64,000 nt of DNA from an uncultured Lachnospiraceae bacterium (GTDB lineage Bacteria > Bacillota > Clostridia > Lachnospirales > Lachnospiraceae). This document shows, in pieces, positions 1 through 64,000 of this stretch. Position 1 is the first letter of the stretch; each line of letters starts with the position of its first letter. The stretch lies in assembly GCA_947175035.1 (NCBI GenBank), contig CAMWLG010000008.1:1-64000 (forward strand). Direction: 5' to 3'. A program made the translations under genes and the position numbers. Below the pieces are notes generated by a model, which saw nothing but the letters and a program-made list of their open reading frames with translations, was not told where the DNA came from and searched no databases.

Positions 1-5
1 GTGTT

Positions 6-767
6 ATGAACAAGCAAATAGTCATATCCGCAAAGCATTTGAAAAAGGCTTTTGGAAAGGACGAAAATATCCAGGTGATTTATTCAGACCTGAATATTGA
101 TATTTACAAGGGAGATTTTACTATTATCATGGGTTCATCGGGGGCAGGTAAATCTACCTTAATGTATTCCCTCTCAGGGATGGATAAGCCGGATGGTGGG
201 GAGATCGACTTTGACGGAACAGACATCACAAAGTTAAACAATGACAAGCTGGCTGTGTTTCGGCGGAAAGAGTGCGGTTTCGTGTTTCAACAGATTTATT
301 TGATTGATAAGATGAACCTTATGGATAATGTCATTACGGCAGGAGTGCTGACAAGTAATGATAGGGAAGACATCAGAAATCGTGCACAGGAGCTGTTTTC
401 TTTGGTAAATATTCCTGAAAAAACATGGAGAAAAACATCTGCCCAGATTTCAGGAGGCGAAGCGCAAAGAGCGGGGATTGTCAGGGCGGTGATCAACAAT
501 CCCAATGTACTTTTTGCAGACGAGCCCACAGGTGCATTAAATTCCGCAAATTCGGCGGCAGTCCTTGATGTGTTTACTTCGCTTCATGAGAAAGGTCAGA
601 GTATCGTCATGGTTACCCACGACAAAAAATCAGCCCTGAGGGGAAACCGTGTGGTCTATATTAAAGACGGAAAGATTTTTGGTGAGTGTGATTTAGGAAA
701 ATTCGAGCCAGACAATATGGAAAGAACAGAAAAACTTGATCAATTCATTAAAGAAATGGGGTGGTAA
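6..767 (+). CDS. ABC transporter ATP-binding protein (FtsX/MacB-type exporter ATPase)
   Basis: Walker A GSSGAGKS, signature ISGGEAQRAGIVRA, Walker B NVLFADEPTGAL; followed by an FtsX-like permease. Confidence 0.93.
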   Translation: MNKQIVISAKHLKKAFGKDENIQVIYSDLNIDIYKGDFTIIMGSSGAGKSTLMYSLSGMDKPDGGEIDFDGTDITKLNNDKLAVFRRKECGFVFQQIYLIDKMNLMDNVITAGVLTSNDREDIRNRAQELFSLVNIPEKTWRKTSAQISGGEAQRAGIVRAVINNPNVLFADEPTGALNSANSAAVLDVFTSLHEKGQSIVMVTHDKKSALRGNRVVYIKDGKIFGECDLGKFEPDNMERTEKLDQFIKEMGW

Positions 768-770
768 CAA

Positions 771-3020
771 ATGAAGCTGCGCATCATGAAGAAAATATCC
801 ACGCTTACTCTGCACAATTTGAACAAAGCAAAGGGACAGTACATATCTTATGGGGTGTTTATCTGCCTGAGTGCATTTATTATAAATATTGCCCTTGTGC
901 TTGCCTTTCAAACCTTTGATGCCTATGACAGCCTTTTTGATGAGCTTGACACAGCGGACATCAATTTAATCATTCCGCAGATTCAGGATCATGATGATTT
1001 GCACGCAGAGGTGGAGGAGATTGACGGGGTATCATTTGTTGAAAAGCATGAAGGAGTATTTACTTCAGTGACAGTCCGTGAATTTGCAGGGTCTGATTTT
1101 GACATGAATACGGTTTTTTACAATATTGATGAGGAAAGGAAGCTGAATCTGCTTGATGTTACGACAAAGGCGGGAAAGAACAGCGATTCTGTCTACATTC
1201 CCATGTATATGAAAGAATTAGGCGGTTTTATGGAGGGTGGCAGTATCACTTATTCCATAGACGGCAAGGAACATACCTATGATGTTGGCGGAATTATATT
1301 GGAAATGCAGTATGGAAATTATGGTACCGGAATGATTGGCGGATATTTTCCAAAAGAAGTTTATGAGGACTTTGCGGCTGAATACAGTGATCATATCATT
1401 ACGGAATATTCCATAAAAACAACCCAAAACGCCGATTTAAGCAAAATCAAAAATACATTATCTAAAATGATAAAAGAGAAAGAAATTGCATTATTAAGCA
1501 TCAGTGACAGATCCACTGCAAAACAAACCCGAACAATGGTCTGTACGCTGCTTGTCGTTATCTTTTTGGCGCTTGCCGCAATGATACTGGTAGTGAGTAT
1601 TTTCCTCAGTAATTTTCGGATACGAAGTGCAATCGAGGATGAGCTGGCACAGATGGGAGTATTAAAAGCGATTGGTTATACAAGTAGTTTGATCATTGCT
1701 TCAACGGTGACGCCTTATGTGCTTGTAGGCATTTTTGCCACAGTAATTGGAATTATTGTGTCCTATGCCGTTTTGCCTTTTGTAGCGGGTGTCTTAGCAA
1801 TCCAATCAGGATTTTCCTATACTCCTGCTTTTGATATCGCGGCTATGCTGATTGTAGTACTGATACTGACATTGGCGATATTACTTTTTTCCTATATTTC
1901 AGCAATGAAAATACATGGATTAGAGCCTATCAATGCCATAAGAGGCATTGTCGGAGCAGAATCAGCGGGACAAAGTATATTACTGTTTGCAGTCGCATTT
2001 GGTATCATGGTACTTCTGTCTTTCGCAGGAACACTGCTATACAATGTAAGTGTTAAGCCGGAAAATTTTATGAATACGATTTCAGAGGAGTTACCGTCTG
2101 TTATTTTTACGGCGGGGGATGAAAAAATGGCGGAACTCAAAGAAATTCTCCAAGAGGACAGTCGTGTGGAGCTTTTTATGGAATATATTTGCGTACCTGT
2201 AAGTTATACTGATGGAAGCCTTACCGCTTTTGTGTGTGAAGATTTTTCAAAAGTAACAAACGATATATGTTATCAGGGAAACAGTCCTGTGAAAGATAAT
2301 GAAATTGCAGTAGGAAATGCACTTGCGGACGATTACCCTATCGGTAATGAAATAGAGATCACTGTCGGCTCTAAATCGGGGAATTACATTGTAACAGGCT
2401 ATATTCAAAGCGTCAACAATGCCGGGGCGGTATGTCAGCTGACGAGTAAGGGATATGAAAACCTTGGCGAAAAAACTAATTCCGTCAATGTTTATCTGCA
2501 GAATACAAATGCCGATGAGTTTATAAAGGAGTATGAAGAAACCTACAATACAGTAGTGAAATCATCAGTCAATTTTGAACAGTTGAGTACGAACAGTCAA
2601 ATGATGTATACAGGTATTGTTTCAGTCATTATGATAATCCTGTTTGTGATTTCCGTCCTGATGGTGCTGCTTGTGATGTATGTAATTATAAACTCCATGA
2701 TAAGCAGGCGCAGACAGGAATTTGGAATCTATAAAGCAATCGGATATACAAACAGACAGCTTACCGTTAAGACGGCACTTGAGTTGATACCTATTGTGGC
2801 TGTGGCGTCAATCATTTCGGCAATCGCTGGATTGTGGTATCTTCCCGCAATCGACAATGTTATTTTTTCCCTGATTGGGGCTGTAAAAAATCAGTTTGAA
2901 GTATCAGTTTGGATATTGATGGTATTTGCGCTTGTGTTTACTTTTGTGACATTTTTAATCAGTGTACTTCTTTCTGCACCGATTAAAAAAATTACGGCAT
3001 ATTCACTCTTAAAAGATTAA
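771..3020 (+). CDS. FtsX-like ABC transporter permease
   Basis: 749 aa with N-terminal TM, large extracellular segments and two FtsX-type multi-TM blocks; 3 nt after the ATPase gene. Confidence 0.9.
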   Translation: MKLRIMKKISTLTLHNLNKAKGQYISYGVFICLSAFIINIALVLAFQTFDAYDSLFDELDTADINLIIPQIQDHDDLHAEVEEIDGVSFVEKHEGVFTSVTVREFAGSDFDMNTVFYNIDEERKLNLLDVTTKAGKNSDSVYIPMYMKELGGFMEGGSITYSIDGKEHTYDVGGIILEMQYGNYGTGMIGGYFPKEVYEDFAAEYSDHIITEYSIKTTQNADLSKIKNTLSKMIKEKEIALLSISDRSTAKQTRTMVCTLLVVIFLALAAMILVVSIFLSNFRIRSAIEDELAQMGVLKAIGYTSSLIIASTVTPYVLVGIFATVIGIIVSYAVLPFVAGVLAIQSGFSYTPAFDIAAMLIVVLILTLAILLFSYISAMKIHGLEPINAIRGIVGAESAGQSILLFAVAFGIMVLLSFAGTLLYNVSVKPENFMNTISEELPSVIFTAGDEKMAELKEILQEDSRVELFMEYICVPVSYTDGSLTAFVCEDFSKVTNDICYQGNSPVKDNEIAVGNALADDYPIGNEIEITVGSKSGNYIVTGYIQSVNNAGAVCQLTSKGYENLGEKTNSVNVYLQNTNADEFIKEYEETYNTVVKSSVNFEQLSTNSQMMYTGIVSVIMIILFVISVLMVLLVMYVIINSMISRRRQEFGIYKAIGYTNRQLTVKTALELIPIVAVASIISAIAGLWYLPAIDNVIFSLIGAVKNQFEVSVWILMVFALVFTFVTFLISVLLSAPIKKITAYSLLKD

Positions 3021-3032
3021 AGGAGGTTTCAT

Positions 3033-3911
3033 ATGAATTTTTCTGAAAAATTAAAGGAAATACGCAAAAAAGAAGGTATCTCACAGGAACAGCTTGCCGA
3101 AAGAATCGGTGTTTCAAGGCAGGCGATCACCAAGTGGGAAACCGGAAAAGGGCTGCCTGATGTGGAAAATATGGTAATCATAGCAGAGATTTTTAAAACT
3201 ACCTTAGATGAACTGCTTATGGATTCCATTACACAAGCCGCTCCGGAAACATCCGTATATACCAGTGAAACAATCTATGACATTGACCGTGAAAAACACT
3301 TTGATGTCAATATTGGCAGTGCGGCTACAATCCTGCTGTCATCAGGCAATGACGAGAAACTGCATATTAAGCTGTCCTCAGAAACCCTTGAAAAAATAGA
3401 CTCCATATTTAAGATAAAACTGGATGAAAAGAAAAATAAGCTGGATGTGATCTGCCTGAACCAAAATAAGTTAAGCCGCTATGAAGCGGAGGAGTCACTG
3501 ACAGTTGAGATTATCCTTCCAAATAAATATTCTGAAAGCTGTGAGATCACAGCCAGCGTGAAACTGCTTGCAATAAAGAATCTTCATCTGAACCGTTTAG
3601 AATATGATGGCGATGCAGAGCATGTCTTGATTTCAGACAGCAGTGGAAGTCTGGAATTCACAGCAAAAACAGATTATGAAATCACGGTGGATAAAATTAC
3701 AGGAAGGCTGGATATTAACCAATGGAAGGCAAAAGCAATTGTGCATATTCCAGAAAAAAATATAGTAAATGTCCTCAATAAAGGCAGAAAATGTAATGTA
3801 TATTATACAAAAGAAGGAAAAGTGATAGAATGTGAAAATACCGTTGACAGTGAAAATGAAATCAGTGTTTCGGGAATATTTTCAGAACTGGTTGTGGATT
3901 TGACAATATAG
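3033..3911 (+). CDS. XRE-family HTH regulator with C-terminal beta-rich (DUF4097-like) domain
   Basis: N-terminal LKEIRKKEGISQEQLAERIGVSRQAITKWETG HTH; aggagg RBS upstream. Confidence 0.85.
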   Translation: MNFSEKLKEIRKKEGISQEQLAERIGVSRQAITKWETGKGLPDVENMVIIAEIFKTTLDELLMDSITQAAPETSVYTSETIYDIDREKHFDVNIGSAATILLSSGNDEKLHIKLSSETLEKIDSIFKIKLDEKKNKLDVICLNQNKLSRYEAEESLTVEIILPNKYSESCEITASVKLLAIKNLHLNRLEYDGDAEHVLISDSSGSLEFTAKTDYEITVDKITGRLDINQWKAKAIVHIPEKNIVNVLNKGRKCNVYYTKEGKVIECENTVDSENEISVSGIFSELVVDLTI

Positions 3912-3957
3912 GATAATCCTTCATTGCTCATTATACATTACGCACTCCTGCGCATAA

Positions 3958-3987
3958 AAAATCGCACAGAACAATCTGTGCGATTTT
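3958..3987. terminator. Intrinsic hairpin terminator, probably bidirectional
   Basis: Perfect 13-bp stem aaaatcgcacaga / tctgtgcgatttt with 4-nt loop, A/T tracts on both sides, between XRE gene (+) and tRNA (-). Confidence 0.8.
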
Positions 3988-3990
3988 GCG

Positions 3991-4078
3991 CGGAGAAAGA
4001 GGGATTTGAACCCTCGCGCCGGTTGCCCGACCTACACCCTTAGCAGGGGCGCCTCTTCGGCCTCTTGAGTATTTCTCC
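3991..4078 (-). tRNA. tRNA-Ser(GCT)
   Basis: Reverse complement GGAGAAATACTC...CTGCTAAGG...GGTTCAAATCCCTCTTTCTCCG; 7-bp acceptor stem, long variable arm, GGTTCAAATCC T-loop, anticodon GCT. Confidence 0.95.
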
Positions 4079-4213
4079 TCAATCCGAACTGCATCTCTGC
4101 CAATATTCAGCTGTCGTCACTTATATGACGCACATGTTATTATACCTAAGACTGCCCTGTTTGTCAATCAGTTTTTATAAAAATCACCTAAAATTGCTTT
4201 TCGATTCATTTCA

Positions 4214-4768
4214 TCAGGCTTCTGTCCTATATTCTTGAATTGCCGTCTCGTACAAATTGTTGCCTTGGGAATCAATCACCACAATCACGGGGAACTTTTC
4301 AACCTTTAACCTGCGAATCGCCTCCGTGCCCAAATCATCATAAGCAATCACTTCCGATTCTATGATAGAACGGGAAAGCAGCGCCCCTGCGCCCCCCACC
4401 GCGGCAAAATACACCGCACCATTGCGCACAATGGCAGCTTTCACTTCCTCGGAACGCTTTCCCTTGCCAATCATTCCAATCAGTCCCAAATCCAACAATG
4501 CCGGCGTGTATTTATCCATCCTGCTCGCCGTGGTGGGACCCGCGGAACCGATAGGCCGCCCTTCTCTTGCCGGGGAGGGACCCATATAATAGATTACATT
4601 GTTTTTTATTTCCAAGGGTAAGCTTTCCCCTTTTTGCAGCGCCTCATACATCCTTTTGTGTGCTGCATCCCTCGCCGTGTAAATCGTCCCTGTCAAATAA
4701 ACATAGTCTCCGGCGTGAAGGTTCGCCACATCCTCCGCTCCAAAGGGTACATTTATATATTTATCCAT
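4214..4768 (-). CDS. Fumarate hydratase beta subunit (class I, C-terminal domain)
   Basis: MDKYINVPFGAEDVANLHAGDYVYLTGTIYTARDAAHKRM...GPTTASRMDKYTP; start moved to the Met at 4768 rather than the longest ORF (4852). Confidence 0.92.
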   Translation of the reverse strand: MDKYINVPFGAEDVANLHAGDYVYLTGTIYTARDAAHKRMYEALQKGESLPLEIKNNVIYYMGPSPAREGRPIGSAGPTTASRMDKYTPALLDLGLIGMIGKGKRSEEVKAAIVRNGAVYFAAVGGAGALLSRSIIESEVIAYDDLGTEAIRRLKVEKFPVIVVIDSQGNNLYETAIQEYRTEA

Positions 4769-4879
4769 ATCATCCGCCCGACCTTTCTGTATCCTGCGAA
4801 TTCTCGACAACGAAAAGCGCAAGCTTTTTGTTGTATGCTGACGCAGGCACAAATTTGCGATTGAAAAATCAAAGATTTT

Positions 4880-5725
4880 TCAATCTAGTACCCTCACCAC
4901 ATGGCGATTCACATGACAGCAAATATTGACTGCCACCGGCAGCCCTGCTATATGAGTCGGATATGTGTTTATGTTCACCGCCAAAGCCGTCGTGCTCCCG
5001 CCTAACCCCCCTGGACCAATACCGGAGGCATTAATTTTACTTAACAGCTCCTCCTCCAACTCCCTCACATAAGGAATCTCCGAATGTTCATTCACAGGTC
5101 TTGTAAGCGCCTGCTTTGCCATCAGCGCACATTTCTCAAACGTGCCGCCGATACCCACACCGACCACCATGGGGGGACAGGCATTGGGACCGGCATCCCT
5201 CACTGCGGTAAGAACCGCATTTTTCACACCTTCTATGCCATCAGCAGGTTTTAACATAAAGACGCGACTCATATTCTCGCTTCCAAAGCCCTTGGGCGCG
5301 ATAGTAATTTTCACTTGATCTCCCGCCACGATACTATAGTGAATAATTGCAGGGGTATTGTCCTTTGTGTTGTCTCTGTATATGGGGTCTTTCACTACTG
5401 ATTTGCGCAGATACCCGTCCACATAGCCACGGCGCACACCTTCATTGATGGCATCCTCCAACACGCCTCCCTCAAAATGAACATCCTGGCCGATCTCCAT
5501 AAACACAACTGCCATACCGGTATCCTGACAAATGGGAATCATATCCTCTCCCGCTATCTGCAAATTTTCCTGCAATTGTTCCAGAATCTGTTTCCCAAGT
5601 GGCGCCTTCTCCTGGATGGCGGCATTCTCCAAAGCACATTTCATGTCCTGTGAGAGAAAGTGATTCGCCTCAATGCACATCTCGCTGATATTATCCACAA
5701 TAAGCTTTACATCAATTGTTCTCAT
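4880..5725 (-). CDS. Fumarate hydratase alpha subunit (class I, Fe-S)
   Basis: CQDTGMAVVFMEIGQDVHFEGG, KGFGSENMS, GPNACPPMVVGVGIGGTFEK motifs of the split class I fumarase/tartrate dehydratase alpha subunit. Confidence 0.94.
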   Translation of the reverse strand: MRTIDVKLIVDNISEMCIEANHFLSQDMKCALENAAIQEKAPLGKQILEQLQENLQIAGEDMIPICQDTGMAVVFMEIGQDVHFEGGVLEDAINEGVRRGYVDGYLRKSVVKDPIYRDNTKDNTPAIIHYSIVAGDQVKITIAPKGFGSENMSRVFMLKPADGIEGVKNAVLTAVRDAGPNACPPMVVGVGIGGTFEKCALMAKQALTRPVNEHSEIPYVRELEEELLSKINASGIGPGGLGGSTTALAVNINTYPTHIAGLPVAVNICCHVNRHVVRVLD

Positions 5726-5738
5726 ATGTACCCCTGAA

Positions 5739-6152
5739 TTAATCCGTAATCTGTTCTTTTATCGCTTCCAATTCTTCCTGTGAAGGCTTGCCGGCAATCC
5801 AACCAATCTCTTGTCCGTCACTCTCATAACGGGGAATCATATGCATATGAAAATGCATCACTGTCTGTCCAGCAATTTCCCCATTATTTTGCACCAGATT
5901 CAAACCATCACAATGCAGTTTATCCTTCATCATAACCGCCACTTTTTGTGCCGTGGGAAGTACCTTCGCGGCAATCTCCGTCGGCAGCTCAAAAAGATTG
6001 TCCGCATGTTCCTTGGGAATAATCAAGGCATGCCCTTTTGTAGCCGGTCCCAAATCCAAGATCACACGAAAGAGCTCATCCTCGTAAATCGTCTTGGAAG
6101 GAATCTCTCCGCCCGCAATCTTACAAAAGATACAATCATCCTTTTTCATCAT
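5739..6152 (-). CDS. HIT family protein (histidine triad hydrolase)
   Basis: CIFCKIAGGEIPS start and QTVMHFHMHMIPR histidine triad. Confidence 0.95.
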   Translation of the reverse strand: MMKKDDCIFCKIAGGEIPSKTIYEDELFRVILDLGPATKGHALIIPKEHADNLFELPTEIAAKVLPTAQKVAVMMKDKLHCDGLNLVQNNGEIAGQTVMHFHMHMIPRYESDGQEIGWIAGKPSQEELEAIKEQITD

Positions 6153-6158
6153 TCACTC

Positions 6159-7157
6159 CTACCTTTCTTCAAATGAAAATACCTGATCCAGCATTTTCAA
6201 AATCTTCAAATCGCCCTTCATGGTCATTGCCCCGGACATAAATGCCCGCAAGAATGTCATTCTTCCGTTTACGATTTCCTCCATTGTGGCCCGGTCTGTA
6301 TTCATCACGATATCCGGCAAATCGCAGACCCCGTAACTGCACTCCACAGCAGAATTGTTGATATTCATTACCAGTGCTTTACTTTTCTCCCCGATATTGA
6401 TACTGCAGACTGCGTGAAAACCAGCCTGGGGTTTGAACGCTCCTCGCAGCTCTGTGATATATTCCTCTTCGTTCTCCCCGCCCTGCTGACTCAGCTTATC
6501 TTTGAAGAGGCTGGTCAACTCCTGAATATCCTCTTTCTGGCGCTGTACATAGCTGTCATCGGACACATATTTTGACAGCTGCTCCGTCTCCTGAGGCGAT
6601 AAATTAATCGCTGGAGCCACGGCAATCTTCTGGCGCACCGCCTGATTGCTGGCAGGAAAGCTTGTCGCACGCTGATTGATCGTGCGATACAGATTCTCTG
6701 TTCGCTTCTCAATGATATTGGCATAACCTTCATTCATTTCCAACGCCACGGTATTCTCAATATAACCGCACAGACCGCTGCAGGGCAATCCTCCCAGAAT
6801 CTCCCATGCATTGGATAAATCCAACTTTGCCTCGCGCTCACCATAGGTTGTGGACATAACAACCGGACACATATAAATCTTTGCAATGCGTTCTTTATCT
6901 CCATAGAGCCAACAAGCATCCAAAAATTGCTGCATATACCCGCCGATTCCAAACCACTCCACTGTGGTAGCCAGAACGATACCATCCGCATCCTTCAAAG
7001 TCTGCGGTAATGTGGGAATCGAATTCTTGATCTCATACAGATTATAACGTGTCACATTGACACGCAATTCCTCCAATACTTCCTGCATCTTATTAATCAC
7101 ATAGTTCGTGGGATCATCAATGAGTCCCCTTCCGCCGTAGTAAATATGAATATTCAA
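6159..7157 (-). CDS. Flavodoxin-like NAD(P)H oxidoreductase fused to C-terminal SCP2/sterol-carrier-like domain
   Basis: N-terminal NIHIYYGGRG...ADGIVLATTVEWFGIGGYMQQFLDACW; C-terminal DIVMNTDRATMEEIVNGRMTFLRAFMSGAMTMKGDLKIL. TTG start at 7157 proposed after GAGAGGTG, overlapping the rhomboid stop; longest ORF runs to 7190. Confidence 0.82.
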   Translation of the reverse strand: MNIHIYYGGRGLIDDPTNYVINKMQEVLEELRVNVTRYNLYEIKNSIPTLPQTLKDADGIVLATTVEWFGIGGYMQQFLDACWLYGDKERIAKIYMCPVVMSTTYGEREAKLDLSNAWEILGGLPCSGLCGYIENTVALEMNEGYANIIEKRTENLYRTINQRATSFPASNQAVRQKIAVAPAINLSPQETEQLSKYVSDDSYVQRQKEDIQELTSLFKDKLSQQGGENEEEYITELRGAFKPQAGFHAVCSINIGEKSKALVMNINNSAVECSYGVCDLPDIVMNTDRATMEEIVNGRMTFLRAFMSGAMTMKGDLKILKMLDQVFSFEER

Positions 7158-7801
7158 ATTTGCACCTCTCGTTTGTATTTTCTCTGACACAAATTGCGCG
7201 CCAGAATATATATTGAACCAGTCACAAAACCTACCGCCAATCCTCCTACATGAGCTGCATTATCAATATTTTCTATCACATATCCATCATATATTGACAA
7301 TGCGACCATAATCATGAACCTGACAGGGGGCACGGTATTTCTATACTCCCGCGAAAACAACACCATCGCAAGCAACAAGCCGTCCAGACCAAATATGGCT
7401 CCGCTGGCACCTACGGACATCGAAGAGTTCAATGTAATCACCTTGTTGACAAGAGAGAGCACATTGCCTCCCAGTCCTGACAAAAAGTAGACGAGCGTAA
7501 AACAAAGATGCCCTGTCTCCTTTTCCAGCATCGCTCCCATGAACAGCAGAAAAATCATATTGCTAAACAAATGCTCCGTGTCAACATGCAAAAACATAGA
7601 CCACAATAGCCGCCCGTACTCCTGTTGCCCCAGAACACCCTGCACGGATAATCCACCCATATCATATAACAGATCTCTGGTAAAAATACAGACAATAAAT
7701 ACTATCGTGTTGATAATCGCCAGCGAAACGCTGACAATGGGCATGTCTTTATATCTTGCAGGCAATCCTCCCACCTTCTTCGTAAAAATCAAAAAATTCA
7801 A
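7154..7801 (-). CDS. Rhomboid family intramembrane serine protease
   Basis: GASGAIFGLDGL catalytic Ser motif, HLFSNMIFLLFMG, NAAHVGGLAVGF catalytic His in a multi-TM protein. Confidence 0.92.
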   Translation of the reverse strand: MNFLIFTKKVGGLPARYKDMPIVSVSLAIINTIVFIVCIFTRDLLYDMGGLSVQGVLGQQEYGRLLWSMFLHVDTEHLFSNMIFLLFMGAMLEKETGHLCFTLVYFLSGLGGNVLSLVNKVITLNSSMSVGASGAIFGLDGLLLAMVLFSREYRNTVPPVRFMIMVALSIYDGYVIENIDNAAHVGGLAVGFVTGSIYILARNLCQRKYKREVQI

Positions 7802-7860
7802 ATCAATAAAACTCTTATTAAATGTACCACTCTTTACCCCAATACGTCAACAAGCAACAA

Positions 7861-8994
7861 TTACCGATATACAAATAATAATTTTCCAATTCGGATTTCA
7901 TCGCCCTCCTCAAGTCTTCGCTTTTCGTATGGCTGTAAGCGCAGACCATTCTTAAAGGTTCCATTGGTTGAATTCAAATCCTCCAAATAAACAATATTTT
8001 CCTCCTTATAGATCCGGGCATGAAGCCTGCTGACAGAAATATCCTCCAAGACCAAATTCACCTCACCTTTTTGTTTCCCTATGGTAAATACTTCCTCTGT
8101 AAGCTGTGCGGCCACCCTGCCATCCGGTGTGTACAATTTATGTATGTGAGACTCCTCTGAAGGCTGTTCCATATAGATTGTTCTGCCATAATCCTCATCT
8201 TCATACAAAGTCTCCTCCGCCACAGCCTTTCCCTCCATCACATCCAATATATCTTTCCTATACTCCTCCTTCTGTTCCACAAGCTTTTTCTTTTTTGTGC
8301 CCAGATACTTAAAAATTCCCTTTTTCTCCTGTCTGCCGGAATCCTCCTGTACCGTCTGCAAAACAGACTTTTCCTGCCATGTAATATTTTCTTCCTCTGT
8401 ATGAAGTGCCTCCGCAGGTAACTCCTCTCCCTTTACCTCTGCTTTCTGCTCAAGACATCTTGCATCCTCAAATATTTTCTCCTGTATGTACACCTCGCCT
8501 GCTCTCTCAAACTGCTCATACATAGAGTAAATGCATTTTACAAGTTCCTCGTCCTCATAATCCATGTGCCCCAGCAAAAATTCCAACAGCTGCATGATAC
8601 CGTTCTCGTCTTCGCAATAGGGAAGATATAGGAAGAAAAAGTTATGGTTACTGATATCTTGAAAAATCTGTTCCGGATATACCAAAATATTTTTCTCATC
8701 CAATAGAAATCTCCCCAATTCCTGCCTTGCCTGCTCATAGCTCCAAAAAAAGTCCCTCACCCATTCCCTGCCAATCACCTGCTTTCCATACAATTGCGCC
8801 ACATTTTGCTTGGATGTTATGTCATAATAAAGGTATGCCTGTCCGTTGATATAGCGCAGACTGCAGGGCAAAAGTCCCCTGATTCCCCCTCTGGTCAGGA
8901 TGCAATATTGATACCTCTGCTCATCCGGTCTCTGTGGCAGATGTATCCTCTCATAATTACTCTGTAAGCTTCTGACAAATTCTGTTTCCAACAT
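7861..8994 (-). CDS. FHA domain protein with N-terminal DUF6382-like domain, tad-linked
   Basis: C-terminal FTIGKQKGEVNLVLEDISVSRLHARIYKEENIVYLEDLNSTNGTFKNGLRL is a classical FHA domain; last gene of the tad operon. Confidence 0.88.
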   Translation of the reverse strand: MLETEFVRSLQSNYERIHLPQRPDEQRYQYCILTRGGIRGLLPCSLRYINGQAYLYYDITSKQNVAQLYGKQVIGREWVRDFFWSYEQARQELGRFLLDEKNILVYPEQIFQDISNHNFFFLYLPYCEDENGIMQLLEFLLGHMDYEDEELVKCIYSMYEQFERAGEVYIQEKIFEDARCLEQKAEVKGEELPAEALHTEEENITWQEKSVLQTVQEDSGRQEKKGIFKYLGTKKKKLVEQKEEYRKDILDVMEGKAVAEETLYEDEDYGRTIYMEQPSEESHIHKLYTPDGRVAAQLTEEVFTIGKQKGEVNLVLEDISVSRLHARIYKEENIVYLEDLNSTNGTFKNGLRLQPYEKRRLEEGDEIRIGKLLFVYR

Positions 8995-9441
8995 TTACTT
9001 TCCTCCCATTATTTTTCTGCAATTTCTGATAAAATCCACTGGTTTGATTCTATGGCTCTCGTACACGACACTGCTCTCCCAGATATTGTCCCCACTCCAA
9101 AGGGCAAATCCTTGAAACGGAAATTTTAACCCCCCGGAACATTCCACTTTCACTTGATTCTTCTGCAGACGGATTCTGGCATCTTTCTTATCCCATGCCA
9201 AATATGCTTTATCACTCTTCGAGAATTGGAACGACAATTGTCTCACCAATTCCTCCCCATCCTCAATCTGTAAGGCGCATCCTCTCACAGACAAGGTGCC
9301 CGCCTCCTGCTCCATAAGGCATCTGTCATACTGAAAAAATAACAGATAGATCACCAGCAGAATAACACCCATGACCACTGGCAGAACCAGCGCCGCTTCC
9401 ACAGTTAAATATGCCTCCACCTTTCTCATTTTGTCCCCCAT
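8995..9441 (-). CDS. TadE-like pilus assembly protein
   Basis: EAYLTVEAALVLPVVMGVILLVIYLLFF N-terminal TadE motif. Confidence 0.82.
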   Translation of the reverse strand: MGDKMRKVEAYLTVEAALVLPVVMGVILLVIYLLFFQYDRCLMEQEAGTLSVRGCALQIEDGEELVRQLSFQFSKSDKAYLAWDKKDARIRLQKNQVKVECSGGLKFPFQGFALWSGDNIWESSVVYESHRIKPVDFIRNCRKIMGGK

Positions 9442-9445
9442 TTTC

Positions 9446-9877
9446 CTAAACCAACATCCCCACTGCGTACACCGCCGCCAAAAAGGGGATATAGGGTAGC
9501 TTTGTCGATTTGCCAGCTCTCTTTGTCAACAACATTCCAATAGAAAAGCATGACATGAACAACATACTGAAACACAATACCAAAACGCAAGTCTTATAAT
9601 CCGTCCATAACCCCACATTTAACAGAACAAAACCGTCCCCATAGCCTGCTTTCCCTGTAAGCCGCGCCACGATAAGCATGGCCAATCCCGGAAGCATACC
9701 AAGCAGTGCAGATATCAACAGCCACCTCCAATCCGTCACATTTTGCAGCAATGTGAAAATGTGAAATCCCAGTGCCATTCCGCAGCCTCCCCATAGTAAC
9801 ATCAGGGGAACCTTTTGCTCCCGCCAGTCTAACACCGCCAACAATATCAAATACAATAACAAAGTAATCCTTTTCAT
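9446..9877 (-). CDS. Prepilin peptidase A24 family (CpaA/TadV-like)
   Basis: LDWREQKVP...ARLTGKAGYGDGFVLLNVGLW, GxGD-type aspartyl protease motifs. Confidence 0.82.
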   Translation of the reverse strand: MKRITLLLYLILLAVLDWREQKVPLMLLWGGCGMALGFHIFTLLQNVTDWRWLLISALLGMLPGLAMLIVARLTGKAGYGDGFVLLNVGLWTDYKTCVLVLCFSMLFMSCFSIGMLLTKRAGKSTKLPYIPFLAAVYAVGMLV

Positions 9878-9910
9878 CTCTGCATTCCCATCCTCCTTCC
9901 TATCATTGCT

Positions 9911-10909
9911 TTACTTGGCAAAGCCGCAGCGCGAGCAGGGTCTATACTTTGAGGTCTGCTGCCGTGGTATCGTATAGACTGTGCGCTTTAGACCCGAACA
10001 AGCCCTGTCATAGTGATAACAATCTCCCTCACGGCCTATGAAAACCGTCCCTTGAAACGGTTTCTTTTTACACTTTGCACATTCTGTATAGCGCCCTCCG
10101 TTTTCATTTCTTGCTGCCAATGCCTCCTCAAGAGACACTTCCCGAATGCTTAACTTCAGATGTGTACAATTGATATTCTCATGATATACACTGGCATTTT
10201 CAGTGATATACACCACGTCCTGCACGTTGTTCCCATCCGGCGCTCCCCCGTTTAGATCATATCCCGTCCACATACGCCCATAATAGCGATTGACCATCCG
10301 AAAGGGTCGCACGAAAGGTATCTCTATCCATGGCGCTACCTGATAAGTCATCACAATGTCCAACACATCTTTCGAAGTGCTCACATCCTTGCTTTGAAGC
10401 ACATCACTCTCCCAAAATTGCAGACCGCTCACACCATGGCTTAGTGGAGATTCCTCCAAATATTGTTCTCCCGCATAGTTCACAACCTGACTTTTGATGT
10501 AAGTGTATGACAATGCAATATCGCCCCATTCTTGCCACCACTCCCTGTCTTTTTTGTCCAATTTCTTTGAATCCATATCAGACACCGTGTTCCCTGTCCT
10601 GGCGGCATACCCATAAACGCACATTCGATTGCCCACATCCCACAACCCAAGCTGCAAATTGCCATGAAGACGTATCATTTCCATGGCGCTCCCCAGATTA
10701 ATGAAGAAGAACAGAAAGAGGGGCAGTACAATGGATGCTTCCACAGTCATTCCCGCGGAAACTTTTCTGTTTAGAGAGACAGGCAGTAATGTCTTCTCTA
10801 TGAAATAACTGTTTTGGAAATGTTTCCTGTACTTTGGAGAAGGACTTGTTGAAATTGTTAATAGTTTCATAATCAAATTTTTTACTGTATTCCATAGAAA
10901 AGACATCAC
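9911..10909 (-). CDS. TadE-like protein with C-terminal duplicated Cys/His module
   Basis: MTVEASIVLPLFLFFFINLGSAMEMI TadE-type segment; C-terminal YHENINCTHLKL...CAKCKK and YHYDRACSGLKR...CSRCG. Confidence 0.78.
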   Translation of the reverse strand: MMSFLWNTVKNLIMKLLTISTSPSPKYRKHFQNSYFIEKTLLPVSLNRKVSAGMTVEASIVLPLFLFFFINLGSAMEMIRLHGNLQLGLWDVGNRMCVYGYAARTGNTVSDMDSKKLDKKDREWWQEWGDIALSYTYIKSQVVNYAGEQYLEESPLSHGVSGLQFWESDVLQSKDVSTSKDVLDIVMTYQVAPWIEIPFVRPFRMVNRYYGRMWTGYDLNGGAPDGNNVQDVVYITENASVYHENINCTHLKLSIREVSLEEALAARNENGGRYTECAKCKKKPFQGTVFIGREGDCYHYDRACSGLKRTVYTIPRQQTSKYRPCSRCGFAK

Positions 10910-10949
10910 TGCCCGCCTCCCTTACTTGTCAATCATCTCCTTATGGGGA

Positions 10950-12464
10950 TCATTGTGTGCTGTAACCTTTCCGCCTTGTGATTTGACAGGTATGACCGTA
11001 CACGCTCTTTATCTCCACACAGGCTTCCACCGTATCCAGACAACCATCCAATCGAAACTGTTCGTTTCCCGAGGTCTGCCTGATATCAGCCTCCACCATA
11101 TTCATGGCGCGGGCCGTAATAGTATCCTTGTTCTGCAACATCATTAAAATCCTGAGATAATCCTCATAGGATAAGCCCAAGAAGTCACCAGAAGAAGACA
11201 AATGTCCGCCTGGATTTCCAAGCTTCAGCGCCTTGTCCAAATCATAAAACCAAGTCTTTGAGGTCTTAATCAAAGGCACCCTCTCCCCCGCCAACAGACA
11301 CTCCACATCATGAATACTCTCCGCAAATGCCCACCCGAACAGCAAGATCATCTTGATCAGCTCAGAAGCCTCCGGAACCGTCATGGCTATGGCAAGCAAA
11401 CTTCCCAAAGTCTCCGCAGCCAAGCATTTCTCCTGATCTCCCATAATGTAAGAGGTGTTAGCCACCTCTCGCATGGCAAATATGGTATTCACCACACTCT
11501 TAAGATTTACCAAGTCATTTTCTCCACCTGCCAACAAATATTCAATCTGATAGCATAACGTGGCTTTCTCTGATTCTGCTCCATAATGCCCCATATAGCG
11601 CAGGAGATATTCCTGAAAAAAGAACCTTTCCAAAGCCTCCTCCGTCTCAGACAATTCCTCCATCTTTATATTCCCCTGGTTAATTTTTCTTGCTGACATG
11701 CGCATCATAATTAGATTGTTCATTGGCAAGGTCTTGTTTGAGAGTGTGCTAGTGTCCTTAATCACCCATTTCAAAATGCCCTCCTTGCGCTTTTTCTCCA
11801 AGGCTGCCGTGGGATTCACTATCTCTACTGTAATCCACTCCGTCTCGGAGATTTGAACCTCGTCCCCATCATAGGCATCCAGCTGTTTGTCCAGCTTGCG
11901 TTTTTCCTCCGCAATGTCCCGCTCTGTCAACTGCTCCGAGTCCACAACCTGCATCCAATTCTGCAGCTGCCGATACAAATCCAGATTTAGATCATCCCAG
12001 ACTGCCTCCGCAGCCCGTCTGCGAAATACACTGCCTGCATCATCTGTCAAAAATAAAACCTTGCCAATCTGAACCTCATCCACCTTGATTCCCAGAAAAT
12101 CTCTATAGAAAAGCCAATCCAAAAAGACGTCCTCCGTGGATAGATTGTGCTCAATATATTCCTGCAAATGTTGTCTGGTAGCATCCACCCGAGGCAAAGC
12201 ACTCCCATAGGAAGAATCAATAGCAAATAAATTGTACTGAGCCAGCAACTCCCTGTGGTATTCCCCCAAGATACTGTTGAGTCCGATATCTGTCACACAT
12301 TCGGATTCCATGAAAACAGCGTTTTTACGCACCCCCTCAATCAATACAAGAAAAAGGGACAAAATGACCGTCATAGAAAGTGTCAAATAAATTGTCAAGT
12401 ACGCATCCGCTTTATATTGCATTGATTGTCGATTACTTTCATTCATCCTGCTCATCCCGCTCAT
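10950..12464 (-). CDS. DUF5702-like Tad-operon protein
   Basis: MSGMSRMNESNRQSMQYKADAYLTIYLTLSMTVILSLFLVLIEGVRKNAV; start set at 12464 behind aaggaggga; in tad operon. Confidence 0.75.
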   Translation of the reverse strand: MSGMSRMNESNRQSMQYKADAYLTIYLTLSMTVILSLFLVLIEGVRKNAVFMESECVTDIGLNSILGEYHRELLAQYNLFAIDSSYGSALPRVDATRQHLQEYIEHNLSTEDVFLDWLFYRDFLGIKVDEVQIGKVLFLTDDAGSVFRRRAAEAVWDDLNLDLYRQLQNWMQVVDSEQLTERDIAEEKRKLDKQLDAYDGDEVQISETEWITVEIVNPTAALEKKRKEGILKWVIKDTSTLSNKTLPMNNLIMMRMSARKINQGNIKMEELSETEEALERFFFQEYLLRYMGHYGAESEKATLCYQIEYLLAGGENDLVNLKSVVNTIFAMREVANTSYIMGDQEKCLAAETLGSLLAIAMTVPEASELIKMILLFGWAFAESIHDVECLLAGERVPLIKTSKTWFYDLDKALKLGNPGGHLSSSGDFLGLSYEDYLRILMMLQNKDTITARAMNMVEADIRQTSGNEQFRLDGCLDTVEACVEIKSVYGHTCQITRRKGYSTQ

Positions 12465-12519
12465 TTCATCCCTCCTTGATCTCTTGTATCTTGATTCTTC
12501 GAGCCGAAACCCTCTCGAA

Positions 12520-12702
12520 CTAAAATTTGTTAGTCTGCTTGGTAATCTTAGAGAAAATGGATTCCACAATCTTGGTGATCTGCTCCTTAAAAATCAGCAC
12601 AAGACCTACCAACACCACGATAATCAGGATAATCTCAACAGTGCCCATTCCATTCTCCTCCGTAATCAATTGCTTCCAATTTTTCAGTTCCGCATTACCC
12701 AT
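12520..12702 (-). CDS. Flp1-type IVb pilin
   Basis: 60 aa, EENGMGTVEIILIIVVLVGLVLIFKEQI pilin-like hydrophobic segment; aaaggagga upstream. Confidence 0.88.
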   Translation of the reverse strand: MGNAELKNWKQLITEENGMGTVEIILIIVVLVGLVLIFKEQITKIVESIFSKITKQTNKF

Positions 12703-12767
12703 AGTAAACTCCTCCTTTCGACTTTTTTATGAGAACACTTACAAAAGTGCATTCTCCTTTACAAGAA

Positions 12768-14117
12768 CTACAACCCCATGGAACCAAAGGCAGGCAGCAT
12801 CACCATAACCATAACCACCAAGAGCATCAATACCATGGGCAGCAGAAGTTTTGTAGACGCCTCCTCCCCAAGCTTTCTACCCATTTGAATCCGTTCTGCT
12901 AAAGCCCTGTCCGCCTCCTCTTGAAGACGGGACAGCAGGGAGTTACTGCCTTTTTTTAAATTCTGTGTCAACAATGTGCTAAATCGGATATATTCCTGTA
13001 GTCCGGTTCTCTTCCCAAAACGGATATAAGCGTCGTTCTCCGAGACACCCGCCCTCAACTCGCGGCATGTATATAACATTTCTTCATAGGCGGGGCTTCT
13101 GATTTTTCCCACGGTCTTCTGTTGTTCATATTCTGCTGCAACTTTCTGAAAGGCTCCCTGTAAAGTCATACCCGCCCCGATATACAATGCCATTTTATGT
13201 ACAATATCCGGATACTCCCGCTTCATATATTCTCTTTGCTTTTCCAATTCCCCATGCAAGTCCTTATCCCCCAGCACGTAAACCACAATACTGACCACAA
13301 AAGCTCCCGCCCAAAGAACCAGACTATTGTCCTCCACCACCCTGCTCCATTGAACGGGCTCCCCCTCCAAGCTCTCCGGCAATGCCCAAACTTGTTCCTC
13401 TCGCGAGCTTTCCTCTGCATCAATCAGCAATCTCTCCAAATCCCTATGCCGTCTTTCCGTCTCCGATAATTCCTCCGGAAGCACTTTGACAATCATCTTG
13501 TGTTCCCATTCCATTTCTCCATAGCTGATATTGGCTGTCAACAAAACCTCTGCCTCTTGTTCGCTCCGCTTCACCGCTCCGGCGGAAGAAACCGCCTCCG
13601 CAAAATCACTTTTCCAATCCACCGTGAACGGATAACCCTCGTAATTCTCTGACAGCTCCAAATCCTTCCTGACTTCCTGCAAAGATGTGTTTTCTCCCAT
13701 AATCAAACCTGGCAGACAGCTACAGAAATCCTGATAATACCTTTCAGCTTCCTGAGAATCCAACCGCAGCGGTTCCATTTGGATTCGAAACTGCTCCCTC
13801 TCATCTCCGAGAGCCGCCTCCACCACGATTTCTTCTGTCTCCTCCAATACCGTTCCTCGATGCAACAGATACCCCTGCTCCAAGCGACTTTCGCCTGCTG
13901 CCTTCAAAGCCAGCATTCCTGCCAAAAGCGAACCGCCCAGAAAGATCACCAGAGATTTTTTTAATTTTCCCACATAATAATTTTGGTGCAGCTCTTCCTG
14001 ATTCGCTCCCGGATGCAGCCGTTCCAAATCGATCTTTACTCCTGGATGAATCAGCCAGTTGTACCTGCACATTAACTTATATAAACGCTTTAATGCCTTA
14101 TCCAATGGCATCCTCAC
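12768..14117 (-). CDS. Type II secretion F / TadC-like membrane protein
   Basis: KMALYIGAGMTLQGAFQKVAAEYEQQ...TRELRAGVSENDAYIRFGKRTGL, C-terminal TM segments; in tad operon. Confidence 0.85.
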   Translation of the reverse strand: MRMPLDKALKRLYKLMCRYNWLIHPGVKIDLERLHPGANQEELHQNYYVGKLKKSLVIFLGGSLLAGMLALKAAGESRLEQGYLLHRGTVLEETEEIVVEAALGDEREQFRIQMEPLRLDSQEAERYYQDFCSCLPGLIMGENTSLQEVRKDLELSENYEGYPFTVDWKSDFAEAVSSAGAVKRSEQEAEVLLTANISYGEMEWEHKMIVKVLPEELSETERRHRDLERLLIDAEESSREEQVWALPESLEGEPVQWSRVVEDNSLVLWAGAFVVSIVVYVLGDKDLHGELEKQREYMKREYPDIVHKMALYIGAGMTLQGAFQKVAAEYEQQKTVGKIRSPAYEEMLYTCRELRAGVSENDAYIRFGKRTGLQEYIRFSTLLTQNLKKGSNSLLSRLQEEADRALAERIQMGRKLGEEASTKLLLPMVLMLLVVMVMVMLPAFGSMGL

Positions 14118-14120
14118 CTC

Positions 14121-14891
14121 CTACCCCATTTCCCGTGCTATTCTTTGCAGGATTTTATCCCCCATCACATATGCAGTCAGATAAATGACAAGACACCCTG
14201 TCATAATGGCACATCCCTGTAAATTGTGATACAGTGTGTTAAAATATCCCGGATAACTGTTGCCGATATAGAGCAGAATGCCAAAGGGCATCAGCTTCAT
14301 AATCGTCTGTTCCATCTGCCTCCCGCTGAGCAGTGTTCGCACCTCCTGCTTGGCATCCATCCGCCGTCCAATTAAGATGGCAGTCGTCCGCATAATCTCC
14401 GGCAGATTGCCACCGCTCCTCTTGGCGATTGCAAACACCTGTGAGAACTGCATAATATCATCACTGGCACTGCGTTTTGCCAAGTCACACAGAAGCTCTT
14501 CCAATGTGATATTGATGACCAAACCCCTTCGGATTCCTTCTAACTCCGCATAAATCAACGAATCCTCCCCATAAAGCAATCTCATATCGCTACAGCTTTC
14601 CACAAAGGCATTTTCCACCGCATAACCCGCCTTTAAGGACGCCGCCACCGACAAGATACACTCCTTGAACTGACTGTTTAAATCCTCCTTACACCGCTCC
14701 AACATTCGACTGCTCTCCATGCGAAAAAAGAAAACTCCCACAACTGCCAAGGGCAAAATCGCCCACACACTCCGATAAAAAAAATATGCCAATAATATCA
14801 CCACCGCAGCCGACTTACCGATTGCAAAGATCAGATCCCGCGTCGTCCATTGGTACTTGTGATAGTCCCGCCGCTTTAAGCTTTTGCTCAC
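14121..14891 (-). CDS. TadB-like type II secretion F family protein
   Basis: LKAGYAVENAFVESCSDM...AIAKRSGGNLPEIMRTTAILIGRRMDAKQEVRTLLSGRQMEQTIMKLMPFGIL; GTG start proposed at 14891 behind agaaaggggg (longest ORF to 14984). Confidence 0.86.
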   Translation of the reverse strand: MSKSLKRRDYHKYQWTTRDLIFAIGKSAAVVILLAYFFYRSVWAILPLAVVGVFFFRMESSRMLERCKEDLNSQFKECILSVAASLKAGYAVENAFVESCSDMRLLYGEDSLIYAELEGIRRGLVINITLEELLCDLAKRSASDDIMQFSQVFAIAKRSGGNLPEIMRTTAILIGRRMDAKQEVRTLLSGRQMEQTIMKLMPFGILLYIGNSYPGYFNTLYHNLQGCAIMTGCLVIYLTAYVMGDKILQRIAREMG

Positions 14892-16077
14892 ACATGAGCA
14901 CCCCCTTTCTCTGTAGCCTGCCAAGCACATGACCTTGCCCGTCCTCGCCCTGCTCCTCAAAACAATACAATGGGTTGAGACCAATCCTCTCCCCTTGGTA
15001 TCCTAAAACCTCAACAATCTCCAGCACCTTTCTGGATTTATCCCGAAGTCTGCCCAAATGGACGATCACATCCAGCCCGGAAGCAATCTGCTGTCTGATT
15101 GCCGCCAATGGCAGATCCATACCCATGAGTACCATATTTTCCAATCGGGAAAGCATATCTTGAGCGCTGTTTGCGTGACCTGTGGACATGCTTCCGTCAT
15201 GCCCCGTGTTCAAACATTGCATCATATCAAAAGCCTCGCCTCCGCGCACCTCTCCCACAATGATCCTGTCCGGTCTCATACGCAGGGACGCCCGAATCAA
15301 ATCCCGAATGGAAATCTCCCGACACCCTTCCGCATTGCCTCCCCTCGTCTCAAGCTGAACCAGATTGGGAATCCCTTGTAGCTGTAATTCCGCACTGTCC
15401 TCGATGGTTATCACCCTCTCCTCCCGAGGGATATAGCCTGACAAAGCATTTAGAAAAGTGGTCTTGCCGCTGCCGGTTCCACCGCTGATAAAGAGATTGT
15501 AGCCCGCCTGAACCAGCCTTTGCAGGAAATGTGCCGCCTCTTCGGATAAGGAGCCAATCTGTACCAGTCGATTCATTGTAATGGGCTGATCTGGAAACCT
15601 ACGTATGGTGACAATCGGCCCGTTCAGGGCAATCGGCTTCATGACAATGTTAACGCGGGAGCCATTGGAAAGTCTTGCATCTGCTATGGGTGAGGCCTCG
15701 TTTACCACTCGGTTGCATCCCGCCACAATCTTCTGTATCATATCCTGCAGCTTCTCCACAGAGTCAAAACGCACGTCCAACTGTCTCAGACTTCCTCCCT
15801 GCTCCACAAAAATCGGATTTGTCCCATTGATCATGATCTCAGTGACAGAACTGTCATCTACAAAATTCTGCAAAATATCCAACCTCCGAAGCGTGTTGAA
15901 CAGTTCCCTCTTCAGACGTTTCCGAGTGTCCACCGGATACAAACTCAACTCCTCCCATTCCAACATGATCTCATCAATGAGCTCGTCCACCTCCTCATCA
16001 CTGTAATCCCTCACATAATCCATCCGTTCCTGCACACGGTTTTTGAGCTCCTGCCTTAGGCTTGCATACTCCATCAT
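14815..16077 (-). CDS. CpaF/TadA family secretion ATPase
   Basis: GGTGSGKTTFLNALSGYIP Walker A, ERVITIEDSAELQL, RMRPDRIIVGEVRGGEAFDMMQCLNTGHDGSMSTGHANS. Confidence 0.95.
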   Translation of the reverse strand: MMEYASLRQELKNRVQERMDYVRDYSDEEVDELIDEIMLEWEELSLYPVDTRKRLKRELFNTLRRLDILQNFVDDSSVTEIMINGTNPIFVEQGGSLRQLDVRFDSVEKLQDMIQKIVAGCNRVVNEASPIADARLSNGSRVNIVMKPIALNGPIVTIRRFPDQPITMNRLVQIGSLSEEAAHFLQRLVQAGYNLFISGGTGSGKTTFLNALSGYIPREERVITIEDSAELQLQGIPNLVQLETRGGNAEGCREISIRDLIRASLRMRPDRIIVGEVRGGEAFDMMQCLNTGHDGSMSTGHANSAQDMLSRLENMVLMGMDLPLAAIRQQIASGLDVIVHLGRLRDKSRKVLEIVEVLGYQGERIGLNPLYCFEEQGEDGQGHVLGRLQRKGVLMCEQKLKAAGLSQVPMDDAGSDLCNR

Positions 16078-17090
16078 GTCATATCATCCTCCAGTTCCCT
16101 CAGGATTCCCCGCACAAAATTTGCCATTTCTCCCTTTGTGTACTGCTCCAACTCCTCGGGAATCCTCTTAATCAAAGGTGCCACACACTTACATGTCTTT
16201 TCCAACACATCTCCATAGTCATAGGCTGTCAGAATACGCTCGTATTCAGAAAGCTTCCCCTGAGCAATCCGATCCTCCCTTGTCAATGTGTAAACCTTGG
16301 TACAGAAACGCAGAATATCAAATAAACCCTGCATACTCTCACTCAAATCCATGATCACAAAATCATATTCATCCAGCTCCTCAATCTGCTGCAACAGACG
16401 CCCCCACTCCTTTGCCGATATGGAGAGAAGGTTCTGCCCCGATTTCATAGGCGGCACATAATCCAGGTTCCCCTTATGCTTTACAATGGTCTGCAGCCGC
16501 AGCTGAAACTTCTCCTTTTCCGCTGTCAGAAAATAAAGCAGATCCGCCATATCCCTTGCTCCCACCTCCGCCGCCAGCTCAGAGATTCCCACATAATGTT
16601 CAAAATTTAAATAAAGCGTTCGGTACTTTGCCGCCAGCAATTGACCAATTGTCAGTGCAAAGGTAGTCTGCATACAGCGTCGAACCGGAGAATAGATTCC
16701 GATAAAGCGTGTATTTCCAAGTCCTTGCATATGCGGAGCCACCATGTCTGAAATCTCAAGATATACCTCTAAGATCTTCTGCAACACATTTTGGGCCTGC
16801 TGATATTTGTCTACATTGACAAACTCATCCCATTTCATCAATCCGCTTTCATTTAAAATAATTGTTCTCACCGGCCGCAGGGTAGATAATTTATCCTGAT
16901 ATGTCCTCTCCGCCACCGCCATCACATCGATGGCACAATCCTTTTCCTGACGCAGAAGCTCTTCCACATCCGTATAGGTATGAAGACTCCATGGCAGCTC
17001 CCTATGTGTCCGAATATACTCTGTCATCAGCTGTGCGTACTCCTCCTCCTTGTCACAGAGTACCAACACAGATTCCTTTTTCTCAATCAA
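16074..17090 (-). CDS. TadZ/CpaE-like pilus assembly protein
   Basis: Receiver-like N-terminus, MinD-like GIYSPVRRCMQTTFALTIGQLLAAKYRTLYLNFE and YDFVIMDLSES; directly upstream of cpaF. Confidence 0.82.
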   Translation of the reverse strand: MIEKKESVLVLCDKEEEYAQLMTEYIRTHRELPWSLHTYTDVEELLRQEKDCAIDVMAVAERTYQDKLSTLRPVRTIILNESGLMKWDEFVNVDKYQQAQNVLQKILEVYLEISDMVAPHMQGLGNTRFIGIYSPVRRCMQTTFALTIGQLLAAKYRTLYLNFEHYVGISELAAEVGARDMADLLYFLTAEKEKFQLRLQTIVKHKGNLDYVPPMKSGQNLLSISAKEWGRLLQQIEELDEYDFVIMDLSESMQGLFDILRFCTKVYTLTREDRIAQGKLSEYERILTAYDYGDVLEKTCKCVAPLIKRIPEELEQYTKGEMANFVRGILRELEDDMT

Positions 17091-17590
17091 TAAACTCCCC
17101 CCAATCCCAGTAACACACTACACAAAATAGGTCCTGACATACAGACACCGGATAATTTCTTTGCACCCTTTTCCGGCAGGTAAAGTCTCCATTTACCGCT
17201 CCGGGCCACTGCCCTGCAATACTCCACAAAATACTGCACTCTATCCCACGCATCCCGCTCCTTCAATAGCTTAACTATGGAAACCGCCGCCGAAATCAGC
17301 ATAGAAAAGAATAGAAAAAATAAGATTTGGTCTGTAAGAAAATACCCTGAACATATTCCCAAAAGTTTCACATCCCCCGCTCCCAGACCTCCGATCCGAA
17401 AGAGGGGATACAGGAGAAAGAGAACAATTACCGACTTTAACACATATATTCCCGCTCCCCACAATCCTTCCTGATAGAAACCTCTCCCCGCTCCCGCCAG
17501 TAAAATCAATAGAATCAGCGGATTCGGAATTTTTTGTCTTGCATAATCAAAGACACAAACTACAATTAGAGACACAAATAGCATAGCCAT
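17087..17590 (-). CDS. Prepilin peptidase A24 family (CpaA-like), first gene of tad operon
   Basis: DYARQKIPNPLILLILLAG and RIGGLGAGDVKLLGICSGY motifs. Confidence 0.88.
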   Translation of the reverse strand: MAMLFVSLIVVCVFDYARQKIPNPLILLILLAGAGRGFYQEGLWGAGIYVLKSVIVLFLLYPLFRIGGLGAGDVKLLGICSGYFLTDQILFFLFFSMLISAAVSIVKLLKERDAWDRVQYFVEYCRAVARSGKWRLYLPEKGAKKLSGVCMSGPILCSVLLGLGGVY

Positions 17591-17677
17591 CTCATCAACT
17601 CCTTTTCATGTTATTTGATTGCATTCTGTGAAATAGTGGACAGAGCCTGTCCAATTGGAAATTTTAGAAGTAACGCC

Positions 17678-17705
17678 ATTATAACACATTTTCAATTCTT
17701 GACAA
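17678..17705 (-). promoter_or_regulatory. Candidate sigma-A promoter for the tad operon
   Basis: Minus strand TTGTCA-16 nt-TATAAT upstream of the 17590 start. Confidence 0.55.
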
Positions 17706-17741
17706 GTACTAAAATAAAAAAAGATCATTTTTGGTAATTTT

Positions 17742-18014
17742 CTATAATAATTTGTAAATCCCTAGACCATAAAGTGCCACAAGCCCAGGCAGACCAAGGA
17801 TTCCAGATGTCAAAACCGTCACGGCATTAATCCCCACACCCAGAGAAATTCCCGCTGTCGCCAAGGCGGAATTGATAAAATACATCCCGACCGTGCCCAG
17901 GATACCCCGCATGAAAACATTCAACAGCCATTCCACCCTTTTGCGCATCACCCCGATCAACAACACCGTACCGCAAGCCACCGTAATCAACAATACTCCC
18001 GTCTCGTTTCCCAT
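17742..18014 (-). CDS. BofA-like pro-sigma-K processing inhibitor family protein
   Basis: VEWLLNVFMRGILGTVGMYFINSALATAGISLGVGINAVTVLTSGILGLPGLVALYGLGIY; start reassigned to 18014. Confidence 0.85.
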   Translation of the reverse strand: MGNETGVLLITVACGTVLLIGVMRKRVEWLLNVFMRGILGTVGMYFINSALATAGISLGVGINAVTVLTSGILGLPGLVALYGLGIYKLL

Positions 18015-18157
18015 TTTCCCATTTTGTCTCTTTCCTATGATTAATAAAAGATATGTTCTTTTTGCACAAAAATTCCAGAATTGGAATATTTTACCAGTAG
18101 GAAGCCTATAATGATAAAAAGGAACCGTACCGCCCAGGCGGTAGAATGAGAGGGAAT

Positions 18158-18457
18158 ATGAAAATATTTTATAAGCAAAGCGTAAACACCATACTTCCCG
18201 TAGAAGAAGAGCTGACAACTCTCGATCTAAAAGACTCCATAGAAAAAACCCGACAGGCTTTGGAGATTGCCTACTCGGGTTTCAACAACGCGGTTGAAGT
18301 CGATTTAATCGACAGTTATATTTACGAAATCAATGCCCTACAGAAACGCTACCGCCATCTCACAGAACTTGCTGAGGAACATATGCAAACCACCGGAACT
18401 TTGCCCTTATACGCGCATTCCCCGATTCGCGCCCTGGTCAGCCAAGTTCTCGGTTAA
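18158..18457 (+). CDS. DUF2508/YaaL-like protein
   Basis: DLKDSIEKTRQALEIAYSGFNNAVEVDLIDSYIYEINALQKRYRHL; gagaggg RBS before ATG at 18158; next to bofA-like gene. Confidence 0.8.
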   Translation: MKIFYKQSVNTILPVEEELTTLDLKDSIEKTRQALEIAYSGFNNAVEVDLIDSYIYEINALQKRYRHLTELAEEHMQTTGTLPLYAHSPIRALVSQVLG

Positions 18458-18880
18458 TTGGCCTCGTCCGTAAGTCAGCCCGGCATACACTGTCTGGGAA
18501 TTGTCCATCACAGGCCCATTCGGATTCTGCTTCGCAACCTGCTCATAGGCATCATGAAGCGGTATCATAATCTTGCGAATCTCCTCCAATGCACCTTCCT
18601 TGCGGGCCTGTGCATGCACCAGCTTCTTTGCACAATAAAAGTAAAGCTGCAAAAGATTACCCGCAAGCTCATGCTCCATATGCAGGGACTGCTCCAATTC
18701 ATTCAGACATCCTCTGCACTTACGTATGGCCTCCGTAAGCGCTGCATCGTCCCCAGACTTGGTCGCCTCCTCGGCATCGTCCAGATAAGACAACAACATT
18801 TCATATAAAATCACAACCATCTCAGTGGCATTTGCCTGAGTGATACGCAGGGTGAATTGCTGTTTACATTCCTTCGTCAT
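18407..18880 (-). CDS. Flagellar export chaperone FliS-like
   Basis: ITQANATEMVVILYEMLLSYLDDAEEA...NLLQLYFYCAKKLVHAQ; adjacent to flagellin. Confidence 0.8.
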   Translation of the reverse strand: MTKECKQQFTLRITQANATEMVVILYEMLLSYLDDAEEATKSGDDAALTEAIRKCRGCLNELEQSLHMEHELAGNLLQLYFYCAKKLVHAQARKEGALEEIRKIMIPLHDAYEQVAKQNPNGPVMDNSQTVYAGLTYGRGQLTENLADQGANRGMRV

Positions 18881-18905
18881 ATTGACACCCCATCCCTTTT
18901 ACTAA

Positions 18906-20036
18906 TTACTGCAAGAGCTGAAGCACCTGTGAAGGTCTCTCGTTCGCCTGAGCAAGCATGGATGTTCCAGCCTGCGTCAACACCTGCGCGGTGGTGTACT
19001 GAGTCATCTCCTCCGCCATATCCACATCCATAATACGGGAAAATGCAGCAGTCATGTTCTCACTGGTAACATCCAAACTGTTGACTGTGGACTCCAGACG
19101 ATTCTGATATGCGCCCAATTTACTGCGGACACTGGATACATACTGAATTGCGTCACTCACACGGTCAATGGCTTCCTGTGCGCCGTCAACTGTGCTTAAA
19201 TCAATATTCTCTATTCCCATATTCTGCAAGGTTACCGCGGGAATCTCCGCCGCCAATACCTGACCCTCGTTAGCGCCAATCTGCAGACGCATGGAGCCGA
19301 TACCCGTCACATCCACATCAACAGGAGCCGCAAGTGATATGCCATCCTCCGGAACCTCCAGAGTAAGCTTAAAACCGTTGTTATTCTTGATTGTCACCAA
19401 ATTGTCCCGAATCTCCGCTTTCACATCCTGAGGGAACGCAAGCTGATTGCTCTCGGGCCCTGCGGTGGTCTTCAAAACAGGATCTCCTGCCAGTTCCAGC
19501 TCACCATCCGCATTTTTCGTTACCTCAAGACCGGTGATGGTATAAATGCCCACGGGTGTATCCGTGCTGTAAGAATTTACCTTGACATCATTATTGGTGG
19601 TAAAGCCCTTGGACTCAAACGCACCGTTTAACAAAGGCTGTCCGTTGAACTCAGTTGTCTCGGAGATTCGTGCAATCTCCTCCTTAAGCTGTGCCACTTC
19701 ATCCTGAATCGTTGCCCTGTCCTCCTCTGTCAGAGAGCCTGTGGAGGACTTGACCGCCAACTCGTTGATACGCTGCAGCATCTCCGCCACCTCGGTGAGC
19801 GCTCCGTCAGCCGTCTCGATCACAGAGATACCATCGCTGGCATTCTGGTTGGCAATGGAAAGACCGCCCAACTGCGCATTCATTCTGTTTGCCATAGCCA
19901 AACCCGCGGGATTGTCCTTCGCGCGGTTGATCTGTAAACCGGAAGAAAGTCTCTGCAGAGACTGGGACAACAGACTGTCATTGTTCGCCAGACTATTGTT
20001 GGAAATCATTGCTGATACATTGTAGTTGATTCTCAT
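18906..20036 (-). CDS. Flagellin
   Basis: MRINYNVSAMISNNSL...LSSGLQINRAKDNPAGLAMANRMNAQ and C-terminal AAFSRIMDVDMAEEMTQYTTAQVLTQAGTSMLAQANERPSQVLQLLQ. Confidence 0.97.
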   Translation of the reverse strand: MRINYNVSAMISNNSLANNDSLLSQSLQRLSSGLQINRAKDNPAGLAMANRMNAQLGGLSIANQNASDGISVIETADGALTEVAEMLQRINELAVKSSTGSLTEEDRATIQDEVAQLKEEIARISETTEFNGQPLLNGAFESKGFTTNNDVKVNSYSTDTPVGIYTITGLEVTKNADGELELAGDPVLKTTAGPESNQLAFPQDVKAEIRDNLVTIKNNNGFKLTLEVPEDGISLAAPVDVDVTGIGSMRLQIGANEGQVLAAEIPAVTLQNMGIENIDLSTVDGAQEAIDRVSDAIQYVSSVRSKLGAYQNRLESTVNSLDVTSENMTAAFSRIMDVDMAEEMTQYTTAQVLTQAGTSMLAQANERPSQVLQLLQ

Positions 20037-20054
20037 AAATTACCTCGCTTTTCC

Positions 20055-22967
20055 CTATCTTATTGCCTGTAAAAAAAGCTTTGCAACACGATACAGCGTT
20101 CCATTGTCCGGGGTGGTATCCTCCCCTTGGCTGTTAATTTCCGACGTCCCTGTCATGTTTATGTTCTCTCCGCTTACCACAGGTAACTCCATAGCTTCCA
20201 AATCCATGGAATTATTTTTATTAATCAAATCACAGAATATATCGGACGCATTCTGCAATTTCATAACCTCCTCCGGGGTTTTTCCCAAAAGAAATCCTTC
20301 TACCCTGTTATTTTTGACCTGTAAATGGGCCTCCATGTGCATACTTTCACCCACATCCACCGCAATCGAGATCCCGCCCCGATCCCTGCTTCCGCGCTCC
20401 AGCGTCAAATGTACCGCTGCAAGCTGTTCTCCCACATACATAGGCAGGAAATATTCCTCGTTATTGGAGAGGGCACCCATGATGCTGAGCTGCCTATGTG
20501 CCATGCGAAGCTCCCGCACGTCCATACTTCTCTCCGCATAATCCAATGTCAATTCCTCAATCCGGGACTGCATATCAGCAACGGATTCCTCATATTGTGC
20601 ATGGAAATCCTCCTTTTCCGAGAGCCGCTCCCACAGCTCGGCTGCACTGGAGGGTACCTCCTCGCCTCTCAAGTCCTCCTCCTTCTCCCGAAGTGTCTTG
20701 AAAGGACTCTCTCCATCCTGCGCAAGCTTCTGTGCTGCGAGGAGATTCGCCGCGTTCACAGGCATCTCTCCCCTCTGAAGCATCGCCGAAGGAGTGCTGT
20801 CCATCTGCGTGATATGACGAAGCTCTGAAAGCTCTTCCCTTTGAAATCCCTTGGATATCTGCTCGGAGATAGAGAGCGTCTCCCCCTTTTGCACCAGATC
20901 TTTTAAAACGCCCAGCTCATCTGTCGCCTTCACATCCATATGTCGGAATTTCCCGCTTCTCACCGCAGACAAAAGATTGGAAAACTGAAGTTCCGCCTGC
21001 ATGTTCACCACAGCGCCTATGGCGGCGCCATCCTTGCGCTCAATCTGGCGAAGCAAGCGGTAGACACCGATAAAGGTTTCCCGCTCCTGCTCCGTGATCT
21101 GCTTGCTCTGTTCCAATCCATAAAGATAACGGCTATAGCTCTCCGCCTGTTCCTGATAACTTGCAGGCAGTGTGTCAAAATACTCATTCAATTGAGCAAA
21201 ACTTTGCTCCAGAGGATTCACTCCATCCCGAAGCATCTTCAAGGTTGCTGCGGGTGTCATTTTCTCTATCAAATTCTGTACCTGAGCGTCCGCTTCCTTC
21301 ACGCGAGCAATATTTTCTTCTGTAATCTCCATATGATTATAGCCCAAAATACGCACAGCACGTTGATTCTCCGCCGTAGGCTCCATTCCCAGCTCCCGCA
21401 CAAGCTCATCCACATTGCCAAAGGCCTTGCTCATGCTGTCTCCCAAGTCCGCCCGAGGCGCTGTCATCAACGCTTCATAGCTCTCCCCGGCTCTCTCATA
21501 AGTCTGTTTTAGAATCGTGCCCTCCGCGTGAAAATGAGCTAAAATCGTCCCGTCTTCATTCTCCGCAGCCTCAATGCGCACCGTGCCAATCAACTGTGCA
21601 GGCAGACCCGGCAAGTCCTCCATCACACGATTGGTCTGATTCCAATTCTCGTATTTGGCGACAGCCTCCGCATCCTGAGGGAAATAAATCTCCGCCAGGG
21701 CCTGCTCCGCTTCCCGCAGTGCCATGATTAACTGCTCCATGGGTGCCGTATCTATGGCAAATCCGCTTTTCAACAGTCTGACATTGACCTCCGCCGTCAT
21801 GCGCAGACGAATCTCCTCCAAATGCTTGCGGGCAGTCAGATCACCCTGGTCTCTCAGCCAGTCCGGCGCCTCCTCGGCGTCACTTTCCGTATATTCCCTC
21901 TGCTCCTCGTATCTTGCACTATAATACGCCAGAATCTCCTGCGCCTTCTCATAAATGTTGCCCGCGGACTTATCGTTTTCAGATAAATTTCCATGTATGG
22001 GATCTTTGCCGGAAGCTACAGCCTCCGCTACGGCCTTCGCAAAGCTCTCCTCCGTGACAGGAACCACCGCCCCCTTCAAATCCTTCAGACGATGAATGCT
22101 CTCCTCTGTCAGCGGAAGCCTATGCTCCAACAGCCATCTTGCATCCTGTCTGTTCTCCTCGTCCAACTCGAAACCTGCCTGCTCAAGCACCTGATCAATC
22201 TGCTTTTGAATATTTTCATCTGCCAGAAAAGCCATGTCACCGCGGGACATATTAGGATTCTGAGAAAATTGATCCGCGCCGCTATTCTCAGCCAGATAAA
22301 AATTCCATATCTCAGGCTCCATCTCATTGTCCACCATATACTGATAAGAGCCTTCCGTGGGCGCATCCAAATCAGACGCCATATCCCACGCCTTCTTCAC
22401 TGCGGCAATATTCTCCTCCGTGAGCGGAATGTCCGCATCCTGAAAACTATCCGCCAACGCCCTTGCCAATGTCTCACTTCCCACGGCAGCTGCCAACGTC
22501 CCCATGTCCAAATCATCCGTGTAACCGGCGATATACTGTCCGCTGCGCACCAACTCTGCCTTAATCTTATCCACAATAGTGACCGCTTCCTCCGGGTCAA
22601 GGGACTCAAAATGAAATCCTTCCTTGGAAAGCTCCTGATAATCCTCCGTGGACATGGTATGTGCCATGACTGTCATATAATCCTGAGTAACACCTACATC
22701 CGTAAAGGCCGCCTCCTGTTGAAGCTCTGTCAGGCTCTTGCCCTTATCGCGCCCTGCCCCTTCCGGCTCCGTGCTGCCAAATCCCTGAAAGCCGAGCTCG
22801 CTTGCCGAAAAACTCACATTTGCCGACTCCGAAGCTTTTCTTCCCGTGGAGCCCTGTTTTTCTGTCTTGGTTGATGTACGGGCATCCCTGCCATGCTCAG
22901 CGCGCTCCGGATATCCCGCCATGACAGCGTCTGTCCTCTTGTCCTGATTCTGAAATCTTATGTTCAT
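20055..22967 (-). CDS. DUF6240-like large protein, flagellin-linked
   Basis: 970 aa, acidic helical, repeated xxTEENIxxVK motifs; C-terminal segment VHLTLERGSRDRGGISIAVDVGESMHMEAHLQVKNNRVEGFLLG; immediately upstream of flagellin. Confidence 0.65.
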   Translation of the reverse strand: MNIRFQNQDKRTDAVMAGYPERAEHGRDARTSTKTEKQGSTGRKASESANVSFSASELGFQGFGSTEPEGAGRDKGKSLTELQQEAAFTDVGVTQDYMTVMAHTMSTEDYQELSKEGFHFESLDPEEAVTIVDKIKAELVRSGQYIAGYTDDLDMGTLAAAVGSETLARALADSFQDADIPLTEENIAAVKKAWDMASDLDAPTEGSYQYMVDNEMEPEIWNFYLAENSGADQFSQNPNMSRGDMAFLADENIQKQIDQVLEQAGFELDEENRQDARWLLEHRLPLTEESIHRLKDLKGAVVPVTEESFAKAVAEAVASGKDPIHGNLSENDKSAGNIYEKAQEILAYYSARYEEQREYTESDAEEAPDWLRDQGDLTARKHLEEIRLRMTAEVNVRLLKSGFAIDTAPMEQLIMALREAEQALAEIYFPQDAEAVAKYENWNQTNRVMEDLPGLPAQLIGTVRIEAAENEDGTILAHFHAEGTILKQTYERAGESYEALMTAPRADLGDSMSKAFGNVDELVRELGMEPTAENQRAVRILGYNHMEITEENIARVKEADAQVQNLIEKMTPAATLKMLRDGVNPLEQSFAQLNEYFDTLPASYQEQAESYSRYLYGLEQSKQITEQERETFIGVYRLLRQIERKDGAAIGAVVNMQAELQFSNLLSAVRSGKFRHMDVKATDELGVLKDLVQKGETLSISEQISKGFQREELSELRHITQMDSTPSAMLQRGEMPVNAANLLAAQKLAQDGESPFKTLREKEEDLRGEEVPSSAAELWERLSEKEDFHAQYEESVADMQSRIEELTLDYAERSMDVRELRMAHRQLSIMGALSNNEEYFLPMYVGEQLAAVHLTLERGSRDRGGISIAVDVGESMHMEAHLQVKNNRVEGFLLGKTPEEVMKLQNASDIFCDLINKNNSMDLEAMELPVVSGENINMTGTSEINSQGEDTTPDNGTLYRVAKLFLQAIR

Positions 22968-23038
22968 AGATAATATAACCCCTTTACTGCCTTTCCCTCT
23001 GAAATCTGAAAGGTGTGTGCTTAAAGTACTTATCTCGT

Positions 23039-23065
23039 ATTTCGGTAAAAATCAGGAATTTCTTA
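23039..23065 (-). promoter_or_regulatory. Candidate sigma-28 (SigD)-type promoter for DUF6240-flagellin-fliS
   Basis: Minus strand TAAG-N15-ACCGAAAT compared with consensus TAAA-N15-GCCGATAA, 72 nt upstream of the 22967 start. Confidence 0.45.
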
Positions 23066-23172
23066 ACCACAAATTTCTTCCTGTCCTTGGGTGAAATAAT
23101 AAAAGACACTCTTCGCATTATGTGATATAATAAAGAAAATAGCTGAAAGGATAATTATGAGGAACCCAACAG

Positions 23173-23541
23173 ATGCTTAAGGAGAAAAAATTGAAACAAG
23201 AAAAAGTCATTCTGCCCATATTACTGGCCATATTATTTCTCCCAAAAATAATAGAAAACTTTTGGATAATTGAGTTGAAATTTCATTTTTTAACGGATAT
23301 GTTCTCTTATATGACAAAAGATTTTATCCCTTTTGCAGGATTGATTGCTGCCATTGCTTTTCCCGTTGCCTTGGTGATATTTATCATGTTTGTCCTAGAT
23401 AAAAAGCTTGCAAACGCCTCCAAAGAGACCATAGATAAGCTGAAAAAAATAATGACCAATTTATTTATTATGTTTATTATCCTTTGTGCTATCTGTTGGA
23501 TCTTAGACGTTGTCTACATTTTTCACATATTTTGTCGATAA
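23173..23541 (+). CDS. Small membrane protein, unknown function
   Basis: 122 aa with about three hydrophobic segments; no family recognised. Confidence 0.6.
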   Translation: MLKEKKLKQEKVILPILLAILFLPKIIENFWIIELKFHFLTDMFSYMTKDFIPFAGLIAAIAFPVALVIFIMFVLDKKLANASKETIDKLKKIMTNLFIMFIILCAICWILDVVYIFHIFCR

Positions 23542-23589
23542 TGAACATGTTTTTATCCACCAATCACGTTTTTGGAACCCTATAACATA

Positions 23590-23632
23590 AAAGCCAACAC
23601 CCCCTCATCAAACCACAGGGTTGTTGGCTTTC
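23590..23632. terminator. Hairpin terminator between convergent genes
   Basis: agccaaca...tgttggct stem with T/A tracts, between 23541(+) and glgB end 23664(-). Confidence 0.7.
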
Positions 23633-23663
23633 GTTTCTCTATTCAACTGTCATCCATGCCGCG

Positions 23664-25565
23664 TTAGAATACAAACACCACCGCGCTATAAGCGGGCAAA
23701 TCAAAGCTGATGGAATAATCATGGTAATGACAGGGTTTCGCCACTGCGTTGACCTCCTTGGGAACTGTCTCCCCCTTGCCCCCGAAGCACTCGTCATCAC
23801 TGTTGAGCAGCAACTTGTATTTCTTCTTCTTGGGCACCGGCACCTGGTAATTCTCCCATTTCACAGGAGTCATATTCATCACGAACAACAGGCTGTTCTT
23901 ACCGGTGGAGGATTTACGCACAAAGGAATATGTACTCCGCTCTGCATCATCCGCATTCATCCACTCAAACCCGTCCCAGCAATTGTCAAACTCGTACAAA
24001 GCAGGATACTTGCGATACATGTTTAACAGTGCCTTCACCCACGTATGCATGCCGAGATTATTCTTCTCGCCAAGCAGGAACCAGTCAAGCTCTCTGGCCT
24101 CGCTCCACTCACGCTCCTGACCAAAGTCCTGTCCCATGAACAGCAGCTTCTTTCCACAGTGCCCGAACATATAGGCATAACCCACGCGAAGATACGCATA
24201 CTTATCCACCTGATAACCAGGCATCTTATTTACCATAGAGCATTTTAAATGTACCACCTCGTCATGTGACAGAGGCAAAATATAATTCTCGCTGTCATTA
24301 TAGCTCATGGCAAAAGTCAGAGCATAATGGTTTCCCTTGCGATAAAGCGGGTCAAGCTTCATATATTCACAAAAATCATGCATCCATCCCATATTCCATT
24401 TCAGGGAGAATCCCAGACTTTCTGTCCCGATATCCCCGCTGACCATGGGCCACGCGGTGGATTCCTCCGCAATGGTCAGGAATCCCGGATAAGTTCCCCG
24501 GACAACGGAATTCAAATGTTTGAAAAATTCAATGGCCTCCAGATTCCTGTTGCCGCCATACTCATTGGGCAGCCATTGTCCATCCTGTTTGCCATAATCC
24601 AGATACAGCATGGAAGCCACAGCATCCACGCGAATACCGTCCACGTGAAATTCCCTCAGCCAGAAAAGCGCGTTGGCAATCAGGAAATCCTTCACCTCGT
24701 TCTTGCCATAATTAAAAATCTTGGTGCCCCAGTCGGGATGCTCGCCGCGCCTTGGATCGGGATGCTCATAAATGCAGGTTCCGTCAAAATTGCCCAACCC
24801 ATGGGCATCCGTGGCAAAATGCGCCGGAACCCAGTCGAGAATCACTCCCACACCCGCCTTGTGCAGCTCATTCACCAGATACATGAAATCCTTGGGTGTA
24901 CCATATCGGGAAGTAGGTGCGTAATACCCTGTAACCTGATATCCCCAAGATCCATCAAAGGGATGCTCCGCAATTCCCATCAGCTCGATATGAGTATATT
25001 TCATTTCCTTTAGGTATTCTACAATACGTGCCGCAAATTCCTTGTAATTGTAGAAGCCCTCTTCCGTCCCATCGTTGGGATGCTTCATAAAAGACCCGAT
25101 ATGACACTCATAGATCGCCATGGGCTCCTTGTTAAAATCCTTCTTGTCACGCTCCGCCATCCATTTGTCATCCTTCCAGGCAAAGCCTGACAAATCCGTG
25201 ACAATAGAAGCGGTACCAGGGCGATACTCCGCATAATTGGCATAGGGATCTGCTTTATAGAGCTTTCTGCCATCCTGCGCGGTAATCAGGAATTTGTACA
25301 TTTCACCTTCCTTCACGCCCGGTATAAATAAGCTCCAGATGCCGCCCTCACCCAGCTTTGTCATCTCATGAGTATTCTCATCCCAATTGTTGAAAGAACC
25401 CACAACATGGACATTCGCCGCATTGGGCGCCCAAACCGCAAAAAACACACCCTCTTCGCCGTCCTCGACAGACAGATGCGCCCCCAGCTTCTTGTAGATT
25501 TCATAGTGCGTTCCCTGCGCGAATATATATTGATCCGCCTCAGAAATAAAAACCTGTTCCCTCAT
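23664..25565 (-). CDS. glgB: 1,4-alpha-glucan branching enzyme
   Basis: CBM48 N-terminus FAVWAPNAANVHVVGSFNNWD; ELMGIAEHPFDGSWGYQVTGYYAPTSRYGTP; DGIRVDAVASMLYLDY; LPLSHDEVVH. Confidence 0.97.
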   Translation of the reverse strand: MREQVFISEADQYIFAQGTHYEIYKKLGAHLSVEDGEEGVFFAVWAPNAANVHVVGSFNNWDENTHEMTKLGEGGIWSLFIPGVKEGEMYKFLITAQDGRKLYKADPYANYAEYRPGTASIVTDLSGFAWKDDKWMAERDKKDFNKEPMAIYECHIGSFMKHPNDGTEEGFYNYKEFAARIVEYLKEMKYTHIELMGIAEHPFDGSWGYQVTGYYAPTSRYGTPKDFMYLVNELHKAGVGVILDWVPAHFATDAHGLGNFDGTCIYEHPDPRRGEHPDWGTKIFNYGKNEVKDFLIANALFWLREFHVDGIRVDAVASMLYLDYGKQDGQWLPNEYGGNRNLEAIEFFKHLNSVVRGTYPGFLTIAEESTAWPMVSGDIGTESLGFSLKWNMGWMHDFCEYMKLDPLYRKGNHYALTFAMSYNDSENYILPLSHDEVVHLKCSMVNKMPGYQVDKYAYLRVGYAYMFGHCGKKLLFMGQDFGQEREWSEARELDWFLLGEKNNLGMHTWVKALLNMYRKYPALYEFDNCWDGFEWMNADDAERSTYSFVRKSSTGKNSLLFVMNMTPVKWENYQVPVPKKKKYKLLLNSDDECFGGKGETVPKEVNAVAKPCHYHDYSISFDLPAYSAVVFVF

Positions 25566-25612
25566 TTCACCCTCCCATATTATTACTTATTGCTGCGTTT
25601 ATGTCACCGACC

Positions 25613-28291
25613 CTACGCAAAATCCTTCTCAGTCACAACAATCATGTCCTCTTCATCATATCTCTTTGCGAGCAAAATGTCAAAGAAATGTCGAGGTGTT
25701 TTACGATTCGCACGATAAATAGCCCCGTCCACGATCTCCTTTACCTCCGCGGTGGTCACCGCATGGTCGATTGTCTGACGCTGTTCTATGCGATTGTGCA
25801 ATGCCAACACGCCCAATTCGTCAATGGAAAATTCCAATTCCCGGGCGTACTGCTTGCCAAAAGAAACCAGCATGTCGTTGCTGGGCGCCTCCACGTCCAC
25901 GCGCGCGGTAAAAGCATCCGCAAGGATTTCATTATTCTTCAGAAAACGATTCATCACCTTCGTCTCATCCTGCAGTACCACCACAATCCCAAGACTTTCC
26001 TTCTGGAGAGCCTTATACAAATCCTGAACCGTTGCGTCATTCATATCACAGGCGTCCTGAATGATCAAAGCTCCGTTTTGAAGCTGGTTTAATGTATCCC
26101 CCACATTCTTCCGGCTCAAACCCTTTCCGGAGATTTTGGCAACCTTTCCGGAGAAATTACTGTCCGTGAGCTGAACCTCTCGAATCATATTCTTGGCGAG
26201 AGTGATGGTATCCACACCCGCTTCGCCAGTGATAATAACATTCCCCGTGTAGGCGGCAAGGCTGATACTATCCACAGCCTTCACAATCTGCTCCTTTGCG
26301 TCTCTGCTCTGGATATAGTCCGCGTACAGCTCCTTCTCCTCCTTGGTCATGGAGCGGACACTGGCACTCTTGCCTTTTGACTCTGCTGCCTTGGACTCCT
26401 TCTCTGTTGTCTCTGATTTTGCGGTTTCTGCCTCATCTTCCGCTGATTCCGCTGTTGCAGTCTCAGATTTCACTGCTTCTGTCTCATCTTCCACAGATTC
26501 CGCTGTTGCGGTCTCAGATTTCACTGTTTCTGTCTCATCTTCCGTTGATTCCGCTGTTGCGGTCTCGGATTTCACTGTTTCTGTCTCATCTTCCGCTGAT
26601 TCCACTGCTGTGGTCTCAGATTTCTCTGCCTCTGTCTCAGTATCTACCGTCTCTGCCTCTGCTGTCTCCAAGTTCGCCGGTTCCACAGTCTTCGTCGCGG
26701 TCTCCGTCTCGTCCATGACAGTTTCCAGCGCATCCTCCTGGATAATATCCTCCAGCTCCTCCACTTCATCCTCATTCGTCAATACATCCGCGGGGTCACT
26801 CACACTCTTCTCCAGCTGTTCCAGAAGCCCATCCCGAAGAGACGCCTCAAACTCTGTGAACATCTTACCCGTCTGCCTCAAAACGTGCTTACGCACCTCT
26901 TCCTTGCGCTTTTCCTCATTCTCCTTCTTCATGCGCTCCCACTCGGCCAGAACTTCTTCGATATTCATCTGACCAGTGATCTGTTTCTCCTCCTTGGGAT
27001 GCTCAGGCATTACCAGACTGATCTGCCCATCCGATCCCTGAGAAAGCACATTCGCCATCTCCTTCGGCGGTTCCACCTCCACGGGATGTTGCAGGGCCGC
27101 ATTCCTTTGATCGGCTTCCTTGCGCATCTGCTCCATCACAATCTCTCCGGTCTCACCAAAAAAGACCTCTGAATTCTCTAGAGTTTCCGACTCCAATGCC
27201 GTCTCCGCTTGTGCAGACTCCTCCCTGACCGCCTCTAATTCTGCGGGTTTTTCCTCCGCCATGTCCGGCTCCCCGGTTACATCCGATTCCACAGACACCG
27301 ATTCCATAAACTCCGGCTCCACAGGCGCCTCTGCCAATTCCGACTCATCCACCAGCAACTCGTTCTCTGGCATAGGCTCCACGCGCTGCTCCGCGCTCAA
27401 AAGCTCCTGCAGCCCTTGCGCCAACTCCGCCTGCAGGTTGATGGTATTATATTCTCCCACATCCATGGTTTTCACCTGAATGTCCAGCTCCTCCGGCTGT
27501 TCCACGGAAGGCACTTCCACAACCTCCTGTCCCTTGCGCACCGGGGCAAAGATTTGGGTAGCCCCTCCCACAGAATCACCAATATTGCCCTGCATCTCTT
27601 CCGCGACATAAACCCCTGAGTTCTCATTTTGCTCCTCCAAAACAGAACTCTCCTGCATGGTCTCCTCGGGCTTTATATCATTGCGGTGATTGTACTTCTC
27701 CTGCTGTTCTATGCTCAAGGGCTGGTGCAACATCTTCAATTCCATTGCCTTGGTGACATACTCTCCCTCGCCAAACCAGACAATCATCTCGTCGCACTCC
27801 TCCACGCAACGCGTAGCAAGCCCCACACAATGGTAGAGATAAGCCAGCTCATAAGCCCACTTTTCCTGATAATTGACCTTTTTTAGCTCCTCCAAAACCT
27901 CAATGCGCTCTTCCAGACTTACCTCCTGGTCCTTGTAAAGCTTATAACGCAATATGTATCGCCCTGCGTCATCCGGTGCCGACACCTGCACAAATTCTTT
28001 GAAATATTCCGTGGCCTGCACCAGCTCTCCGGTTTTGATGGACAGCTCACATAAAGAATAGCAGATGCTCCTGCTGCCCGGACGGCGTTCATAAGCTAAG
28101 AGCAGCAAATCCCTTGCGTCCTCGTATCTTTTGTTTATCTTATACAGATCACTAATCATACAGAGCATTCTGACGCTCTTCACCTTGCGCCAGTCTATGG
28201 AATCTGCAATTTCCGCCGCCTGCGCGTAGTTCTCCGTCTCTATCAGCTCTGTGATTTCCTCTGATCTCACTTTATATTCATATTTATCCAA
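25613..28291 (-). CDS. TPR-like N-terminus, acidic repeat linker, AAA-like C-terminus; unknown function
   Basis: N-terminal TPR-like helices, 17-aa repeats, C-terminal GNVIITGEAGVDTITLAKNMI and GALIIQDACDMNDATVQDLYKAL. TTG start at 28291 with gggagag RBS proposed (longest ORF 28363). Confidence 0.75.
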   Translation of the reverse strand: MDKYEYKVRSEEITELIETENYAQAAEIADSIDWRKVKSVRMLCMISDLYKINKRYEDARDLLLLAYERRPGSRSICYSLCELSIKTGELVQATEYFKEFVQVSAPDDAGRYILRYKLYKDQEVSLEERIEVLEELKKVNYQEKWAYELAYLYHCVGLATRCVEECDEMIVWFGEGEYVTKAMELKMLHQPLSIEQQEKYNHRNDIKPEETMQESSVLEEQNENSGVYVAEEMQGNIGDSVGGATQIFAPVRKGQEVVEVPSVEQPEELDIQVKTMDVGEYNTINLQAELAQGLQELLSAEQRVEPMPENELLVDESELAEAPVEPEFMESVSVESDVTGEPDMAEEKPAELEAVREESAQAETALESETLENSEVFFGETGEIVMEQMRKEADQRNAALQHPVEVEPPKEMANVLSQGSDGQISLVMPEHPKEEKQITGQMNIEEVLAEWERMKKENEEKRKEEVRKHVLRQTGKMFTEFEASLRDGLLEQLEKSVSDPADVLTNEDEVEELEDIIQEDALETVMDETETATKTVEPANLETAEAETVDTETEAEKSETTAVESAEDETETVKSETATAESTEDETETVKSETATAESVEDETEAVKSETATAESAEDEAETAKSETTEKESKAAESKGKSASVRSMTKEEKELYADYIQSRDAKEQIVKAVDSISLAAYTGNVIITGEAGVDTITLAKNMIREVQLTDSNFSGKVAKISGKGLSRKNVGDTLNQLQNGALIIQDACDMNDATVQDLYKALQKESLGIVVVLQDETKVMNRFLKNNEILADAFTARVDVEAPSNDMLVSFGKQYARELEFSIDELGVLALHNRIEQRQTIDHAVTTAEVKEIVDGAIYRANRKTPRHFFDILLAKRYDEEDMIVVTEKDFA
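26409..26634 (-). repeat. 51-bp in-frame tandem repeat (4 units plus partial)
   Basis: Units start at 26409, 26460, 26511, 26562; encode 17-aa KSETATAESxEDETExV. Confidence 0.93.
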
Positions 28292-28411
28292 AGTATTCTC
28301 TCCCTTGTTTTTCTTTCTGTAACAGGAACCATTCATCCCTATATTATTGATTAAGTTTATCACAGTCGCCCCTATATGTCAAAAATAAACAGTAAAAAAA
28401 TACATAAAAAA

Positions 28412-28443
28412 TACAAGATATAGTGTTTCCACCATATCTTGTA
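28412..28443 (-). terminator. Intrinsic terminator downstream of rsmA
   Basis: tacaagatatagtg/caccatatcttgta stem; the single non-Watson-Crick pair is G-U on the minus strand, which is followed by a T-rich run. Confidence 0.7.
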
Positions 28444-28467
28444 AAACTAAATATCGGAATTCGCATC

Positions 28468-29322
28468 TCATAGCCAGTTACTCAATTGTGCAAATTGCCC
28501 AAGCGTCAGCGCCTCACCCCGCACAGTCGCGGGCAGCCCCATCTGCTCCAACACCTCCGCCACATGCTGTTTGTCAAGCGAGAGTCCCGCCGCGTTGCCC
28601 AGACCATTCACCAAAGTTTTACGCCGTTGGTTAAAAGAAGCCCTGATCAGCGCAAACATTTTTGCCTCATCCTCCACCTGCACGGGCGGCTCCTCATAAC
28701 GTGTCAGACGGATCACGGCGCTGCCCACATTTGGTCTTGGGATAAAACAGTTGGGCGGCACATTCGCCACAATCTCCGGCTTGGCATAATACTGTACCGC
28801 CAGAGACAATGCACCGTAATCCTTCGTTCCGGGCCCCACCTGCATCCGCTCCGCCACCTCCTTCTGCACCATGATCGTGATGCTGTCCAAAGGCACATGC
28901 TGTTCAAACAACCCCATAATGATGGGAGTGGTTATGTAATAGGGGAGATTTGCTACCACCTTGATAGGTTTCCCCTCATTGTACTCATGCACAATGTGAT
29001 TGATATCCACTTTCAAAATATCCCCGTTGATAATCGTCACATTGTCATAGGCAGACAGCGATTCCTCCAAAATGGGAATCAATGCCTTGTCAATCTCCAC
29101 AGCCACCACCCTGCGCGCTGCTTCCGCCAGATATTGCGTCATAGTACCGATACCCGGACCGATCTCCAGAACACAATCCTCCTTCGTAACTCCCGCGGCA
29201 GTGACAATCTTATCCAACACATTGGTGTCAATCAGGAAGTTTTGCCCGAATTTTTTCTGAAAATTAAAATGATATTTTTGCAGCATTGCTATCGTGTTCT
29301 GCGGAATACCAAGACTTGCCAT
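28468..29322 (-). CDS. rsmA: 16S rRNA (adenine1518/1519-N6) dimethyltransferase
   Basis: FNFQKKFGQNFLIDTNVLDKIV, VLEIGPGIGTMTQYLAE, NLPYYITTPIIM; start reassigned to 29322. Confidence 0.96.
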   Translation of the reverse strand: MASLGIPQNTIAMLQKYHFNFQKKFGQNFLIDTNVLDKIVTAAGVTKEDCVLEIGPGIGTMTQYLAEAARRVVAVEIDKALIPILEESLSAYDNVTIINGDILKVDINHIVHEYNEGKPIKVVANLPYYITTPIIMGLFEQHVPLDSITIMVQKEVAERMQVGPGTKDYGALSLAVQYYAKPEIVANVPPNCFIPRPNVGSAVIRLTRYEEPPVQVEDEAKMFALIRASFNQRRKTLVNGLGNAAGLSLDKQHVAEVLEQMGLPATVRGEALTLGQFAQLSNWL

Positions 29323-29336
29323 GCCCTCACCTCCAT

Positions 29337-30524
29337 CTACCAATAACGAAACTCCTCCAAAAAATGCACACAATTATACAAAACCAACACATCCATACCC
29401 GATTCCGGCTCATAGCTTTCCATAAAAGGAAACAGCCTGCCATTCATATAACGCAAATCCACCACATACACCTTCTCATAATGGGATGCCAACAGAGGAA
29501 TCATGCAATTGGCATAGGAATCCTTGACAACGAACAATGTCCTGCCATTACTGACACCCGTGTCAATTTCTATAAAAGGATGATTATCATCCATGAAAAA
29601 TCCATACTGATTCTTCGTCTTCAAATAATCCTCCTCGTAAAAAGAAGCTTCCTCCTGCTCCATATCATACACAATCCGTATCGACAAATCCTCTGTATGC
29701 GGAAAATATTCTATGGTATCTGGCTTCACCTTGAGATTTAGTTTGGAATGCAATGTCCCATAAAAATCCTCCGACACAGTCTCCATAGTGTCCATGAACA
29801 TATTGTCCATCGAATTTGCTGTATTGGGAGCCTCCCCCATGGCATCCGCCCATGCCAGATAACCATAATAAGCACCCCTTGAAGTCCAGTGGTGATCTGT
29901 GCGATAATAAATCTCTTCGTCCCGCCGCTTAAGAAGATCACTGTACACATCAATCATATGCGCCTCACCCACACACCCTGCAACTCTGTCCAGCAAAGCC
30001 CGCTGATCAAAACCTTCCGCAAACGCCGGCAGCTTATCTGTCAAAACATTGTCCGCTGTGGGCACCAGCATGACCTTCGCATCCCAGCGCTCCACAAATT
30101 CCTTGAGCTGTGCCAGCCTTTGCTCCACCAGCTCCTCGGGATAATCTTCCGGGGAATGCCGCTCTATCAGATATTCATCCTTTCCCAGATAGATGCCGTT
30201 GATCTCCTTTTTTTGCAATGCGATATCCGCTGCGGTCTTGACGCTGATCCATTGATCCCGCCCCACGAACTGATCCGTGACATAGGTCTCATAATCCTCC
30301 ATGAAACTGCCATCCAACACGCTTGTCCAGCGAAGCTCCGGTCTGGAAGCCAGCACCCGGTTCTCTGCCTCGGAAAACAGCCTGTCCCCTTTCCACAGAT
30401 CAGCAACAGTAAGCACCATCAGTATAACACAGATCAGCCCTATATTCAAAGCGGCATTTATCCGCTCAGGAATATATTTGCCGCGATTATGATTGTGTTT
30501 TCCTTGATTGGATTCATTTTGCAT
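29337..30524 (-). CDS. DHHW-family (AlgJ/AlgX-like) O-acetylation accessory protein
   Basis: Signal anchor, FSEAENRVLASRPELRW, YYRTDHHWTSRGAYYGYLAW motif; next to MBOAT gene. Confidence 0.88.
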   Translation of the reverse strand: MQNESNQGKHNHNRGKYIPERINAALNIGLICVILMVLTVADLWKGDRLFSEAENRVLASRPELRWTSVLDGSFMEDYETYVTDQFVGRDQWISVKTAADIALQKKEINGIYLGKDEYLIERHSPEDYPEELVEQRLAQLKEFVERWDAKVMLVPTADNVLTDKLPAFAEGFDQRALLDRVAGCVGEAHMIDVYSDLLKRRDEEIYYRTDHHWTSRGAYYGYLAWADAMGEAPNTANSMDNMFMDTMETVSEDFYGTLHSKLNLKVKPDTIEYFPHTEDLSIRIVYDMEQEEASFYEEDYLKTKNQYGFFMDDNHPFIEIDTGVSNGRTLFVVKDSYANCMIPLLASHYEKVYVVDLRYMNGRLFPFMESYEPESGMDVLVLYNCVHFLEEFRYW

Positions 30525-30539
30525 TGTTTTCTCACCACT

Positions 30540-31949
30540 TTAAAAACGAAAATATAAAAAGGGATTGTAAGAGGCATCCACCACATAGGCGATTGCCAAC
30601 AGCAATAACATCACAGAAACCACTTTTTCAGACAGTTCATAAAACACTTTGACATATCTTTCTTTGCTTTCCCGCATCCGCCTTACAGCTTTTGTCACAA
30701 GCGGCGTAGCGGCAAGCATGCCGATGATAAGCAGCACCAGATTTTCCCTGCCCAGATAAAGTGCCTGCCTATCCCATAACCCATTCCCGCCAAGCATCGC
30801 CCCCAGATATGCTCCCACGGCACCAACGGACTCAAGCTCAAAGATGACCCAGCCCACCAATACCACCACCAGACAATACACATATCCGAACACTCCGGGA
30901 ATCTTTGACAGTACTCTTCCCCAAAAAAGCTTCTCCGCAATCAAAAATACCGCGAACCACAGCCCCCAAAGGACAAAATTCCAACCCGCGCCATGCCAGA
31001 TTCCCGTGAGCATCCACACAATTAAGATGTTGACAATCTGCCTTGGCAGCCCTTTGCGATTGCCCCCCAATGGAATATACACATACTCCCTGAACCAACT
31101 GCTCAGGGAAATATGCCACCTGCGCCAGAATTCCGTGATAGAGCGGGAGATATAGGGATAATTAAAATTCTCGGGAAACTCAAAGCCCATGATCGCTCCC
31201 AGCCCGATGGCCATGTCTGAATACCCTGAAAAGTCAAAATAGATCTGCAGTGCAAAAGCCACAATCCCAAGCCATGCCGTGAGAGCGCTGATCCCGCCAT
31301 AGTCCATCTCTTTGATGGTATTCCACAAGAGACCGATATTGTTCGCCAACAGCACCTTTTTCGCAAGCCCTGTCACAAAGCGTCCCACACCATAACCAAC
31401 GCCCTGAATTTTGAATGGCCTGTCGTGAAGCCGCTCCGCGATCTGACGGTATTTTACAATGGGTCCTGCAATCAATTGCGGGAACATGGTCACAAAAACC
31501 GCAAAATCCAACAGATTTTTTTGGACTTTCGCCTCCCCGCGGTACACGTCTATGGTGTAGGACATGGTCTGGAAGGTGTAAAAGGAGATTCCGATGGGAA
31601 GCCCCAGCTCCAAAAGGGGTATCTCCGCACCCGTCACCACATTGATAGATTGAATCAGAAAATCCGCATACTTAAAAAATCCCAGCAGCAAAAGATTGAT
31701 GATAAGGGAGGAAACCAACAGCCCCTTGGCCGCCAAGGTTCCTCGCTTGGTATCAATCAATCTGCCATGGATATAATCCGACACTGTGGAAAAAAGCATC
31801 AACCCCACATACACCGGCTCTCCCCATGCATAGAAAATCAGGCTTCCCAAGAAGATCACCAAATTTTTTGCTCTCCCCGGCGCCAGAAAATAACACACCA
31901 TAAAGATAGGCAGGAACCGGAACAAAAAAAGAATGCTGCTGAAAACCAT
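30540..31949 (-). CDS. MBOAT family membrane O-acyltransferase (AlgI-like)
   Basis: LPIGISFYTFQTMSYTIDVYRGE, QIYFDFSGYSDMAIGLGAIMGF, FWRRWHISLSSWFREYVYIPLGGNR, GIWHGAGWNFVLWG. Confidence 0.96.
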   Translation of the reverse strand: MVFSSILFLFRFLPIFMVCYFLAPGRAKNLVIFLGSLIFYAWGEPVYVGLMLFSTVSDYIHGRLIDTKRGTLAAKGLLVSSLIINLLLLGFFKYADFLIQSINVVTGAEIPLLELGLPIGISFYTFQTMSYTIDVYRGEAKVQKNLLDFAVFVTMFPQLIAGPIVKYRQIAERLHDRPFKIQGVGYGVGRFVTGLAKKVLLANNIGLLWNTIKEMDYGGISALTAWLGIVAFALQIYFDFSGYSDMAIGLGAIMGFEFPENFNYPYISRSITEFWRRWHISLSSWFREYVYIPLGGNRKGLPRQIVNILIVWMLTGIWHGAGWNFVLWGLWFAVFLIAEKLFWGRVLSKIPGVFGYVYCLVVVLVGWVIFELESVGAVGAYLGAMLGGNGLWDRQALYLGRENLVLLIIGMLAATPLVTKAVRRMRESKERYVKVFYELSEKVVSVMLLLLAIAYVVDASYNPFLYFRF

Positions 31950-31973
31950 GCCATCCTCCTGATAAAATCCTGA

Positions 31974-32639
31974 CTATGCTACCTGTTGCACTAGGATATC
32001 TATCACCCTTTCATTCTGCTCCCGACAATAAGCGATCACCGCCTCGTCCCCCTTCTCCGCGACTTCCGTCACATCGCCGCCTAAGAGAACGAAATACACA
32101 TAGTCGCCTTCACTGTCCACCTTGCTCGCTTGTACCTTGCCCATATTCATAGGGTACTGCATACTGTCTTTCAGCAGATTGATGCGATAATCCTCCAAGA
32201 TTCCTTTTACCTCATCCGCCTGCCCTTCCTTCGCCTTGACGATCAACAAGGTATCCACATGTGCACTCATCATGGGCATCTCTCCCATATAATCCTCATA
32301 CATATCCTCTGTCAGCCCATATTGCGACTTCAAAATCTCCGCGGGCATCTCCATATTGGGCCAGTAATCATCCCCCAACTCTGCCGCCACTGCATCCCGA
32401 AGCGATTGCATCTCCTCGCTCCAACCGCCGGCATCCTCTCCCACGTCCTCCCCGGCTCCCCCGGGACCTATATCTTCCACTGTACTTTCCCCGGCTCCAA
32501 CATTCCCCTGAACACCCATGCTCTCCTGCAGGGAACTTCCCCCGCTCTCGCTCCCTGTATCAGCATCTTTTCTGTTTCCACAAGCCGTCAACCCAAGCGC
32601 AAGTATCCCTACACATAGCATCATTATCCATTTTTTCAT
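31974..32639 (-). CDS. DUF4358-like lipoprotein
   Basis: Lipobox ALGLTACGN; C-terminal AHVDTLLIVKAKEGQADEVKGILEDYR...YVYFVLLGG; in O-acetylation cassette. Confidence 0.82.
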   Translation of the reverse strand: MKKWIMMLCVGILALGLTACGNRKDADTGSESGGSSLQESMGVQGNVGAGESTVEDIGPGGAGEDVGEDAGGWSEEMQSLRDAVAAELGDDYWPNMEMPAEILKSQYGLTEDMYEDYMGEMPMMSAHVDTLLIVKAKEGQADEVKGILEDYRINLLKDSMQYPMNMGKVQASKVDSEGDYVYFVLLGGDVTEVAEKGDEAVIAYCREQNERVIDILVQQVA

Positions 32640-32723
32640 GCGAATAAACCTCCCTTTACTGCGTTTTCCTATATTAAAGATAATATTGCATAATTACTGG
32701 CAAATTATTCATAGCCATTTATC

Positions 32724-32904
32724 TTTGCGGCAAGTCACGCTGACGGATGGGTACTATTCCTATTCAGGCACGCTCCCGCTCTGTGAAAAACGTAACGGAC
32801 GCTAAGCTCGTTCCTCGCTAAGCGCATGCGATTTATCAAATCGCTTACGTTTGTTCAAAGGCCTTCATAGGAACAATACCCATCCATCAGCTGATTGCGG
32901 CAAA
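32724..32904 (-). ncRNA. Structured hairpin element 1 (candidate novel RNA / structured repeat)
   Basis: 23-position basal helix 32741-32763/32867-32889 (20 Watson-Crick plus 3 pairs that are G-U only on the minus strand), extension toward 32724/32904, inner helix 32788-32795/32845-32852, hairpin 32828-32844, 32-nt core 32769-32800 shared with element 2. Confidence 0.72.
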
Positions 32905-32910
32905 AAATAA

Positions 32911-32938
32911 AGTATACCAAATAATATGTTTATTGCAA
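32911..32938 (-). promoter_or_regulatory. Candidate promoter initiating near the base of element 1
   Basis: Minus strand TTGCAA-16 nt-TATACT with extended -10 (TGG TATACT); predicted start about 32904. Confidence 0.4.
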
Positions 32939-32952
32939 GCTGAACTATTGTT

Positions 32953-33132
32953 AGTTAAGTATACGGAAACAGGCTGGCGTAGGTATATGTTCTACAAGCG
33001 ACCCTTGAAACACGTCGGCACTTGCGCACCGTACTCTGGTGCGCTATGTGTCCGTTACGTGTTTCACGGAGCGGGAGCGTGTCGCGGCTAGAACATATAC
33101 CTATGCCAGCCGTCACTTATGCCTACTTAACT
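32953..33132 (+). ncRNA. Structured hairpin element 2 (same family as element 1, opposite orientation)
   Basis: 23-bp basal helix 32972-32994/33089-33111 (one G-U, on the plus strand), perfect 10-bp inner helix 33006-33015/33057-33066, hairpin 33024-33044, 32-nt core 33050-33081, optional outer 9-bp 32953-32961/33124-33132. Confidence 0.72.
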
Positions 33133-33173
33133 GCCATTAAAGACCAACTTGTTACTATTGTGCATTCTTTTAC

Positions 33174-33204
33174 TTGACATTCTGGCAGATTCATGAAATA
33201 TTGT
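33174..33204 (+). promoter_or_regulatory. Candidate ABC-F promoter
   Basis: Consensus TTGACA at 33174-33179; A/T-rich -10 candidates AATATT or TATTGT 17-19 nt downstream. Confidence 0.4.
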
Positions 33205-33248
33205 AACTATTCAGAGCCAAATATAAGCAAAATGGATTGGGGATTGTT

Positions 33249-34805
33249 ATGAGTATCTTAAATGTAGAGCATCTTACACATGGTTTCGGGGATCGGGCGA
33301 TTTTCAACGATGTCTCCTTCCGCCTGCTGCCCGGCGAGCACATCGGGTTGGTCGGCGCCAACGGCGAAGGCAAATCAACCTTTATGAATATTATCACCGG
33401 GAAGCTTAGCCCCGACGAGGGCAAGGTGGAATGGGCAAAGCATGTCCGCGTAGGCTATCTGGATCAGCACACGGTGCTGAGCGCTGGGCAAACCATTCGC
33501 CAGGTGCTTGCTTCCGCCTTTGATTTTCTGTATGAAATGGAAGCACAGATGAATGAGATTTGTGACAAAATGGGGGAAGCCACTCCGGAGGAACTGGAGA
33601 CTTACATGGAAGATCTGGGCACCATTCAGGATCTTTTGACCATGCATGATTTTTATATGATTGACGCCAAGGTAGAAGAGGTTGCCAAAGCCCTCGGACT
33701 GCAGGAGATCGGCTTGGACAGGGATGTGACAGAGCTGTCAGGTGGGCAAAGAACCAAGGTTTTGCTGGGAAAGCTCCTTTTGGAGAAACCAGATATCCTC
33801 CTTTTGGACGAGCCCACAAACTATTTGGACGCGGAACATATTGAATGGCTGAAACGGTATCTGAACGAGTACGAGAACGCCTTTATCCTGATCAGCCACG
33901 ATATCCCTTTTTTGAACAGTGTCATCAACCTGATCTACCATATGGATAATCAGGAATTAAACCGCTATGTCGGGGATTATGACAAATTCCAGGAAGTCTA
34001 TGCCATGAAAAAATCCCAGTTGGAAGCTGCCTACAACAGACAGCAGAAAGAGATTGCAGATCTGAAGGACTTTGTGGCACGGAATAAAGCCCGCGTTTCC
34101 ACCCGCAATATGGCAATGTCCCGACAGAAGAAGCTGGACAAAATGGATGTGATCGAGCTGGCGTCTGAGAAGCCCAAACCGGAATTCTATTTTAAAGAAG
34201 CCCGCACCTCGGGACGAATTATCTTCCAGACCACGGATTTGGTGATCGGTTATGAAGAACCTCTTTCCAAACCTATGAACCTGACCATGGAACGGGGCCA
34301 GAAAATCGCCTTGATCGGCGCGAACGGCATCGGTAAAACCACACTTTTAAAAAGCCTGCTGGGTCTGATTCCGTCCCTTCGCGGCACCGTGGAACAGGGC
34401 GATTATCTGGAGCTGGGGTACTTTGAGCAGGAGACCACGGACGGCGGCGACAACAGTTGTATCGAGGCAATCTGGGAGGAATTCCCCGGATTTTCCCAAT
34501 ACGAGGTACGCTCCGCTCTCGCCAAATGCGGACTGACCACCAAACATATCGAGAGTAAGGTGAAGGTGCTAAGCGGCGGCGAGCAGGCGAAGGTACGCTT
34601 ATGCAAGCTGATCAATCGTCCCAGCAATGTGTTGGTCTTGGACGAGCCCACCAACCATCTGGACGTGGATGCCAAGGAAGAATTACAGCGGGCTCTGAAG
34701 GAGTACAAGGGCAGTATCCTCATGGTCTGCCATGAACCGGAATTCTATGAAGGACTGGCGACAGATGTGTGGGATTTGACCAAATGGACCACAAAATTAG
34801 TATAA
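33249..34805 (+). CDS. ABC-F family ATPase
   Basis: Two ABC domains without TM: GANGEGKST/LSGGQRTKVLLGKLLLEKPDILLLDEPTNYLD and GANGIGKTT/LSGGEQAKVRLCKL...LVLDEPTNHLD; start set to 33249. Confidence 0.94.
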   Translation: MSILNVEHLTHGFGDRAIFNDVSFRLLPGEHIGLVGANGEGKSTFMNIITGKLSPDEGKVEWAKHVRVGYLDQHTVLSAGQTIRQVLASAFDFLYEMEAQMNEICDKMGEATPEELETYMEDLGTIQDLLTMHDFYMIDAKVEEVAKALGLQEIGLDRDVTELSGGQRTKVLLGKLLLEKPDILLLDEPTNYLDAEHIEWLKRYLNEYENAFILISHDIPFLNSVINLIYHMDNQELNRYVGDYDKFQEVYAMKKSQLEAAYNRQQKEIADLKDFVARNKARVSTRNMAMSRQKKLDKMDVIELASEKPKPEFYFKEARTSGRIIFQTTDLVIGYEEPLSKPMNLTMERGQKIALIGANGIGKTTLLKSLLGLIPSLRGTVEQGDYLELGYFEQETTDGGDNSCIEAIWEEFPGFSQYEVRSALAKCGLTTKHIESKVKVLSGGEQAKVRLCKLINRPSNVLVLDEPTNHLDVDAKEELQRALKEYKGSILMVCHEPEFYEGLATDVWDLTKWTTKLV

Positions 34806-34824
34806 GACAGACATGGAGGTGTCT

Positions 34825-35475
34825 ATGATGGGTGCAGTTGTATTTGATATGGATGGTGTCCTCTTCGACACGGAGAGATTGGGTATGGAAAGCTGGCTTG
34901 CGATTGCTGACAGGCATGGCTTTTCCGATATGGAAACCTTTTATCCTTCATGTATCGGTCGCAACAATGCAGATACCAAGGCTCTGACCTTGGAATTCTA
35001 CGGAGCCGACTTTGATTATGACACCTTCTGCAAGGAGGCTTCCGTCTACTTTCATGCCTTTGTTGCGCAAAACGGACTGCCCGTGAAAGAAGGTGTCCAG
35101 GAGCTTCTTACATTTTTGAAGGAGCAAAAATGGCAAATTGCACTGGCATCCTCCTCCAATTACAAATCCGTGATTGCTCATTTGGAACAGGCGGGACTAA
35201 AAGAATATTTCTCCGCGATCGTCACGGGGGATATGGTGGAACACTCGAAACCGGAACCCGATATTTACTTGATTGCGTGTGAAAAAATCGGGGTGTCACC
35301 CGAGGATGCGTTTGCTATTGAAGATTCCCCCAATGGCATCCGTGCAGCGCACCGCGCTGGGATGAAACCCATTATGGTGCCCGACCTAGTGGCGGCGGAC
35401 GAAGAAATGGAACAGCTTTGCCATAGGATTTTCCCAAGCCTGATAGACGTGAAGGCTTATCTTGAAACAAAATAG
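34825..35475 (+). CDS. HAD family phosphatase (beta-phosphoglucomutase-like)
   Basis: AVVFDMDGVLFDTE, IALASSSNYKSV, SKPEPDIYLIACEKIGVSPEDAFAIEDSPNGIRAAHRAGM. Confidence 0.93.
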   Translation: MMGAVVFDMDGVLFDTERLGMESWLAIADRHGFSDMETFYPSCIGRNNADTKALTLEFYGADFDYDTFCKEASVYFHAFVAQNGLPVKEGVQELLTFLKEQKWQIALASSSNYKSVIAHLEQAGLKEYFSAIVTGDMVEHSKPEPDIYLIACEKIGVSPEDAFAIEDSPNGIRAAHRAGMKPIMVPDLVAADEEMEQLCHRIFPSLIDVKAYLETK

Positions 35476-35701
35476 CTTCAAATGTCAGTTGATCTACTCT
35501 TTTGGCTCCAAAATAATTTATCAACATAAAATCGAAATTGCATTCCTCACTGGTATACTCTGATTCAATATACAGATCAAACAAGCTACAGCCAATGTGA
35601 TCATATATCCGTTGATATTGACTTTTGTATTGAATATGTTCGTGCAAAATTTCTTCTAGAAATTGTATTATTGAATCAATAAATAACACATAAGGGCAGC
35701 T

Positions 35702-37156
35702 TTATTGTGATTGCTGATTTTCCGCTGTCTGTTCCCGCCGTCCGCGCAAAATAGCAGCATTCTCTTCCACTACGCGTTTGGTCAGGGGATAAAATTTCTG
35801 CATGATAAAAAATACAATCAGATAGCAGACGCCCGGCACCAGCGTTGCGACGGCATAGACACGGTCAGCCACCTCCGCCGTCTGCGCGGGAGCGTCGGAC
35901 ACATATCCGATGGCAGTGAGGGCAAAGCCGCCCACACCGCCCGCCAAAGCCTGCCCCAATTTTCGAGCAAAGGAATAAATCGCGTACACTGTACCGTCTT
36001 CCCGCTTGCCGGTGACGACCTCCTGATGATCAATAATATCTGTGATAAAAGCCCAGATAATCATATTAAAAATCCCCACACCCAAAGTCGCAAGGAAAAA
36101 CAACACCATAAACAATACAATACTTTTCACATGCAGGAAAAATGTCAAGAGATACACTGCCCCGGCCAGCAGCATTCCCACTGCCCCGGCCTCCTTCTTT
36201 CCGAATTTCCCTACAATCTTAGACACAAAAGGCGCCAGACATAATATGCCTCCCACACTGACAAAGTTCAAAATGGAGATGGCTTTGGCATTGCGGAAAT
36301 AATCCAAAAAAAGATAATTGTTCATGGCCTGCCCGATCAACGTGGCAAGAAGCAGCACCAGCGCCGCTAATACCAGTGCCATCAAAGGTCTGTTGCGAAA
36401 AAGGCTCTTGACCAGCTCCCCCGCGGATCCTTTTTGCTCCTTCTTTTTAGGCTCAAACGAGACTCGCTCCCTACAGAGAAAATAACACAGCAGATAACAA
36501 ATCATTGCACAGATGCCAAAAATAACGGCTATCACTGTGAGTCGCACAGGATAGACAATCTGATTGCCTGCCTCGTCCTCGCCATAGACAAAAAGAGGTA
36601 CCAAAGTACCAATGATAAGGCTTGCCAGACTGGCACCCACACTGCGGAAGGTAGACAGTGAAGCCCGCTCCCCCGCGTCCGCACTGATGACAGATGCCAT
36701 GGAACCATAGGGAATGTTGATCGCCGTGTAACAAAAGCTCCCCCACAACAGATAAGTAATCACCACATAGGTCATTTTCACACCATGGGGCCAGTCCTGT
36801 ACAAAATACAGATACATGATGGTGCTCGCCACCGCCACCGGCACACACATCCGGCGTATCCATGGACGAAAACGCCCATTTTTGGACGGACGCATATTGT
36901 CTACAATACGGCCCATGGTCACATCCGTAAAAGCATCCACCACCCTCGCCGCCAGAAACAGTGTTCCCACCGCCGCGCCGCTGATACCCAATACTTTCGT
37001 ATAAAAGACCATCAGATACGTGCTGGCAAAAATAAAACTGAAATCATTGCCAAAATCTCCAAACATATATCCGATTTTGTCCCAAATGCCAAAGGGGCGC
37101 TCTTCCCCCTGTTTCACGGTATTCTCCTGCATACTTTCCCCATTTCCGTGCGACAA
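35702..37156 (-). CDS. MFS transporter, GPH (glycoside-pentoside-hexuronide:cation symporter) type
   Basis: GYMFGDFGNDFSFIFASTYLMVFYTKVLGIS, DAFTDVTMGRIVDN, ITDIIDHQEVVTGKREDGTVYAIYSFARKLGQALAGGVGGFAL; start could be 37132. Confidence 0.92.
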   Translation of the reverse strand: MSHGNGESMQENTVKQGEERPFGIWDKIGYMFGDFGNDFSFIFASTYLMVFYTKVLGISGAAVGTLFLAARVVDAFTDVTMGRIVDNMRPSKNGRFRPWIRRMCVPVAVASTIMYLYFVQDWPHGVKMTYVVITYLLWGSFCYTAINIPYGSMASVISADAGERASLSTFRSVGASLASLIIGTLVPLFVYGEDEAGNQIVYPVRLTVIAVIFGICAMICYLLCYFLCRERVSFEPKKKEQKGSAGELVKSLFRNRPLMALVLAALVLLLATLIGQAMNNYLFLDYFRNAKAISILNFVSVGGILCLAPFVSKIVGKFGKKEAGAVGMLLAGAVYLLTFFLHVKSIVLFMVLFFLATLGVGIFNMIIWAFITDIIDHQEVVTGKREDGTVYAIYSFARKLGQALAGGVGGFALTAIGYVSDAPAQTAEVADRVYAVATLVPGVCYLIVFFIMQKFYPLTKRVVEENAAILRGRREQTAENQQSQ

Positions 37157-37233
37157 GCACTTAGATTTGTTACGAATCTTTTTTAGGTTGTCCTTAAAAA
37201 TGGGAATTTATGCGAATCATTCTGAATAGTTAA

Positions 37234-37821
37234 CTACTTTCCCAGCCTGCCAATCCTCGGGAACAGCTTTGAAAGCACCAGATAAATCAGACCTCCCAGC
37301 ATACCGCCTGCAAAGTTCAATATCACATCGTCAACATCCACGGTCCTGCCGATAAACAATTGGACAAATTCAATACAAACCGGAAGCGCCAGAGACATAA
37401 ACGCCAAATGTAAAAAGGATTGATATTTCTTCCACAGAAGAGGCAGCCCCAGGCCCCAAGGCAGGAACATCACGATATTTCCCACAATATTGATCATGAT
37501 TCCTCTCCAGCCGGGGGAGTATTTGATAAATGCCCGAATGGTGTGAAAAGGAACAAAATTAATCCCTACTCCGCTTTGCAGCCGTTCTTTTGCTTGGCGG
37601 AAAAAACTTTTCTGCTGCCAAATATTGATTCCGTTTTCAAACGTCAATGCCAACAATCCGATCATGAACAGCACGAATAGAGCAAGGATGATCTCTCTTG
37701 CCCTATTCTTATCGCCTGTTTTTTGATCCAGCCATGACACCCTCCCCACGCTATAGAGGGGCAGGAAACATAGCATAATCCACACTAACTTTGCGACTCC
37801 GCTTGACACTGTCGTCGTCAT
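37234..37821 (-). CDS. VanZ family protein
   Basis: NIVGNIVMFLPWGLGLPLLW...CIEFVQLFIGRTVDVDDVILNFAGGMLGGLIYL; start reassigned to 37821, ATGA overlap with trmL. Confidence 0.9.
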   Translation of the reverse strand: MTTTVSSGVAKLVWIMLCFLPLYSVGRVSWLDQKTGDKNRAREIILALFVLFMIGLLALTFENGINIWQQKSFFRQAKERLQSGVGINFVPFHTIRAFIKYSPGWRGIMINIVGNIVMFLPWGLGLPLLWKKYQSFLHLAFMSLALPVCIEFVQLFIGRTVDVDDVILNFAGGMLGGLIYLVLSKLFPRIGRLGK

Positions 37822-38330
37822 GTCGGTTCTTCCCCCCAATGTAATCGGTGAAGCTCCCCCTCACGCTGCATACTGCCAAATTCGTTCTGTCTGAGCGCCT
37901 CATAGAGCACAATCGCCACGGCATTAGACAAATTCAGGGAACGGATCTCAGGCAGCATGGGGATGCGAATACAATCCTCTTCATGTTCCACCAGAATCTC
38001 CTCCGGAATCCCCGCGCTCTCCTTGCCAAACATAATAAAATCATCCGGGCCAAACTTTACCTCGGAATAAACACGTTTCGCCTTGGTGGTTGCCATCCAC
38101 AACCGGGCTCCCCCATGACTCTTAAAGGTTTCTTGAAATTCCGCAAAATTCACATAACGGGACACATCCAGCTTCTCCCAATAATCCATGCCCGCCCGCT
38201 TAATCTCCTTCTCATTCAGCCGAAATCCCAAAGGCTCAATGAGATGGAGAGACGTTCCCGTCGCCACACAGGTTCGCCCGATATTACCGGTATTCGCCGG
38301 AATCTCCGGCTGATGTAATACAATATGCAT
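37818..38330 (-). CDS. trmL: tRNA (cytidine(34)-2'-O)-methyltransferase
   Basis: MHIVLHQPEIPANTGNIGRTCVATGTSLHLIEPLGF...FGKESAGIPEEIL...IPMLPEIRSLNLSNAVAIVLYEALRQ. Confidence 0.95.
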   Translation of the reverse strand: MHIVLHQPEIPANTGNIGRTCVATGTSLHLIEPLGFRLNEKEIKRAGMDYWEKLDVSRYVNFAEFQETFKSHGGARLWMATTKAKRVYSEVKFGPDDFIMFGKESAGIPEEILVEHEEDCIRIPMLPEIRSLNLSNAVAIVLYEALRQNEFGSMQREGELHRLHWGEEPT

Positions 38331-38331
38331 A

Positions 38332-39501
38332 TCACTTCTCCGCTCGGAGCTTCTTCACAAACCGCTCCAATCTTCCAATGGCAACCTTCAGATTCTCCAA
38401 AGAATATGCATAAGAAATCCTTAAATATCCTTCACCGCAATCACCGAAGGCTGTACCCGGCACCACTGCCACCTTCTCCTCCTCCAAGAATCTTGTGGCA
38501 AACTCCTCACTGGTCATGCCAAACTCCTTGATACAGGGAAATACATAGAACGCTCCATAGGGCTCAAAACATTCCAACCCCATCTCCCTAAATGCATTCA
38601 TCAAATACCTTCTGCGCTGATTGTAGGCAAGACGCATCTCCTCGATATCTCCGTCACCGTTTTTCAGGGCCTCCACAGCCGCATATTGACTGGTGGTGGG
38701 AGCACACATGATCGCAAATTGATGGATCTTCGTCATCTGTGCAATCACTTCTGCAGGCCCACAGGCATAGCCCAATCTCCACCCTGTCATGGCATAAGCC
38801 TTGGAAAATCCATTGATGACAATCGTTCTCTCCTGCATGCCGGGGAGACTTGCAATGGACACATGCTTTTCCTTATAGGACAATTCCGCATAAATCTCAT
38901 CAGACATGACAAATATGTCATGTTTTATGATCACTTCGGCGATCGCTTCCAAATCCTTCCGTTCCATAATCGCGCCGGTAGGATTGTTGGGAAAGGGCAG
39001 AATCAATATCTTGGTCTTATCCGTGATAGCCTCCTCAAGCTCGGCGGCGGTAAGGCGAAAATCATTCTCCTCCTTCAGATTGATGATCACGGGTTTTGCC
39101 CCCGCAAGAATCGCACAGGGCTCGTAGGACACATAGCTGGGTTGAGGAATCAACACTTCTTCCCCGGGATTGATCATTGCGCGAAGCCCGATATCAATCG
39201 CCTCAGAACCTCCCACGGTGATCAACACCTCTTTTGCCCAATCATACCCGATATCATATTTGCGCTTCATATAATTGCAAATCTCCTGACGCAGCTCCTT
39301 CAAACCCGCGTTAGAAGTATAAAAAGTGCGCCCTTTCTCCAAAGAATAGATTCCTTCGTCCCGGATATGCCAAGGGGTATCAAAGTCCGGTTCACCCACA
39401 CCCAGGGAAATCGCGTCTTTCATCTCACTCACAATATCAAAAAACTTCCTGATGCCCGAAGGCTTAATCTCAACTATTTTGTCTGCTAATGGGTTTCTCA
39501 T
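38332..39501 (-). CDS. PLP-dependent class I/II aminotransferase
   Basis: SLGVGEPDFDTPWHI, ILPFPNNPTGAIM, VINGFSKAYAMTGWRLGY. Confidence 0.95.
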   Translation of the reverse strand: MRNPLADKIVEIKPSGIRKFFDIVSEMKDAISLGVGEPDFDTPWHIRDEGIYSLEKGRTFYTSNAGLKELRQEICNYMKRKYDIGYDWAKEVLITVGGSEAIDIGLRAMINPGEEVLIPQPSYVSYEPCAILAGAKPVIINLKEENDFRLTAAELEEAITDKTKILILPFPNNPTGAIMERKDLEAIAEVIIKHDIFVMSDEIYAELSYKEKHVSIASLPGMQERTIVINGFSKAYAMTGWRLGYACGPAEVIAQMTKIHQFAIMCAPTTSQYAAVEALKNGDGDIEEMRLAYNQRRRYLMNAFREMGLECFEPYGAFYVFPCIKEFGMTSEEFATRFLEEEKVAVVPGTAFGDCGEGYLRISYAYSLENLKVAIGRLERFVKKLRAEK

Positions 39502-39980
39502 GGCGTAATCATCTCTCTTTCATCTTCCGGCTTCTGCATGAAAATCGTGCCGTGGTCTTTGTATTTTTTCAAAATAAAATGTGTAGCGGTGGAAAGCACG
39601 GGCTCCAAGGGGGCAAGCTTATCGGAGACAAAGGAAGAAACCTCTCTCAAAGTCTTTCCCTCCAAGATCACCATCAAATCAAATCCGCCGGAAATCAGAT
39701 ATACGCTTCGCACCTCGGGATACTTATAAATGCGCTCCGCCACATTGTCAAAGCCCTGTCCCCGCTGGGGAGTCACACGAACCTCGATCAACGCGGTCAC
39801 TTTATCCAGTGAAGTTTTCTCCCAGTTGATCAATGTGTGATAACCACAGATAACTCCCTCGTCCTGCAGGGCCTGCATCTCATTCACCACGTCGATCTCC
39901 TGTACTCCCAGGATCACCGCCAATTCCTTCAAATCAATACGACTGTTTTTCTCAATAATTGCTAATAATTCTTCTCTCAT
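39498..39980 (-). CDS. Lrp/AsnC family regulator
   Basis: IEKNSRIDLKELAVILGVQEIDVVNEMQALQDEGVICGYHTLINWEK; YLISGGFDLMVILEGKTL. Confidence 0.92.
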   Translation of the reverse strand: MREELLAIIEKNSRIDLKELAVILGVQEIDVVNEMQALQDEGVICGYHTLINWEKTSLDKVTALIEVRVTPQRGQGFDNVAERIYKYPEVRSVYLISGGFDLMVILEGKTLREVSSFVSDKLAPLEPVLSTATHFILKKYKDHGTIFMQKPEDEREMITP

Positions 39981-39982
39981 TT

Positions 39983-40978
39983 TTATTCTCCATTTCTATA
40001 ATAAATACTATCCTCATGGGGGCGGTCCAGATAGCGCACCTCCCCATCATTGAGAATCAACCTGTCATTGCTGTCTGTGATTTTACCCACGACTACCGCA
40101 GGAATTCCCTCTTGCTCCAGCGCGCCCACCAATTTGTCGCCATCCTTACATGTCATCAAAAGACACCCTCCTGACAAAAGCTCATATGGGTTGATATCAC
40201 AGTGATTACAGATTTCCACTGTCTCCTGCCTTATGGGCAGCTTCTTCAAATCTATGGTCAGTCCAACGCCTGCTCCCTCTGCCAGCTCCCAAAGGGCGGC
40301 CAATATCCCTCCCTCGGAAACATTGTGCATCGCGCACACGTTGGACTTCAAGGCGACTGCTGCCTCCGGTATTGTGGATAGATAATGGTCAAAGCCTGCT
40401 GCCGATTCGATAAACCATGCGGGGTAGCGCGTCAGAAGGCTTTCCTTGTAACGACTCGCCAGAATCGCCGTGCCCTCCAACCCTATCCATTTGCTCACCA
40501 CAATCTCCTGCTCAGGCGCCGCCGCTTTGACAGTATGGTACGAGACTCTCTCCACTGCCCTGCCGTATGCCGTCACTGTCACCAAAGCTTCCTTCACCGC
40601 CGCGGTGACGCTTCCCTGAGCCTGGGCAATCTGTATCCGCTGTTCCCCACAAAAATGCTCCGCCTCCACCATGGCTCCCTTTAAGACATCCTCCTCCTCA
40701 TCCAAGGGCAACAGAAAAGTCAAGGCAACCGCCACGATTTCGGCATCCCTTGCCGCCATAATATTCACACATCTCTGCAAAATGGGAGTCACAGGCAAAG
40801 TTCCCTCCTGTGAACAGGAAACCATGACACCATTTTCAAATGAAAAAATGGCGCAGTCTTCCCCCAGACCTGCGCCACTGATAATTTCCTCTCGTTTTGT
40901 TTTTATCTGTTGTAATATCGAACGCTGATACACATTCTCTGATACTTTACCTTTTTTCATGAATATTTCCACCTTCAT
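39983..40978 (-). CDS. AIR synthase-related (HypE/PurM fold) protein
   Basis: SGAGLGEDCAIFSFENGVMVSC...VCAMHNVSEGGILAALWELAEGAGVGLTIDL...YELLSGGCLLMTC. Confidence 0.82.
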   Translation of the reverse strand: MKVEIFMKKGKVSENVYQRSILQQIKTKREEIISGAGLGEDCAIFSFENGVMVSCSQEGTLPVTPILQRCVNIMAARDAEIVAVALTFLLPLDEEEDVLKGAMVEAEHFCGEQRIQIAQAQGSVTAAVKEALVTVTAYGRAVERVSYHTVKAAAPEQEIVVSKWIGLEGTAILASRYKESLLTRYPAWFIESAAGFDHYLSTIPEAAVALKSNVCAMHNVSEGGILAALWELAEGAGVGLTIDLKKLPIRQETVEICNHCDINPYELLSGGCLLMTCKDGDKLVGALEQEGIPAVVVGKITDSNDRLILNDGEVRYLDRPHEDSIYYRNGE

Positions 40979-40986
40979 GAAGATCT

Positions 40987-42450
40987 TTATTCCTCCGGTG
41001 CTGGTGCAGGCGCGGTAAGCATGGCAATCACATTTTTCACATGGTCGATACTGCCGGTTCCAATGGCCGCCATAATCTCGTTATAGGCATTGGGGTCTGC
41101 GGTGGCAGTTCCGACGGTTGCACTTCTGGGTGACATTTTATAGCTGCTGCTGTTGATCTTCTCACGACTCACCTCAACGCCATCCTCCGTGACAATCTTC
41201 CATAGCTGCGCCTTATAACCTGTATGGGCGCTCTCTGTGACAATGCTTCCAAGGGGTCTGGAAGCGTCCGCATAAATCGCGTCTGTCTGCGGATTGATCA
41301 CCTCCAACACCTCGCTCTCATACTTTACCTCACGATTGGCATTGCGGGTCTCTTTGCCATAAATATTAAATGTGATTTTCTTATCTTTTACAAATCCCTC
41401 TATGTAAATCGGATAATCCAGATTATTCACAAATCTAAAATCTTTGCCTGCGCTCTCGGCAATGGCGGCATCTGCGGAAGGATCCACATAGGCTACAATC
41501 ATAGAATGATTATGCCGCTCCGTCACCTCCAACTCTGACTTGAGCACCGCATTATATAATGTGGTGGATACCTGACAGATTCCGCCTCCCAGACTGTCTA
41601 CAACCTTGCCATTTAAATAAGAACCCGCCATATAGTAACCATTTGCTTCGCTAAAAGGTGATACCACCTCATAGGTGGAGAATTCTTCGCCGGGATACAG
41701 GGTAGTGCCGTTGATCAAATGACACCCATTTTCCACATTGGCGCTTCTGGAGGCACCGGATGTGCGGTAAGAAGTAGTAAAACCTCCCAACAAGTCTGTC
41801 ACATTCGCCAGTTCCTCAGCGCTTCCCAGCGGCTCATCCACAGTAATCTCCAAAGGGATACGACAAGGCTGATGATCCCAATCCCCTGTCAAATAATCAT
41901 AAATCTTGTCAATAGAGGCCTCAATGTCCAGTATAGCGCCTTCCACACCCTCTACTACCTCAAACTGCCCCTCCTCATTTCTGCTCAAAGAGACATTAAC
42001 CGCCTTCTTGTCATATTTGACACATTTTTCAGCTAACACCGTGTCAATGGTAGCCACATCAAAATCAAGCTCTATGGGAAAAATATAATTCTCATGCAAT
42101 AAATTTTCCAAGATTTTATAACGCTCAATAATATTTCCCTTCCTGCCAAGCTGCACCGCCTCCTCGGGCAGCTCCGTGTTGACCCATGTCATTCCCAGAT
42201 CTCCGGCTGTGATCAACACCTCCCGACCCCCGGCGACCTCCAAAGTAATCTCTGTAGATTTCAGATTCTCCACATAGAACTCCACCGCCGCTCTGGCCTC
42301 CGTCACTGTCTTGCCGGACAGATCAATCTCCCTTGCATAAACACCCTGATTGATCGTATCTGTCCCCGCCGCCTGTACCTCTACACTGAAAGTGAGCACC
42401 AACGCTATTCCAATCAACACGGTTTTTCCCATTTTCCAGAATTTCTTCAT
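40987..42450 (-). CDS. VanW family protein with N-terminal PG_binding_4-like region
   Basis: GEEFSTYEVVSPFSEANGYYMAGSYLNGKVVDSLGGGICQVSTTLYNAVLKSELEVTERHNHSMIVAYVDPSADAAIA; signal peptide; start 42450 behind aggaggtg. Confidence 0.93.
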   Translation of the reverse strand: MKKFWKMGKTVLIGIALVLTFSVEVQAAGTDTINQGVYAREIDLSGKTVTEARAAVEFYVENLKSTEITLEVAGGREVLITAGDLGMTWVNTELPEEAVQLGRKGNIIERYKILENLLHENYIFPIELDFDVATIDTVLAEKCVKYDKKAVNVSLSRNEEGQFEVVEGVEGAILDIEASIDKIYDYLTGDWDHQPCRIPLEITVDEPLGSAEELANVTDLLGGFTTSYRTSGASRSANVENGCHLINGTTLYPGEEFSTYEVVSPFSEANGYYMAGSYLNGKVVDSLGGGICQVSTTLYNAVLKSELEVTERHNHSMIVAYVDPSADAAIAESAGKDFRFVNNLDYPIYIEGFVKDKKITFNIYGKETRNANREVKYESEVLEVINPQTDAIYADASRPLGSIVTESAHTGYKAQLWKIVTEDGVEVSREKINSSSYKMSPRSATVGTATADPNAYNEIMAAIGTGSIDHVKNVIAMLTAPAPAPEE

Positions 42451-42674
42451 AGCCAACACCTCCTTGTGCCAAATCGAATAATCTCTAAATTGAATTGAAT
42501 TACTGCACAAAGTATGCTAAAGTGGGAATTACCATAGCAATCACAAGCAGGATCACTATCACTGCAGCCATCCTTTGCTTTGTCTTTTTGTTATGCATAT
42601 TAAACATAATGACTCCTCATTTCTCACATGTAAAAAAATTTATTTTTAAAAATCAATCTGAAAGGATATTATAT

Positions 42675-43322
42675 ATGAAATACTTTATTTTGGCAAGTTT
42701 TATTACGATGGATTTGAAATACTATATTTTAGCAAGTTTAGTGATATTTACCATGGTAATCGGACACAACCTTCGCAAAAGCCAGAGAGTCAGGGAAAAA
42801 CAGGAATTGAGCTTCTGGGAGCGGGAGCGGCTGTCGAACCAGGTGCGCCGCAAACCGCTGGACGATTTGGATTACATTAAAATCCCGCTGGACAGCCTGC
42901 CCATGCAGCTGTTAAACGAGGATGAGAAGGTTGCCGACATCCAGCGCATTATGAATGAATTATCCACAGAGCCCATCGTAAATCTTACCGGCTATACAAA
43001 CACAGATCTAAAATTAGAATACGGAACTGCCAATATTACCTATCTGATGAAATACGATCAGAACTATACCGTTCTGGCAGGCGCATTGCAACAGTGGGCA
43101 GATATTTTATACCAAAAGGACTATCTCGAGGAAACGCGTCAAGTCCTTGAATTTGCCGTGAGCACTCATACAGATGTGAGCCGCAGCTACACTATGCTGG
43201 CTGATATCTATGAGAAACAAGGCCATCCTGAGTTGATCCCGCATCTGACAGAGACCGCTGAAACCCTCAATTCCCTGAATAAAGAGGTGATTCTGCGCCA
43301 TTTGTCAGAGCGCCGCTCTTAA
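42675..43322 (+). CDS. Membrane-anchored TPR-like protein, unknown function
   Basis: N-terminal hydrophobic anchor; helical C-terminus LEETRQVLEFAVSTHTDVSRSYTMLADIYEKQGHPELI; gaaagga RBS; longest ORF from 42495. Confidence 0.7.
   Translation: MKYFILASFITMDLKYYILASLVIFTMVIGHNLRKSQRVREKQELSFWERERLSNQVRRKPLDDLDYIKIPLDSLPMQLLNEDEKVADIQRIMNELSTEPIVNLTGYTNTDLKLEYGTANITYLMKYDQNYTVLAGALQQWADILYQKDYLEETRQVLEFAVSTHTDVSRSYTMLADIYEKQGHPELIPHLTETAETLNSLNKEVILRHLSERRS
42676..42753 (+). repeat. 39-bp diverged tandem duplication at the gene start
   Basis: tgaaatactttattttggcaagtttta and tgaaatactatattttagcaagtttag offset by 39 nt (42676 vs 42715). Confidence 0.75.
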
Positions 43323-44034
43323 TCCTGTCTATCCAACGGCTTGCCTCGCTTCGGGTCAGTCTCTCTATCTCTACATTCATAACTATTTTATGCTGCTCAA
43401 GCAGACGATATAACTGTTCTTTTTGTGCTTTTGTGGCAGGGGTATCCCGCTTGATCTGAAAATGCAGGGGTGATGGAAGGAATAAATGACCCGCACCACC
43501 CTCCTGCGCCTCCTTTTCATAAAAAAGCTCCACAAGCTTATGATACAGAAAATGTGTGGCTCTCGCATCCTCCAACGCCCTGTGCGCATGATGCTCAATC
43601 TGATAATATTGACAAAGGTAATCCAAACTGCGATGCTCCAAATCCGTCAGATATTTACGGGCGATTTTCAGGGTGTCTATAGCATTTTTTTCAAAAGACA
43701 ATTTCTTGTCCACCGCGGCTTTCTTTAAAAAAGAATAATCAAACAAAATACTATGCCCCAAAAGTGGTAAATCCCCGAGGAAATCTATCACCGTGGGCAG
43801 AATGTCCTCAATGTACGGCGCCGACTGCAGCTGCTCGTCCCGAATGCCTGTCAACTGCACAATGTGCTCGTCCAATGCTCTGGCAGGATTGACAAAGGTT
43901 GAAAAAGTTTCCGTAATCCGCCCGTCTATCACCTTGAGAGCACCGATCTCAATGATTTTATCCTGCTTGGGATGCAAACCAGTGGTCTCCAAATCTATGC
44001 TGATGTAAGTGTCCACGATAGGGGTTGTTGACAT
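43267..44034 (-). CDS. 3'-5' exonuclease, DnaQ/PolC epsilon-like
   Basis: TYISIDLETTGLHPKQDKIIEIGALKV, LPLLGHSILFDYSFLKKAA, HHAHRALEDARATHFLYHKLVEL. Confidence 0.93.
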   Translation of the reverse strand: MSTTPIVDTYISIDLETTGLHPKQDKIIEIGALKVIDGRITETFSTFVNPARALDEHIVQLTGIRDEQLQSAPYIEDILPTVIDFLGDLPLLGHSILFDYSFLKKAAVDKKLSFEKNAIDTLKIARKYLTDLEHRSLDYLCQYYQIEHHAHRALEDARATHFLYHKLVELFYEKEAQEGGAGHLFLPSPLHFQIKRDTPATKAQKEQLYRLLEQHKIVMNVEIERLTRSEASRWIDRIKSGALTNGAESPLYSGN

Positions 44035-44050
44035 TTCAGTGATTTCCTTC

Positions 44051-45859
44051 CTAACTGTTACTATGGATGAGGGTTGTCCCTGCCTCATAGGTCAGAGGAT
44101 TGCGGGCATTGTAATCAAAAAGGATATAATCCGGCATGTTGCCCGCCAGAGCTTCCGCCTGTAATTCTTCAAATGTAAAATGATGATAAGCCTTCATCCT
44201 TTCTCTATCCCACACAGGGTAGAAAAAGGGCTCCAAATGCGTCATCTTACTCATTTGCTTCCAATCATAAGCCTCGTATGACGGCAGATAGACCCGATTT
44301 TGCTCCTCTGTCTGATAGAACTCCCGAATCCTTTGTCTGGCAGAAGCGTCTATATCCATGGCAAATTCGGGACGGCTCTTTGGCTTTTCCCGCAAAAACA
44401 TGTCATATGTCAACAGTTCCTGATAGATTTTTCTATAGGCATTGTCATATCGCAGCGCAAACGCAAGCAACACATGATAACGATAGACTCTGGCGGGGCT
44501 TTGATTAAAAAACCCCTGCTCCCTGTAGAAGTCCGCAAGAGCCTCATACATGGCAAAGGGGCTTTCAAATGCCTGCTCCAAGAAGGACAGCGTGTGAACA
44601 AACTGACCACTATTGTAATATTGTTCCACCATCTCCTCGATTCCCTTTAAACGCAGTACATCTTTATAAGAAAGCCACTTAGTGTAGAGCACTTCATATG
44701 GCGGCTTGGAAAGATGGCAAATGCCAAATTCATCCGCTCTCTCTGCTATGGGGGAGCCCTTTAATACTTTCAGGAAGCCAAGCTGAAGCTGCTCCGGATT
44801 CATGGCATAGACACGATTAAAGGAATTCCCAAAGCTCTCGTAATCCTCATAGGGAAGTCCGGCAATCAGGTCAAGATGCAGGTGAACATTCTGTCTCTTG
44901 TGAATGGCAGCGACAACTGCTTCTAATTTCTCTATATCTGCCCTCCGATTGACCGCCTCCAGCGTCTTAGGATTGACGGACTGCACTCCAATCTCCAACT
45001 GCGCTAAACCCGGCCGCATTCGACCCAGCAGTGCGATCTCCTCCTCCTGTAGAATATCGGCAGAAATCTCAAAATGAAAATTTGTGACGCCATTGTCATG
45101 TTCTTGGATATATTGCCAAATCGCTTTCGTATGTCCGTGATCGCAGTTGAAGGTTCTGTCCACGAATTTGACCTGTTTTACCCGATTGTCCAGAAAAAAC
45201 TGCAATTCCTTTTTCACAACATCCATATCCCGCAGGCGCACCTGTCTGTCAACAGAGGACAGACAATAACTGCAGCGATAGGGACATCCCCTGCTGGTCT
45301 CATAATAGATAATCCGATTGGCAAACTGTTCCGTGTGGTCATAAAGAAAGGGCAGCGCAGTCAAATGAATCAGCTCCCTGACAGGCGTATAGCCGTCCGG
45401 AAGACACAACCCGGGGATATCCGACAGATTTTGCACGTTATAAGCCTTTGTCCCGTTTATCTTCGACTGTGCCACATACCACTGTAACAGTTCCTTGAAG
45501 GTAGCCTCCCCTTCTCCCACCATAATGCCCTTCACATGGGGAAACTGTTCCAAAATCTCTAGCCCATTATATGTCACCTCCGGCCCGCCCAGCCAAAGAT
45601 CCGTGTGGGGTAAAAGCTTAGGACATTCCTGGAGCAGCTCCTGAATTATATTCCAGTTCCAGATATAACAGGAAAACCCGACAACGTCGGGTTCCCTCAT
45701 ATAAATATCCGCCAAAATATCCTGTATCTGTTGATTGATGGTATACTCCACCAGTTCAATATAAGGCGTCAGCTCGTCCCCCGCATACGCCCGCAGGCTG
45801 TATATCGCCGGATTGGAATGAATGTATTTTGCGTTGACCGCCACAAGTAAAAATTTCAT
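44051..45859 (-). CDS. B12-binding domain radical SAM protein (DUF4080-type C-terminus)
   Basis: CPYRCSYCLSS radical SAM cluster motif, N-terminal VGFSCYIWNWNIIQELLQECPKLLPHTDLWLGGPEVT cobalamin-like domain. Confidence 0.92.
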   Translation of the reverse strand: MKFLLVAVNAKYIHSNPAIYSLRAYAGDELTPYIELVEYTINQQIQDILADIYMREPDVVGFSCYIWNWNIIQELLQECPKLLPHTDLWLGGPEVTYNGLEILEQFPHVKGIMVGEGEATFKELLQWYVAQSKINGTKAYNVQNLSDIPGLCLPDGYTPVRELIHLTALPFLYDHTEQFANRIIYYETSRGCPYRCSYCLSSVDRQVRLRDMDVVKKELQFFLDNRVKQVKFVDRTFNCDHGHTKAIWQYIQEHDNGVTNFHFEISADILQEEEIALLGRMRPGLAQLEIGVQSVNPKTLEAVNRRADIEKLEAVVAAIHKRQNVHLHLDLIAGLPYEDYESFGNSFNRVYAMNPEQLQLGFLKVLKGSPIAERADEFGICHLSKPPYEVLYTKWLSYKDVLRLKGIEEMVEQYYNSGQFVHTLSFLEQAFESPFAMYEALADFYREQGFFNQSPARVYRYHVLLAFALRYDNAYRKIYQELLTYDMFLREKPKSRPEFAMDIDASARQRIREFYQTEEQNRVYLPSYEAYDWKQMSKMTHLEPFFYPVWDRERMKAYHHFTFEELQAEALAGNMPDYILFDYNARNPLTYEAGTTLIHSNS

Positions 45860-46242
45860 AAGACATCCCCGTCTCTTTTCTCCAAGACCTGTCGAATCCG
45901 TCTCTTTAAATCCGCCCCGTCAAAGGGTTTGACAATATAATCCACGATGCCCAGACGATTACCCTGCTGTGCCACGTCCTCGTCATTGGCGGCGGTCAGA
46001 AAGATTACTGGCAATGTTTGTCCGTTGTCCAGCTTGCGGATCTCTTCTAAAGTCTGTATGCCATCCATATCTGGCATCTGAACATCTAAAAGCATTAAAT
46101 CCGCCTGTGCACGGCTCAAATATTTGATCGCTCTTGCACCCGCAATCATTGGTATCACATCATACTCGTCCTCAAGCGTCTGCTCAATCGTCGCCAAATT
46201 CACCGCATTGTCATCCACTGCCAATATTATAGCTTTTTCCAT
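45856..46242 (-). CDS. Response regulator, receiver-only
   Basis: ILAVDDNAVNLATIEQTLEDEYDV, LMLLDVQMPDMDGIQTLEEIRK, VIFLTAANDEDV, IVDYIVKPFDGADL; no output domain. Confidence 0.94.
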   Translation of the reverse strand: MEKAIILAVDDNAVNLATIEQTLEDEYDVIPMIAGARAIKYLSRAQADLMLLDVQMPDMDGIQTLEEIRKLDNGQTLPVIFLTAANDEDVAQQGNRLGIVDYIVKPFDGADLKRRIRQVLEKRDGDVL

Positions 46243-46264
46243 AAATCCCCATACCTTTCCACTG

Positions 46265-46900
46265 TCATCCCAAATCCTGTATTAAAGCCTCCAAAATATC
46301 CTCCGCCTCGCTATGCTCATACATTTTTAACAATACCTGCACCTGTTCCAGCCGTGCCCGAACCTCCTCGGGGATGGCATGATCCAGCAGCCCCTCCACA
46401 CTTTTTGCGGCATCCTTTGCCTTGAAGGAGGAAAGTTTTTGATATGCTTCCTCAATCCCTGCAAGCATCCCGGCTGTCTCGATGGGAGCCAGCTCCTTTA
46501 CCTCTTTCTCCGCAAACTGTCCGAATTTCTGCTGTTCCAGCACGCGTTTGATCTCTTCCAGACAATTGTTGTAACATGTAAACAGAGCTTCCTCGTTCTC
46601 CCTGATGTATGTAATATCCGAAGCCTTGCCCGCCATCTCATGCTGTTTTGCAAGCGCTGACAACTTATTCGCACCAATATTGGCGGCGGCTCCCTTCAAA
46701 CCATGTACCTCAATGGCATATCGTTCCATGTCCTGTTTATCAATCAATTCCTTTAAGAGTCCCGCCCTCTTCATGCCATCCGTGTAAAACAGATCTATCA
46801 ATTCCAGATAAACCTCTATACCGCCCTGTTGCATTACCGAAGACACTACATCCACGTCGGTCATAAATAATTTGATCAAATCCGCTTCCACTGTAATCAT
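46265..46900 (-). CDS. HPt domain protein
   Basis: MERYAIEVHGLKGAAANIGANKLSALAKQHEMAGK HPt histidine motif. Confidence 0.87.
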   Translation of the reverse strand: MITVEADLIKLFMTDVDVVSSVMQQGGIEVYLELIDLFYTDGMKRAGLLKELIDKQDMERYAIEVHGLKGAAANIGANKLSALAKQHEMAGKASDITYIRENEEALFTCYNNCLEEIKRVLEQQKFGQFAEKEVKELAPIETAGMLAGIEEAYQKLSSFKAKDAAKSVEGLLDHAIPEEVRARLEQVQVLLKMYEHSEAEDILEALIQDLG

Positions 46901-47068
46901 CTCCCTCTTTCGGATAATGCAATCATATCATACTTTGTATTTATTTGCCAATATAATCTGTCTGAAACAATTGAAAGAAGATTCAGAACATGATATATTG
47001 ACTGAATAAAGGCAATGGCTTTAATTATGAAAACCATCAATCATGAACCGAAAGGAAGATTATGAAAT

Positions 47069-48244
47069 ATGCATATTAGAAGACAGCAAACCATTCCAAA
47101 ATTTATATTGGGGTTGGCTCTGATTCTCGCTCTATCCCTGACAGCCTGTGCGGACTATCAATCAACACAAGCACCCATGATTGAGTCCCTTGAACCAGAA
47201 TCATCAAAATCCCCCATGGAAGAGATTCCAGAGTCAGCGGCCTTGTTGGAGGAGATTTCCGAAGTAGAAAATGACACATCTGTCATAGAATCGGAGGAAA
47301 TCACCATTACCATCACCGCCGCCGGGGACGTGACTATGGGCAATTATGTGGGGCAGGATTATACATGGTCTTTTCGTGAAATGTATGACAACACAGACAA
47401 TAAGGGGTATTTTTTTGAGAATGTATATGACATCTTCTCCCAAGATGACATGACAATTGTCAATTTTGAGGGGGTACTCACCTTCTCAGAGGAGCTGAAT
47501 CCCGGCAGAACTTTTAATATCAAAGGAGACCCGGAATATGCCAATCTTCTGACCTATGGCAGCGTGGAGGCAGTGAGTATGGCCAACAATCATCGGCTGG
47601 ATTTTGGAGAGAATGGCACCAAAGATACCTTGGCAGCGCTGGAACCTACGGGAATCGTCTATGCTTATGACAACAATGTTGGGATTTATGAGACCAAGGG
47701 GGTCCGTATCGGATTCGTGTCAGTGAACGAGATCGGCTGGGGCAAGGGGATAGAACAGCTGATGAAAAACGGAATTGCTAAATTACAGGAGGAGGAGGTT
47801 GATTTGATTCTCGCCTGCTGCCATTGGGGAATTGAAGGAGATTTCTATCCCACGGACTACCAACAGGAATTCGGACGGGAATGCATCGACTGGGGCGCTG
47901 ATCTGGTGATTGGGCACCACCCCCATGTACTGCAGGGTGTGGAGGAGTATCAGGGGAAATATATCATCTATAGTCTGGCGAATTTCTGTTTTGGCGCAAA
48001 TAGAAATCCCGTAGACAAAGATACCATGATTGTACAACAGACATTCACTTTCATAGATGGGGAGAAGCAGGAGGAAACTGAGTTCCGGATAATTCCCTGC
48101 TCCATCTCTTCCACCTCTTCCAGAAATGACTACAGACCAACCCCTGCCGAGGGAGACGAAGCTTCCCGCATTATCGGCCGCCTGAATGAATACAGTGAAG
48201 GGTTTGGTCTGCAGTTTGATGAAAATGGTTATGTGTGTCGGTAA
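47069..48244 (+). CDS. CapA family (PGA_cap) lipoprotein
   Basis: Lipobox LSLTACAD; ITAAGDVTMGNYVG, VNFEGVLTFSEE, SMANNHRLDFGENGTKDTLAAL, ACCHWGIEGDFYPTDYQQEFGRECIDWGADLVIGHHPHVLQGVE. Confidence 0.93.
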   Translation: MHIRRQQTIPKFILGLALILALSLTACADYQSTQAPMIESLEPESSKSPMEEIPESAALLEEISEVENDTSVIESEEITITITAAGDVTMGNYVGQDYTWSFREMYDNTDNKGYFFENVYDIFSQDDMTIVNFEGVLTFSEELNPGRTFNIKGDPEYANLLTYGSVEAVSMANNHRLDFGENGTKDTLAALEPTGIVYAYDNNVGIYETKGVRIGFVSVNEIGWGKGIEQLMKNGIAKLQEEEVDLILACCHWGIEGDFYPTDYQQEFGRECIDWGADLVIGHHPHVLQGVEEYQGKYIIYSLANFCFGANRNPVDKDTMIVQQTFTFIDGEKQEETEFRIIPCSISSTSSRNDYRPTPAEGDEASRIIGRLNEYSEGFGLQFDENGYVCR

Positions 48245-48247
48245 GGC

Positions 48248-50503
48248 TTATTCCGCCATTGCCTGTAGTATCCCGCTGATAACATTCTGGTACTCGGCAA
48301 TGAATACCCCATGCTTTTCCTCTATCAACATCCAATTCTCCTGTCGTGCTGCCTCTTCCAGCACGCGGGCACTCTCTGACAAATCAGAGAATCCGATATT
48401 TAGGGATGAACTCTTGATACCGTGAACCAGAATTTGATAATTTTTTATATCTTTCTGCTCATAACAGTGATTGATTTCGTCTCTTTTATCATTGTCGCAA
48501 AAAGTCTGCAAGATGGATATGTACACATCTGAATTCTGACCACAATAAGAGAAACCCGAGGAAAGATCCACGTGAGGATACTCTTGAAATAATTTCTGCA
48601 AAACCATGAAATTATTCAGAGCTTTTGCATCCAAAAACTTACCGCCCGCCACTGCCGTATCTGTGGATGCTTCCTGTTTCTCCGGCTCTGTAACCACCGG
48701 CTGAATCTTATCCTGAGGCAAAAATTTTAAAATCATTTGTTCCAGTTTCACGCCCTGTACAGGCTTGGGAAGATAGTCCGCAAAACCAGCCTGCAAATAT
48801 TGCTCCCTGACACCCGTGATGGCATTGGCAGTCAACATGATCACCGGCGTATCTTTGTTGAGGGACTCTTCGGATTCTTTCATTCGGGCATAAGTCTCCA
48901 TTCCATCCATCTCCGGCATCATGTGATCCATGAAAATGATATCATATGCATTTTGCGCCACCATAAGAAGACATTGCTCGCCGCTCTGGACGGTATCCAC
49001 CCGCACCTCTGTCTCCTTCAGAAGATTCACAATCACCTTTAGATTGACTTCCACATCATCCACCACCAGAATCCTTGCATTCCGCGCCTTAAAGCTCTGC
49101 TGATATCCGGCATTGGTCTGACCAATCTCCTGATATCGCTTGTGGTAATCGCCCATGGGCGAATCGTCAACAATCTTTTGTGGTACTATGACTGTGAAAG
49201 AGGAACCCTCACCATAGATACTTTGTACCTGGATCTCCCCGTGCATCAGATCCACCAATTGCCTGCTGATAGCAAGTCCCAGACCCGTGCCCTCGATATG
49301 CCGATTTTGCTCCAAATCAAAACGTGTAAACTGGGAGAAAAGATCTTTCATATTCTCCTCTTTAATGCCTATACCGGTATCCTTGACCGTAATCACAAAA
49401 GAAAATGTACCCTGATTTTGCTGCCGGTCAACGGATAAGATAATATTTCCCTGCTTAGTATACTTGACGGCGTTGGACAGAAAATTAGTGACCACCTGGC
49501 GAAGCCGCACCTCATCCCCCCGCAGCTGGGAAGGAAGTTCAGGATTACACTCAACTTTCAATTCCAATCCTTTCCTCTCCGCCCTTTCGGCAATCATATT
49601 GTAACAATCATGAATAAAGGAAGAAGTGTCATAATTTGCCTCCACGACCTCCAGCTTGCCGGACTCAATCTTGGAGATATCCAGCACATCATTGACCAGA
49701 TACAGGAGGGAATTACCCGCAGAGTAAATACTTTTGGCATACTCTTCAATCTGTGGGTTTCTATTCTCACGCAGTATCATTTCATTCATACCCAAAATCG
49801 CATTGATGGGTGTCCGGATCTCATGGGACATATTGGCAAGAAAAGCGCTTTTGGCAATATTGGCAGCCTCCGCCTGATGTTGTATCTCCTTGCTGGTTCT
49901 GGCAAAATCTATCAGCTTATTCTTTTGCCCCTCTGTCATATCAAGAACCTTACTCGCAACCGATCCCACAATCATCAAGATACAAACGGCAATCATCCCC
50001 TCAGGAAAAATCCAGACTTGATCCGCCGTGTTATTGGTAGTCAAAAAATGCTTTACAGTTGCGAGCACCGTGCCCACAACACTAAAAGTTGTCACCCGTC
50101 TGCACAGTTTTTTATCCCCGAACACGGTAGTCATACAGATCGGTATACAATAAATACTCAATGCAGAAAAAAACGCACAATGTGTCACACTGATCACCAT
50201 ACTGATCAGAAGCATGGCATATACAGGGATGAGATTCTGCCGCATCTCTGTGTTATCCTTCCGCAGACGATTCCTGATGGCGTTTGCTGTCAATATGATC
50301 AGCACATTCAAGATAGAGGGCAATATCAAATATAAAAACAAATAGACACCTGTGGATTCTTCAATCAAATTCCCATAATACAATATGACAAAAAAAACAC
50401 ATTCCATCAGGAACGCAACTCCCACAAAAATGCAGTCCATACGGAAAAACATCTCTCTCCACTTGACATAATCCGGCATAATAGCCAACATTTCTTCGTC
50501 CAT
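48248..50503 (-). CDS. Hybrid sensor histidine kinase / response regulator with C-terminal HPt
   Basis: FLANMSHEIRTPINAILGMNEMI, GTGLGLAISRQLVDLMHGEI, DIIFMDHMMPEMDGMETYARM, YQILVHGIKSSSLNIGFSDLSESARVLEEAA. Confidence 0.95.
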   Translation of the reverse strand: MDEEMLAIMPDYVKWREMFFRMDCIFVGVAFLMECVFFVILYYGNLIEESTGVYLFLYLILPSILNVLIILTANAIRNRLRKDNTEMRQNLIPVYAMLLISMVISVTHCAFFSALSIYCIPICMTTVFGDKKLCRRVTTFSVVGTVLATVKHFLTTNNTADQVWIFPEGMIAVCILMIVGSVASKVLDMTEGQKNKLIDFARTSKEIQHQAEAANIAKSAFLANMSHEIRTPINAILGMNEMILRENRNPQIEEYAKSIYSAGNSLLYLVNDVLDISKIESGKLEVVEANYDTSSFIHDCYNMIAERAERKGLELKVECNPELPSQLRGDEVRLRQVVTNFLSNAVKYTKQGNIILSVDRQQNQGTFSFVITVKDTGIGIKEENMKDLFSQFTRFDLEQNRHIEGTGLGLAISRQLVDLMHGEIQVQSIYGEGSSFTVIVPQKIVDDSPMGDYHKRYQEIGQTNAGYQQSFKARNARILVVDDVEVNLKVIVNLLKETEVRVDTVQSGEQCLLMVAQNAYDIIFMDHMMPEMDGMETYARMKESEESLNKDTPVIMLTANAITGVREQYLQAGFADYLPKPVQGVKLEQMILKFLPQDKIQPVVTEPEKQEASTDTAVAGGKFLDAKALNNFMVLQKLFQEYPHVDLSSGFSYCGQNSDVYISILQTFCDNDKRDEINHCYEQKDIKNYQILVHGIKSSSLNIGFSDLSESARVLEEAARQENWMLIEEKHGVFIAEYQNVISGILQAMAE

Positions 50504-50521
50504 CTGCGTACAAAACTCCTT

Positions 50522-51817
50522 TTACTCTGCTTCCTCTTTTGGCTCAAATAGCTTTTCTTTCAAATACTCTTTGTTTGCCTCAAAATCTACCTCCAGCACC
50601 GCCATTCCCCGTATATCCGCATTCCTATAGGTTCCCTCCGCGGGAATACTGCCCTGCTCCATATCATAAAGAAACAGCTTGGGCGCCATCAGGCTTAAGC
50701 AGTAACACTCCCACTGGGTCAGATTGGTAGTCAAGTTCGGCATCAGCCCGTCAAACAATTCTTTGGGATTCGTAACCACAGCCAAGGGCAGCTTGTGGAT
50801 TACTTCCCCCAAAACCTTTCTCTGGCGTTCCGTCCTGCCAAAGTCCGTGCCAATATAACGATTGCGGGTGTAAGCCAGCGCTTGAGGCCCGTTCAAATGC
50901 ACCATACCTTCCATCGTGGTATCCATATAATCCGTGCCAAACTCCTTGCCGGTCAATTCATTATATTCATTCAGGTATCCGTTCACCAACTCCAACTCCG
51001 CTGAGGTCAGTTCCAGATCCACGCCTCCCACCGCATCCACCAGATTGGCAAAGGCTTCAAAATTGACCGACACATATCTATTCACTTTGATGTCCAGATT
51101 CTTCTCCACCGTCTCCATGAGAAGTTCCGCGCCGCCGTAAGAATAAGCCGCATTCAGCCTGTTTCCGTCATGCCCCGGAATATCCACATACATATCCCGC
51201 AACAAGGAAGTCATGTGAATCTGCTTGGTCTTGTCGCTGATGGACAATAAAATCATGGCATCAGAACGCCCGTCCTCACCATTCTTTCTGGAATCATTCC
51301 CAATCAAAAGAATGTTGATGACCCCATCTTCCTTCATGGATTCGGATGCAACGCTTTCTATCTCCCGATAATTCAGTTTGCTGTATACCACTCCCACCAA
51401 ATAATACAGACCCACGGCCAACAGTGCAAAAACTATGGCAGCTTTGATCAGAAAACCTTTGATACGGAACTTTTTTTTGCCGTCCTTCTTTGACTTTCCC
51501 TTTTTTGAATTTTTCTTTTTTAAATTTTTCTTTTTTGAATCTATCTGTTTTGAACTTACCTGTTTTGACCGTCTTTTTTGACGCTTCTTTCTATCCCAGT
51601 CTTCCTCATAGACCTCATGTGTCTCACGGCGCGTTCCCCGATTTGAACTGCCTCTCCTAGTGCTTCCTATAATATCAATCTCCCTTTCGTTCTCCTGCTT
51701 CTGCTTCCGATTTAATGGAATCATTTGGAGCTCCTTTTGCGTCTCTCCTGGCTGCTCCGCCATCTCCTGACGTAAAAATTCCTCCAATCCCTGTTGAATG
51801 CGTTCCATATCATTCAT
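50522..51817 (-). CDS. LytR-CpsA-Psr (LCP) family protein
   Basis: INILLIGNDSRKNGEDGRSDAMILLSISDKTKQIHMTSLLRDMYVDIPGHDGNRLNAAYSYGGAELLMETVEKNLDIKVNRYVSVNFEAFANLVDAVGGVDLELT. Confidence 0.95.
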   Translation of the reverse strand: MNDMERIQQGLEEFLRQEMAEQPGETQKELQMIPLNRKQKQENEREIDIIGSTRRGSSNRGTRRETHEVYEEDWDRKKRQKRRSKQVSSKQIDSKKKNLKKKNSKKGKSKKDGKKKFRIKGFLIKAAIVFALLAVGLYYLVGVVYSKLNYREIESVASESMKEDGVINILLIGNDSRKNGEDGRSDAMILLSISDKTKQIHMTSLLRDMYVDIPGHDGNRLNAAYSYGGAELLMETVEKNLDIKVNRYVSVNFEAFANLVDAVGGVDLELTSAELELVNGYLNEYNELTGKEFGTDYMDTTMEGMVHLNGPQALAYTRNRYIGTDFGRTERQRKVLGEVIHKLPLAVVTNPKELFDGLMPNLTTNLTQWECYCLSLMAPKLFLYDMEQGSIPAEGTYRNADIRGMAVLEVDFEANKEYLKEKLFEPKEEAE

Positions 51818-51824
51818 AAATCAT

Positions 51825-52058
51825 TTAATCCCCGCAGTCCAACACATCAAAGGCCTGTCCGGTTGCCCAAGGACTTCCCACATCACAACGCCCATGGTGG
51901 TATTTACGCGAAATGACACTCCCGTCACCTTCTGTCACCTGAAGCTTCATCCGGCTCCCGCCAGACTCAGTATAGTTGTCCAACAATCGGATAATATCAT
52001 CCACAGAAGAAGCGTCTGCCTCCACATATTTCTTATTTGATTCCTCTATCAGATTCAT
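51825..52058 (-). CDS. Small protein, unknown function
   Basis: MNLIEESNKKYVEADASSVDDIIRLLDNYTESGGSRMKLQVTEGDGSVISRKYHHGRCDVGSPWATGQAFDVLDCGD, between LRR and LCP genes in the same orientation. Confidence 0.65.
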   Translation of the reverse strand: MNLIEESNKKYVEADASSVDDIIRLLDNYTESGGSRMKLQVTEGDGSVISRKYHHGRCDVGSPWATGQAFDVLDCGD

Positions 52059-52086
52059 AGCTTTACACCCTCCCAATCTGCTATCA

Positions 52087-52992
52087 TTATAATTCCAGTT
52101 CTGCAAAAAAATCTCCAGCCTGTTCCTGCTCCATCTGCACCTTCATCAGATACGCCCGTATCTCCGGCTCCTCTTTGGGAAGCTTTTTTAACAGCCGTCC
52201 TGCCATCTTTCGGGTAAGTCCCCCCGCCTGATGCCATATCTTATAATAACGGATATCCCTGCCATAGTGCTCCTCATCCTCAATAAAAAGCTCCTGCACC
52301 AGATAAGTATGACGCACCAGAATACCATGCATAAACACCCTCAGCTCATCCTTCAGCCCCGTGTCATACAAAAGCCTTTGGAAAACAAGTCTGATCTTGT
52401 TCTTCCGATGCTGCAATATATAGTCCGCCCGCTGGTCGTCCACATCCTCCACATCAAACCAGCCGATAAAAGCCGGCTCAAATCCCGTGTCATCCGGCCT
52501 TTTCAGGAAAATCCCCAAAGCGTCATCATAGGCGGCAAGCCATCTCATCTGTCCTCTTCTGTCCCCTATCAGGGCAATATCCTCCAGTCTCTCCTGAGGA
52601 AAAAATCGAAACATGGACGCTAAAAACTCAGCAATCCCAGGCACAGCATCCTGCTCCTCCGTACCGATCGCCCTAAGCTGTACCCGTTCCAGACTCTCAC
52701 ACCCCAGAAATATCTGTTTGCCAAACTTAATATCCTTTGCGGGAAGCACAATCTCCCGCAGATTCTTCATATAGGCAAATCCCCAATCCTCCACCGCTTC
52801 CAGAGAATTGGGCAACACCAGCTTTTCAATAGATTTGCAGCTCAAAAAGGCCTTACTCGCAATCACAGCAAGTGGCCTTCCTCGAGACCCTGCAGACAAA
52901 ACTACCTCTTTATCCTGCCCGTCGTATTTTTCATATCTTTCGTAATCCACGGGCAGCACCTCCTGTCCACATAGCTCTGCCCCTGTGGACAT
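52087..52992 (-). CDS. BspA-type leucine-rich repeat protein with C-terminal helical domain
   Basis: AVIASKAFLSCKSIEKLVLPNSLEAVEDWGFAYMKNLREIVLPAKDIKFGKQIFLGCESLERVQL. Confidence 0.82.
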   Translation of the reverse strand: MSTGAELCGQEVLPVDYERYEKYDGQDKEVVLSAGSRGRPLAVIASKAFLSCKSIEKLVLPNSLEAVEDWGFAYMKNLREIVLPAKDIKFGKQIFLGCESLERVQLRAIGTEEQDAVPGIAEFLASMFRFFPQERLEDIALIGDRRGQMRWLAAYDDALGIFLKRPDDTGFEPAFIGWFDVEDVDDQRADYILQHRKNKIRLVFQRLLYDTGLKDELRVFMHGILVRHTYLVQELFIEDEEHYGRDIRYYKIWHQAGGLTRKMAGRLLKKLPKEEPEIRAYLMKVQMEQEQAGDFFAELEL

Positions 52993-53030
52993 TATAGCAC
53001 AAATGTATTATGCGGGGCAATACTTCAAGC

Positions 53031-54809
53031 TTATTCCCGGCTATACTCCAAAGGAATCTGATATGTCTCCTCATAAATCCTTTTCCACAACGCATAATTT
53101 TCCGTTTGCATCTTCATGGCATTCTCCGCTTTGGATCTTCCGTCCTCGGGCCAAATCGGCGCGCCCACATGCACCGTGTATTCCTGAACGGGAAAACCAT
53201 AGTCATCCGGCACTTCTGTATCTTTCATCGTGATAAAACAGGGAATTACGGGCACATTATTTCCCGCCGCCAACTTATAGGCGCCGCTTTTTAAAGGCTT
53301 TGGCTTACGATAATTCCACCACATACTCTGCTCCGGGTAAATCAACACAAAATGTCCCTCCTGCAAAAGAGTGTTTACCGCCTCCATGAATTTCTTCATT
53401 GTCTTGTAATTGGAGCTTAGGGGCAAAGTATTGCAATTGCGCATAAGATACCCGTAGAAGCCTGGAAAATTTGTATAATTTCCCTCTCGAATCACACGAT
53501 AAAGCTTGCGCTTTTTTTGTTTGGACTGTTCATATACCATATGGATAATAAAACTATCCAGGGCACTGAAATGATTACAGGTAATGACAGCACCGGACTT
53601 TATCCCCTTTAGGTTCTCTATACCCCTGATTTCCTTTACCACCAGTTGTTTTTTATAGATCAACCATCTCATGAACCATCTTGCCATGCCGAAGGCACCA
53701 CGCGTCCGCATTTGCTCCCGCCAAGTTTTATTCAGGTAATCAATATTTTCCGGCAAAAGCGGGATGGTAGGCGGATCCTCCTCCACGTCCTCGTCAAATC
53801 GCCCCTCTCTTTCATATTGCGCAATTCTTTCCAAAATTATTTGTCTTTCACCAGATAAAGAGGATTTCTTTTTCATAAGCCTCCTGTAATTATTTTCATT
53901 GTCAATCTCAGACATTGCAAGGCGAAATAGATTCTCTTCCGCCAAAGTATCTCTCTGCCGGTTTTCCTCTGTATAATTTTGCAATTCATACAATAATAAT
54001 TCATAGTCTGCCGTCTCCCCAGCATATTGCCAAAAATATTCCGCCAAAGGATGCTCCTTGTAATGCCATGGCTTGTAGGCAAGATTATAGTGAATGACGG
54101 CGATATCCTTTTCCTCACAGGGCATTTTGCCATATACCTGCACATTCCACCTTGGCTCAAGCCAGCGCAGTTGATCTTTGCAAAGCACATTCAGATAATC
54201 CTGATCCTGTGCAAACACAAAAGTATATGTATTGATCAGCTCCTCAAATTGGTCTAACAATTTATTCTGTCGAAAATAATCGCAATTGATCAGCATCATC
54301 CCCGCATTAAAATAACTGTTCCTGTCAATTCCAAGTACTTCCTCCGCATATCTGCCAAAAATTTCCGTCTGCCCGATTACTTGATCCCGCACCACGCCAA
54401 GACAGGCTCTCTCCAATTTCGTATCATAGAGCTCAGCGATGTCCTTCAAGATAATCATATCACTATCCAGATAGAGCACCTTATGATACTCTGGGAATTT
54501 ATTCGGAATAAACACCCTAAAATACGTGGTGATAGAATAATAATCTCTGATGTGCAGGCGGCTTTGCAGACCTGCCAGCTCCATTCTCACATCCTCAAAT
54601 GTGATTGTAAATTGCTCTGTGGCCAGAGCATAAACTTTTTGCCTGCTTTTCTCGGAAATATCCGTACAGAGAATATGCACATGATATTGATGATCTTGAG
54701 AAGCATTGACAATCAAAGACCTTAATGCCACACAGGTATATTTGATAAATCCCTCATCACAAGCGAAAAAAATAGGAATGATATCATGATTTTCTGCAAT
54801 CTCCCTCAT
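53031..54809 (-). CDS. Fusion: GT8-family glycosyltransferase and PlsC-type acyltransferase
   Basis: GT8 part FFACDEGFIKYTCVALRSLIVNA...KVLYLDSDMIILKDIAELYD...YFNAGMMLINCDYF; PlsC part GAVITCNHFSALDSFIIHM...HFVLIYPEQSMWWN; start at 54809 behind aggaggtttca. Confidence 0.9.
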   Translation of the reverse strand: MREIAENHDIIPIFFACDEGFIKYTCVALRSLIVNASQDHQYHVHILCTDISEKSRQKVYALATEQFTITFEDVRMELAGLQSRLHIRDYYSITTYFRVFIPNKFPEYHKVLYLDSDMIILKDIAELYDTKLERACLGVVRDQVIGQTEIFGRYAEEVLGIDRNSYFNAGMMLINCDYFRQNKLLDQFEELINTYTFVFAQDQDYLNVLCKDQLRWLEPRWNVQVYGKMPCEEKDIAVIHYNLAYKPWHYKEHPLAEYFWQYAGETADYELLLYELQNYTEENRQRDTLAEENLFRLAMSEIDNENNYRRLMKKKSSLSGERQIILERIAQYEREGRFDEDVEEDPPTIPLLPENIDYLNKTWREQMRTRGAFGMARWFMRWLIYKKQLVVKEIRGIENLKGIKSGAVITCNHFSALDSFIIHMVYEQSKQKKRKLYRVIREGNYTNFPGFYGYLMRNCNTLPLSSNYKTMKKFMEAVNTLLQEGHFVLIYPEQSMWWNYRKPKPLKSGAYKLAAGNNVPVIPCFITMKDTEVPDDYGFPVQEYTVHVGAPIWPEDGRSKAENAMKMQTENYALWKRIYEETYQIPLEYSRE

Positions 54810-55665
54810 TGAAACCTCCTGTTCCAAACCGCTCATATGCTTTTTTCAGAAAAATATATTCCTGTAAAATATCCTCAAAACAAATATAATGAAACACACT
54901 GAGCATTCTGCCCACCTGCCACTGTTTGATATTCTCCGTGTGAGGATAGGGCAGATAGAAAAGTCTTCTGGAAAAATGTCTTACCACTGTATGCTTATGC
55001 AGGAACTTTTGGTCATTGAACCTCTGGGGCAGTATCTTTTTCCGAAAAGTGCTGCGATAGATGGCACTCTGGTCTGCAAATACAAGTTTCCTATGCCTGA
55101 TCAGCTCCCTCGCTTTCTCAAATAATCCCGTCTCCCGTATCTTTCTCATATTCAAAAGGAGCACCCCTGCATTGATATAATTGGGATTCACAAGATATTT
55201 GCCGTAATGATCCCTTGCCGCTGCATATTCATAATCTTCCACATCAATGTCATACAAAAGACTGATATCCCGCCGAAACAGGATATCTACATCCAGATAC
55301 AAAAGCTTGTCCGGCATGCAGGGCAGTAGATCCGCAAGCAGACGAAGAAGCGTATAGGGCGAACAATAGGCATTCTCATTAGGACAACCCTTAAACTCCC
55401 GCTCATAAAGCTTTGTTACATCCACACGTTCCACCCTGTTCTCCGGATGGTATGACTGTGCTATCTGCCCTAAGTATTCTGCCTGCGACCTGTCGATAGA
55501 CATATATTGCGACATCCCTTGTCTGACGCATATATCCATCGTAAAAATATAAAAGCAAAAGGGTTCCCTGCTCTCCGTCCGCATCAGTATTGACAGCATA
55601 CAGGAGAGAATCCCGTCAAAAACCTTTTTATCCCCGCAAAATAATATATTTTTCATTCCTTCCAC
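54784..55665 (-). CDS. GT8-family glycosyltransferase
   Basis: DKLLYLDVDILFRRDISLLYDIDVEDYEYAAARD, YINAGVLLLNMRKIRE. Confidence 0.88.
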   Translation of the reverse strand: MEGMKNILFCGDKKVFDGILSCMLSILMRTESREPFCFYIFTMDICVRQGMSQYMSIDRSQAEYLGQIAQSYHPENRVERVDVTKLYEREFKGCPNENAYCSPYTLLRLLADLLPCMPDKLLYLDVDILFRRDISLLYDIDVEDYEYAAARDHYGKYLVNPNYINAGVLLLNMRKIRETGLFEKARELIRHRKLVFADQSAIYRSTFRKKILPQRFNDQKFLHKHTVVRHFSRRLFYLPYPHTENIKQWQVGRMLSVFHYICFEDILQEYIFLKKAYERFGTGGFNEGDCRKS

Positions 55666-55674
55666 TCTTATCTG

Positions 55675-56499
55675 TCAATTTGAGACTTTGATATATTTAA
55701 TCCGCTCTATACGATTCTCCCTGCTGCGCTCTGTCATGGCTGCATAGACCCTGTCCCGCAATTCCTTCCTCTGCTGCCTGCCTTTTAACCTATCATCCCC
55801 ATAAAAAGGCCCATCCACATAAGTCACAATATCAACTCCTTTTCCCCTCCTTCGTCTTTGATATGTGTTGGTAAAACAAAATACCGGAACATGAAATTGC
55901 AGAGGATACCTGAAAGAAGCCTCCGAGAAAGGCCTGATCTTGGTATAATATGGCCAGATATGCGCCTCTGGATAAATTACTACACAATTTCCTCGCTCAA
56001 TCTCCCTCTGTACTGCCTCGATAAAATTCCGGGCCGCCACTTTGTCATCTGGAAGGGGCAAAGCACCCAGACAAGGTGTGATTCTCCCCAAGATCGGCAT
56101 GGATACATTGTTGGGATGTACTATGACATAAGCGTCCACAGGATCACACACCATAGAAGGTATCAACGCGTCTGCCAGCGCATGAGTGTGATTGCCATAG
56201 AGGAAAAACCCTGTTCGACCGCTCTCCACAAAAGTCTTGTCTATCATATCCCGATTCACCACACAATGATGGAATTTGTAGTGCAAAAAAAGCCTTGCAA
56301 GTGGTTTGGCACACAAAGAATACAAGATTCGATGCCCAATCCGCCTGCAAAGCTTCCCATTGTCATAAGAATAATTTTGGTCGATTCGCCGGGATTGAAT
56401 CTTTGCTCTGGAAAATTCGTCCTCCAATTCATTTTGATAATAGATAATTTGCTGTTTTTCCTTCATAGATACAAGCATACCCATATCAGAACATTTCAT
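55675..56499 (-). CDS. PlsC-type 1-acyl-glycerol-3-phosphate acyltransferase-like protein
   Basis: GFFLYGNHTHALADALIPSM and RGNCVVIYPEAHIWPYYTKIRPF. Confidence 0.83.
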   Translation of the reverse strand: MKCSDMGMLVSMKEKQQIIYYQNELEDEFSRAKIQSRRIDQNYSYDNGKLCRRIGHRILYSLCAKPLARLFLHYKFHHCVVNRDMIDKTFVESGRTGFFLYGNHTHALADALIPSMVCDPVDAYVIVHPNNVSMPILGRITPCLGALPLPDDKVAARNFIEAVQREIERGNCVVIYPEAHIWPYYTKIRPFSEASFRYPLQFHVPVFCFTNTYQRRRRGKGVDIVTYVDGPFYGDDRLKGRQQRKELRDRVYAAMTERSRENRIERIKYIKVSN

Positions 56500-56675
56500 T
56501 CCAAACCTTCAAAAATGATTGTCAAAAAGCCAATGGGAATAAGAAAAAATGTAGCGTAATCCACAATATCATGTTATAATACATGTGTATATGTTTTTGC
56601 TTTCCATTTACATAAAAGCTTTAACATAATTCATAAATGACGCAGATTAAACAAGACGGGAGGTAACAAAATACT

Positions 56676-57758
56676 ATGAAGGGTTACAGGATGATGTCAG
56701 TGGCGCTCGCCGCTCTGCTGGTAGCAGGTTCTCTATGTGGCTGTGGGAGCGGGGCTTCGTCAAAGAGAAGAACAATAGGTGTGGTAGAGAATAATTCCAG
56801 TCAGACAAACAAAGTTTCAGAGCCTGAGCTGAAAATGGTTATCGCCTCCAACCAGACTTCTCCAGACAATCCCTATCATTTTGGGTTGCAGACTTTTAAA
56901 GAAGTTGCGGAAGAGCTTTCCGGCGGCACGATCGAGGTGGTGTGCAGCGACGGTGATGTGACGGAGGATGAAAATGAATTGGTTCGTCTTCTGGACGAAG
57001 GGGAACTTCAAATGATCGTGTGTTCCCCGGGATTTATGGCATCGGCAGGTGTGTCAGAGATCAACATGTTGTCCCTGCTTTATCTGTTTAACGGATTCAG
57101 CCATTGGGAAGCCGCCGTGGACGGAGAATTCGGCTCCACAATGTCGGATTTGATTTTGCAGAAGACGAATAACAAATACCGTATCATGGGATATTGGTCT
57201 GCGGGTGTGCGGGATTATTATGGCAAACAGCCCATCACCACGGCAGCTGATGTCGAGGGATTAACCATTCGTACCCAGATTTCCGGCGTGGTATATGACT
57301 ATTGGACAGGGATTGGCGCACAGCCTGTCAATGTGGGCTGGGGTGATTTGTATGACGCTCTGAAAAATAACGAAGTGGATTCTGCTGAAAACGATTATAC
57401 CAATTTCATGTTAAAGCAACATCATACGACACCAAACGGAAAATATATTTGTGAGACACATCATGATTATACCACGCGTCTGTTTATTATGAACGGCGAT
57501 TTCTATGACAGCCTGACAACCGAACAGAAAAGCTGGATTGACACAGCCGCTCTGGCTGCCACATTGCAGGAGCGCTCCGTAACCTATGAGATGATGGATG
57601 ACTCTAAAGCGCAATGTATTGCTGAAGGTGCGGTAGTTACTGATTATGAGCATATGGATATTGATAGCTTTAAGGCGCCCGCCATTGCGATTCAAGATAA
57701 CTATGCCAGTGAAAACGGTCTTACGGATTATCTTGAAATGGTTCGCCGTGCACGATAA
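56676..57758 (+). CDS. DctP-type TRAP transporter substrate-binding lipoprotein, no adjacent permease
   Basis: Lipobox VAGSLCGCGS; NPYHFGLQTFKEVAEELSGGTIEV...DVEGLTIRTQISGVVYDYWTGIGAQPVNVGWGDLYDALKNNEVDSAEND. Confidence 0.9.
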   Translation: MKGYRMMSVALAALLVAGSLCGCGSGASSKRRTIGVVENNSSQTNKVSEPELKMVIASNQTSPDNPYHFGLQTFKEVAEELSGGTIEVVCSDGDVTEDENELVRLLDEGELQMIVCSPGFMASAGVSEINMLSLLYLFNGFSHWEAAVDGEFGSTMSDLILQKTNNKYRIMGYWSAGVRDYYGKQPITTAADVEGLTIRTQISGVVYDYWTGIGAQPVNVGWGDLYDALKNNEVDSAENDYTNFMLKQHHTTPNGKYICETHHDYTTRLFIMNGDFYDSLTTEQKSWIDTAALAATLQERSVTYEMMDDSKAQCIAEGAVVTDYEHMDIDSFKAPAIAIQDNYASENGLTDYLEMVRRAR

Positions 57759-57776
57759 TTTATCATACAGGGAGGT

Positions 57777-59870
57777 GTGATTGTGGATACAATGGATACA
57801 AACAAGACAGAGAAAGAAAAATCTGCAATGGGAATTAAAATCAAATTGATTATTGGTTTTGCGATTCCACTCATTTGTGCCATCGTGATTGGCATGGTGG
57901 CGTATTCCTTGGCAGCAGCAGGTATGACTTCCAATTATGAGGATTCCATGTCAAAAGCAATGATCATGGCGGTGGAATATTTGGACTTTGGTTTTAAATC
58001 TGCCGTTTCAGAGTCGGAACAGCTCTATTACAATACGGATTTGATGAAATGGGCAACAGGTGCAGTCTATAATGAATGGACTAACCAGGAAATTATGGAG
58101 GCTGTTGATTTAGATTTGAAAATAAAGCAAGATGGAAACAAGTTTGTCAACCATATGCATATTATTCCCAGCAGTAGTCAATTAATTGTGTCAACCTATG
58201 ATGACACGATAGATGTTTCCGGATATTATGAAGATTTGGCGGATCATGAAGAAGCCTCCTGCCTCGACACACTGAGAGGAAATTGGATTGGCACTCACAG
58301 CTACATTGACAGCCAATTAAAAGAAAAACACAGCGAGTACGATCCCGGCAGCTATGCCTGCTCCTACATTCGCCCTCTCGCAACAAAACATGCGTGTATT
58401 GTTGTGGATTACAGCAGTGAAGCCATAGCAGATATTTTGCGGGAACTCTCCCTTGGTGAAGATGGTCTGGCAGCTTTTGTGACTGCGGACGGAAGAGAAT
58501 TGTTGCTTCAGGACAATGAGATTGTAATGGACAGTGAGTTTTCCTTTGTGAACCAAAACTACTTTACAGAAGCGATGGCTGATCCTGCAGCAACCATTAT
58601 CGATTATGTACAGTACAACCATCAAGAGTATTTGTTTATGGTAAGCAAGAGCCATGAGAATGGTTCCGCCATCTGTGCTATGGTACCGGTAAGCATGGTC
58701 AATGCGGGAGCCGTCACCATCAGGAACATCACAATCGTCATCGTGATCATCTCCTGTGCTATCGCGGTACTTGCGGCAATATTTATCATCAGCGGTATTA
58801 TTTCTACCATCGGTCAGATTAGTAAGAAGCTTCAAGTAGTGTCCAATGGTGATTTGACTGTAAACATCAACACAAACCGTAGGGATGAATTCAAGATTCT
58901 GGCAAGGAATATTGCCACTATGGTACATAATTCCAGAAATCTGGTATTACAGGTGTTAAAGACAACAGAGAATGTTTCCTCCTCCACAGCAACGCTTTCA
59001 GATGCGTCCGAGGTGCTGACGGATGTAAGTAATCAAATTACAGTTGCCGTAGACGAAATGAACATAGGATTGAACCAACAGGCACGTGCCTCACAAGACT
59101 GCCTCAACCAGATGGATGAGCTGTCACAGAGAATCACAGTTGCTGTCAACACTGTGAAAAAGATGGATGGCATTACCAGCGACACGAAAAATGTTATTTC
59201 AGATGGTATATCAACCATGGATGAGCTGTCAGGCAAAATGGCTGATACCACAAATATCACAAGAAATGTTACTTCCAATGTCAAGGATTTGGAAGGCAGC
59301 CTGGCTCAAGTAGAAAAATTTGTTGACACGATTAACGAGATTGCTGAGGAAACCAGCTTGTTAGCTCTCAATGCGTCCATCGAAGCTGCAAGAGCAGGAG
59401 AAGCAGGAAGAGGCTTTGCAGTGGTTGCTCAATCAGTAAGTTCCTTGTCAGATGGCACAATCGAAGCAGCAAAACAGATTCAAGAAGTAATGTTCCAGAT
59501 TAAGGAATATGCCGAGAAGACCGTAAACGTAGCTCTTGACGCGGAGGAGATTGTTTCCAAGCAGTCCGAGACAGTGAACAATACCATCCATGTATTCTCT
59601 GATATGAATGGATACTTGGAGAACCTTGTCACAGAAATTATCTCTTTGGAAAAGACTGTTGAAAGTATGGAGCAGCACAGAAATAACACGATGGCATCAA
59701 TCGAAAGCATCACAACCTCCTCAGAGCAGACAGCTGCTTCTGTTTCCACAGTGAACGATTCCTTGAAGAATCAGATGACAATGATCAGCAATTTGCACAG
59801 TTCTGCAGAGGAATTGGAAGGTAGAGCAAGAGAATTGACAGAAGCCGTGAATGCGTTTAAGATTAAATAA
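57777..59870 (+). CDS. Methyl-accepting chemotaxis protein
   Basis: TM, Cache-like sensor, TM, HAMP region, [33 protein letters not shown] hairpin motif; GTG start 57777 or ATG 57792. Confidence 0.96.
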
Positions 59871-59910
59871 GAAAAGTTATCCGCAAAATTAATTGCAATG
59901 TTGCAAATTT

Positions 59911-59941
59911 AGGGGAACCCCACCAAGGGTTCCCCTATTTT
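59911..59941 (+). terminator. Intrinsic terminator after the MCP gene
   Basis: AGGGGAACCC / GGGTTCCCCT stem followed by atttta. Confidence 0.85.
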
Positions 59942-59957
59942 ACCACAGGAGGTTATT

Positions 59958-60704
59958 ATGCCGGACCAACAGGCCTTTCAGGCGGCGAAAGATAAAATTA
60001 TAGGCGTGGACAGACAACGTCTGGGCATTGGAACGCTCTCCGAGAAGACTGTCCACGCTATCTTGAAGAATTATTACCAGCCGGATGAGGATCATCAGGA
60101 GATTCCCATAGAGAATTATGTGGCTGATATTTATACAGACGGGGAAATCATAGAGATTCAGACCAGACAGTTTAATAAATTGCGGAACAAGCTTACAACT
60201 TTTCTGCCTCTCTATCCTGTCACCATTGTCTATCCCATTCCAAGGGAAAAATGGGTCATCTGGATTGATGAGGAGAGCGGAGAATTAAGTAAACCACGTA
60301 AATCTCCCAAAAAAGGAACCCCCTATACCGTTTTTCCAGAGCTGTACAAAATCAAACCCTTCCTGAAAAACCAAAATCTTCGCCTGAAACTGGTACTTAT
60401 GGATATGGAGGAATATAAGCTTTTGAACGGTTGGAGCAAGGATAAAAAAAAGGGAGCCAGCCGCTACGACCGAATCCCTACAAAACTAATTGATGAGGTG
60501 GAAATCAATTGCCCCGAAGATTATATGCAATTTGTGCCCTATGAGCTGGAAGGAGAATTCACCACCAAAGAATTCGCCAAAGCTGTACATATTCCCTCCG
60601 CTCTGGCAGGTACAGTAGTCAATATCCTTTGCTATATGGATATCATTGAACACATAGGAAAAAGAGGCAGGGCATATTTATATCAAGTGAAAGAAATACA
60701 CTAG
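59958..60704 (+). CDS. Uncharacterised protein, possible PD-(D/E)XK-like N-terminal fold
   Basis: MPDQQAFQAAKDKIIGVDRQRLGIGTLSEKTVHAILKNYY...VADIYTDGEIIEIQTRQF; aggagg RBS. Confidence 0.7.
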   Translation: MPDQQAFQAAKDKIIGVDRQRLGIGTLSEKTVHAILKNYYQPDEDHQEIPIENYVADIYTDGEIIEIQTRQFNKLRNKLTTFLPLYPVTIVYPIPREKWVIWIDEESGELSKPRKSPKKGTPYTVFPELYKIKPFLKNQNLRLKLVLMDMEEYKLLNGWSKDKKKGASRYDRIPTKLIDEVEINCPEDYMQFVPYELEGEFTTKEFAKAVHIPSALAGTVVNILCYMDIIEHIGKRGRAYLYQVKEIH

Positions 60705-60708
60705 GATA

Positions 60709-61185
60709 TCACTGCTCAGGCAACTTACACAAATCCGCCCATTCCGCCCCAGGACAGGAACGCTCTAACTCCTCAATAGTCAGTCTCACACAACTGCTCG
60801 CGCTGCCTGCTGCCGGAAGTGCCATCTCAAAACGCTTCATGGACTCATCCAGATATACTTCCGTCTTTCCCTCGGGATTGGCATAAGGGCAGACCCCTCC
60901 AATAGCATGACCCGTATATTCCACAACTTCTTCCGGAGTCAGCATCTTTGCTTTCATACCAAACTTATCTTTGAATTTGCGGTTATCCACCTTAGTATCA
61001 CCGCTGGTTACGATCAACACTGCCTTGTCCCCCACCTTGAAGGACAAGGTCTTTGCTATCATAGCAGGAATCACGCCCGCCGCATGAGCGGCAAGCTCTA
61101 CTGTGGCGCTTGACTCCGCAAATTCCTCCACTTTCCCATCCAAATTAAATTGTTTCAGATATTCCCTGACTGCTGCTACTGACAT
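60709..61185 (-). CDS. YbaK/EbsC-family aminoacyl-tRNA deacylase-like protein
   Basis: [21 protein letters not shown]...[59 protein letters not shown]; start reassigned to 61185. Confidence 0.92.
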
Positions 61186-63682
61186 CTTCAATATCCTCCA
61201 TAGCGTCCTCCACATTGTCAAATTCCTGATCACCGTTGGAAATTTTCTCTCGAACCTTGGCAATCTGTGCCACCTTGACACCCTCATCCAGATTCATCAT
61301 TTTCACACCAGAGGTAATCCTTCCTAACGTAGAGATATCCTGCATACGAAGCTGAATGATCACTCCCTCTGTAGTAATCATCATCAACTCATTTTCATCC
61401 GTGACAGCCTTGACTCCCACCACGTCGCCTGTCTTTTCGGTAATCTTATAGCACTTGACACCCTTACCGCCGCGCTTCTGGACAGTGAATTCATCCAGAT
61501 ATGTACGTTTTCCAAGACCATTCTCCGACACGATCAACAGGGAATCGCCTTGAACCTGCAGCTGCATACCGATAATCTCATCCCCAGGCGATAGATTCAT
61601 ACCTATTACACCCATGGAAGCTCTTCCGGTGGGACGTACATCCGTTTCCTTGAATCGTATACACATACCTTGCTTTGTCACAAGGAAAATTTCACTATTT
61701 ACATCTGTGGTTTTTACTTCAATCAGTTCATCATCATCCCGCAAATTGATCGCAGCAAGCCCGTTTTTCCGCACATTGGAGAAATCCGCAAGGGGAGTCT
61801 TCTTTACAATTCCTCTTTTCGTCACCATAAAGAGATATCTGTCCGCATCATATTCTTTAATGGGAATCATAGCAGTGATCTTCTCTCCAGGCTGTAATTG
61901 AAGGAGATTGATCACAGCTGTTCCTCTGGCGGTTCTGCCTGCTTCCGGAATCTCATAAGCCTTCAAGCGATAAACACGCCCCATATTGGTAAAGAAATTC
62001 AGATAATGGTGGGTGGTACTCATCAGCAGATCCTCAATATAATCATCCTCGATGGTCTGCATCCCCTTGATTCCTTTACCGCCGCGATTCTGTGCCTTGA
62101 AATTATCCACTGTCATACGCTTGATATAACCCAATCTGGTCATAGCAATTACAGTATTGTCATAAGGAATCAAATCCTCCATGGAGATATCAAACTCATC
62201 AAAACCGATAGAACTTCTTCTGTCATCACCATATTTTTGGGCGATGATCATAATCTCTTCTTTAATCACGCCAAGCAATAATTTTTCATCAGCCAGGATA
62301 GCTTTCAGCTCTCCGATACGTATTTCCAACTCCTTGTGCTCGTTTTCCAGCTTCTCTCTCTCCAGGCCGGTGAGCGCTCTCAGACGCATGTCCACAATCG
62401 CCTGTGCCTGTACATCAGAAAGTTCAAATCTCTCAATTAACCTATCCTTGGCAATCTGAGCGTTCTGGCTGCTCCTGATAATGGAAATCACTTCGTCTAT
62501 AAAATCCAAAGCCTTGAGCAGACCCTGTAAAATATGATCCCTCTCCTCAGCCTTGTTCAGATCATATTTCGTCCGACGGGTAACCACATCCTCTTGATGC
62601 TGCAGATAATATGTCAGCATCTCCAAGAGATTCATGATCTTGGGCTCATTATTGATCAGAGCCAGCATATTTACGCCAAAGGTATCCTGAAGCTGGGTAT
62701 GTTTATACAATTGATTCAAAATCACATTGGCATTGGCGTCTTTGCGAAGCTCAATGACTACACGCACACCTTCTCTGTTGGACTCGTCACGGATATCTGT
62801 GATACCATCAACTTTTTTTAATTTCACAAGCTCGGCAATTTTTATGATTAAATTTGCCTTATTGACCATATAGGGCAGCTCTGTGGCGATAATCTGGCTT
62901 TTACCATTGGGCAGGGTCTCGATATTGGTGACTGCACGCACACGAATCTTGCCCCTTCCGGTGCGATAAGCCTCCTCACATCCTCTGGTACCCATAATCA
63001 TGCCGCCAGTAGGAAAATCAGGCGCCTTCACGATAGAAAGTATTTCTTCTATGGTGGTTTCCCGGTTTTCCTGAACCCTGTTATCAATAATCTTGACCAC
63101 AGCATTTACCACCTCACGAAGATTGTGGGGAGGAATGTTCGTCGCCATACCAACAGCAATACCAGTGGTGCCGTTCACCAAGAGATTGGGGTAACGGCTT
63201 GGCAGAACCACAGGCTCTTTTTCAGTATCATCAAAGTTAGGTACAAAATCAACCGTATCCTTATTAATATCCGCCAATAATTCCATGGAAATCTTGGACA
63301 ATCTTGCCTCCGTGTAACGCATGGCAGCGGCGCCGTCGCCGTCCATGGAGCCAAAGTTTCCGTGTCCATCCACCAAAGGATATCTGGTAGACCATTCCTG
63401 AGCCATATTTACTAACGCCCCATAGATAGAGCTGTCACCATGGGGATGATATTTACCCATGGTATCACCGACAATACGGGCACTCTTACGGTGCGGCTTG
63501 TCAGGACCATTATTCAACTCAATCATGGAATAAAGCACACGACGCTGAACCGGCTTCAAACCGTCCCGCACATCTGGAAGCGCACGGGAGGCAATGACAC
63601 TCATAGCATAATCTATGTAAAATGTCTCCATCCGCTCCTTTAAATCAACCTCGTGTATTTTATCAAAAATATCGTCGTTCAT
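61145..63682 (-). CDS. gyrA: DNA gyrase subunit A
   Basis: [77 protein letters not shown]-terminal beta-pinwheel repeats. Confidence 0.98.
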
Positions 63683-63694
63683 TCTTCCTCCTCA

Positions 63695-64000
63695 TCAGAT
63701 ATCCAAATTCTTCACGAATCTAGCATTCTCTTCAATGAATTCACGCCTGGGCTCCACCTTATCTCCCATCAGAGTTGTAAAGGTCAAATCAAGTTCAGAT
63801 TCCATCTCCTCGTCATAATTCACACGAAGCAATATACGGCGTTCCGGATCCATAGTAGTCTCCCAGAGCTGTTCTGCATCCATCTCTCCCAATCCTTTGT
63901 AACGCTGAATCTTATTATTCTGGTCACGACCTACTTCCTTCAATATTTCATCAAGTTCCTCGTCACTGTAAGCGTACCAAATCTTCTTATTCTTCTCCAA
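63695..64000 (-). CDS. gyrB: DNA gyrase subunit B, C-terminal fragment (runs off the window)
   Basis: [36 protein letters not shown]...[28 protein letters not shown]. Confidence 0.97.

Follow-up and report, generated by a model that had tools for sequence, protein, structure and literature searches.

A divergent pair of structured hairpins in a Lachnospiraceae genome is probably a worn copy of a MITE-like mobile element with a folded core

Introduction

What are the two large structured hairpins that lie between divergent genes in a 64,000-nucleotide stretch of DNA (here called the window) from an uncultured Lachnospiraceae bacterium? A preliminary description of this locus had proposed two back-to-back copies of an element that could not be matched to a named RNA class and is maintained by selection on a folded single strand, most likely an RNA. 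We examined the two hairpins, their relatives in the same genome (the host genome) and in other genomes, the pairing and the ends of the copies, and the genes that surround them.

Results

Two divergent hairpins in a decayed composite repeat

The window carries hairpin A on the minus strand and hairpin B on the plus strand, which are divergent and have a 32-nt core block in common. The two copies of this block (32769-32800, minus, and 33050-33081, plus) are identical at 30 of 32 positions, and sequence comparison and folding confirmed that each lies within a long-range helix, as had been described. The arms of A, 31 nt each (32739-32769 and 32861-32891), are 84% complementary, and those of B, also 31 nt each (32972-33002 and 33081-33111), are 87% complementary. 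Folded as RNA, A reached -84.2 kcal/mol (z -8.6) and B reached -100 kcal/mol (z -9.7), with no dinucleotide shuffle of either being equally stable. The compensatory change reported between the two, T33061 to G together with A33011 to C, is genuine, and relatives show further changes of this kind. Element A of the window has an extra hairpin module within its inner helix, a module common to other copies. The flanking genes are divergent as well and encode a DUF4358 protein (31974-32639, minus) and an ABC ATPase (33237-34805, plus) that is predicted to be of the ABC-F type from its two ABC domains and ABC_tran_Xtn domain. The features of the locus, with what each assignment is based on, are as follows.

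32703..33156, no strand: whole composite repeat (A, spacer and B), decayed; composite alignment, left end extrapolated by eye
32703..32716, plus: degenerate left terminal inverted repeat AATTATTCATAGCC (intact copies: GTAACAGTTCAGCC); alignment with relatives and sequence reading
32739..32891, minus: element A hairpin; arms, folding and a covariance-model match of 74.1 bits at 32755-32875
32769..32800, minus: conserved 3' core of A; sequence comparison with B and relatives
32772..32779, minus: side hairpin of A, 2 bp with a GNRA cap (GC-GGGA-GC); in relatives the stem covaries and the loop is GNRA
32892..32971, no strand: 80-bp spacer that separates the 5' side of A from that of B; homologous among composites of the host genome
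32972..33111, plus: element B hairpin; arms, folding and a covariance-model match of 89.6 bits at 32988-33095
33050..33081, plus: conserved 3' core of B; sequence comparison with A and relatives
33071..33078, plus: side hairpin of B, 2 bp with a GNRA cap (GC-GGGA-GC); in relatives the stem covaries and the loop is GNRA
33141..33156, minus: degenerate right terminal inverted repeat AAGACCAACTTGTTAC (intact copies: AAGACTGAACTGTTAC); alignment, and BLAST to the composite and the B element

Over positions 32725-33155 the window composite is 79% identical to an intact composite, L033 (GTAACAGTTCAG...CTGAACTGTTAC). An extra stretch of 8 nt directly follows the degenerate left terminal inverted repeat of the window copy, and no target duplication was seen at this copy, which is decayed at both ends.

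A high-copy family centered on Lachnospiraceae

Either hairpin, used as a query, returned some twenty further loci in the host genome, and a covariance model found 29 core hairpins there. The composite of A (minus) and B (plus) occurs at about eight sites of the host genome with a length of ~430-470 bp (the two intact composites measure 411 and 471 bp), and the aligned composites have GTAACAGTTCAGCC at the start and GACTGAACTGTTAC at the end. Seven other Lachnospiraceae genomes hold between 32 and at least 150 copies each, the highest per-genome numbers being 77, 128 and at least 150. The divergent hairpins of the preliminary description are therefore present, but as part of a high-copy family and not as an isolated pair.

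Searching a species-level genome collection with a pattern for the 3' core gave more than 100 stretches among the matches listed, nearly all of them Lachnospiraceae by title. The pattern had no match in viral contigs, on which ground a phage origin was rejected. The covariance model R1, which comprises 49 sequences and 27 pairs, matched 66 of 150 Lachnospiraceae genomes in a sample of about one per genus. In an order-wide sample it matched 13 of 197 genomes, all 13 being Lachnospiraceae and the other sampled families giving none, and in a phylum-wide sample it matched 5 of 400, four Lachnospiraceae and one genome of another family. A covariance-model search had been suggested in the preliminary description, and homologues with covarying arms do occur in other genomes. 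The sole genome outside Lachnospiraceae with the core (G700) has 4 copies (L232-L235). Records titled Muribaculaceae or Muribaculum (L060, L062, L068, L125 and others; JAMPHJ, JAMPGV) share repeat types with Blautia-titled records of the same project, and these are probably mislabeled bins rather than a sign of spread to Bacteroidota.

Rfam 15 gave nothing over the gathering threshold and was also empty at a permissive threshold, in agreement with the earlier failure to match the element to a named RNA class. Among the papers searched we found no description of the element, nor is it named in the main text of a survey of microbiome structured RNAs published in 2021.

A conserved fold under pairing constraint

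Each unit is an inverted repeat of ~170-240 bp of which only one strand folds into the long hairpin, with a variable basal helix, a 3' bulge carrying a GNRA-capped side hairpin, an A/U-rich inner helix and a swappable tip. In the consensus, the outer part consists of the basal helix, whose sequence is wholly different between families, P1b (RGRC/GYCY), CC/GG and a conserved U/C mismatch. The inner part consists of UGAAAAACG/CGUUUUUCA, a 2-nt YU bulge, CYGG/CCRG and a CUUAG/CUUAG helix with a central U/U, followed by an exchangeable tip of highly variable length, and the 3' side reads A-GC-GNRA-GC-GU.

This fold is under pairing constraint. In a MAFFT alignment of 49 copies that was built without structure, double-sided changes were present in 16 of 27 pairs and 96.4% of cells were paired, a result that none of 500 shuffles reached. 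In an alignment of 130 copies, which was fitted to the model and so leans toward structure, double-sided changes were present in 25 of 27 pairs, and shuffles and slid controls fell well short. Given that the search pattern for the 3' core had fixed GRRA, the loop statistics were rechecked on 51 matches outside the pattern; the loop was GAGA, GAAA, GCAA or GGGA in nearly all of these, and the third base was a purine in all. The stem of the side hairpin varies from GC/GC to GU/AC and AC/GU while the loop remains GNRA. Nearly invariant across tens of genera are A209, the GNRA loop, the U20/C206 and U41/U181 mismatches and the YU bulge (A2 columns). Selection on a folded single strand, as first proposed, is supported by covariation far over shuffles and slid controls and by the covarying stem of the GNRA-capped side hairpin.

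We considered whether covariation could arise without selection, through template switching or hairpin repair that homogenizes palindromes, with the core reflecting recent ancestry and horizontal spread. The arms are wholly different between families and still complementary, and intermediates are rare, as such a process would predict. However, correction would remove the bulged and mismatched positions, yet these hardly vary over tens of genera, and the core was kept while the arms diverged past recognition, which makes this account improbable in our judgment.

Gene context and strand use

Copies show no orientation bias relative to genes (31/30/20/18) and lie upstream of gene starts and downstream of gene ends with equal frequency, the median distance between stop codons and the 3' side of the element being 19 nt. 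No promoter could be localized in the 5' flank (38 seen versus 30 expected; antisense 44), and TTTT within 14 nt, taken as a U-tract, was present in just 11 of 147 copies. The short distance to stop codons would suit bidirectional transcription terminators or insulators at gene ends, but the U-tract is absent, positions upstream of gene starts are equally common and the conservation of sequence far exceeds what a terminator needs, so that we hold this to be highly improbable. A cis-regulatory or terminator role was rejected on the unbiased orientation and the lack of a U-tract.

The same observations bear on a functional RNA, in which the sense strand would be transcribed and the folded RNA, a three-way junction with a GNRA side hairpin, would be protein-bound, processed or cis-acting. 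Mobility would be secondary, as in repeats that bear mRNA processing signals. An RNA is suggested by the strict GNRA loop, with its third base always a purine also in copies outside the search pattern, by covariation, by a folded strand that is always the same, and by the basal helix, where G-U pairs outnumber A-C after de-duplication (107 versus 70, p = 0.007); a shared bidirectional promoter would furthermore suit head-to-head pairs. The G-U strand asymmetry, first described from 4 positions, is thus real across 140 copies but weak. Set against an RNA are the low share of G-U, just 1-3% of pairs in the core, where it is modestly above A-C (26 versus 18 with skewed columns left out), together with the unbiased orientation to genes, the lack of a localized upstream promoter and the scarcity of U-tracts. 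As the element is moreover a mobile repeat whose ends are inverted and whose target sites are duplicated, the view that the pair is most likely an RNA could not be upheld, and we regard a functional RNA with mobility secondary as somewhat unlikely.

Terminal repeats, target-site duplications and mobility

Three end types carry the same core, namely, GTWACWGTTCA, CACGGAAATCAATTTTCAGTCAGC (also CACGGAAATC) and TTGCGAAACTC. For the first, nine units with the core, 174-258 bp in length, lie between exact 8-bp duplications (L042 in the host genome, L055, L113, L129, L250, L251, L255, L260 and L268), and the motif outnumbers its reversed control by 74 to 7 in the host genome and by 211 to 6 in genome G111. 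Some copies in G111 have arms that terminate in GTTACTGTTCACGG, beyond which lie perfect direct repeats of 8 bp. Duplications with 0-1 mismatch were found in 14 of 43 candidate end pairs, where 0.44 were expected and at most 4 were seen in 2000 shuffles. The second end type is present at L060, L068, L076, L077, L139 and others, with 9-bp duplications at L068, L076, L077 and L139. The third, TTGCGAAACTC and its complement, has 9-12-bp flanking repeats in two copies (L091 and L175) and was found in the host genome too (L187); an IS630-like TA target for these ends was rejected given the length of the flanking repeats. The preliminary description had allowed for a match to a transposon end, and this is in part what was found, in that many relatives have arms that finish in terminal repeats of transposon type. 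The copies have no coding capacity, and their insertion is intergenic and unbiased as to gene strand.

The family is therefore one of high copy number, with a pairing-constrained fold, terminal inverted repeats, target-site duplications and at least three end types around one core. Given these terminal inverted repeats and duplications and the shared core of the three end types, we conclude that what the window contains is probably a non-autonomous mobile element of the MITE-like kind, now worn, in which two units stand head-to-head with a shared folded cargo. Copy number, the enriched ends, the duplications, the non-coding nature of the copies, covariation and intergenic unbiased insertion all count in favor of a MITE-like element. 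Counting against it, no transposase with these ends was found: none lay between matching ends in 20 stretches around such ends, IS66 and IS256 transposases (the two families searched for) were absent from the host genome, and among five genomes IS66 was present in one only and IS256 in another only, neither with matching ends. In addition, 96 of 155 copies have none of the three end types, with flanking repeats not in excess (7 versus 3.3 expected), and the window copy has no target duplication.

In such an element, the unit would be mobilized by DDE-type transposases that come from other elements and bind its tips. The role proposed for the folded core is that of a common cargo, which would aid persistence or mobilization of the unit, and not that of the tip recognized by any one transposase. 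That one core is found in three or more end types whose duplications differ in length would best be explained by different transposases moving the same cargo. Template-switch correction could copy a transposase site from arm to arm, by which one hairpin would gain different transposon ends; that such correction of the arms also partly keeps the core palindromic seems unlikely. As to the activity of the cargo, an extruded single-stranded DNA hairpin is quite plausible, if short of favored, and activity as an RNA when transcribed is conceivable but already open to some doubt.

A single-stranded DNA or cruciform structure could also account for the family in its own right. Modeled on attC sites, IS200/IS605 and REP hairpins, the hairpin would be extruded at the replication fork and recognized by a transposase or a host protein. 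Such a structure would fit the many double changes with few wobble intermediates, the bulge-bearing fold in one strand only, the freely swappable apical part, the arms kept by pairing alone and the lack of any part played by transcription direction. We remain rather doubtful of it, given that the 8-9-bp target-site duplications suggest double-strand DDE integration, that a strict purine at the third loop position is rather typical of RNA and that no HUH or tyrosine enzyme has been linked to the element.

Head-to-head arrangement of neighboring copies

Neighboring cores within 1.2 kb were head-to-head in 25 of 28 cases, tandem in 3 and tail-to-tail in none, a pattern noticed post hoc for which random order would give 1:2:1; outside the host genome, 18 of 21 neighboring pairs were head-to-head. 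Later whole-genome lists added seven more head-to-head pairs and the tandem arrays of genome G110, again with no tail-to-tail pair. These G110 arrays are head-to-tail with periods of 148-187 bp, on contigs C41, C21 and C59 (L329, L330 and L335). Single elements had the 3' side nearer the gene in 62 of 90 cases (p = 0.0004), which was likewise noticed post hoc and with genes called by a simple ORF rule.

The members of a pair usually differ in their arms and are without common outer ends, and pairs outside the host genome have no long outer inverted repeat in common, L124 alone having matching arms. Genome G016 has three head-to-head pairs (L326, L327 and L328) with nearly equal gaps (372-398 bp) and non-homologous spacers. 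A composite-transposon reading of all head-to-head pairs was rejected for lack of common outer repeats and given the unrelated G016 spacers. We also rejected special gene cargo between spaced pairs, where the genes look like ordinary neighbors; by eye, we take the gene at L060 to be carbonic anhydrase-like and the gene at L228 to be polysaccharide deacetylase-like.

Simple transposition of symmetric units predicts neither the head-to-head order nor the 3' side nearer the gene, and both count against the MITE-like reading. The core might be the substrate of a dedicated factor, undescribed so far and conserved in Lachnospiraceae, which could be a ribonucleoprotein, an activity that processes RNA or an enzyme that binds hairpins of single-strand DNA. 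It would at the same time be a transferable module that small transposons of unrelated types take up for their spread or persistence. Its 3' side would then be the functional end, from which the head-to-head pairs would follow; we consider this quite unlikely.

Relation to known repeats

Bacterial MITEs are usually seen as hardly more than transposase-binding ends. The element shares with MITEs, including Correia/NEMIS of Neisseria and the enterobacterial RU/ERIC, a short, non-coding, high-copy, intergenic and hairpin-forming nature, terminal inverted repeats and target-site duplications. It differs from them in its ~100-nt folded core with covarying helices across a whole bacterial family, in having one core in at least three end types with differing duplication lengths, and in the head-to-head rule. 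REPINs and BIMEs are doublets of REP sequences thought to be moved by RAYT transposases (PMC3116915). Like these, the element is an extragenic hairpin repeat in paired inverted arrangement that is mobile in trans, but its units are 170-240 bp with a large conserved core and direct duplications at the flanks, and no RAYT has been linked to it. The REPIN/RAYT system is marked by insertion without target duplication, whereas duplications are present here. We know of no case in which Y1-type transposition creates direct duplications. Integron attC sites are similar in being structure-conserved imperfect palindromes with strand-specific unpaired bases and a variable tip. In contrast to attC sites, the element is without RYYYAAC/GTTRRRY ends, cassette arrays or an integrase, its copies are dispersed with ends that differ between families, and it has a large core with a GNRA side hairpin and its own target duplications.

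Throughout this major family of gut bacteria, a single finely conserved folded module is carried by several end types, and its covariation suffices for a searchable model. A testable proposal is that the element is an undescribed passenger within at least three kinds of small transposon rather than a lone RNA gene. What benefit a folded cargo brings to small transposons, and by which factor of the host or the transposon it is read, become testable questions with such a module. A further lesson is that structured elements occurring in pairs in Lachnospiraceae need to be checked for being repeats before any is announced as a new RNA gene.

Within the hairpin, modules have been swapped between copies (window 32820-32860, L041, L043 and L050-L052), and at these sites one extra hairpin (ACAAACGTAAGCGATTTGATAAATCGCATGC) and a small number of tip variants turn up repeatedly, combined in varying ways. 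Core-less MITEs of 29-244 bp with GTWACWGTTCA ends were also observed (L281 202-375, L294 780-932, L283 216-244 and L302 355-401). Two of these in the host genome, of 174 bp (L281) and 153 bp (L294), have the same ends (GTAACWGTTCAG) and form multi-branched folds closed at the ends, a GGC-GAGA-GCC hairpin being part of one of them; unlike the element, they lack the core, and R1 has no match in them. The copy at L294 is an intact member of the 153-bp type with GTAACTGTTCAGAACC ends, and pieces of that type lie in the window at 33203-33235, starting ~50 bp past the right end of the composite, and at 37208-37233.
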